In this document: piece by piece, positions 1 through 38,468 of the stretch | How positions within the stretch are numbered: position 1 is the stretch's first letter | Layout of the letters: every line of letters starts with the position of its first letter | NCBI GenBank assembly: GCA_009693115.1 | Contig: SHXW01000022.1 | Location: 1-38,468, forward strand | Direction of reading: 5' to 3' | Source: Dehalococcoidia bacterium | GTDB taxonomy: Bacteria; Chloroflexota; Dehalococcoidia; Lucifugimonadales; Lucifugimonadaceae | Length of the DNA stretch: 38,468 bases | The notes under the pieces: generated by a model | The model's input: the letters and a program-made list of their open reading frames with translations, nothing else | Databases searched by the model: none | What the model was told of the DNA's origin: nothing | Position numbers and translations under genes: made by a program

Positions 1-318
1 CGGAATGTCAGGGAAATTAGGGGACATGCAGGGGGCCATGCGGGAGGCCCGTCACGGGCGGAAGGCGCAACGCGCTCCGTCCAGACATGTGACCCGTCAG
101 GCACAAACCGTCAGAATACGACAGGTCTGCGGGCCGTGGGTGCGCCGGGGACAGGATACGGGCAGTTGTTATCTTAGCGGGGTGCGTCTTCCACAGCGGT
201 TGCCTTCTCCACACCGCACCACTGCCCGGCCCAGTTCGGCGCACGTATACTCGCCCCATCCTCTCCTTCGGCCCGGCCCCCAAATCCCGGCGCGCCGGGG
301 TCACCGCAATGAGCCGCC
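1..318. other. Upstream region of dnaG, no gene seen
   Basis: No convincing gene lies here; the open frames on both strands are short, arginine/proline-rich and lack ribosome binding sites. A TATACT hexamer at 246-251 could be a -10 box for the dnaG-rpoD unit, but no good -35 box sits 16-18 bases upstream of it, so a promoter is only a suggestion. No tRNA-like fold or long repeat was recognised. Confidence 0.4.
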
Positions 319-2202
319 GTGTCCCTATTAGATGAAGTCAAACAGCGCGTAGACATAGTCCAGGTCGTCTCGAAGTACGCAGACCTGGACACCTCTTCGC
401 GCATCCCGAAGGCCCTCTGTCCGTTCCACTCCGAACGCACGCCCTCCTTCGTCGTCTACCCCGAGTCCGGGACCTGGCACTGCTTCGGCTCATGCGCCAC
501 CGGGGGCGACGCCGTCTCCTTCCTGATGAAGAAGGAGAACATCCCGTTCCAGGAGGCGCTCAAGCGTCTGGCAGATGACCTCGGCATACAGGCCAGAGAC
601 GAGCGCGCCGGGCCAGCGCGCAACATTTCAGACCTGTACGAGGCGAACGAGGTCGCCGCCCGCTACTTCAAGGCCCGCCTGCGCGCTCCCGAAGGCGAGG
701 CCGCCCGCAAATACGTGGAAGGCCGCGGTTTTTCGATGGAGGCGGCAGACAGGCGCGGCCTCGGCCTCGCCCCCTCCGGCCTGGAGTCCCTGGGCGGCCA
801 TCTGAAGGCACGCGGCGTGGATGCCCGCGCCGCCGTCGGTGCAGGCCTCATCACACGCGCCCAGGACGGCGCATGGCGGGACATGTTCCGCAACCGCCTG
901 ACGATCGAGATCCGCGATGCGCAGGGCAGGCTGTGCGGCTTCGGAGCACGCAGCCTCGACGGCTCAGAGCCGAAGTACCTGAACACAGCGAAGTCCGACA
1001 CCTTCGACAAGGGCCGCATCCTGTACGGCCTGAACTGGGCCGCAGATACCGTGCGGACGACGGGCGAGGCGGTGGTGGTCGAGGGTTACATGGACGCCCT
1101 CGCAGCCCACGAGCACGGCATCGGGAACGTCATCGCCTGCATGGGCACCGCCATCACTCCGGACCAGCTCGAACTCGTGGCCCGCCTCGTGAGCAACCGC
1201 AACCGGGTGGGCCGCATCATCCTGTGCCTGGATGCAGACTCGGCGGGCCAGGAGTCCACCCTGAGGGAACTGTCCCAGTCCCACACCTTGTTCCAGACCG
1301 GATGGCAGAGCGCCAGCCGGCCTTTCCCGCCGTCAGAAATCAAAGCCGCCTCGATAGAGGGTGGCAAGGACCCTGATGAGGTGATCAGGGCAGACCGGGC
1401 GGCATGGGACAGGGCCATCGCCAACGCGGTGCCGTTCCTCCAGTGGATGATCAATGCCTATTCAGCCCGCTTTGACGTATCAACCCCCCAGGGCAAGGCG
1501 GCGTTGTTCGAGGCTGTGAAAGACCCGATCTACGCCGTCTCCAACACTTATGAACAGGACCGCTACCTGACCTCGCTGGCGAAAAGCATGGGCGTGCCCG
1601 AACAGCGGCTGCGCGCCATGCTCACCCGTCCGGCCGCAGGCCCTGCTGCCACGGCTGGCGAGGGGTCCCGCAGGCAAGCCTCCCCCCGCCGGACGCGCGA
1701 ACGGGAGGGGCGCATCGCACCCTCTCAGGTCGCCGCCGCCCTTGAGTCATCGGGCCAGGACGCCATCGAGGAGTACCTGCTCTCCCTGCTGCTCCGCCAT
1801 GAGGACCTGCGTGACTACGCCCTCGCCGTCCCGGACGAACATTTCCGTGACGCGGCCAACAGGGAGTTGTTCACACAGTGGCGCAGTTCGTCCCTAACGG
1901 CGTTACTGCAGGCGCCCCGCGAAGGCCCGCCGGGCGGTAAGATCGATCAACTGCTGTCCCGGCAACTGCCTCCGGCTGACCACCTCCAGCGCGTGGACGC
2001 CGTGAACCAGTGCGTGCGCCGCCTCCGGGAACGCCACCTCCGCATGATCAAGGGCCTGGAGGTAAAGGCGTTTTCCGAACTGGAACCGCTGTTGCCAGAA
2101 GGGCAGCGTGAAGAGCTTCGTAAACAGTCGCTAGACTCCAATTCCAGGCTCCGCCAGGTCTTCACAGGCCCCGGCCGCACCGGGACCAACAGGTCCGGGT
2201 AG
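319..2202 (+). CDS. dnaG: DNA primase DnaG
   Basis: DnaG makes the RNA primers for lagging-strand DNA synthesis at the replication fork. The 627-residue protein begins with a CHC2 zinc-binding domain (C34, H37, C55, C59). The Toprim catalytic core follows, with VVEGYMD carrying E255 and D259 and LDADSAG carrying D305 and D307. The C-terminal part is variable, as expected for the helicase-binding region. Length fits the family, usually about 580-650 residues. The start is GTG at 319, giving [13 protein letters not shown], the usual DnaG beginning; an ATG at 309 is out of frame. The zinc site is odd: the last two cysteines are spaced CFGSC instead of the usual CFGC. The rpoD start lies 22 bases after the stop, so the two genes are probably one transcript. 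Confidence 0.97.
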
Positions 2203-2224
2203 ACAGGGGGGGACGGACGGGAAG

Positions 2225-3802
2225 ATGGCACGCAAGCTCACCACAGACAAACTGAAGGCGTCACTCTCCTCCGCAGATGACGCCGAACCGCTTGTGGACG
2301 CCGCCCCGGCGGGGGATGACCTTTCGCGCATGGCCATCTCCCGGGAAGGCGGCGCTTCTATGGAGGACGAGGCCAATCTGGACGGGGGCGACACATCATC
2401 AGACGCGCCCTCCCTGGACTCACCCTTCTGGGCCGGGCCTCCGCCAGGCATCGCGGCAGAGGCGGGTAGCTCCGTTGGGCCTGCTGACTCTGAACAGGCA
2501 CTCGAGCAGGATGACATCACCGACGACCCTGTCCGCATGTACCTGCGGGAGATCGGCAAGGTCCACCTGCTGACGGGGCCGGACGAGCGGCTGCTCGCCC
2601 GTTCCATAGAGCTTCAACGCAGGCTTGAGGCTGTCGAAAAGGCGCTCAAGGTCCGCAATGAAGGCCGGCAGCCGACAGACGCCGAGACGGTGTCCGAACT
2701 CGCCACGCAGCTCGGGGCGCAGCAGAAGACGGCGGACTCGGTGGCAAAGTTCCTGGGCGTCAGCGCCCGGGGTGGCGTTACACTCGCCGCCCTGAGCGAG
2801 AACGCAGAGGTGCGCGCCCTCATAGACGGGACGCACAACGAAGGCCTGCTCCTCTACCTCTCGGACGCCTTCAACTGCTCGCAGGAACAGGCCATGCAGA
2901 TGGTTGTGGACCTCTCCATACTCTCCGCGCTCGTCCCGCCGTCCCTGCGCGAGGCCCTGGACGAAGACCCGAGGCTGGAGAGGTTGCCGAAGCTCATTGC
3001 CTCGGAGGGCGCGTCTGAACGCTTCGCGATGTACGAGTTCCTGTTCAGCGCACACTTCACCAACCTGCGCGCCGAATCGGCGCGCTGCGAAAAGCACCTC
3101 GCGGAGGCCAACCTGCGCCTGGTGGTGAGCGTCGCCAAGAAGTACATAGGCCGTGGGATGAACCTGCTGGACCTGATCCAGGAAGGCAATATCGGACTCA
3201 TACGGGCCGTTGAGAAGTTCGACTACCGCAAGGGTTACAAGTTCTCAACCTACGCCACCTGGTGGATACGCCAGTCCATCACCCGCTCAATAGCCGATCA
3301 GGCCCGCACCATACGCATCCCCGTGCACATGGTCGAGACCATCAACAAGCTGTTGCGCGTCTCGCGGCGCCTGGTCCAGGAGCGCGGCAGGGAGCCGACC
3401 ACCGAAGAGATCGCCAAGGAGCTTGAAATAACGCCGGACAAGGTGCGCGAGATACTGAAGCTCTCGCAGGAGCCTGTTTCTCTGAGCACTCCCATCGGAG
3501 AAGAGGAAGACTCCCACCTGGGTGACTTCATAGAGGACAAGAACGCCACCGCACCCCAGGAGGCCGCCACCTACCACCTGCTCCGGGAACAGGTTGAGGA
3601 GGTGCTGGACACGCTCAGCCTGCGCGAACGAAAGGTGCTGCAACTCCGCTTCGGCCTGACGGACGGACGATCCCGCACACTGGAGGAGGTGGGGCAGGAG
3701 TTCGGAGTGACGCGTGAACGCATCCGCCAGATCGAGGCGAAGGCCCTCCGCAAGCTCCGCCACCCCACCCGCTCGAAGAAGCTGCGGGACTTCCTGCATT
3801 AG
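2225..3802 (+). CDS. rpoD: Primary RNA polymerase sigma factor (sigma-70/SigA)
   Basis: This is the housekeeping sigma factor that directs RNA polymerase to -35/-10 promoters. The 525-residue protein has an acidic low-complexity N-terminus of about 95 residues, then region 1.2 ([17 protein letters not shown], from about residue 99). Region 2 starts near residue 291 ([16 protein letters not shown]) and includes the core-binding [12 protein letters not shown] and the -10-reading [14 protein letters not shown]. Region 3 follows, and region 4 runs from about residue 462 with the helix-turn-helix [20 protein letters not shown]. The near-perfect region 2/4 match separates it from alternative sigma factors. 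The start ATG follows a purine-rich ACGGACGGGAAG stretch. Its position directly behind dnaG matches the widespread dnaG-rpoD arrangement. Confidence 0.97.
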
Positions 3803-3916
3803 GGCATTAGGGCAGCAGGGTGTTAAGGCCGCGGCACGAACGCACCCGCACCGCCTGCTACCATCTCAGGCCCCGGGCACTGGTCCCGGGCGCGCCGCTC
3901 GAACGAGGAGCCGATT

Positions 3917-4291
3917 TTGGGGCAGTTTTTCATACTCGCCGCTTCCGATACAGCAGGCGTCCGCGACGTGCTGCTTGTTGCCGGGTTCGTTCTGGTCTTC
4001 TTTTTCCTGCTCTTTTTCGCTGTTCTGGGCATCCTCCTCTACCGGCAGATGAGCAGGCTTTCGAGCAGGGTGGAGTCAGGGCTGTCCCGCATGGAATCGG
4101 GCCTCGAGAAGTTCGAGAGCGCAGCGGAAACCGTGACCGGCCTCGCTGGCACTGTCAGCAAGGCGGTGGCTGGCATGGGGACACTGGGACTGGGCAAGAT
4201 CATCGGCAGATTGTTTGGCGGCAGCGAAAAGGCAGAGGGCCAGCCCCCAGGCGAAGAGAAGCAGGGCCGGAACGACACAGAACGCAGGTAA
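3917..4291 (+). CDS. Small single-pass membrane protein with amphipathic tail
   Basis: The function is not recognised. The 124-residue protein has one strong hydrophobic segment (about residues 17-43, rich in Val, Phe and Leu), then a charged heptad-like stretch (RLSSRVESGLSRMESGLEKFESA) that could form a coiled coil. A Gly-rich helix and a very polar C-terminus follow. This resembles small DUF948-type or Tat-like membrane proteins in shape only. The start is TTG at 3917, chosen because GAGGAG (3905-3910) lies six bases upstream; no ATG fits. It lies 114 bases after rpoD on the same strand and converges on pheA. Confidence 0.7.
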   Translation: MGQFFILAASDTAGVRDVLLVAGFVLVFFFLLFFAVLGILLYRQMSRLSSRVESGLSRMESGLEKFESAAETVTGLAGTVSKAVAGMGTLGLGKIIGRLFGGSEKAEGQPPGEEKQGRNDTERR

Positions 4292-4320
4292 CTCTGCCGC
4301 ACGCCGGGCCGGGCGCAGGC

Positions 4321-5193
4321 CTAGCCGGCCTCGGGCAGCTCCGCCCTCGGGTAAGACCCCAGCACCTTCATCATCTGCGTCATCTGCCTTATCTCTTCGA
4401 GCGCGGCTGCGATCTCCGGGTCCGAGCGGTGGCCATCTATGTCCGCCAGGAAGATGTACCGCCCCAGTCTTATGCCCGATGGCCGGGACTCGATCTTCGA
4501 AAGGTTGATCCCGCGCCTGGCGATCGGCCCCAGCGTCTTGTACAACGCGCCCGGCTCGTCACGCACGTCATAGCAGAGCGAAGTCCTGTCCCTGCCTGTC
4601 CTGGGGTGGTCTTCGGGCGCGAGCACGACAAACCGCGTGATGTTGTTGTTCGCGTCCTGAATGCCCTCGGCGAGGACGTTCAGCCCGTAAATGCCTGCCG
4701 CCCGGAGAGGCCCGATGGCCGCTGCTCCGGACCTCGTCCCGGCCTTCACCTCTGCGGCCGCAGCGGCATTGCTCAGCGCAGCCACCTGTTCAGCGTGGGG
4801 AAGGTGTTTCGCCAGGTAGCCCCGGCACTGACCGAGGGCCTGCGGGTGCGAAAGCACGGCCCTGACGTCCTCCACCCTCGTCCCCGGGGCGGCCATGAGG
4901 CAGTGCTTGACCGGCAGGAGTATCTCGCTCTTGATCTTTGCCCGTTTCGCCGTGATCAGGAAGTCCAGTATGTCCACTATCGAGCCGTACAGGCTGTTTT
5001 CGATCGGCACGACGGCCTCGTCAACTTCGCCGGACTCCACAGCGGCGCAGACATGCCCGGCCGTGGGGAACGGGACGAACTCGGCATCGGGTGCGTAGCG
5101 CGCCGCCGCCTCCTGCGTGTACGTGCCGGGAGGTCCCAGATAGGCGACCCTGCTTCGCCTGCCTTGTGGGGCCCATGGAGGACGGGTGGTCAT
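4321..5193 (-). CDS. pheA: Prephenate dehydratase
   Basis: This enzyme converts prephenate to phenylpyruvate, the committed step of phenylalanine synthesis in the cytoplasm. The 290-residue protein is monofunctional, with no chorismate mutase domain. The catalytic domain runs from about residue 15 (VAYLGPPGTYTQEAA) through VPIENSLYGSI to NNITRFVVLA, a typical dehydratase signature. A C-terminal ACT domain follows (about residues 205-285), with GALYKTL and ESRPS, the family's phenylalanine-binding motifs. The enzyme is therefore probably feedback-inhibited by phenylalanine. The start lies only seven bases after the stop of the upstream TrkA-like gene, so it is probably co-transcribed with a potassium-uptake cluster, an unusual partner. 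Confidence 0.96.
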   Translation of the reverse strand: MTTRPPWAPQGRRSRVAYLGPPGTYTQEAAARYAPDAEFVPFPTAGHVCAAVESGEVDEAVVPIENSLYGSIVDILDFLITAKRAKIKSEILLPVKHCLMAAPGTRVEDVRAVLSHPQALGQCRGYLAKHLPHAEQVAALSNAAAAAEVKAGTRSGAAAIGPLRAAGIYGLNVLAEGIQDANNNITRFVVLAPEDHPRTGRDRTSLCYDVRDEPGALYKTLGPIARRGINLSKIESRPSGIRLGRYIFLADIDGHRSDPEIAAALEEIRQMTQMMKVLGSYPRAELPEAG

Positions 5194-5200
5194 GGCCGGG

Positions 5201-5866
5201 CTACCTGAGTTCAGTCAGGGCTTCCCACAACGTCTCTGCGGCGTCTGCGGGAGCGACGGCTATCACTTCATCCTCGGCCTGGAGCACCGTGTCCGGCTGG
5301 CCGGTCTGCACCTTGCCGTCCGCGCTCACCACCAGGATGACCATGCTGCCGTAGGGCAACGAAATCTCCCTGACTGCCCTTCCCACCGCCACTGACAGCG
5401 CCGGGATCTTTATACCCACCACTTCGCGACTGCCAGCGGCCACAGGCATGAGTTTGAGCAGGGGGTGCGCCGGAAGCGAGCCTGCCAGGTTCGCTATCAG
5501 CACGTCTATCTTGCTCACCACCGCGTCCACGCCCACGGTCTCGAACAGGCGCACATTGTCGGGCTGGTTCGCGAGCGCCACCGTGCGCGGCGTCTGCAAG
5601 ACGCGCTTCGCCAGCTGGCAGGCCGCCAGGTTCTCCTCGTCTGATGGCGTGACCGCCACGAAGATCTGAGCGCGCGCCGCACCCGCCTCCGTCAATACAG
5701 CGACGGAAGAGGCGTACCCGGCCCGGCCCACGCTGCCGAGGTCCTCCTGCGCCCGCGCCAGCAGCGCGGCGTCAGGGTCTATAACGAACACCTCATGGCC
5801 AGCGGCGACAAGCGACGCCGCCAGCGCGGACCCGAGCGACCCCGCCCCTGAGACTATTACGTACAC
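5201..5866 (-). CDS. TrkA-family potassium channel regulator (RCK N + C)
   Basis: Proteins of this type sit on the cytoplasmic face of Trk/Ktr potassium transporters and sense NAD(H) or ATP. The 221-residue protein has a Rossmann fold (YVIVSGAGSLGSALA, then VIDPD ending the second strand) over about residues 1-120 and a TrkA-C-like domain from about residue 145 to the end. The start is GTG at 5866 because GGAGG lies six bases upstream; an in-frame GTG at 5887 has no such site. The glycine motif and domain order match TrkA, but the sequence is more divergent than the copy at 7046-7702. It is the second of three RCK-type proteins in the cluster and lies seven bases before pheA. Confidence 0.88.
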   Translation of the reverse strand: MYVIVSGAGSLGSALAASLVAAGHEVFVIDPDAALLARAQEDLGSVGRAGYASSVAVLTEAGAARAQIFVAVTPSDEENLAACQLAKRVLQTPRTVALANQPDNVRLFETVGVDAVVSKIDVLIANLAGSLPAHPLLKLMPVAAGSREVVGIKIPALSVAVGRAVREISLPYGSMVILVVSADGKVQTGQPDTVLQAEDEVIAVAPADAAETLWEALTELR

Positions 5867-5936
5867 GCCCGTCCTCCGCCGGAACACCGTTTCGCCTGGG
5901 TTACGACCCGTACCTGCGTACCAGACACCGCCACTC

Positions 5937-5967
5937 CCTCTTTCCCCTTGAGGGCCGGGGAAAGAGG
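5937..5967. repeat. Perfect 11-bp inverted repeat (REP-like hairpin)
   Basis: The arms CCTCTTTCCCC (5937-5947) and GGGGAAAGAGG (5957-5967) pair perfectly around a nine-base loop. It lies between the TrkA-N-only gene and the next TrkA-like gene on the same strand, without a T-run. It is more likely a repeat hairpin or RNA-stability element than a terminator. Confidence 0.8.
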
Positions 5968-5980
5968 AGCGGAGCAGACC

Positions 5981-6394
5981 CTACACCCCGCCAAGCATCG
6001 CCATTACCTGCTCTATCTCCATCTGCGCCGGGTTCACCGTCTCTATTCCGGCGCCCCGGTAAATCGCGCTCAGGTACTCATCCTTCACGCTGCAGATCAC
6101 CCGCTTCACCCTGTAGATCAGCTTGGCCTTCTGGGCGAGGAGTCCGTTGCGGACGTCCTGCTCGGCCACCGCGATGAAAAGCCCGGCCTCCTGGATCCCG
6201 GCCTTCTCAAGCACGTCATTGGAGGCCCCGTCTCCCTCGATCACCGTGATCTCGCCGGAGTCTATCCGCGGGCGCGGCAGCGCGTCGAACGTACGGCGGT
6301 CCGGGTCTATCACTGTGACCCTGTGGCCCCCTTCGGCCAGCCGTGCCGCCAGGGCCGCCCCGGCGCGGCCTGCTCCTGCGATGATCACGTTCAA
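5981..6394 (-). CDS. TrkA-N domain protein lacking the TrkA-C domain
   Basis: This is a 137-residue protein that is almost only an RCK/TrkA-N Rossmann domain: NVIIAGAGRAGAALAARLA for the dinucleotide-binding loop, VTVIDPD for the acidic residue after strand 2, and VIEGDGA further on. The TrkA-C ligand domain present in both neighbours is absent, and the stop is clean, so it is a short form rather than an obvious frameshift. The start is TTG at 6394, preceded by a G-rich stretch (AGAGGGGGCAGG); an in-frame GTG two codons later is possible. It could assemble with the full-length TrkA proteins of the cluster as a gating subunit, which is inference. Confidence 0.85.
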   Translation of the reverse strand: MNVIIAGAGRAGAALAARLAEGGHRVTVIDPDRRTFDALPRPRIDSGEITVIEGDGASNDVLEKAGIQEAGLFIAVAEQDVRNGLLAQKAKLIYRVKRVICSVKDEYLSAIYRGAGIETVNPAQMEIEQVMAMLGGV

Positions 6395-6492
6395 TTCGGG
6401 CCTGCCCCCTCTGGATTGACTGCACCGAAGGGTACATCTCCCCGGCGCGGCTCAATTATCGTTTGTGTTTCTCGGAGCCGGGCACCCGCGGT

Positions 6493-6975
6493 TCAGCCAG
6501 CACCGTTCTGGGAGCGTCCGCCGCGCGACAGGGCGCCTGTCACAGGCGCGCCCCGGGGCGAGGCGCGCCACAAGACCACCTGGCAGGGCGCGTGCTCAAG
6601 CACATAGTGGAGGTCGTCTGGCATGCGGAACACGCCGTAGTCAGACGGGTAGGGCGTGCCGATGACAAGCGCCTGCACATCCCGCATCGCCGCCTCATGG
6701 ACGATGGCAGGCCCGATCTCCCTCGCCTGCACGATGTCGGACTGCATGGACTCTTTGGGCAGGTGGGCCGTGTGTTCAGCTTCCATGAGCGCCGTCTCGC
6801 CGCGGTCGGCCTCTTCAGGGGTGTCGGCGTCAACCGGCAGGGTACGCGGGATCCGGATGACATACAGGATGGTCAGGCGGCCCTTTGTCGCGCGAACCAT
6901 GTCGGCGGCGAGGCTCACGGCACGGCCGTCGGACTCGTCTCCGCGCACCAGGACCATGACTCTTGATAAGGCCAT
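6493..6975 (-). CDS. Universal stress protein (UspA) family
   Basis: This is a 160-residue protein with the Usp alpha/beta fold: VMVLVRGDESDGRAVSLAADM at the start, a central variable helix, then QALVIGTPYP and HYVLEHAPCQVVLW, which match the family's final strand and HAPCPVLVV ending. The usual ATP-binding pattern G-x2-G-x9-G-S/T after the fourth strand is not intact (GTPYPSDYGVFRMPDDLHY), so it may not bind ATP in the usual way. It is encoded between RCK-type genes and downstream of trkH. Usp domains accompany ion transporters in several lineages, so a role in tuning potassium uptake is plausible. The C-terminal 20 residues are low-complexity. Confidence 0.85.
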   Translation of the reverse strand: MALSRVMVLVRGDESDGRAVSLAADMVRATKGRLTILYVIRIPRTLPVDADTPEEADRGETALMEAEHTAHLPKESMQSDIVQAREIGPAIVHEAAMRDVQALVIGTPYPSDYGVFRMPDDLHYVLEHAPCQVVLWRASPRGAPVTGALSRGGRSQNGAG

Positions 6976-7045
6976 TGCTGTGTCTGCCCCGTTGTGGGTG
7001 CGCGCCCCGGCCCCGCCCTTTCCGCACTGGAAGGGGCGGGAGGGG

Positions 7046-7702
7046 TCAGGACGCGATCTTCTCTACTAGGTCATCGCGGCCTGCGACAACAAGTATGTCG
7101 CCGGCCCTGAGTTTCTCATCCAGGTCAGGGCTGAGCGTAATGTCCTCACCCCTTTTCAGGGCGATGACCGCCACCCCATATTTGTCTCTCACACCCGAGA
7201 ACCCCGCTTCCCGCAGGGTCAGGCTGGTGAACCGCTCCGGCACCTTGAGGCGGCTGATGCCGAATGCAGACGTCATCTCCATGTACTCGTCCACATCCGG
7301 GGCAAAGAGCGAGTGGGCCATGCGTACGCCCATCTCAGACTCCGGGTTTATGACGCGGTTGCAGCCTATGCGCTCCAGCGTCTCCCTGTGCAGTTCCGAA
7401 TAAGCGCGGGCGACGACATATTTCATGTTCATGGTCTTCAGGAGCACGCTGACCATGATCGAGGCTTCAACGTTCGCGCCGACCGCCACGATGGCAATGT
7501 CGAAGTTGTGGACGCCCAGGTCGCGCAGGACGGACTCCTGCGTGGCGTCACCGCGGACGGCGTACGTCACCTCGCCCATCATGCCCTGGACCTTGGCCTC
7601 GTCCGAGTCAATGCCCATGACATCGTGGCCGAGCTGGTAAAGCGTCCGCGCCACGTTCGCGCCAAAGCGCCCGAGACCTATTACTACAACCTGACGTTTC
7701 AT
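7046..7702 (-). CDS. trkA: Potassium uptake regulator TrkA/KtrA
   Basis: This is the cytoplasmic gating subunit for the TrkH/KtrB-type channel encoded upstream. The 218-residue protein starts with the classic dinucleotide loop VVIGLGRFGANVARTL, followed by GIDSDE and RGDAT, which contact the nucleotide in the family. The TrkA-C domain covers about residues 130-218 and ends GDILVVAGRDDLVEKI, a typical RCK_C finish. Of the three RCK proteins here it is the most canonical and the likeliest true partner of TrkH. The ATG lies six bases after a TAGTTA element on the minus strand and has no ribosome binding site, so it may have its own promoter. Confidence 0.95.
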   Translation of the reverse strand: MKRQVVVIGLGRFGANVARTLYQLGHDVMGIDSDEAKVQGMMGEVTYAVRGDATQESVLRDLGVHNFDIAIVAVGANVEASIMVSVLLKTMNMKYVVARAYSELHRETLERIGCNRVINPESEMGVRMAHSLFAPDVDEYMEMTSAFGISRLKVPERFTSLTLREAGFSGVRDKYGVAVIALKRGEDITLSPDLDEKLRAGDILVVAGRDDLVEKIAS

Positions 7703-7759
7703 AATTTGTAACTATCCCAAAACAATCTCTGCTGCCGGGAGAGATTTGGGGCCCAAACA

Positions 7760-7780
7760 CCCTCTCCCAGCGGGAGAGGG
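7760..7780. repeat. REP-like inverted repeat
   Basis: CCCTCTCCC (7760-7768) and GGGAGAGGG (7772-7780) pair perfectly around the three-base loop AGC. The same core recurs in several other gaps and inside coding sequence in this window. Here it separates trkH from trkA. Confidence 0.85.
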
Positions 7781-7858
7781 TTGTGGTGCGGGAGAGGCCC
7801 GTTTTTTTCTATTGATGTCATCCATTGACGCCCGCCGCTGGCGTTCCGGGATGATTTC

Positions 7859-9358
7859 TCAGCCGATTCTAACCCTCTCCTGTGCAAGCCTGTACGTTTC
7901 CACTTCCTCTGACCCCACCGCCATCCATAGCGCCAGCGTCAACGGCCCGAACCGGCCTATGAACATGGCCGCCATGATTACTATTTGCGCTCCGGTATTC
8001 AATTCCGACGTTATCCCGGTAGTCAGGCCGACGGTGCAGAAGGCGGAGATCAACTCGAACAGATGCCTGTGGAGCGGAAACTCGGGTTGAAGGCCGGTCA
8101 ACAGGAGCAAAAGCACGCCGATGATGATCATGAAGGAGGCCAGCAGGACCATGGCCCTCTTTATGAAGATAAACGGGATCTCACGGCCAAATGCCGTCGC
8201 GCGCCGCCCCCCACGAATCGTGCTGACAACGGTTATCAAGATGATCAGCACCGTGTTGACCTTGATCCCGCCTGCAGTCGAGGCCGATGCGCCTCCCACC
8301 AGCATGAGCATCTCGGCGGACACGAGCCGGTCCTGTGTGGCGTTTCCATAGTCAATGGCCTGATACCCGGCCGTGCGCGCCGAAGCGGAATCAAAAATCG
8401 CCGCCGCCACCTTGTCCCCCGTCCCGACGTGCCCCAGCGTGCCGGGGTCGCGCCAACTCTGCGCCAGGAATACGGCCGCCCCGCCGATCAACAGGATTAC
8501 GGTGCCAACTACCACGAGCTTCGTGTCCAGCGAAAACCGCGAAAACCGCCTCACGACCACAAGGTCTCTGATGACGAAGTAACCAAGCCCGCCAAGGACG
8601 ATCAGGCTGGCCAGGGTCCCGAGCACCACCCAGTCATGTTGAAATCCTATGACGCTGTCCCCATGCACCACGTCATTCCGAAAGATGTCGAACCCGGCGT
8701 TGTTGAAGGCTGAGATCGAGTGGAAAATGCTGCTCCATGCAGCCTCGCCCATGGTGACGCCCGGCCATACGGAGCCGAAGACGTAAAAGCGCAGGAAAAG
8801 CGCCCCGGCGCCCAGGAGCTGGATCAACACGGCCGCGCCGACGAAGCCGAGGACCAGCCGCCTGATGCCGCCCATCTCTCCTCCGCCAAGCCCCTCCCTG
8901 ATCACCAGCAGGTTCTGGAGGCCGATCCGCCTGCCCGCCACCACAAGCAGAAAGGCCGCTCCCGTCATGAACCCCAACCCGCCGATGAAGACGAGGATCG
9001 CTATGACCACCTGACCGAAGAACGTCCAGTACACCGCCGTGTCCACAGGCTGCATGCCCGTCACCGTGACCGCGGACACGGAGGTGAAGAGTGCGGTTCG
9101 GAACGGAGCAGAGCCCGCGGCCGTGTTGGCGGCGGGAGTCATCAAAAGGAACGCGCCGACCATGATGAGAGCCGCAAACCCGTACACAAGGCCCATGGGC
9201 GACGCCGGCCCCCGCACGGGCACCTTGCGCCGTTCGCTACGTATCGTCACCGGCGCGAGTTCAGACTGGCGCGGCCTGCGTACGACCGTGTCTCCGGGCT
9301 TGGGTTGCCAGGGCTGTTGCTGGCCCGGGCGGCCTGTTGTCTTCAAGGCGGCTCCCAA
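7859..9358 (-). CDS. trkH: TrkH/KtrB-family potassium transporter
   Basis: This is the membrane channel subunit for potassium uptake. The up-to-499-residue protein has an N-terminal cytoplasmic tail of about 50 residues and then hydrophobic segments organised as four helix-loop-helix repeats. The four selectivity-filter loops are visible: SVSAVTVTGM, SISAFNNAGFD, SARTAGYQ and SAFCTVGLTTG, each with the key glycine. The charged residue-poor helices and final RLAQERVRIG fit KtrB-like proteins. The start is uncertain: the first possible codon is TTG at 9358 with no clear binding site, and the first internal ATG is near residue 55, just before the first membrane helix. It heads the minus-strand cluster with trkA, usp and two more RCK genes. 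Confidence 0.94.
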   Translation of the reverse strand: MGAALKTTGRPGQQQPWQPKPGDTVVRRPRQSELAPVTIRSERRKVPVRGPASPMGLVYGFAALIMVGAFLLMTPAANTAAGSAPFRTALFTSVSAVTVTGMQPVDTAVYWTFFGQVVIAILVFIGGLGFMTGAAFLLVVAGRRIGLQNLLVIREGLGGGEMGGIRRLVLGFVGAAVLIQLLGAGALFLRFYVFGSVWPGVTMGEAAWSSIFHSISAFNNAGFDIFRNDVVHGDSVIGFQHDWVVLGTLASLIVLGGLGYFVIRDLVVVRRFSRFSLDTKLVVVGTVILLIGGAAVFLAQSWRDPGTLGHVGTGDKVAAAIFDSASARTAGYQAIDYGNATQDRLVSAEMLMLVGGASASTAGGIKVNTVLIILITVVSTIRGGRRATAFGREIPFIFIKRAMVLLASFMIIIGVLLLLLTGLQPEFPLHRHLFELISAFCTVGLTTGITSELNTGAQIVIMAAMFIGRFGPLTLALWMAVGSEEVETYRLAQERVRIG

Positions 9359-9919
9359 CTGTCAGGGCGGCCCGGCCCACGTCCGGGGCCGCCTGGGCAA
9401 TTCTAGTCCCGCCCCGGTTCGCGCCCGTACATGCGAACGCGCGCGCCACACCCGGTCTTGATAATTCACGGCGTTGTCCTGCTCTCCGGAAGGCCCTGTC
9501 CATTGACACGGCGCACCGCTTCGCTACGGCCAGATGCAACACATCCGGTATGCTCCCGTATACCGCTGCCGGTCCTGCGGCGGCACGAACGTCGTCAAGC
9601 GCGAAGTGCTTGATAAAGTCTGCGGGTGGCTGCGCGCAGATGACCGCCTCAAGCTGTATGGTGACGGGAGAAGTCCTTCAACAGGCCAGCCGTGTGACAG
9701 ACGCTGCGGCGCCATGGGCTCCGGCCCGGGCCGACGCGCTGCCCAACCGACACCACAGGGTGATGGGCCACCAGCCCTGCTGGCCCCGAAAGCCATCGGG
9801 ATCTGCCCACAGGCACAACCCCGGCACAGACCATCCCCTGTCCCGCCTGTCCCGGCCTGTCGGGGTTGCGTGAGCGGGCGGGTACACACCAGTAAGTGGG
9901 CGATGAGGGGCCTTACCCC
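9359..9919. other. 560-base gap, possible gene remnant
   Basis: This stretch divides the divergent trkH and methyltransferase genes. No well-supported gene, RNA or terminator was found. It includes the doubtful zinc-ribbon-like frame described separately and a 15-base sequence ACCATCCCCTGTCCC (9830-9844) that recurs at 10995-11009 on the other side of the methyltransferase gene. Confidence 0.5.
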
Positions 9920-9932
9920 ATGCCACGCGTAA
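9534..9932 (+). CDS. Doubtful small zinc-ribbon-like frame
   Basis: I do not recognise this gene and it may not be real. The first 45 residues look protein-like: YRCRSCGGTNVV has a CxxC knuckle, followed by REVLDKVCGWLRADD, and third codon positions are GC-rich as in neighbouring genes. After about residue 48 the sequence becomes Gly/Pro/Arg-rich and shadow-like. There is no ribosome binding site before ATG 9534, and it runs past the likely start of the next gene at 9920. It could be the remains of a decayed gene. Confidence 0.2.
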   Translation: MQHIRYAPVYRCRSCGGTNVVKREVLDKVCGWLRADDRLKLYGDGRSPSTGQPCDRRCGAMGSGPGRRAAQPTPQGDGPPALLAPKAIGICPQAQPRHRPSPVPPVPACRGCVSGRVHTSKWAMRGLTPCHA

Positions 9933-10960
9933 TTGATTCGCCTGACAAGTTCATCGCCATCGGCGAGAACATCCACACTTCCCGCACCGTGAAGCGCGAA
10001 GGGCCGCGCACGGGCATCGCGCCGGATGGGCAGGAGGCGGTCACTTTCAAGGGCGAGGACGGCGAGACGCGCTTCCTGACCGTCCCGGAGCTTTTCAAGA
10101 AGAAGCAGCCTTATAAAGAGGGCACGCTAAAGCACTTCATGTTCGCCGTGTGGAAGGGCGTCCACGGCGATGCTGATGAGCAGGCCACCGGAGCGGCATA
10201 CGTTCACTGGGAGGCGCGACGCCAGATCAGCGCAGGGGCGAGTTACCTTGACCTGAACGTTGACGAGGTGTCGTACAAACTCGACGAACAGAAACGTTCG
10301 ATTATCTGGGCCGTCAACGCTGTGCAGCAGGTCTCGACATTGCCGCTGAGCATTGACTCCTCCAATGCAGAGATCATCGCCGAAGGGCTGGCCGCGTACG
10401 ACGGCCGGGCCGGGCGGCCCTTGCTGAACTCCGTCGCGCTCGAACGCCTCAGCGCGCTGGACCTCGCGCTCAAGCACAACACGCTCGTCGTCGTCACCGC
10501 GGCTGCCGAGGCAGGCATGCCATCGAACGCCGCAGAGCGCATGCAGAACATCGGCCGCATCGTGGAGGCGGCCCTGGCAAGGGGCGTCCGCAAGGAAGAC
10601 ATGTTCGTAGACTGCCTGGCCTTCCCCATCTCCGTCGCGCCGCAGTATGGCCGGGACTTCCTGGACGCCGTCGCCATGGTCCGGAAAGAGTTCGGAAGCG
10701 AAATCCATATCACCGGCGGTATCAGCAACGTCTCTTTCGGCCTGCCGAAGCGGCGGCTGGTGAACGACACGTTCCTTCATCTGGCGGTGGAGCACGGGGC
10801 GGACAGCGGGATAATCAACCCCCTGGAGACGAGCGCTGCGGGGGCGTTCAGCATTGACCTGTCGTCCGGCCCGGTCAAGGTCGCTATGGACATGCTGCTA
10901 GGGAACGACGAATACTGTACGAAGTTCCTGCAGGCTTTCCGCGCCGGTCAGCTTGGCTAG
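9920..10960 (+). CDS. Pterin-binding methyltetrahydrofolate methyltransferase-like protein
   Basis: The 346-residue protein belongs to the DHPS-like TIM-barrel family that includes the methyltetrahydrofolate:corrinoid methyltransferases (AcsE, the MetH folate domain). Visible motifs are AIGENIH at the start, AGASYLDLNVDE (D111, N113), PLSIDSS (D146), RPLLNSV (N170) and TGGISNVSFGLP (N270), the last being characteristic of the methyltransferase branch rather than dihydropteroate synthase. About 80 residues of extra sequence sit between IGENIH and the barrel, making it longer than AcsE (about 260). ATG 9920 was chosen over GTG 9896 because AGGGG at 9906-9910 lies nine bases upstream and the protein then begins right before the domain. 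No corrinoid protein is encoded next to it, so the methyl acceptor is unknown. Confidence 0.85.
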   Translation: MPRVIDSPDKFIAIGENIHTSRTVKREGPRTGIAPDGQEAVTFKGEDGETRFLTVPELFKKKQPYKEGTLKHFMFAVWKGVHGDADEQATGAAYVHWEARRQISAGASYLDLNVDEVSYKLDEQKRSIIWAVNAVQQVSTLPLSIDSSNAEIIAEGLAAYDGRAGRPLLNSVALERLSALDLALKHNTLVVVTAAAEAGMPSNAAERMQNIGRIVEAALARGVRKEDMFVDCLAFPISVAPQYGRDFLDAVAMVRKEFGSEIHITGGISNVSFGLPKRRLVNDTFLHLAVEHGADSGIINPLETSAAGAFSIDLSSGPVKVAMDMLLGNDEYCTKFLQAFRAGQLG

Positions 10961-11140
10961 AGGCTGTCCCGGCTCTGTCTGCACCCATGGGCAAACCATC
11001 CCCTGTCCCTGTGCGGGACCGGGTACCGGCAATGGCGGGTGGCGGGGCAAAGGGACCAGACACACACCACCACCTCATGTCCCCGTCCGTCGCTTCCCGG
11101 CGTGCCGGGGCCGAAATCAAGCTCAGTCACGGCGAAACTC

Positions 11141-12091
11141 ATGATCATCACGCCGTACAGGTACATCGCCCGCTTCATAGCCTTCTGCGCCAGCAACTTC
11201 AACGAGTTCCTGGACAAGAACGGGCCGTACATGGCCGCGGCCATCGCCTTTTATGCCCTGTTCTCGATCTTTCCGCTCATGCTGGCACTCGTCACCGTGT
11301 TCGGTTTCTTCCTGGGCATAGAAGATTTCAACCAGCGGCTTGTTGAGGCTCTGGAGTCCCAGGTCCCCGTACTCAAAGAGAGCGGCGGCGTCATCCTCGA
11401 AGTCCTGAATAACATCTCCACTCAGCGCGTCGTGAGCAGCGTGCTCGCCGTTCTGGGCCTGCTCTGGATTTCGTCAGGCGTGTTCGGCTCCGTGCGCAAG
11501 AGCGTCAACACCATTTGGGGCATCAAGCGCACGCGGTCTTTTGTCCACGAGCGCCTGATCGACTTCACCCTCTTGTTCGGCGCCACGAGCATCCTCTTCG
11601 CCTCCCTTTATACGACTGTCCTCCTCGGCTTCGTCCAGTCAAACCAGAGCTTCATGGTCCTGGGCGCGCAGGCGTCCGGCCCTCTGGTATCGAGGCTGCT
11701 CGCCACGGTCATCCCGCCCATTCTTTCGTTCGGCGCATTCTTCGTCATCTACTGGTGGCTGCCCAACACGAAGATCCGCCTCCGGGACGCCGCCCCCACG
11801 GCTCTGGCAGGAGCGCTCGCGTTCGAGGCGGCAAAGCAGTCGTTCGTTTACTACCTGCGCGAGATCGGTGGGCCAAACGACATATACGGTGCAATGGGCG
11901 CGGTCATCATCCTGATGGCATGGGTGTACGTTTCGGCGATCATCCTGCTTGGAGGCGCGCAGCTGACGGCCCGGTACACGAGCTGGGTGGCCAGGGCGCA
12001 GCAGCACCGACACAACAGGTTGCTTTCTGCCAACCTTGAGCGTGTCCGGATGAGCCGGTCCCTGCCCGGTATCCACCCGCCTGCGCCTTAG
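11141..12091 (+). CDS. YihY/BrkB-family inner membrane protein
   Basis: The 316-residue integral membrane protein of the YihY (virulence factor BrkB) family has an unclear biochemical role. The family core is visible: AAAIAFYALFSIFPLML in the first membrane helix, a polar stretch, GLLWISSGVFGSVRKSVNTIWG in the second helix region, ILSFGAFFVIYWWLPNTKI and finally YGAMGAVIILMAWVYVSAIILLGGAQL. Six membrane helices are expected. The start is placed at ATG 11141, giving MIITPYRYIARF; the upstream in-frame part is Pro/Ser-rich and unlike the family. No strong ribosome binding site is seen. It follows the methyltransferase gene by 180 bases. Confidence 0.92.
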   Translation: MIITPYRYIARFIAFCASNFNEFLDKNGPYMAAAIAFYALFSIFPLMLALVTVFGFFLGIEDFNQRLVEALESQVPVLKESGGVILEVLNNISTQRVVSSVLAVLGLLWISSGVFGSVRKSVNTIWGIKRTRSFVHERLIDFTLLFGATSILFASLYTTVLLGFVQSNQSFMVLGAQASGPLVSRLLATVIPPILSFGAFFVIYWWLPNTKIRLRDAAPTALAGALAFEAAKQSFVYYLREIGGPNDIYGAMGAVIILMAWVYVSAIILLGGAQLTARYTSWVARAQQHRHNRLLSANLERVRMSRSLPGIHPPAP

Positions 12092-12177
12092 AAAAACTCC
12101 CGCCCCACCCCCATCACCGGGGGAGTTTGTTCAGGGTGAGGGCGCCCTCAAAGAAAGGGCCTGCCAAAGGGCGTGCG

Positions 12178-12804
12178 TCACTGCGGCTCCCGCCGCATTG
12201 CCCACATGTGAGGGCCGCTTGAAGGCAGGTCCCCGTCCCACACGGCCCTGAAACCGAGTTTTTCATAAAACCGCACGTCTTTGTCAGTCATCGTCTCCAG
12301 ATAGCAGGGCAGACGGGCTTCGTCCGCTTCCACCAGCACCGGCCTGAGCAACGAGCTGCCAATGCCCTGGTTCTGTCTGGCCGGTTGGACGAAGAGCAGC
12401 ATCAGGTACCAGTGCGGGCCGGGAGCCAGACGTTTGCGCAGGCCCCCGCTCAGGTTGTCCATGGACGTGGACCGGCGAAGGCCCTCACTGCCCAGTGAGA
12501 GCGGCGCCCACAGCAGGCCCGACCGCACTAGCCGATAGAAGTTGAACTGCCCATTGCCCGGCGAGAGCCAGGCCGCAGCTCCCTCCGGCCCGCCCGCGGT
12601 CGTGTAGACCGCGCCGTAGCGCACCCCATAGGCAAGCGTCTTTTTTAGGTACGCCTCCAGACGCTTTTCCCGTCCGGCAGCGTCAGGCAGCAGCCAGCGG
12701 GACATCGGGTCGTCAAAAAATGCGCGCGCCGCGATCGCGCCAGCCTCATCGAGCTGGTCTTTGGTCAACAGGACGGGAGATGCCGCCGGTGGCGCAACGT
12801 TCAT
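12178..12804 (-). CDS. GNAT-family N-acetyltransferase
   Basis: The 208-residue protein has the GNAT acetyl-CoA fold. The diagnostic part is LLFVQPARQNQGIGSSLLRPVL at about residues 135-155, where QNQGIG matches the acetyl-CoA pyrophosphate-binding Q/R-x-x-G-x-G/A loop. RFYEKLGFRAVWDGDLP near the end is the typical last motif. The N-terminal LDEAGAIAARAFFDDPMSRWLLPD resembles GNAT proteins that act on small amines. The substrate cannot be told from sequence. The gene lies 144 bases upstream of the ileS stop coordinate on the same strand, so ileS is transcribed toward it. Confidence 0.88.
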   Translation of the reverse strand: MNVAPPAASPVLLTKDQLDEAGAIAARAFFDDPMSRWLLPDAAGREKRLEAYLKKTLAYGVRYGAVYTTAGGPEGAAAWLSPGNGQFNFYRLVRSGLLWAPLSLGSEGLRRSTSMDNLSGGLRKRLAPGPHWYLMLLFVQPARQNQGIGSSLLRPVLVEADEARLPCYLETMTDKDVRFYEKLGFRAVWDGDLPSSGPHMWAMRREPQ

Positions 12805-12947
12805 GCCGGGCTGTGCCTCACTAACTGCCTTCGATGGGCCCGGGGCTGTCCGTCCCTGTCCGGATTGATCCCCTTGATGCCCGTCATCCCAGGTTCCGCC
12901 CCTGACCGCAGCCAGGGGGAGGAATGACGCTCGCAGGGCGATCGGCG

Positions 12948-16298
<3,351 letters not shown>

Positions 16299-16325
16299 TT
16301 GCAATCACCCCTGGCCAGCCCCGTG

Positions 16326-16345
16326 CCCCTTCTCCCAACGGGAGA
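16326..16345. repeat. REP-like inverted repeat before ileS
   Basis: CCCCTTCTCCC followed by AAC and GGGAGA repeats the core found at 7760 with one unpaired base. It lies in the untranslated stretch between the T-box terminator and the ileS start. Confidence 0.7.
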
Positions 16346-16453
16346 GGGCGGGGCGTCGGCCTGAACCTGTCGAATCAGTGCGCGCGTAAACGTCATTCTG
16401 GATCCAGCCCTGCCATTGACAAGACTCTCGGCCGCCAGTTTTTTCCGCAAAAC

Positions 16454-16481
16454 AAAAAACCCGCCCCTGGTCAGGGACGGG
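16454..16481 (-). terminator. T-box-controlled intrinsic terminator
   Basis: On the minus strand CCCGTCCCT (16481-16473) pairs with AGGGGCGGG (16468-16460) around a four-base loop, followed by six T (16459-16454). It directly follows the T-box sequence and is the alternative to the antiterminator. Confidence 0.93.
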
Positions 16482-16830
16482 CCTCTTTCGGAAGCCGTGG
16501 TACCACCCTGGTTCCCTTGTCCTTTTGAGTGGAGCGAATAACCCGCCTCAAAACAACAAGGCTCTGTGTGCGGACGACATCCACCCCTCACATGTTGAAA
16601 GGGAAGGCACGCCCGCAGCCGGTCTAACGTCCGGCCAGCCCGGTCCAGCCTATTTCGGCGCTTCGCTCCGCCCTGTGCATCCTGAACCTGTCGAAAGACG
16701 CACAGACTTGCGAAACCCGCCGTTTCAGCCGGACAGCTCGGGAGTGATTTTCACGGCTTCGCCTGCGCCCGCTCGCACCTGGCCGGGCTCTCTCAGACAG
16801 ACGCGCCGCCGTTACTCGTCTCCGTCAAAG
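16454..16830 (-). promoter_or_regulatory. T-box riboswitch leader of ileS (tRNA-Ile)
   Basis: The leader reads uncharged tRNA-Ile and lets ileS be transcribed when isoleucine charging is low. On the minus strand, Stem I begins near 16825 with ACGAGTA (AGTA at 16816-16813), then GAGAGAG of the distal loop. An ATC isoleucine specifier codon lies at 16748-16746 within GAAAATCACTCCCGAG, a typical specifier-loop context. The conserved T-box AGGGTGGTACCACGG lies at 16509-16495, flanked by GGAA and TTCC that can close the antiterminator. A competing terminator follows at 16481-16454. The roughly 235 bases between specifier and T-box are longer than usual and hold a dispersed repeat (16681-16695). 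Confidence 0.95.
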
Positions 16831-16844
16831 CTGTTGACTCTTCG

Positions 16845-16873
16845 AGGTTATTCACAGCAGAGCGCGAAGTCAA
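16845..16873 (-). promoter_or_regulatory. Candidate promoter of the T-box/ileS transcript
   Basis: On the minus strand TTGACT (16873-16868) and TAACCT (16850-16845) are separated by 17 bases. The expected start point then falls about 20 bases before the AGTA motif of Stem I, which is the right distance for a T-box leader. The -10 box matches the consensus only partly. Confidence 0.5.
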
Positions 16874-16912
16874 CCGCAGAGACCTTGCGGGAATTACGGG
16901 AAACGCAGGCCC

Positions 16913-17416
16913 CTACTCGGCTTCGTCGCACCCGTGAGGCGATCCCGGCACAGATGCCGCCACTATCCTGCCCAGAGCGGCTTCGAGCACCGCCACCTCG
17001 TCATCCGTCAGGTGACGTGCGAAGTGTTCGTGGATACCGCGAATGTGAACGGGAGCGGCGTTCTTGAACGCCTCCCGGCCTTCAGGTGTTATGACAGCGA
17101 AGATGCCCCGCCTATCCTCGGAACAAGCCTTGCGTTTCACCAGTCCGGAGGTTTCCATGCGGTCAAAGAGGCGAGTCATGCCGCTGAAACTAAGGAGCAC
17201 AGCCTCGGCAAGGTCCTGCATACGCACCTTGCCGTCCGGCGCCTGCGACAGGTTCAGCAGCACCGAATACCAGCCGACGGGCATCTCCCGTTCTTCTTCC
17301 AACTCCTTGTTCAGCGCAACGGCAACCCCGGCGTGCGCCTTCAGGAAGGATTGCCACACGGCCATGCGGCGTTCATCCACGCGCCTCGGAGCATCCTGTC
17401 CAGTTGTTGGAGACAT
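16913..17416 (-). CDS. MarR-family transcriptional regulator
   Basis: This is a dimeric DNA-binding regulator, usually a repressor released by small phenolic or oxidising compounds. The 167-residue protein has the family's winged helix-turn-helix: PDGKVRMQDLAEAVLLSFSG, the recognition helix SGMTRLFDRMETSGLVKR and the wing SEDRRGIFAVITPEGREAF, where DRR is the conserved wing motif. The start is ATG 17416; the open frame continues upstream but would overlap the divergent reductase gene and is unlike the family. A TAGAAT -10 box ends seven bases before the ATG, so the mRNA may be leaderless. It is divergent from an FMN reductase gene, its likeliest target. Confidence 0.93.
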   Translation of the reverse strand: MSPTTGQDAPRRVDERRMAVWQSFLKAHAGVAVALNKELEEEREMPVGWYSVLLNLSQAPDGKVRMQDLAEAVLLSFSGMTRLFDRMETSGLVKRKACSEDRRGIFAVITPEGREAFKNAAPVHIRGIHEHFARHLTDDEVAVLEAALGRIVAASVPGSPHGCDEAE

Positions 17417-17423
17417 GCGCCCG

Positions 17424-17452
17424 ATTCTAACGCGAATGGCCCGGCCTGTCTG
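17424..17452 (-). promoter_or_regulatory. Promoter of marR-like gene, leaderless geometry
   Basis: On the minus strand CAGACA lies 17 bases before TAGAAT (17429-17424), and the ATG of the MarR gene follows after seven bases. Transcription would start at or next to the start codon, and no ribosome binding site is present. Confidence 0.55.
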
Positions 17453-17569
17453 GAATAGTTCCCCTCGCACCCTCCCCTGCGTACACTTGCCTCCCGGCAG
17501 GCCGCCAGGACTCCCGGCCTGCCCAGCGTCATGCGCCGGATTGGCGAGACTCCATTGAGGTGAACACCC

Positions 17570-18139
17570 GTGAGCAGCCAGATCAACGTCCTCGGTATCG
17601 CCGGCAGCCTGCGAAAAGGCTCTTACAACCGCGCCCTCATGCACGCCGCCTTCGCGGTGAAGCCTCCCGAAATGATCGTGTCCGAGTTCGACCTCGTCCA
17701 TCTGCCGTTCTATAACGGAGACGTCGAGGCCCAGGGCGACCCCGAGCCGGTCCTCCTCTTCAAAGAGGCTATCCGCCGCGCCGATGCACTCCTGATCGTC
17801 ACGCCCGAGTACCACCGTTCGATTCCCGGCGTGCTCAAGAACGCGCTTGACTGGGGCGGGCGAGACCCAAAGGGCAAGGGTGTCGTCACGTCACCCCTCT
17901 CCGGCAAGCCTGTCGGCCTGCTGAGCGCCGGAGGCGCCGCGGGCGCGATCTTGTCGCAGACCCACCTGCGCCAGATACTCGTCGAGACGCGGTCGAACGT
18001 GATGCCCCATCCGCAGGTTTTCGTGGCGATGGCCCGTCAGAAATTCGACGCCGATTTCCAGCTCACGGACGACCCCACGCGCCAGCAATTGACAGACTTC
18101 ATGGCTGCGTTTGCGGTCTGGGCGCACAAGCCGAAGTAG
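17570..18139 (+). CDS. NADPH-dependent FMN reductase
   Basis: The 189-residue flavodoxin-like protein of the NADPH-dependent FMN reductase/quinone reductase family transfers electrons from NAD(P)H via bound FMN. Visible are the FMN phosphate loop IAGSLRKGSYNRALM (about residues 9-23), the flavin-contacting TPEYHRSIPGVLKNALDW (family form PEYN.S.PG.LKN.IDW) and a late SAGGAAGA. The start is GTG at 17570 with GAGGTGA at 17557-17563 six bases upstream. It is divergent from the MarR gene with 153 bases between the starts. MarR/quinone-reductase pairs commonly respond to electrophiles, which is a reasonable inference here. Confidence 0.92.
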   Translation: MSSQINVLGIAGSLRKGSYNRALMHAAFAVKPPEMIVSEFDLVHLPFYNGDVEAQGDPEPVLLFKEAIRRADALLIVTPEYHRSIPGVLKNALDWGGRDPKGKGVVTSPLSGKPVGLLSAGGAAGAILSQTHLRQILVETRSNVMPHPQVFVAMARQKFDADFQLTDDPTRQQLTDFMAAFAVWAHKPK

Positions 18140-18219
18140 CCACCCGGCATCTGTGGGATTCGCACCTACACCGTGTAAATTGGCTGCCTGCAACTTTGCC
18201 CCAGGGACAGGAGAGGGAC

Positions 18220-19176
18220 ATGCCCGTTCACAGAGTCATCGCCGAAACCTATTACAGGACCTTCTCACGGCTTTACCCGGTGCTGGCGCACATCAAGCCG
18301 GGAGACACGGTCGTCACGAAGACGCTCGACTCTGGCGGACAGGACGATAAGGGCGTCCGGCGTCACGTGGCGGGCAACCCGCTCACAGGCCCCTTCTTCA
18401 TCGAGGGCGCAGAGGCAGGCGACGCCATCTCGGTCCACTTCTCGAAGGTCCGCCTCAACAGGAATTGGGGCTACACGTCGCTCAGGCTCGGCCTCGTCGC
18501 GCTCATGCCGGAGTCCATCGAGACCCTCCATTCAAGCAGCTACAAGATGGATCTCGTGCGGCCGGGCAGGGCGGACCTCGTCCCGTGGGACCTGGACGTG
18601 CAGAAGGCCACCGTGCGGCTCAGAGAACCAGCGAGCGCAAAGATGAGGCTGGAGTTCCCGGCAAGGCCCATGCTCGGCTGCGTCGGTGTGGCACCCGCGG
18701 GCGACTTCGCTCCCACCTCAGGGCCGTCCGGCCCGTACGGCGGCAACCTGGACTACAACGAGATCGCTGAAGGCTCGACTCTCCACCTGCCCGTGTACCA
18801 CCCCGGCGCGCTGCTCTATGTGGGCGACGGCCACGCCCTTCAGGGCGACGGCGAACCGCTTGGCAACGGCATCGAGACTTCAATGGACGTGGAGTTCACC
18901 GTGGCTGTGCGAAAAGGCGCAGCGCCATCCGGCCCTCGCGTCGAGACGACGGAGCATCTCATCAGCATCGGCAGCCAGCCCGAGTTTTCCAGCTCGCTCA
19001 ACCGCGGTCTCCAGATGGCGACGACGGACATGGTCAACTGGCTCGCTCAGGACTATGGGATCGAGCCGTGGGCCGCACACCTGCTCGTGGGCGTGCAAGG
19101 CCGGTATGACGTTGTGACCGTGGCCGGTTCGATGGCCCTCAAGATCGCAAAGAGGCACCTGCCGCCGCGGGCGTAA
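18220..19176 (+). CDS. Acetamidase/formamidase family protein
   Basis: The 318-residue protein of the FmdA/AmdA family hydrolyses short-chain amides to acid and ammonia. Family features seen are HIKPGDTVVTKTLDSGGQD near the start, NPLTGPFFIEGAEAGDAISVH, MLGCVGVAPAG, GPYGGNLDYNEIAEGSTLHLPV and GALLYVGDGHALQGDGE, the last two being the usual metal/substrate site segments. Length matches the short form of the family. ATG 18220 was chosen because AGGAG (18209-18213) lies six bases upstream; the open frame extends to a TTG eight codons earlier. It may release ammonia from dissolved organic amides, consistent with the catabolic neighbours. Confidence 0.93.
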   Translation: MPVHRVIAETYYRTFSRLYPVLAHIKPGDTVVTKTLDSGGQDDKGVRRHVAGNPLTGPFFIEGAEAGDAISVHFSKVRLNRNWGYTSLRLGLVALMPESIETLHSSSYKMDLVRPGRADLVPWDLDVQKATVRLREPASAKMRLEFPARPMLGCVGVAPAGDFAPTSGPSGPYGGNLDYNEIAEGSTLHLPVYHPGALLYVGDGHALQGDGEPLGNGIETSMDVEFTVAVRKGAAPSGPRVETTEHLISIGSQPEFSSSLNRGLQMATTDMVNWLAQDYGIEPWAAHLLVGVQGRYDVVTVAGSMALKIAKRHLPPRA

Positions 19177-19272
19177 CGGAGCGTTCTCCGCCGCCACGAT
19201 GTCATTCCGAGTCCCGGCACGCCATCGACCGTGGGCGAGGAATCTGGGGCGGTGGGCGTTTTCGCCCTTTCC

Positions 19273-19296
19273 TCCCTCTCCTTCGAGGGAGAGGGA
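19273..19296. terminator. Hairpin between convergent genes (REP-like)
   Basis: TCCCTCTCC (19273-19281) pairs with GGAGAGGGA (19288-19296). It lies between the convergent amidase and RNA phosphodiesterase genes, where it could end transcription from both sides, but it lacks a T-run and belongs to the dispersed repeat family. Confidence 0.5.
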
Positions 19297-19302
19297 ATTC
19301 GC

Positions 19303-20082
19303 CTAACCGAACGGGGCTTCGGACAGCTTCTCGTAACGCGCGCCCAGGCGGTCAAGGTGGCTGCGGAACAGCACTACTGAACCAACCGTGAACTGTGGCA
19401 GTTCTGGCGGCAGCTTCAGCGCAACCCACGCCTGCCCGGTCTGTGAGGCGACGAACCCCGGGACTTCGTTGTTCAGACGGCCAGCAGTAACGTGCGGTGT
19501 GAACTTCTGGCGGTCCGGCTCGATCTCCAGCTTCGCCAGCACGCCCTCGACACGGCCCTGAAGCTGAACGAGGTGCTGCGTGTCGCCCTCGAACCCAACC
19601 CACAACGCCCGCGGCGCTCGCGTGTCCGGGAACGCACCCGGCGCACCGGCGCGCAGCGTCAGTTTTGAAGACCGCGACGCAGCGCCCGCTAGTTCCTGCG
19701 AAATGGCGAGCAATTTCGACGGCTCTGCGTCACCCAGGAACCGGAGGGTGATGTGCATCGTGTCTGGGTGGACCCAGCGCACGACGTCAAATGACGCACG
19801 CGGCACCAGGTGGCGCAGCCCGGATATGGCAACCCGCACGGCCTCTGAAAGCTCGATTGCGATGAACGAACGCCACAGTTCGCCGGCGGGCGCAGCGGAC
19901 ACCATTTCCTTCAGCGAGAGTTTTTCCGGCGCGGCCACAGGCTCCGGCACCGGCGCAGCAACCGCTGGCACGCCCGGAGCGTCCGGGATGCTTTCGGATA
20001 CCGGCTGCTTGAGTTCGGCAGCATCCTGCGGTGCAGCCGGGTGCGCGCCGCCCAGCCATGGGTCCCTGTCTGTGTGATTCAT
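19303..20082 (-). CDS. thpR: RNA 2',3'-cyclic phosphodiesterase (2'-5' RNA ligase family)
   Basis: This is a 2H-family enzyme that opens 2',3'-cyclic phosphates on RNA ends. Both histidine motifs are present: HITLRFLGD (H110) and HVTAGRL (H197). The core runs from LWRSFIAIEL (about residue 69) to the end and matches the normal length of about 190. The first 65 residues are an added Pro/Ala/Glu-rich, probably disordered tail not typical for the family. The start is ATG 20082; a TAGACT -10-like box ends six bases upstream, so this gene may also be leaderless. It converges on the amidase gene. Confidence 0.9.
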   Translation of the reverse strand: MNHTDRDPWLGGAHPAAPQDAAELKQPVSESIPDAPGVPAVAAPVPEPVAAPEKLSLKEMVSAAPAGELWRSFIAIELSEAVRVAISGLRHLVPRASFDVVRWVHPDTMHITLRFLGDAEPSKLLAISQELAGAASRSSKLTLRAGAPGAFPDTRAPRALWVGFEGDTQHLVQLQGRVEGVLAKLEIEPDRQKFTPHVTAGRLNNEVPGFVASQTGQAWVALKLPPELPQFTVGSVVLFRSHLDRLGARYEKLSEAPFG

Positions 20083-20088
20083 CCCTCG

Positions 20089-20094
20089 AGTCTA
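20089..20094 (-). promoter_or_regulatory. -10 box of thpR, leaderless geometry
   Basis: TAGACT on the minus strand ends six bases before the ATG. No clear -35 box is seen 16-18 bases upstream. Together with the promoters at 17424 and 31913 it forms a recurring pattern. Confidence 0.4.
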
Positions 20095-20127
20095 ACCCCG
20101 GCCGAGGCCCGTTGATGCCGCTCGTTC

Positions 20128-20133
20128 TATAAT
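20128..20133 (+). promoter_or_regulatory. -10 box upstream of the cyclodeaminase gene
   Basis: A perfect TATAAT lies about 95 bases before the ATG of the ornithine cyclodeaminase-family gene. No good -35 box precedes it at normal spacing. Confidence 0.4.
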
Positions 20134-20223
20134 CGGCGGACTTCCCACACCTTGTCTCGTGGTTCCACCCGCCCCCCGTGAACCTCCTCGCTTGCAGGGA
20201 GGGTGCAATTCAAGGAGTCCCTC

Positions 20224-21213
20224 ATGGCCCTGCTCCTGTCCCGTTCAGACGTGATCAAGCTCCTGCCCATGCCGAAGGCCATCGAAGTGGTCGAGCAGGC
20301 CTTCGGAGAGCTGGCGAACGGCACGGCCGAGATGCCGCAGCGCACCGTATTCATAGACCCCAACGTCGGCGGGTGGATCGCCTACATGCCCGCCTACCTG
20401 AAGACCGGCGGCGCGCTCGGCGTGAAGGCCGTGACCGTTTACAAGAACAACCCGTCCAAGTTCAACCTGCCCACGACGCTGGCGACCATCCTCGTGCAAG
20501 ACCAGAAGACGGGCCTGGTGCTGGCCGTGATGGACGGCGGCTTCCTGACGGCGATGCGCACAGGGGCGGTGACGGGCGCGGCGACGAAGCACCTGGCCCG
20601 CAAGGGCGCGCAGGTGGCCGGGATCATAGGCACAGGGGTGCAGGGCAGGACGCAGACGCTCGGCATGTGTGCGGCGGGGAGGTTCCAGACGGTCCTCGCC
20701 TATTCGATAGACACCGATGAGAAGAAGAAAACCTTCGCAGAGGGCATCCTGAAGGACACGGGGGTGCCGGTGAAGTGGGCGAAGTCGGTCGAGGAGGTGT
20801 GCCGCGAGTCGGACGTCGTCTCGCTGGCAACCACGTCGTCGTCGCCGATCGTGCAGGGCTCGTGGTGGAAGGCCGGGGCGCACATCAACGGCATCGGCTC
20901 GCACGCGCCGGGGCAGCGCGAGCTGGACACCGCGACGGTAGTGCGTGCAAAGGTCATCTGCGACCAGCGCGCAGCGTGTCTCGCCGAGGCCGGCGACCTG
21001 CAGATACCGGTGCAGGAGAAGACGTGGTCGCCTGATAAGATCCGGGGCGATCTGGGCGATGTGATCAATGGCAAGATCAAGGGCCGCCAGTCAGACGATG
21101 AAGTGACGCTGTTCAAGAGCGTGGGCCTCGCCATCCAGGACATTTCGTGCGCCGCTCTCGTCTATGCCGAGGCGAAGGCGAAGGGCGTCGGCACCGAGTT
21201 CGCGTTTTCCTAA
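20224..21213 (+). CDS. Ornithine cyclodeaminase/mu-crystallin family protein
   Basis: The 329-residue NAD(P)-dependent enzyme belongs to the family that includes ornithine cyclodeaminase, alanine dehydrogenase (archaeal type) and ketimine reductases. Conserved points are GVKAV (K68), MDGGFLTAMRTGAVTGAAT (R112), the Rossmann loop GIIGTGVQGRTQ (residues 133-144) and GAHINGIGSHAPGQREL, plus the late LFKSVGLAIQD typical of the family. Start ATG 20224 has AAGGAG (20212-20217) six bases upstream. The exact substrate cannot be assigned. It is followed at 135 bases by an enolase-superfamily gene on the same strand, so the two may work on one substrate. Confidence 0.92.
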   Translation: MALLLSRSDVIKLLPMPKAIEVVEQAFGELANGTAEMPQRTVFIDPNVGGWIAYMPAYLKTGGALGVKAVTVYKNNPSKFNLPTTLATILVQDQKTGLVLAVMDGGFLTAMRTGAVTGAATKHLARKGAQVAGIIGTGVQGRTQTLGMCAAGRFQTVLAYSIDTDEKKKTFAEGILKDTGVPVKWAKSVEEVCRESDVVSLATTSSSPIVQGSWWKAGAHINGIGSHAPGQRELDTATVVRAKVICDQRAACLAEAGDLQIPVQEKTWSPDKIRGDLGDVINGKIKGRQSDDEVTLFKSVGLAIQDISCAALVYAEAKAKGVGTEFAFS

Positions 21214-21347
21214 AATGTCCCAGGATGTATTCGCTGGAGTTGCAAAGGCAGTCGTTCGATTTCGGCCTCCCCTCTCACGCTGACCCCCGCCCATTGGGCG
21301 CCCAGCTGGGAGAGGGACTATTTAGACGGACGTAACGGCAAATTCAT

Positions 21348-22658
21348 ATGAAAATCACAGGCATCACCGCTCACGAGGTGGGCGTCCCCATGCAGAGCAC
21401 GCTCCTCTGGGCGTACTCGTTTTCCAACCACGGCTACACCGACCACGTAGCCATCGCGACGCCACGCACGATCATCGAGGTCAAGACCGACGAGGGCCTG
21501 ACGGGGCTCGGCGAGGTCTGGGCGTCTAAGGCGCACATGGAAGGCCCCGTCGCCGCCTTCGTGAAGGGCCGCGACCCCTTCGACTGGAAGCGCATCATCG
21601 CCGAGGCGCCGCTCTCGGAAAAGGGCAACACAGGCGACCCGCAAAATCGCGCCGGGCTCGAATTCGCCATGTGGGACCTCATCGGAAAGAGCCTGGGCAG
21701 GCCCGTCGCCGCCCTCATCAACGGCGGCTATTACACACCGACAGTAGAGTTCGCGGCATACATGTTCTTCCGCGCCCCCGGCGTGGTAGAGCAGGGCAGG
21801 TCGAAGGGCGGCGGACCGGGCGAGGTGGACTTGGACAACTACGCCGAACATGTGGCTGGCGTGGTCAAGAAGTACGGTTTCCGTTCGGTCAAGCTCAAGA
21901 TCGGCGTCTATCACCCGAAGGACGAGATCGCCGCCGTGAAGCGGGTGCGGGAAGCTCTCGGCCCCGGCCCGACCCTGCGGATAGACCCCAACTCCGCATG
22001 GGACCTCGAGACGGCCATCTGGGCTGCGGATCAGGTGAAAGAGCTCGGCATCGAGTACCTCGAAGACGTCGCTCGCGGCCTCGACAACCAGGCGCGCCTG
22101 CGGAAGGCGACGAGCCTGCCCGTTTGCGTTGACGGCTCGTACTCCCTCGACCGCCTCTCGCACGCCATCTCAGAGCAGGCGGGCGAGGTGGCCATGTGTG
22201 ACATCTACGGCTCGGGCGGCATCGCCGGAGTGCGCGACTGGATGACCGTGGCGCGCACGTTCGGCCTTAAGACCTCGATGCACTCGGGTCGCTACCTCGG
22301 CGTCTCCCACATGGCGAAGGTTCATGCCGCGGCCGCCTCCGGGCCTTTCGACTTCCCCATAGACGCCCACTATCACCAGCAGTCGGACGACATCCTGAAG
22401 GGCGGCCTGCTCAAGTACGGCCCTGACGGCACGATGAAGGTGCCGGATAAGCCCGGCCTGGGAATCGAGTTGGACTACGACCGCATCGAGAAGTACCGCT
22501 ACACGGACGCCCGCAAGAAGGAGTACGCCGAGTTCCACAGGATGCTCACGTCAAAGTTCGGCGGCTCCGGCAACCCCGGGGGCCCGCGCAGGCTCGGCTA
22601 CGGGGACTACTCGCTCTTTCAGTCAGAGCACATCCAAAAGGGCGGCAAGCATTCGTGA
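21348..22658 (+). CDS. Enolase-superfamily dehydratase-like protein (glucarate dehydratase-like)
   Basis: The 436-residue protein has the mandelate racemase/muconate lactonizing fold: N-terminal capping domain to about residue 130, then the barrel. The catalytic VKLKIG (K182, K184) resembles the KxK base. The metal ligands would be D213 in RIDPNSAWD, E239 in YLEDV and D262 in VDGSYS. H312 in SMHSGRYLG could be the second base. The DPNSAWDLETAIW block and overall spacing resemble glucarate dehydratases more than mandelate racemase, but the third ligand region differs, so the substrate is unassigned. The start ATG 21348 has no strong ribosome binding site; an imperfect REP-like hairpin lies in the leader. 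Probable substrates are sugar acids. Confidence 0.88.
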   Translation: MKITGITAHEVGVPMQSTLLWAYSFSNHGYTDHVAIATPRTIIEVKTDEGLTGLGEVWASKAHMEGPVAAFVKGRDPFDWKRIIAEAPLSEKGNTGDPQNRAGLEFAMWDLIGKSLGRPVAALINGGYYTPTVEFAAYMFFRAPGVVEQGRSKGGGPGEVDLDNYAEHVAGVVKKYGFRSVKLKIGVYHPKDEIAAVKRVREALGPGPTLRIDPNSAWDLETAIWAADQVKELGIEYLEDVARGLDNQARLRKATSLPVCVDGSYSLDRLSHAISEQAGEVAMCDIYGSGGIAGVRDWMTVARTFGLKTSMHSGRYLGVSHMAKVHAAAASGPFDFPIDAHYHQQSDDILKGGLLKYGPDGTMKVPDKPGLGIELDYDRIEKYRYTDARKKEYAEFHRMLTSKFGGSGNPGGPRRLGYGDYSLFQSEHIQKGGKHS

Positions 22659-22688
22659 TGACACCCCCCGCCGCGCCAGGAGGCCCGT

Positions 22689-23294
22689 CTACTCCACGAC
22701 CCTGACGTTCCCCTCACCATCTGCGGCCCAGAGCGCGTGAAACGGCAGGCCGCGACGGCGCAACTCGTCCGAGCCTCCCTGATTGCGGTCAAGCACGCAC
22801 AGCGTGGCGACGACCTTGCAACCGAACTCCTGGATGGCATCGACAGCCATGACCAGGCTGCCGCCTGTCGAGATGGTGTCGTCAAACACGGCGACGCTCA
22901 TTCCCGGCCTGACCGGGCCTTCGATCTGCTTGCCCGCGCCGTGCTTCTTGGCCTCGCCGCGTACGAAGAACCCGGCGAGTCCTCCCGGCGCACCGGGCCC
23001 GGGACTTTCCAGCCGGCTCCTCAGCACAAGCGCGCCAACGATCGGGACGGCCGCGACCGCGGGGCCGCCGACAGCCTCCGCACCGGAACGGCGCACGATG
23101 TCCAAGAAGGCGGCGGAGATCAGGTCCGCGCCCTCGGGGTCGAGCGAAAGCAGGCGACCGTCGAAGTAGTACTTGCTCTTCTGGCCGGAGGACAGCGTGA
23201 AGTCGCCGGTCTTAAGCGACTCCAACTCTTTGGCCCGCGCGAGCAGGCGTGTGGTCCATGCGAGCCGGGACTGCCGGGAGTGTGTCTGTGCCAC
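22689..23294 (-). CDS. pyrE: Orotate phosphoribosyltransferase
   Basis: This enzyme joins orotate to PRPP to form OMP in pyrimidine synthesis. The 201-residue protein has FTLSSGQKSKYYFDGRLL near residue 32 (the usual FxLxSGxxSxxYxD), FFVRGEAKKHG at about residues 109-119 (catalytic lysine loop), and the PRPP-binding loop VAVFDDTISTGGS (residues 134-146), where the more common form is EDVxTTGGS. Length is normal. The start is GTG 23294 with only a weak purine stretch upstream. It is followed convergently by the enolase-superfamily gene with 30 bases between the stops, and it lies downstream of nadD on the same strand. Confidence 0.94.
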   Translation of the reverse strand: MAQTHSRQSRLAWTTRLLARAKELESLKTGDFTLSSGQKSKYYFDGRLLSLDPEGADLISAAFLDIVRRSGAEAVGGPAVAAVPIVGALVLRSRLESPGPGAPGGLAGFFVRGEAKKHGAGKQIEGPVRPGMSVAVFDDTISTGGSLVMAVDAIQEFGCKVVATLCVLDRNQGGSDELRRRGLPFHALWAADGEGNVRVVE

Positions 23295-23318
23295 GGTTTC
23301 AGCGATCCCTCAGTTGCC

Positions 23319-23335
23319 CCCTCTTCTTCAGAGGG
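23319..23335. repeat. REP-like hairpin between nadD and pyrE
   Basis: CCCTCT (23319-23324) pairs with AGAGGG (23330-23335) around a five-base loop. It belongs to the dispersed repeat family by sequence. Confidence 0.55.
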
Positions 23336-23393
23336 AGGGCGGACACGAGATTTTTCTATGCGGCCAGAATGATATGCGGCCCAAACTGCCCCA

Positions 23394-24077
23394 CTACCTG
23401 GACATCGCCGCGGCCGCACGCGTCGCGCCGTAGAGGCCATGCTCGCCAATATACCGCTCGACTGCCGGGGGGAGCATACCGGCGCAGGACTCGCCTGCGG
23501 CCAGTCGGCGGCGGACCTCTGTCGCGCTCACGTCCACCATGGGGCCTTCGATGAACCTCGCCTGGTTGCCAGGGTGTTCGTCCGGCAACTCTGACGGCCT
23601 GGGTGCCCCTGGCCTGCCCACAGCGACGAGGGTGCATCGCCTTAGCACGCTGTCTACGCGCGCCCACCTGTCGAGGTGCCTGATGGAGTCAGCGCCAAGC
23701 ACCAGATAGAACTCCGGTCCCGGCCCGTACTGCTTGCGAAGGTCACGCAGCGTGTCAGCGGTGTAGGTCGTCCCTGGCCGGTCAAGGTCCACGGAGGACA
23801 CGTCGAACCCGCGTTCTCCCATGGTCGCCATGCGCGCCATGGCCAGTCTGTCGTCTGCCGGGACAACGGGTCCGCGCGGGCGCAGCCAGGGACGCGGCGC
23901 GGGGACGAAAAGGACGAGGTCCAGGTCGAAGGCGTCACGCGCTGTGCGAGCGACCGCCAGGTGGCCTTCGTGGATGGGGTCGAATGTGCCGCCAAAGACT
24001 CCGATGCGCCCCGGCGCGCCGGTAGGCCGGCCGTCTGGAGGCGCTGGGTGTGCGGGTTTTGCAGGAACGTCAGACAA
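23394..24077 (-). CDS. nadD: Nicotinate-nucleotide adenylyltransferase
   Basis: This enzyme makes deamido-NAD from nicotinate mononucleotide and ATP. The 227-residue protein has the nucleotidyltransferase signature GVFGGTFDPIHEGHL (residues 26-40), FVPAPRPWLRP, YLVLGADSIRHLDRW and the C-terminal VSATEVRRRLAAGES, the family's (S/T)xxxxR ATP-binding end. The first 23 residues are a Pro-rich addition before the domain. The start at 24077 is TTG; no later start before the domain has a better signal. nadD next to obgE is a common bacterial arrangement. Confidence 0.94.
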   Translation of the reverse strand: MSDVPAKPAHPAPPDGRPTGAPGRIGVFGGTFDPIHEGHLAVARTARDAFDLDLVLFVPAPRPWLRPRGPVVPADDRLAMARMATMGERGFDVSSVDLDRPGTTYTADTLRDLRKQYGPGPEFYLVLGADSIRHLDRWARVDSVLRRCTLVAVGRPGAPRPSELPDEHPGNQARFIEGPMVDVSATEVRRRLAAGESCAGMLPPAVERYIGEHGLYGATRAAAAMSR

Positions 24078-24139
24078 CGGCGCGCCCTGAGTAGTGCCCG
24101 GCTCCCCTTCGCTTTTTCAAGGAGAGACAGGCGCGGAAC

Positions 24140-25435
24140 CTATTCCCAGAGGAACTCCCAGCCGGCGACGAGAACCTTGTCCCCCTGCCTGACACCGAGT
24201 TGTTCCAATTCCTGGGACACCTTCATATGGCCAAGGCGAGCATGGTACTGGACACGCGTGGCCCAGTCATTCAAGTTGCTTCCCTTCGCAAGTCGGATGG
24301 CCCAGGGGTGGACGATCCTGAACACCCCCGGCTCCTCGATGACCGCGTTCGGCCTGTCCTTTTTCGGCTCCGGCCGCAGGACGGGCAGGTCCGCTGGCGT
24401 GGCGCCAGCCTGCTCGGCTTGCGCGGTTTGCTGGACAAGCTGCCACATCTGCTCGACGAGGGCGTCCATTCCGTCATGCGTGGCAGCGGAAACGTAGAGG
24501 ACGCTCACGTCCGGCCCCAGCTTGCGGCGGATGCTGGCCGTCAGGGCGCGTCTCCGCTCCTTGACCCCCGGCAGGTCAAGCTTGTTGATCGCTATGATCT
24601 GCCGCTTGGCGGCAAGAGCGGGACTGAACTGTGCCAACTCGTTGTTGATCGTGCCTATATTTGCCAGCGGGTCGTCCGCAGAACCATCCACGACATGGAC
24701 AAGCACGCGTGCGCGCTCGATGTGTTTCAGGAACTCGTGCCCCAGACCCGTCCCTGAATGTGCGCCCTCGATCAGCCCGGGGATGTCGGCGACGGTGAAC
24801 CTCTGGATGCCCTTGCCGCTCTTCGGAAAGACGACGCCCAACACAGGCTCGAGCGTGGTGAATGGATAGTCCGCCACCTTCGGGCGGGCTGCACTGATGG
24901 CCGTGAGGGTGCTTGACTTGCCCGCGTTGGGCAGTCCTGCAAGACCGACGTCCGCCAACACCTTCAGGTTCAGGCGCAGGCGGCGCGTCTCCCCGTCATC
25001 GCCCCCTTCCGCAAGGAGGGGTTCCTGATTGATGGAAGAAGTGAAGCGGGCATTGCCCCAACCGCCCCTGCCTCCCTCGGCTATCAGCAGACGCATCCCG
25101 GGTTCAGAGAGGTCCCCCAACAGGCGTTCGGTCCCGTCATCCGACTTCTCCCATACTTCCGTCCCGGCAGGCAATGCTATGTCTACCGAAGCGCCATTTG
25201 CGCCATGCATGTTTTTCTGTCCGCCGTCCGTGGCTGGTGCCGCTTCAAACACCTGTTTGTATTTGAACGTTTGGAGTGTGTTCAGGTTGGCGTCTGATAC
25301 CAGGTACACGCTCCCTCCATTTCCTCCATCTCCCCCCCAGGGCCCTCCCTTTGTGACGTGGGCCTCCCGACGGAACTTGACCTTTCCGTCTCCACCCTTA
25401 CCGGCGCGTACTTCTATTACGGCTGAATCAAACAT
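24140..25435 (-). CDS. obgE: Obg GTPase
   Basis: This is a ribosome-associated GTPase needed for 50S assembly and stress control. The 431-residue protein has the Gly-rich Obg domain (residues 1-158, including KGGPWGGDGGNGG), the GTPase domain with G1 GLPNAGKSS (167-175), switch DIPGLIEGAHSG (about 217), G4 NKLDLPG and a C-terminal OCT domain ending GDKVLVAGWEFLWE. ATG 25435 starts MFDSAVIEVRAG, the normal beginning. It lacks a clear ribosome binding site. Its upstream gap carries the DnaA boxes of the candidate origin. Confidence 0.97.
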   Translation of the reverse strand: MFDSAVIEVRAGKGGDGKVKFRREAHVTKGGPWGGDGGNGGSVYLVSDANLNTLQTFKYKQVFEAAPATDGGQKNMHGANGASVDIALPAGTEVWEKSDDGTERLLGDLSEPGMRLLIAEGGRGGWGNARFTSSINQEPLLAEGGDDGETRRLRLNLKVLADVGLAGLPNAGKSSTLTAISAARPKVADYPFTTLEPVLGVVFPKSGKGIQRFTVADIPGLIEGAHSGTGLGHEFLKHIERARVLVHVVDGSADDPLANIGTINNELAQFSPALAAKRQIIAINKLDLPGVKERRRALTASIRRKLGPDVSVLYVSAATHDGMDALVEQMWQLVQQTAQAEQAGATPADLPVLRPEPKKDRPNAVIEEPGVFRIVHPWAIRLAKGSNLNDWATRVQYHARLGHMKVSQELEQLGVRQGDKVLVAGWEFLWE

Positions 25436-25439
25436 GGGA

Positions 25440-25858
25440 ACAGTTTCTTAAGTGGATTTGCGTCTCCACGGTAGGTAACAGTAAGCGGTGTGGAGAAGGG
25501 GAAAACATAGTGGTGATGAGATGGAGGTAAATGTGACAGAAGTGGGAGAAAGAGACTAAAGGAGACCTGGACGCGTGGAGGAAGCGGGTATCAATGTGCA
25601 GAGGTTAGGAGGCGGGAGGGAGGATGGTCTGAACTATCCACAATAGCAGCAAGTTATCCACAGGCGGCTTGGCGGTTATCCACAGTGGCTACGAATAGGC
25701 GGTATTGGCCCGCCGAGGCCCACAGCTGACGGGGCGATCCTTCAACCGGATGCTCGGCAAGAGGCCTGCGCCCAGCACCGTTGCCCGGCGGGGGCGAGGA
25801 GTTCTCGTCTGGAGCGCTGGGCGAGTGAGTCTTGCACGCATCGCGCCACGGTAAACAG
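25440..25858. other. Candidate chromosomal replication origin (oriC)
   Basis: The gap between dnaA and obgE holds three same-direction DnaA boxes: CTATCCACA (25634-25642), TTATCCACA (25654-25662) and TTATCCACA (25676-25684), spaced 20 and 22 bases. A reverse near-match TGTGGAGAA lies at 25489-25497. Between them, about 25490-25630 is strongly purine-rich on the plus strand and less GC-rich than the genes, a candidate unwinding region. Adjacency to dnaA is the usual bacterial arrangement. No gene was found in this gap. Confidence 0.75.
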
Positions 25859-27241
25859 TTACTGCGCGCCCAACCTGGCCACGATCGCCTGACGGATGGC
25901 GTTTAGATCCTGCCTGAGCGCCGGGTCAGTTTCGATCTGTTCCTCAAACCGCTTCTGAGCGTAGAGGACGGTCGAGTGATCCTTGCCGCCCAGAAGCTCA
26001 CCGACGCGGGTTGAAGGTAGGCGGCTCTCCTCGCGCAAGAGGTACATGGCGATACGGCGAGCGAGCGCGGTCTTCCTGTCACGCCGGACACCGCGGAGCA
26101 TTTCTTCTGAAGTGCCAGTCTGTTCCGCGACCGCGGCGATGACCGTGGCTGGCGGGGTGGCTCTGGCCGGCGGCTGAGACAGGAGGCTCCGTAACGCCTG
26201 CTGCGCCAGGTCGAGAGTGACAGGCTGCCCGACAAGCTGCGAGTACGCGATGATCCGGTTCAGCGCGCCCTCCAGTTCCCGCACGTTAGTCAGCGGGCGG
26301 CGTGCGAGCAAGTCCAGCACCTGGGCGGGGACGCGTGAGCCCACGTTGTCCGCCTTGCCCTGGAGGATGGCATACCGGGTCTCGAAGTCAGGCGGCTGAA
26401 TGTCCACCACCAGCCCGCCTTCGAGCCGGGAGATGATCCGTTCCTCCAGAAGTGACTTCCTTGCCGGCTCGTCGCCCGTCACCACCACCTGTTTTCCAGC
26501 CATGTGCAATTCATTGAAGGTGTGGAAAAAACCTTCCTGCGTCTGTTCCTTGGTGGCGATGAATTGAATATCGTCGATCAACAGGGCATCAGCGCCGCGA
26601 TAGCGTTCGCGGAACTGTTCGGCGGACCCCTCTCGAATCGCCTTGATGTACTCGTTCGTGAACCGCTCGGACGAGACGTACATCACCCGCAGGCCCTTGG
26701 AGATGAGCCTGTGACCGATGGCCTGCATCAGGTGGGTCTTGCCCAGGCCGACGGCTGAGTAGAGGTAGAGCGGGTTATAGACCTTGCCGGGCTCTTCGGC
26801 CACCTTCATCGCGGCGGCGGCGGCAAGCCGGTTGGAAGGTCCGACGACGAAGGTGTCGAACGTCAGGTTGGGCCTGAACGCTCCTCCGCCCGCAGTCGAG
26901 TAAATGGAAGGGGCGGCCTGCGTACGGACCGGAGATGCGGTGGTGGCATAAGTGGGTGTCCGGGCGGGAGAGCGCTCCTGCGACGTGCCCGAAACCAGGA
27001 ACTCTACGCTGACCTGTCTCTTCGCCACGCGCTCCAGGACGCGCGTCACTGTGGATGCGAGCCGCTTCTCCAGCATCTCCGCGACAAATGCGCTGGGGGT
27101 GGACACGGTGAGAGAATCACCCTCGAGGCTGATGCCCTGTGTGTCCCGCAACCATGTCTGGAACTGAGGCCTGGGGATTTCAAGCTGTAGTTGGCCTAGG
27201 ACAGCTGCCCACAGCTGGCCCGGTGATTCGGTGGAGTGCAC
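25859..27241 (-). CDS. dnaA: Chromosomal replication initiator DnaA
   Basis: DnaA binds the origin and opens it. With the chosen start the protein has 460 residues, the normal size. Domain I runs from LWAAVLGQLQLEIPRPQFQTWL, followed by a Pro/Thr-rich linker (about 86-120). The AAA+ domain has Walker A AVGLGKTHL (163-171) and Walker B LLIDDIQF. Domain IV ends with the DnaA-box reader LLGGKDHSTVLYA. GTG 27241 was chosen because GAGG lies five bases upstream; an ATG at 27418 would add 59 residues unlike DnaA. dnaN is not adjacent; obgE and fmt flank the gene instead. Confidence 0.96.
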   Translation of the reverse strand: MHSTESPGQLWAAVLGQLQLEIPRPQFQTWLRDTQGISLEGDSLTVSTPSAFVAEMLEKRLASTVTRVLERVAKRQVSVEFLVSGTSQERSPARTPTYATTASPVRTQAAPSIYSTAGGGAFRPNLTFDTFVVGPSNRLAAAAAMKVAEEPGKVYNPLYLYSAVGLGKTHLMQAIGHRLISKGLRVMYVSSERFTNEYIKAIREGSAEQFRERYRGADALLIDDIQFIATKEQTQEGFFHTFNELHMAGKQVVVTGDEPARKSLLEERIISRLEGGLVVDIQPPDFETRYAILQGKADNVGSRVPAQVLDLLARRPLTNVRELEGALNRIIAYSQLVGQPVTLDLAQQALRSLLSQPPARATPPATVIAAVAEQTGTSEEMLRGVRRDRKTALARRIAMYLLREESRLPSTRVGELLGGKDHSTVLYAQKRFEEQIETDPALRQDLNAIRQAIVARLGAQ

Positions 27242-27630
27242 TATGTCCTCGGAGGGAGAACAGCCCCTACACCAGGCGTCGCCTGGCTTCGAAACTGAGT
27301 TTGTAAAACCGGATTGCCGTGGGACGGGACCAGCATCGGCGCGCCTGTTCCACGGAATAAACTTGCAGACGGCAACAGTAACATGCCCGTCTCTGGGAAA
27401 TGCAAGACCCCCTGCCACGAAAACTGGCCCGAAAGCAGACGACTTTCTACCTTCTCACGATGAAATTGCGCAGGCCGTACTCGCGAGAACGAGCGTTCGG
27501 TGGCATGCGGCTACGGTTTCCCCCGGCCGCGCGCAAGCCGGGCCTTCGCATTTCTCCTTAGAGACGGACGTACAGCCAGCGGCCTGGGCCCCTCCTCCCA
27601 TGAACCTGTGACGAAGATGAGTTCAAAGCA
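27242..27630. other. Divergent dnaA-fmt gap, no gene seen
   Basis: The 389 bases between the two divergent starts should hold both promoters. No convincing -35/-10 pair, DnaA box or hairpin could be picked by eye. The open frames crossing it, including the upstream extension of dnaA, look like non-coding shadows. Confidence 0.5.
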
Positions 27631-28557
27631 ATGAGGACCGTGTTTTTTGGCTCTCCGGTAGAGGCTATGCCTGCACTCAGTGCGGTGCTGGCGAGCGGCC
27701 ATGAAGTCGCCGCCGTATATACCCAGCCTGACAGGCCGGCGGGACGATCAGTGGCGCCCGTGCCGACACCTGTCAAAGTTGGCGCAGAGCAAGCCGGCAT
27801 ACCCGTGCGCACCCCGAAAACGTTGCGCGACCCCGCCACCCAGGCTGAACTGAAGGCCTACGGTGCAGACGCGTTCGTGGTTGTCGCATACGGCAGGTTG
27901 CTGCCGCCAGAGGTTCTCTCCATACCCCGCCTGGGCGTGTTGAACGTCCACCCATCTCTTCTACCGGAATACCGTGGCCCCAGCCCGGTGCAGCAGGCAA
28001 TACTGGACGGCGCGCCAGAGACGGGCGTGACGGTGATGCTTCTGGACGAGGGCATGGACACGGGGCCTGTCCTGTCGCAGCGCAGCGTGCGCCTCCAGGG
28101 AGATGAAACGGCGCCTGCGCTGATGGCCCGGCTCTTCGAGGAGGGAGCGCAACTGCTCGTGGAAACTCTAGATCGGCACTCGCGCGGCAATATCAAGCCG
28201 CAACCGCAGGAGGGCGCCAGTGCCACGGTGACGAAGCTCCTCAGCCGGGAGGACGGCGAGATCGACTGGTCCATGTCGGCAGCACATATCGCCCGCATGG
28301 TCCGGGCTTATGGCCCATGGCCGGGTACGCACACGCGCTGGCGAGGGCAAGTCCTGAAGGTATTGGAGGTTCGGGCGGTTGCCGAACATGCGGGGGAGCC
28401 GGGCGCGGTCTCTGTGCGAGGCGGCGGCCTCTACGTCGCCACGGGCGAGGGGGCGCTTCGGGTCCTGTCGCTCCAACTAGAAGGCAGGAAGGCAGCGACG
28501 GGGGAGGAGTTCGCGCGCGGCCACCCGCAGGCTGCCGGTAGCCGGGTGCCGTCCTGA
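27631..28557 (+). CDS. fmt: Methionyl-tRNA formyltransferase
   Basis: This enzyme adds a formyl group from 10-formyl-THF to initiator Met-tRNA. The 308-residue protein has RTVFFGSPVEAMPAL at the start, the catalytic triad in GVLNVHPSLLPEYRGPSPVQ (N105, H107) and LLDEGMDTGP (D143), and a C-terminal OB-like tRNA-binding domain from about residue 205 that includes IARMVRAYGPWPGTHTRW. Length is normal. The start ATG 27631 lacks a strong ribosome binding site. It is divergent from dnaA and converges on ffh; peptide deformylase, its frequent partner, is not present. Confidence 0.95.
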   Translation: MRTVFFGSPVEAMPALSAVLASGHEVAAVYTQPDRPAGRSVAPVPTPVKVGAEQAGIPVRTPKTLRDPATQAELKAYGADAFVVVAYGRLLPPEVLSIPRLGVLNVHPSLLPEYRGPSPVQQAILDGAPETGVTVMLLDEGMDTGPVLSQRSVRLQGDETAPALMARLFEEGAQLLVETLDRHSRGNIKPQPQEGASATVTKLLSREDGEIDWSMSAAHIARMVRAYGPWPGTHTRWRGQVLKVLEVRAVAEHAGEPGAVSVRGGGLYVATGEGALRVLSLQLEGRKAATGEEFARGHPQAAGSRVPS

Positions 28558-28561
28558 AGCC

Positions 28562-28575
28562 CCCTCAGTAGAGGG
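28562..28575. repeat. Short hairpin between convergent fmt and ffh
   Basis: CCCTC (28562-28566) and GAGGG (28571-28575) pair around four bases. Only 29 bases separate the two stops, so this small hairpin may help end both transcripts. It has no T-run. Confidence 0.35.
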
Positions 28576-28586
28576 ATAGGGGCCCG

Positions 28587-30038
28587 TTACCGGCCCATGC
28601 CCCGCGCCATACCCATGAGGGCGCGCTTGCCGCCGGGCGTCGAGATCTTCTTCATCATCTTCTGCATCTGGAAGAACTGGTTCAACAGAGCATTCACCTG
28701 CGTCGGCGTGGTGCCTGAACCCCGGGCGATCCGGGCGCGGCGGGTGCCATTTATCATCTTCGGATCGCGTCGTTCCTTCGGCGTCATTGAAAGGATGATC
28801 GCCTCCACCTGGAGGATCTTGCGCTCGTCGGTGTCGCGCAGCGCCTTTGCCGCCTTCAGGCCGCCCATTCCGGGGATCATTCCCAGGATGTCTGTCAGTG
28901 GCCCCATCTTCTTGACGGCCTGGAACTGCTGGAGCAGGTCGTTCATGTCGAACTGGTTCTTGCGGATACGCTCTTCGAGCTTGCGGGACTCCGTGGAGTC
29001 GAACTGCGTCTGCGCCTTTTCTATGAGGGTCTGGACATCACCCATGCCCAGGATGCGGGAGGCGATGCGGTCCGGGAAGAACTCTTCGATGCCGTCCGGC
29101 TTCTCCCCCGTGCCGATGAACTTCACGGGCAGGCCCGTGACGGCGCGCATCGAGAGTGCCGCGCCGCCGCGGGCATCGCCATCCATCTTCGTGATGATGA
29201 TCCCTGACAGGCTGAGGCGGCGGTGGAACTCGGAACCGGAGCGCACGGCGTCCTGGCCGGTCATGGCGTCCACAACAAGGAGCGTCTCGACCGGGCGCAC
29301 GGCGTCCCGAATCTGCTCGAGCTCCTGCATCAGTTCATCGTCAATGTGCAGGCGGCCGCCTGTGTCCAGAATGAGCCAGAAGGCCTCCTGTCTGCGCGCC
29401 TCCTCCAGGGCGCGCTTCGCCACTTCCACTGTGGAGGCGCCTCCCGGGGGCTCATGGTAGACCGGCACATCTATCTGCCTGCCGAGCTGAACGAGCTGAT
29501 CTATGGCGGCGGGCCGACGAAGATCGCACGCGGCGAGGAGGACGGGGGGCGCGGTGCGACGGTCGGGGGCGAGATTTTTCAGGCGCAGGGCGAGCTTGGA
29601 CGCAGCGGTCGTCTTCCCTGAACCCTGGAGGCCGACGAGCATGATGACGCTGGGAGGCTTGTCTGCGCGCCGCAGGCCGGCGATGAGGCGCGGCGGGGCA
29701 GCGGGGGTGGGCACCGCTGGCCCTTCACTCTGGCCCGCTCCCGCCGCGAGAGCGGGGAGAACGGCCAGCCCCTCGCCGCCGAGGACCTTCACAAGCTCAT
29801 CTCGGACGATCTTGACGACGGTCTGGCCCGGCGTGAGAGAAGAGAAGACCTTTTCGCTATTGGCCTGCAGACGGACGGCGTCCATGAAGGAGCGGGCGAC
29901 CTTGAAATCAACGTCGGCTTCAAGGAGCGCCAGGCGCACCTCGCGGAGCGCCTCGTCAATGTCACCCTCGGACAGTTTGCCCTTGCCGGATAGCCGCCCG
30001 AAGACCCCGGTCAGTTTGTCGGTTAGTGATTCAAACAT
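28587..30038 (-). CDS. ffh: Signal recognition particle protein Ffh
   Basis: Ffh is the GTPase of the signal recognition particle that brings nascent membrane proteins to the translocon. The 483-residue protein has an N domain (1-90), a G domain with G1 GLQGSGKTTAA (136-146), G2-type ACDLRRPAAIDQL, G3 DTGGRLHID (225-233) and G4 ITKMDGDARGG, and an M domain ending in RARIARGSGTTPTQVNALL and MQKMMKKIS, the SRP-RNA-binding helix. Two odd points: the G3 motif is DTGGR instead of the near-universal DTAGR, and about 25 extra Ala/Pro-rich residues lie between the N and G domains (about 97-125). No SRP RNA gene was seen nearby. Confidence 0.97.
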   Translation of the reverse strand: MFESLTDKLTGVFGRLSGKGKLSEGDIDEALREVRLALLEADVDFKVARSFMDAVRLQANSEKVFSSLTPGQTVVKIVRDELVKVLGGEGLAVLPALAAGAGQSEGPAVPTPAAPPRLIAGLRRADKPPSVIMLVGLQGSGKTTAASKLALRLKNLAPDRRTAPPVLLAACDLRRPAAIDQLVQLGRQIDVPVYHEPPGGASTVEVAKRALEEARRQEAFWLILDTGGRLHIDDELMQELEQIRDAVRPVETLLVVDAMTGQDAVRSGSEFHRRLSLSGIIITKMDGDARGGAALSMRAVTGLPVKFIGTGEKPDGIEEFFPDRIASRILGMGDVQTLIEKAQTQFDSTESRKLEERIRKNQFDMNDLLQQFQAVKKMGPLTDILGMIPGMGGLKAAKALRDTDERKILQVEAIILSMTPKERRDPKMINGTRRARIARGSGTTPTQVNALLNQFFQMQKMMKKISTPGGKRALMGMARGMGR

Positions 30039-30223
30039 GGGTTAAGTGTCGCGCTGGAAGAGGTGGAAGGAGAGTGTGCAGTTCACGCAGAGTTCCGGTC
30101 ATCAGGCATCCAGGATGTGCGTCGGGCAACCCCTGTCAAGAACATTTCACAGGCCTGTCCGGCCGTCTCGGCAAGGCGCTTCGGAAGCATCCTGGGTCGC
30201 ACAGGTGACCGCGCTCCTCCCGC

Positions 30224-31033
30224 TCATTTCAGTGTCATTGTTTTCAGGCCCGCCGGGACCTGAAGCTGTGCTGCTGTCAGGGCCTGTACGGACTTCGCGT
30301 CCCAGCCGGGGGCGGTCTCGCGCAGGACGAGGCCGCGACCCTCGGGCAGCACGTCTATGACGGCGATGTCGGTCACGATCATGGAGACACAGCGGCGGGC
30401 GGTGAGAGGATAGTCGCACTCCTCGACAATTTTTGCGACTTCGCTGTTCGTGAGGAGGTTCTTCTCCTGCGTGGGGTGAGGGGTGAGGGCTTCAGGGCCT
30501 CCGGGCGACCCCGGCCGACTACTCACACCGAGACCGTTTCCCGCAATAGAAGAAGGAGGGCGGGGCGCGGGGGCTTTGGCGGTGTGTTCCATGGCGATGA
30601 TGACGCGCCGGGTGTTGGTGGCGAGGTCCATCGCACCGCCGATGCTGCCAATGCCACGCGTCGGGATCATCCAGTTCGCAAGGTCGCCGTGGCGGGAGAC
30701 CTGGAGCGCGCCCAGCACAGTGACGTCTATGTGTCCGCCGCGGATCATGGCAAAGGATTCAACGGAGTCAAAGAAGGCCATGCCGGGCGAGCGCTTCGGG
30801 AACTTGCCTCCGGCATCCATGACGTCGGGGTCGCCCTCGCCGTCGGGGTAGTGCTCGCCGAAGCCAAGGATGCCATTTTCGGCCTGATAGCGCAGTTCAA
30901 CGCCGTGCGGCACGAAGTTGGCACACAGTGCCGGGATTCCTATGCCGAGGTTTACCGTGGCGCCGTCGGGGAGTTCCCGCGCGACGCGGCGGGCGATGTC
31001 TTGTCTTGTCAGGCGCGGCGCGGGGTCAGGCAT
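30224..31033 (-). CDS. 3-oxoacid CoA-transferase, subunit B
   Basis: This is the beta subunit of a type I CoA-transferase, which moves CoA between an acyl-CoA (often succinyl- or acetyl-CoA) and a keto or other acid. Visible are VNLGIGIPALCANFVP, the catalytic glutamate E52 in AENGILGFGE, MIPTRGIGSIGGAMDLA and CDYPLTARRCVSMIVTDIAVIDV. The normal family length is about 210-220; this one has 269 because a Pro/Gly-rich insert of about 45 residues (154-198) splits AMEHTAK from KIVEECDYPLT. The insert DNA resembles the dispersed repeats. ATG 31033 has GGAG five bases upstream. Subunit A lies upstream on the same strand. Confidence 0.92.
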   Translation of the reverse strand: MPDPAPRLTRQDIARRVARELPDGATVNLGIGIPALCANFVPHGVELRYQAENGILGFGEHYPDGEGDPDVMDAGGKFPKRSPGMAFFDSVESFAMIRGGHIDVTVLGALQVSRHGDLANWMIPTRGIGSIGGAMDLATNTRRVIIAMEHTAKAPAPRPPSSIAGNGLGVSSRPGSPGGPEALTPHPTQEKNLLTNSEVAKIVEECDYPLTARRCVSMIVTDIAVIDVLPEGRGLVLRETAPGWDAKSVQALTAAQLQVPAGLKTMTLK

Positions 31034-31172
31034 GGTCGCTCCAGAAAGAGGTCACGGCCTGCGAAAACCATTGCGGTGCCGGCCTTGTCCAGACAAGGGA
31101 TAACGGTTCTTTGCTTCATGCAGCGTCCCTGCAGGCCGGGACCCGGGATGTCATCCTGCTGGCGCGGAACGT

Positions 31173-31904
31173 TCACGGCAACGGGTCTCCGGGGTCACGG
31201 ACGACGATGCGGTCTACGTACACCCCCGGCGTGCCGATGCGTTCCGGGTCAAGGCCGCCGGACGGGACAACCTCATCCACCTCGGCGATGACCACCTTTG
31301 CCGCGGTCGCCATTGCAGGGTTGAAGGCGCGCGACGTGCCAACATACATCAGGTTGCCATGGGCGTCGGCCATTTTCGCGCGGACCAGGGCGAAATCGGC
31401 GGGCAACGCGTATTCGAGCAGGTGTTCGCGACCATTGAAGATGCGCACCTCCCTGCCCTTCGCTACTGGCGTGCCTGCACCGGTGGGCGTGTAGAAGGCG
31501 GCGATGCCCGCGCCAGCGGCGCGAATGCGCTCGATGAGTGTGCCCTGTGGAACGATATCGACCTCCGCTCTCCCTTCACGCCACGCCTTCTCTATTTCCG
31601 ACACCAGGTTTGGCGAGCCTGTCACAGGGAATGAGCAGATGATCCTGTTCGCCTGCCCCGATGCGAAGAAAATGCCCTGGTCAATGGGGTCGAGGCCCTT
31701 CGGCCAGCCGTAGCCTGTCAGTTTGGAAATCCCGGCGACGTTGCCTATGAGCGTCAGGTTTTTCACCCCATGGTCACGCAAGGCGAGCATGAGGCGCGTG
31801 GGCTGGCCACCGGCGCCGCCGAAGCCGCCGATCATGACCGTCGCGCCGTCCGGGATATCCGCGACGGCGTCCCTGAATGTCCTCACTAGCTTGTTCTTAG
31901 GCAC
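31173..31904 (-). CDS. 3-oxoacid CoA-transferase, subunit A
   Basis: This is the alpha subunit of the same type I CoA-transferase. The 243-residue protein has DGATVMIGGFGGAGGQPTRLMLAL near the start (the family's GGFG...P motif), EVDIVPQGTLIERIRAAGAG in the middle, and FALVRAKMADAHGNLMYVGTSRAFNP, a usual signature. The pair would let the cell activate organic acids without ATP. The start is GTG 31904; a TAGAAT box ends eight bases upstream, so the mRNA is probably leaderless or nearly so. Its stop lies 139 bases before subunit B. Confidence 0.94.
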   Translation of the reverse strand: MPKNKLVRTFRDAVADIPDGATVMIGGFGGAGGQPTRLMLALRDHGVKNLTLIGNVAGISKLTGYGWPKGLDPIDQGIFFASGQANRIICSFPVTGSPNLVSEIEKAWREGRAEVDIVPQGTLIERIRAAGAGIAAFYTPTGAGTPVAKGREVRIFNGREHLLEYALPADFALVRAKMADAHGNLMYVGTSRAFNPAMATAAKVVIAEVDEVVPSGGLDPERIGTPGVYVDRIVVRDPGDPLP

Positions 31905-31912
31905 GGAATGGG

Positions 31913-31918
31913 ATTCTA
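31913..31918 (-). promoter_or_regulatory. -10 box of the CoA-transferase operon, leaderless geometry
   Basis: TAGAAT on the minus strand ends eight bases before the GTG start of subunit A. No matching -35 hexamer was found. The same box-to-start distance occurs at the MarR and thpR genes. Confidence 0.45.
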
Positions 31919-31981
31919 ACGAAGGAACGCGGCCCGCGAAGCGTTGTCATGGCAGAATACCGCCGTGTTGACCGGCCACAT

Positions 31982-32013
31982 GTCATTCCTGATCCAGGCC
32001 TGCCGGGATCAGG
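31982..32013. repeat. Dispersed repeat with 8-bp inverted arms
   Basis: CCTGATCC (31988-31995) and GGATCAGG (32006-32013) form a perfect inverted repeat. The 23 bases 31982-32004 match 16392-16414, upstream of ileS, with three differences, so this is a second dispersed repeat family with the core GTCATTC..GATCCAG.CCTGCC. Confidence 0.6.
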
Positions 32014-32062
32014 CGTAGAGCGCAAAACACCCCTTCGTTCAACCCTTCGGGAGGAGCCTGAA

Positions 32063-32857
32063 ATGCCCTTCACGCTGATTGCACACCGCGGCTATTCGTC
32101 AGAGGCGCCCGAGAACACGACCGAGGCGTTCGACCTGGCCCTGAAGCACGGGTTCAATAACTTTGAACTGGATGCCCAACTTACCAGGGACGGCGAGGTA
32201 GTCGTCATCCACGACGAGACGGTTGACCGCACAACGAACGGGCACGGCGCAGTGCGGGACTTGACGCTTGCCGAAATCAAATCGCTTGATGCCGGAGCAT
32301 GGTTCAACGGCGGGCCTGACGGTGTGGGCCTGCCCGGGTACGGGTCTTACGCCGGTGCGCGCGTGGCGACGCTCGCCGAGGTCTTGGAGCGCTACAAGGG
32401 CAGGGCGCACATCCACCTTGAGTTGAAATCATTTGAACAGGAGCTCCCAGGCAAGGTGGCGCAGGAGCTCAAAAAGGCCGGGTACGTCACGGCGGGCGGC
32501 GGGCACGCCCTGAACCCACCGGGGGTGACGGTCAGTTCGTTCCTTCCCCAGCAGCTTCACCGTTCCCGGAGACATCTTCAGGGCGTGACGCACGGGTGGC
32601 TGTTGGAGAAAATTACGCTTGTTGAAATCGCCCTCTGTGTGCAGTTGGGCCTGACTTCCGTGCCAGAGACGGGCGGCATCTTCCCGCGGGCGGGCAAAGT
32701 GACTGCCGAGGAGGTCGCCTGGGCGAAGGCGGCGGGCCTGCTGGTGAGGACGTGGGGCGTGGGAAGCATCATCGACCTGAAGCGAGCGGTTGATTCTGGT
32801 GCAACGGGCACGACAGTCGACTGGCCCGGGCGTGCGAAGAAGGCTCTGGGGCTGTGA
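32063..32857 (+). CDS. Glycerophosphodiester phosphodiesterase
   Basis: The 264-residue GDPD-family enzyme splits glycerophosphodiesters from phospholipid headgroups into glycerol-3-phosphate and an alcohol. The active site is clear: IAHRGYSSEAPENT (H8, R9), FELDAQLTRDGEVVVIHDETVDRTTNG with E35, D37 and H50, and VRTWGVGS and TVDWPGRA near the end. No signal peptide is seen, so it is probably cytoplasmic. ATG 32063 was chosen because GGGAGGAG lies about six to eight bases upstream and the protein then begins at the domain; the open frame runs upstream through repeat DNA. Confidence 0.93.
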   Translation: MPFTLIAHRGYSSEAPENTTEAFDLALKHGFNNFELDAQLTRDGEVVVIHDETVDRTTNGHGAVRDLTLAEIKSLDAGAWFNGGPDGVGLPGYGSYAGARVATLAEVLERYKGRAHIHLELKSFEQELPGKVAQELKKAGYVTAGGGHALNPPGVTVSSFLPQQLHRSRRHLQGVTHGWLLEKITLVEIALCVQLGLTSVPETGGIFPRAGKVTAEEVAWAKAAGLLVRTWGVGSIIDLKRAVDSGATGTTVDWPGRAKKALGL

Positions 32858-33043
32858 TGACGGGGACCCTGTCCGCCCCATACCCTCTGGCCGCTGGTGA
32901 CGTTGCCCTCACCCTGATCAGCGGTCATGGGCGCCCGGCCGTGGGAGGGCACTCGTTCGGTACAGGCGTACACTCTCGCTCTATTGACCTCAGCTTGCGA
33001 GCGGCGCACCCATTTCCTATGAACGGATGACGGAGAACCCCAC

Positions 33044-34237
33044 ATGAAGATCACAGAAGTGAAGCTGCGCAAACTGACCGGGACGATGGAGACGAAGGGC
33101 CCGCTCTGGGAGGACAGGCTGGTCCAGCCGATAGACATCTATCCCGAATACCGCCAGCGCGGGACGGCAGGTTGGACGCAGCAGAAGGATCCCAACCACT
33201 ACACCATCGTCGCCCATTTCGTGGAGATCAAGACAGACGAAGGCGTCACCGGCATCGGCGGGCCGATCACCGACATCCACGCCTACATCATCGCGAAGAC
33301 CATCGCGCCGATCATCCTGGGCAAGGACCCGCTCGCGACGGAGCTGATCTGGGACCAGGTGCACCGCCTCATGGTCCACGGCCGGCAGGGCGAGTCGATG
33401 ATGGCCTTTTCCGCTGTCGACTGCGCCCTGTGGGACCTGAAGGGCCGGTATTACAAGACGCCCGTCTACAAGCTCCTCGGCGGCCCTACGCGCTCCGAAG
33501 TGCCCGCCTATTCGTCAATGCTCGGCTGGAACGTCACCGACATGGGCCTCGTCCGTGAGCGCGCGCTTGCTGCAAAGGCTCAGGGCTACACGGCTCAGAA
33601 GTGGTTTTTCCGTTACGGCCCCATGAGCGGCGTGGAGGGCATGAAAAAGAACGTAGCGCTGGCGAAGACGGTGCGCGAGGCCATAGGCGATGAGGACGCG
33701 ATGATGCTCGACTGCTGGCAGTCGTGGAACTACCCGTACGCTATCGCGGCGGCCGAGATGCTCAGGGAGTATCGCCCGTACTGGCTGGAAGAGATCGCCA
33801 TGCCGGACCGCATAGACACATACGCCGAGATCAGGGCGAAGATCGGAATCCCTCTCTCGGGCGCTGAACATGAATACACGCGCTGGGGCTTCAAGCGGTT
33901 CATAGATGCGAAGGCGCTTGATTTCCTGCAGCCGGACATTTACTGGGCGGGCGGACTGTCGGAAGTGTTGAAGATCGCCCACTACGCCACGGTTCACGAC
34001 CTCATCACCATCCCGCACGGACACTCGTCGCCCGCGGGCATCCACTTCTCGCTGGCCCAGTCGCCCATCCACACGCCGTATCAGGAGTACCTGGTGAAGT
34101 GGAACGACGTCCACCAGCATTTCCTGAAGAACCCTGTGAAACCGGTCAATGGCATGATCACGAGCAATGAACTGCCCGGGCTGGGCATGGATCTTGACCC
34201 TGCGAAGATCGAAAAGGAAGAGGAAGTGAAGGTCTAG
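33044..34237 (+). CDS. Enolase-superfamily sugar-acid dehydratase-like protein (RhamD-like)
   Basis: The 397-residue protein is of the mandelate racemase/enolase fold. It most resembles the L-rhamnonate dehydratase group: AQKWFFRYGPMSGVEGMKKN (K186) replaces the KxK motif, metal ligands are D223 in MLDCWQSW, E249 or E250 in WLEEIAMP and E275 in GAEHEYTR, and the acid/base pair is D298 in QPDIYWAGG with H325 in IPHGHSSP. Close agreement with the RhamD spacing supports a sugar-acid dehydratase, but the substrate is not certain. The start ATG 33044 has GGAG eight bases upstream. Nearby GDPD and EamA transporters fit a small catabolic neighbourhood. Confidence 0.88.
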   Translation: MKITEVKLRKLTGTMETKGPLWEDRLVQPIDIYPEYRQRGTAGWTQQKDPNHYTIVAHFVEIKTDEGVTGIGGPITDIHAYIIAKTIAPIILGKDPLATELIWDQVHRLMVHGRQGESMMAFSAVDCALWDLKGRYYKTPVYKLLGGPTRSEVPAYSSMLGWNVTDMGLVRERALAAKAQGYTAQKWFFRYGPMSGVEGMKKNVALAKTVREAIGDEDAMMLDCWQSWNYPYAIAAAEMLREYRPYWLEEIAMPDRIDTYAEIRAKIGIPLSGAEHEYTRWGFKRFIDAKALDFLQPDIYWAGGLSEVLKIAHYATVHDLITIPHGHSSPAGIHFSLAQSPIHTPYQEYLVKWNDVHQHFLKNPVKPVNGMITSNELPGLGMDLDPAKIEKEEEVKV

Positions 34238-34328
34238 GGGCCCGGGATGCCGCCGGCGACATTGGCTGTGGCTCCGGCCCGGACGTTCCGCCCTACTTAG
34301 AGGAGAGGCGCCTTGTCGGCGCTGCGGG

Positions 34329-35267
34329 TCAGCGCGTCGTCACTATCACGGCAATGCCCGCGAAGGTGAGGACCGCGCCGAGCAGGGCAGGGCGGGCCAG
34401 GCGTTCACGCAAGAGCAGGCTTGCCAGTATCAGAGCGAAGACGGGGGATGTGCTGGCGAGAAGGGCAGTAATGCCGGCGCTGGTGTTGGCAAGCGCGTAG
34501 TTCCAGGAGAGCGTCGAGCATATGTAGAAAACGCCGGCAAGAGCGAGGCGCACGCGGTCGGCCTTGACGGTGTCGATCTTCCGCATCCTGGGGGAGGCCA
34601 GGATGAAGCTGACAAAGAGTACGGCAGGCACGGCCTGGTGGACGAGGCCGTTGGTAAGGAGGTCCGACTCCTTCAGCGCCCTGGCTGATGCAACCAGGTC
34701 CACGGCCCACAGCAGGGCTGTCAGGGCCGCCATGCCCAATGCCAGCGAGAACACGCGGCGAGACCCGGCCACCCCCGTTCTGCTCTTCTTCGGGAGGGCT
34801 GCCCCGCCGTCACCTGCCGCCTGGGGCGCGTCCTTCGCAGCAGGCTGCGCGTTCAGTAGATAGAGGCCACCGATGATGGCGGCGGCCCCGGCGACGGTCC
34901 ACGGCCCCGCGCTGTCACCAAGCAGCACGACGCCCCCGATCATGGAGAAGAGGATGTACATCCCGGAAGTCGTGGTATAGGTCGCAGAGACGCTCCCTTT
35001 GGACATGGTCAGGAAGAAGAGGAGCATGCCGGCGGCCCCGGCGACTGCGCCCCCGGCAAACAGGCCGAAGGCCCATGCCGGAGTCCGGAAGATGTCATCC
35101 ATCTGTCCTGCCGCAGCGGCTATGACGAGCAGGGCGGCCCCGGAAACGGTCGTCAGGAAGGCCGAGACATGGATGGGTCGGACACGGCTGCCAACGCGCT
35201 TCGTCGTGACGCCGACTCCCGCCCAGCAGACGGCATCGGCCAGGGCAGCCATCTCACCGAGTGCCAC
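34329..35267 (-). CDS. EamA/DMT-family transporter
   Basis: The 312-residue membrane protein has two EamA domains and about ten hydrophobic helices; this drug/metabolite transporter superfamily moves amino acids, nucleotide sugars or other small solutes. The second EamA repeat ends ITALLASTSPVFALILASLLLRERLARPALLGAVLTFAGIAV, a textbook form. A charged, Ala/Gly-rich loop (about 150-170) joins the two halves. The start is GTG 35267, giving MALGEMAALADAVCWAGVG, which aligns with the start of the neighbouring paralogue. The substrate is unknown. Confidence 0.9.
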   Translation of the reverse strand: MALGEMAALADAVCWAGVGVTTKRVGSRVRPIHVSAFLTTVSGAALLVIAAAAGQMDDIFRTPAWAFGLFAGGAVAGAAGMLLFFLTMSKGSVSATYTTTSGMYILFSMIGGVVLLGDSAGPWTVAGAAAIIGGLYLLNAQPAAKDAPQAAGDGGAALPKKSRTGVAGSRRVFSLALGMAALTALLWAVDLVASARALKESDLLTNGLVHQAVPAVLFVSFILASPRMRKIDTVKADRVRLALAGVFYICSTLSWNYALANTSAGITALLASTSPVFALILASLLLRERLARPALLGAVLTFAGIAVIVTTR

Positions 35268-35351
35268 GGGTCACCCGCCTGTCTGCCGTATCCCGCCCGC
35301 CCAGAGCGCAAATGAGACCGGTTACAACGCGCACCAGCGCGGACGAGCGCT

Positions 35352-36308
35352 TCACCCTCCGGCCACGACGAGCAACGTCCCAGCGGCGGCGATGACGGCT
35401 CCGGCTATCGCGATGCGGCCCAGCCGCTCCTTCAAAAAGATGATAGCCATGGCCACGGCGAAGATGGGAGATGTGCTTGCAAGCACGGCGGTAATCCCGG
35501 CGTCGGCATGCGCCAACGCATAGTTCCATGAGAAAGCGGACACAGCGAATACGGCTGCGCTCAAGAGCAGGCGTACCCAGTCGGAGGCCCCCGCCTTTGG
35601 GAAGGCTACGCTGCGGCTCATGAAGGCAAATGCCAGATACACCGAAGCGGCCACCACGTTCCGCATGAACGCACCTGTTATGACGTCCGACCTCTCGAGC
35701 CCCCACTTCATGGCGATCAGACCGAACGTCCACAGCACCGCGGTCGCCGCGCCAAGCCCGAGGCCCGCGAAGAGCCGGGCGGAGTGAAACACGGCGACGC
35801 CAGAGTGCAAGGATCCCACCCCTGCCATACCGCCGGCCGGTTCGGGCTTTTGGTCAGCAGCGTTCTTACCTTGCTTGATGCGCCCCGGCCCGTTGAGTAT
35901 GTAAACCCCTGCAACGATCCCCGCCGCGCCAAGCACAGCAAGCAGACCGACGCTTTCGTGAAACACCAGCACCCCGGCCATGAGCGATAGCACGATGTAG
36001 AGGCCGGTTGTCGTCGTATAAGTGCCGCCCACGCTGTCTCGTGAAATGGCGGTGAAGAACAGGAAGGCCCCCACCGTGTTGAAAAGGGCGGCTGCGCCGA
36101 AGAACAGCAGCGCGGCAGGTTGGGCGTGGATGAGGTTACCGACACCGCCCGAGATGATGGTTACGACCAGAAAGATCGCGCTCGCAAACAGCGTGTGCGC
36201 GGTGACCACATGAATGGGCCTTACGGCAGAGCTGAGCGTCTTGGCAATGACGCCCGTCGCCGCCCAGACGACGGCGTTAAGCAACGCGGCCGCTTCACCC
36301 AGAGGCAT
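35352..36308 (-). CDS. EamA/DMT-family transporter (tandem paralogue)
   Basis: The 318-residue ten-helix transporter lies immediately upstream of its paralogue, with 84 bases between the genes. Both begin with M-x-LGE-x-AAL and share VRPIHV near residue 30 and GITA-LLASTSP/VLASTSPIFA near the end, so they arose by duplication. The start is ATG 36308, chosen because it matches the paralogue; the open frame continues upstream through a repeat-like sequence. Two related subunits could form a heteromeric transporter, as in other small DMT proteins, or have separate substrates. Confidence 0.9.
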   Translation of the reverse strand: MPLGEAAALLNAVVWAATGVIAKTLSSAVRPIHVVTAHTLFASAIFLVVTIISGGVGNLIHAQPAALLFFGAAALFNTVGAFLFFTAISRDSVGGTYTTTTGLYIVLSLMAGVLVFHESVGLLAVLGAAGIVAGVYILNGPGRIKQGKNAADQKPEPAGGMAGVGSLHSGVAVFHSARLFAGLGLGAATAVLWTFGLIAMKWGLERSDVITGAFMRNVVAASVYLAFAFMSRSVAFPKAGASDWVRLLLSAAVFAVSAFSWNYALAHADAGITAVLASTSPIFAVAMAIIFLKERLGRIAIAGAVIAAAGTLLVVAGG

Positions 36309-36948
36309 GTTAGTGGAGAGTCCCTCTCCCCCATGGACCGGGCTCGAGTCGGAAAACGGGGCGCAGCGAGCGGACCGGAGAGCAACGGGGGAGGTCACTA
36401 ATAATTCAAGGGCGGTGGATCGACCGCAACCCAACAGGTCATGTTACGCCGGGCGTGTCGTTGCTGACGCCCGCGATGCACACCCGGAGCCCTGGCGTGC
36501 CTGTGGCATCGGCGGCCGCGTCAGGGGTTGCGTCCAAACAAGGGCGACCGGGCAGATGCCCGGGCGCCAGGTCCGCGTATTCAATTGTCCATGCGGTGGC
36601 GCTCTGGGGGCCCTACCAGAGACCAGTTGGCCTCATGCCTGGAGAGTTGAAAATTCGAACTCAGAAATATCAGGCGATTTGATGGCGTGCGGGCCCCGGA
36701 TGCGCCTCGAACGCCCGGTCAGCAAGCGGGCTAAACCCAGGTTCACCTGCCGCCGGGCGGCGGAATGTCCACGTTGAACACAACGTATAGCTTGTTCAAG
36801 CTCACAGAGCGTTTCTCCTCTCCATGGCACGGAATGTCGGCGAAGATCGCCCCATTCCTCCTTTCATTCGCACCCATGCGGTTCAGGGCCTGTGCGTGAC
36901 CTAAGAGGCCTGCGCCAGGCGAGACAATTCCTGAGACAGATACGGCTC
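36309..36948. other. 640-base gap without a supported gene
   Basis: The open frames here are short and lack ribosome binding sites and family features. The sequence contains part of a CCCTCTCCCCC repeat core near 36322. A moderately AT-rich stretch at about 36650-36685 stands out from its surroundings. No tRNA-like fold was found, although TCGAACGC near 36697 briefly suggested one. Confidence 0.5.
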
Positions 36949-37188
36949 TTATTCACCGCCCCGTTCGTAGGGCTCGGTAACGATAAAGCGGCCGTGGACG
37001 TGCCACCCGCGACTGGGCGTCTGTACCGACGGAGCCTGAAGGGCAGGGCGCAGTGACGCGAGCACGCTGATTTTGGACTGCCAGGGGTCGGCCACCACCT
37101 CAAAGGACGTCCCGCAACCCATTCGGGGACACTGTCCCTGCCATCTTGGGGCGGAGGTGTGTTTTTCCAGAAGTCTTATGGGGGGCAT
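36949..37188 (-). CDS. Small hypothetical protein with paired cysteines
   Basis: The function is not recognised. The 79-residue protein starts MPPIRLLEKHTSAPRWQG and has two cysteines in the segment CPRMGCG (about residues 19-25), which may be half of a metal site or a disulfide. It continues with FEVVADPWQSKISVLASLRP and a C-terminal HVHGRF segment. The start is well supported: GGAGGG (37199-37194) lies five bases before ATG 37188. It is downstream of the cytidylate-kinase-like gene on the same strand and may be co-transcribed. Confidence 0.5.
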   Translation of the reverse strand: MPPIRLLEKHTSAPRWQGQCPRMGCGTSFEVVADPWQSKISVLASLRPALQAPSVQTPSRGWHVHGRFIVTEPYERGGE

Positions 37189-37343
37189 GAGTTCCCTCCG
37201 TTCTGGCGAAGGCCCGCAACCACTTAACGCCATCCAGAAATTTGGTCTCCATGATCGATAACAGGTCGGGACTTGTTCTGTGCTCTGGCCCGTGCCCAAC
37301 CAGACATCCAGATGGATACGGGACCTCACGTCAGTCCGCCGGT

Positions 37344-38093
37344 TCACGCGTAGGCGGGGTGCTCCTCAACGAGCGGAGACGGGCGCAATCCCATTGCCGC
37401 CAGCGCGGCCGCGGGCCTCAGTTCGCGAACCATTTCTATTCCGCGCCATGCAACCCGGCTATCCGTCTCGGCCCAGTCAGTCTGCAAACAGACGTCGTAG
37501 GTCCCTGGATCCGCCGGGTCGCCGCCGCCCATGCGTACAAACCAAGCCAGGCGTGCCCGCTCAAGGGCGGCCAGGGCGTCGGTCGCATCAGCCATGCCCA
37601 CTCCCAACCGCTTCGCCATGCGTGCGACTCGCGCGTCCCGCCTTGCGAAGAGGCCGACGTTTACCACTTCCGGGAACCGTTTGAGCGTAAGGCTGCCTGC
37701 CCGTTTGACCAGCACGACATTGCCTTCACTGGCCAACTCCGCCGCCGTTTCGTAGACCGCCTTCACGTATTCGCCGTCAGATATCTCCCCGGGGGAGGTC
37801 CGCGTCCCCGGCAGATCAGCGTATGCCCCGGCAGAAGCGAGAACTCCGGCCGGGTCATATGAGTAATAACCCATCGTCAAAAACGCTGTCTCCAGAGTTG
37901 CAATGACGCGCTGCCACCGGTTGGAGAAGCTCAATTCCTTCCGCGAAACAGCGTCGACTGTCGCATCCAGCCGCCTGGCAAGCCGGCGGACGGCGAGGTG
38001 ACGAACATAACGGGCGTTCAGGTGTCGGGCGAGCATCAGGCCTACTTCTGGCCCTCCCGCTCCCGCCTGGCCGCCTACTGTCAGGGTCAACAT
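37344..38093 (-). CDS. Divergent cytidylate kinase-like protein
   Basis: The 249-residue protein resembles the cytidylate kinase-like family (AAK/P-loop fold): TVGGQAGAGGPEVGLMLARHL at residues 5-25 is in the place of the usual S-R-x-x-G-S-G-G phosphate loop, and NVVLVKRAGSLTL in the middle resembles the family's VVxGRGA strand. The loop lacks a lysine and the arginine before it is replaced, so ATP binding may be weak or lost. The start was moved to ATG 38093 because a full AGGAGG (38106-38101) lies six bases upstream; ATG 38096 is three bases from it. True nucleotide-kinase activity is doubtful. Confidence 0.6.
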   Translation of the reverse strand: MLTLTVGGQAGAGGPEVGLMLARHLNARYVRHLAVRRLARRLDATVDAVSRKELSFSNRWQRVIATLETAFLTMGYYSYDPAGVLASAGAYADLPGTRTSPGEISDGEYVKAVYETAAELASEGNVVLVKRAGSLTLKRFPEVVNVGLFARRDARVARMAKRLGVGMADATDALAALERARLAWFVRMGGGDPADPGTYDVCLQTDWAETDSRVAWRGIEMVRELRPAAALAAMGLRPSPLVEEHPAYA

Positions 38094-38096
38094 CAT

Positions 38097-38468
38097 GCAC
38101 CTCCTGGCTGATGGCCACCCCGCCCCGGCTGCGACGGTGGCGTGATCACGGGAGACATTCAGACCACTATTCGTTCGCAGCCCGATGCGAGGTTCGCCGT
38201 TACAGCCTCGCGGTGGACAGAAATGCCTACCCTAAAGGGATTGTGGCCGGATGCTACCAGTCTGCGGCGCGATTGGCAACGGTTGTGGGCCGAAATGCTA
38301 TGTACTTAGGCTAAGATTTGCATCATAATATATGGAACTCGTAATATAGATATGGCGGTATTACGAAGATCGGTATCCGGCCGCTTGCGGCCTCCTCGGC
38401 TTTGGCAGGCGCGATCGTATGCAATTCCACCTGCGACCAAACCGGCGTGCTCCTCCAGGCCGGCATCG
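38097..38468. other. AT-rich right end, no gene seen
   Basis: No supported gene lies in this stretch. About 38310-38360 is markedly AT-rich; TTGCAT (38318-38323) and TAATAT (38342-38347) are 18 bases apart and could be a promoter for a gene that starts beyond the window. Open frames at the extreme end are too short to judge. Confidence 0.4.

Follow-up and report, generated by a model that had tools for sequence, protein, structure and literature searches.

The dnaA–obgE spacer and its surroundings

The window analysed is the whole of contig C18 (38,468 bp), one of the 40 contigs of a 2.02 Mb draft assembly that may lack about 4% of the genome. The closest relatives of its DnaA protein are found in records titled SAR202 cluster, Dehalococcoidia or Chloroflexi. 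The profile matches to dnaA and obgE both exceed the curated cut-offs (Table 1), the dnaA start being that used in the searches, with an in-frame GTG further upstream. Since both genes are on the minus strand, the DnaA boxes in the spacer between them are located downstream of dnaA and upstream of obgE. The dnaN gene sits on a different contig, C28. Scans of the window for parS-like sites (up to 3 mismatches), tRNA genes and Rfam families returned nothing, and a promoter and terminator consensus scan of positions 25300-25960 gave no match. At the left end of the window, approximately 22 kb from the proposed origin, genes for primase (dnaG) and a sigma-70 factor lie head to tail at 319-3802.

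Table 1. Features of the dnaA–obgE locus, in window coordinates
Feature	Position	Strand	Remarks
obgE, GTPase	24140-25435	-	NF008955, 450 bits, E 9.3e-135
dnaA–obgE intergenic region, proposed oriC	25436-25858	.	423 bp; cumulative GC-skew minimum of window at 25420
TTACTGTTA, trio-like repeat	25476-25484	-	49 bp from obgE start; putative unwinding start
CCGC, spacer	25485-25488	-	4 bp, between TTCTCCACA and TTACTGTTA
Opposed DnaA box, TTCTCCACA	25489-25497	-	1 mismatch; points to obgE; second composite site
Degenerate first composite site, GTTTTCCCC	25498-25506	-	Abuts opposed box; position conserved in relatives; predicted binding
Purine-rich tract	25490-25630	+	75.9% purine; contains lowest-GC 40-mer of spacer
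DnaA box 1, CTATCCACA	25634-25642	+	1 mismatch
DnaA box 2, TTATCCACA	25654-25662	+	Perfect; 20 bp after box 1
DnaA box 3, TTATCCACA	25676-25684	+	Perfect; 22 bp after box 2
dnaA, replication initiator	25859-27241	-	TIGR00362, 461 bits, E 4.8e-138
fmt	27631-28557	+	TIGR00460; synteny; divergent from dnaA, in conserved neighbourhood

DnaA boxes and an opposed composite element

The sequence-only reading of this locus had described three near-perfect DnaA boxes in one orientation beside a purine-rich tract at about 25490-25630, and both features were confirmed. The boxes span exactly 25634-25684, with start-to-start distances of 20 and 22 bp, and the tract is the most purine-biased 141 bases of the window; only 18 of 38,328 stretches of that length are equally or more biased, all of them overlapping it. 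The lowest-GC 40-mer of the spacer (GC 0.375, 25502-25541) falls within the lowest 0.3% of the window, there being no pronounced AT-rich block, and the DNA to the right of box 3 soon climbs to 60-76% GC. The box triple is not a product of chance: when the 423-bp spacer was dinucleotide-shuffled 2000 times, no shuffle contained three same-strand boxes (at most 1 mismatch) with starts within 50 bp. A search of the entire 2.02 Mb assembly for TATCCACA-N5..35-TATCCACA retrieved just the two overlapping pairs of the array (reversed control, 0), and 11 of the 13 perfect boxes in the assembly lie outside it; the array is the sole tandem box cluster in the draft. Across 58 genomes of the family, tight tandem pairs were present in 7 (reversed control, 1 of 58), and in 5 of these 7 they lie 110-178 bp downstream of dnaA. 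The spacers of 36 named loci hold 18 box clusters in 18.3 kb, versus 7 in 625 kb elsewhere.

Next, the spacers downstream of dnaA in the relatives' loci and the window were compared. Ninety-seven were long enough, 81 were left after removal of identical starts, and the 49 with obgE next door were kept, the remaining 32 being excluded. Of these 49 spacers, many of which come from related species and hence are not independent, 22 contain a same-strand pair with 20-22 bp spacing, versus 0.02 expected from shuffles and 0 of 48 fmt–dnaA control spacers; such a pair at up to 1 mismatch is absent from the other 27. When successive same-strand gaps of up to 60 bp were tallied, 27 of 34 were 20-22 bp, and given this conservation the spacing of two helical turns seems to have been kept by selection. 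Eighteen loci that lack such a pair (for example L063, L069, L070 and L071) were scanned throughout their length and mostly contained no box cluster; L081 has a two-box cluster near its far obgE, and the usual array is present in L092, where the spacer extends into dnaA as the dnaA match is partial. In L057, dnaA and obgE are separated by approximately 6.4 kb (11326-17749), with no box cluster in the locus. In the SAR202 locus L082, obgE-nadD-pyrE is inverted and apart from dnaA, and three boxes 10-11 bp apart lie upstream of obgE (18194-18223), an arrangement from which the origin may be supposed to move along with obgE; the related locus L091 has no such cluster.

An opposed box that the sequence-only reading did not mention lies on the minus strand, about 140 bp from the triple array, as part of a composite element. 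Read along the minus strand from 25506 to 25476, the composite consists of GTTTTCCCC / TTCTCCACA / CCGC / TTACTGTTA, and by-eye comparison of the spacers gives a general layout of two abutting DnaA-box-like sites, 3-4 bp and TTAYTR. The composite was scored on the obgE-sense strand in 35 of the 49 spacers, against 0.6 expected from shuffles, a count that is somewhat inflated because the score was devised after part of the data had been seen; it was scored in none of the 49 on the opposite strand and in none of the fmt–dnaA controls. Most spacers that carry it place it 46-58 bp from the obgE start, despite their varying length. Since it is found also in lineages without a clear array (for example L046, L047 and L056), the composite is the more general part of the site and, as judged by comparison of the spacers, is more widely conserved than the triple box. 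The triple box that had been singled out at the outset is thus part of the site, but only one half of it.

In 7 of the 58 family genomes, a scan for TCCACN{3,4}TTATTA matched on the correct strand, 235-327 bp downstream of dnaA; 6 of the 7 belong to genus g9 (7 genomes), where it is nearly the sole match per genome. Chance matches are many in AT-rich genomes, in which the reversed control is equally frequent, and therefore only these 7 matches are informative. The genome studied here has no match because it carries TTACTGTTA.

The composite was also compared with the basal unwinding system (BUS) of Bacillus subtilis, which comprises tandem DnaA boxes, a GC-rich spacer and DnaA-trios (PMC8287927). 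The published layout, with the box first, then a short spacer and then the triplets, has the order and orientation of the composite. The BUS rules ask for one box with at most 2 mismatches, or two boxes no more than 3 bp apart with at most 2 and 4 mismatches, and for three or more NAN triplets in a row, no further than 16 bp from the box (PMC8287927). With its 1 mismatch, TTCTCCACA suffices on its own; for the abutting GTTTTCCCC, 5 mismatches were counted by eye, or 3 if it is read with an overlap of one base (4 in the composite score), and better box pairs exist in relatives such as L086. Three successive NAN triplets are lacking at the composite of the window because the triplets read TAC-TGT-TAC, and no match was found on the minus strand. 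Several relatives do carry such triplets at the composite, for example TAT-TAA-GAT-GAT in L067, and a TGN second triplet is common to many relatives. Like the BUS, the element has a pair of directly adjoining box-like sites followed, 3-4 bp further along the same strand, by a triplet-like repeat, in the same order and orientation; it differs in that TTACTGTTA violates the middle-A rule at its second triplet. Overall, it resembles the box-spacer-trio unwinding module of other bacteria, with an imperfect trio.

Gene order and strand skew

The order fmt<-dnaA->obgE->nadD->pyrE recurs among the relatives' loci, and obgE lies within 1.2 kb after dnaA in 36 of 49 (L044-L092). A class-wide sample comprised 40 genomes, the one studied here among them, and 35 yielded both genes. 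In 24 of the 40, obgE lies on the dnaA strand no more than 1.5 kb after dnaA, and in two more it comes 3-5 kb after it. In the phylum sample, besides G000, G095 and G122, the arrangement was seen in G138 only, among 37 genomes with both genes that include two further class members lacking it. In G095 and G122, single-contig genomes of 1.4-1.5 Mb from one family of the class, obgE lies 361 bp after dnaA. G099 gave no DnaA match and those of G059 (E 1.6e-4) and G134 (E 9.2e-4) were marginal, at completeness values of 88-96%. These counts indicate that the dnaA–obgE context is a trait of the class as such, not a peculiarity of one genome; the initial observation that dnaA adjoins obgE and not dnaN holds, but the context is unusual only in comparison with textbook bacteria.

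Across the window, cumulative GC skew declines as far as 25420, its minimum, and rises thereafter. Since gene orientation also creates skew, fourfold-degenerate sites were measured separately for each arm and gene strand. Plus-strand skew on the left arm was -0.144 for plus-strand and -0.048 for minus-strand genes, and on the right arm +0.046 and +0.179, respectively, an arm effect of approximately 0.2 that is seen on both gene strands, and hence gene orientation does not account for the switch. The last clearly negative gene ends at 22658, and pyrE, nadD, obgE and dnaA are positive, which locates the switch to within about 3 kb of the boxes. The largest single split contrast in the window, 0.0787, falls at 20.5 kb, and 25.5 kb comes close (0.0767); negative-to-positive splits of similar size occur in other sampled stretches of the genome, on C19 (+0.074) and near dnaN on C28 (+0.081). 

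Six relatives were sampled for genome-wide skew. G011, a complete chromosome from the same family, is a single 3.09 Mb contig that starts at dnaA (base 190); all 10 of its 20-kb samples up to 1.37 Mb were positive, and all 10 between 1.50 and 3.02 Mb were negative. This is a textbook replichore pair starting at dnaA. Skew was patchy in four near-closed genomes, with a local negative-to-positive switch at dnaA in G029 and G046 and none in G001 and G039. In near-closed G041, dnaA is near a positive-to-negative change, a skew maximum, and its position fits a terminus better. In the four patchy genomes, which are larger and in one or two contigs, GC skew changes sign many times and is accompanied in most stretches by an AT skew of opposite sign, a pattern that points to numerous inversions or to misassembly. 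Among 30 named loci, in some of which obgE is relocated, skew on the obgE side exceeds that on the dnaA side in 25, with a sign change in 13. As far as a draft in 40 contigs permits, the skew check originally suggested for this locus is borne out by the contig minimum and by the replichores of G011, but G041 is contrary and the other relatives are patchy.

A probable chromosomal origin and its possible opening

Taken at a probability of roughly 0.87, the 423-bp dnaA–obgE spacer is the chromosomal oriC, as had been proposed from the first inspection of the sequence, and support is provided by the skew minimum of the contig, the skew of G011 and the box clusters in the relatives' spacers. A box cluster above chance, a GC-skew minimum within the contig and an adjacent indicator gene, dnaA, were all found; the indicator genes of Ori-Finder are dnaA, dnaN, hemE and gidA (PMC2275245). 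Comparison thus gives good support for what would be an ordinary kind of bacterial origin. It is like the dnaA-adjacent oriC of many bacteria (Ori-Finder/DoriC type) in having boxes of the TTATCCACA consensus clustered beside dnaA at a GC-skew minimum, but differs in that the downstream gene is obgE and not dnaN, and in that the 20-22 bp spacing is conserved across this lineage. Dehalococcoides belongs to the same class, and its genomes have origins predicted from skew (PMC2764846); the Dehalococcoides box given in the Ori-Finder account is TTATCGAAA (PMC2275245), whereas the standard TTATCCACA is used here. Listings of the open literature on SAR202, Dehalococcoidia and Chloroflexi origins contained no description of this layout or of the obgE-proximal element.

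More tentatively, and with the odds somewhat against it, SAR202 and related Dehalococcoidia may share a two-armed origin, in which the 20-22 bp array faces dnaA and a variant unwinding module lies on the opposite strand approximately 50 bp before obgE. The module would consist of two abutting DnaA sites, a 3-4 bp spacer and TTAYTR, with G allowed in the middle of the second triplet. As part of the main reading, in which the spacer is oriC, DnaA would load both on the array, which would serve as an anchor, and on the obgE-proximal opposed tandem site; from the latter, a DnaA-ATP oligomer would extend over the TTACTGTTA repeat toward obgE. The duplex would then open around 25436-25484, or perhaps in the purine-rich, lowest-GC tract between the two arms (25500-25545), followed by helicase loading and the departure of two forks. 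Opening at the opposed site is proposed on the strength of the BUS-like layout, the relatives with regular trios and the suspicion, voiced in PMC8287927 itself, that deviant trios exist. If the oligomer instead followed the direction in which the array points, it would grow rightward, into DNA that soon becomes GC-rich and is harder to open.

In an unlikely alternative, the spacer is likewise oriC, with the duplex opening beside box 3 or box 1, on the flank of the array that faces dnaA, and not at the composite. The published permissive trio rule does pick out CTATCCACA a / TAG-CAG-CAA beside box 1 and TTATCCACA gtggc / TAC-GAA-TAG beside box 3. However, these matches are unconvincing, as 25 of 300 mononucleotide shuffles also produce a match somewhere and the relatives do not have these triplets in common, the more so as in some of them the array-side triplets differ from those of the window and from each other; moreover, GC content soon reaches 60-76% to the right of box 3, and it is the composite that is conserved instead.

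It is improbable that the spacer is a DnaA-controlled regulatory region and not an origin, with the boxes tuning obgE (perhaps dnaA also) and the composite acting as the obgE promoter. Promoter control by DnaA boxes occurs in known bacteria, the near-constant distance of the composite from obgE (mostly 46-58 bp, while spacer length varies) would suit such a role, and TTAYTR could hold a -10-like hexamer, but no sigma-70-like promoter was found at 25300-25960, the skew switches at the spacer, the replichores of G011 start at dnaA, and promoter and origin roles can coexist. Very improbable is a true origin elsewhere, for example near dnaN on C28, with the array as a DnaA-titrating site: the +0.081 change on C28 and the G041 skew maximum near dnaA speak for it, but the G011 skew and the lack of a second tandem box cluster in the assembly, which may be some 4% short of the full genome, speak against it.

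SAR202 bacteria are abundant and mostly uncultured. With the dnaA–obgE spacer as a known chromosome start, metagenome coverage ratios could be read as growth rates and draft genomes could be oriented. If the two-armed reading is true, the fixed distance to obgE would couple origin opening to transcription of this GTPase gene. The conserved element also offers a testable case of how much variation the trio-based unwinding code allows.
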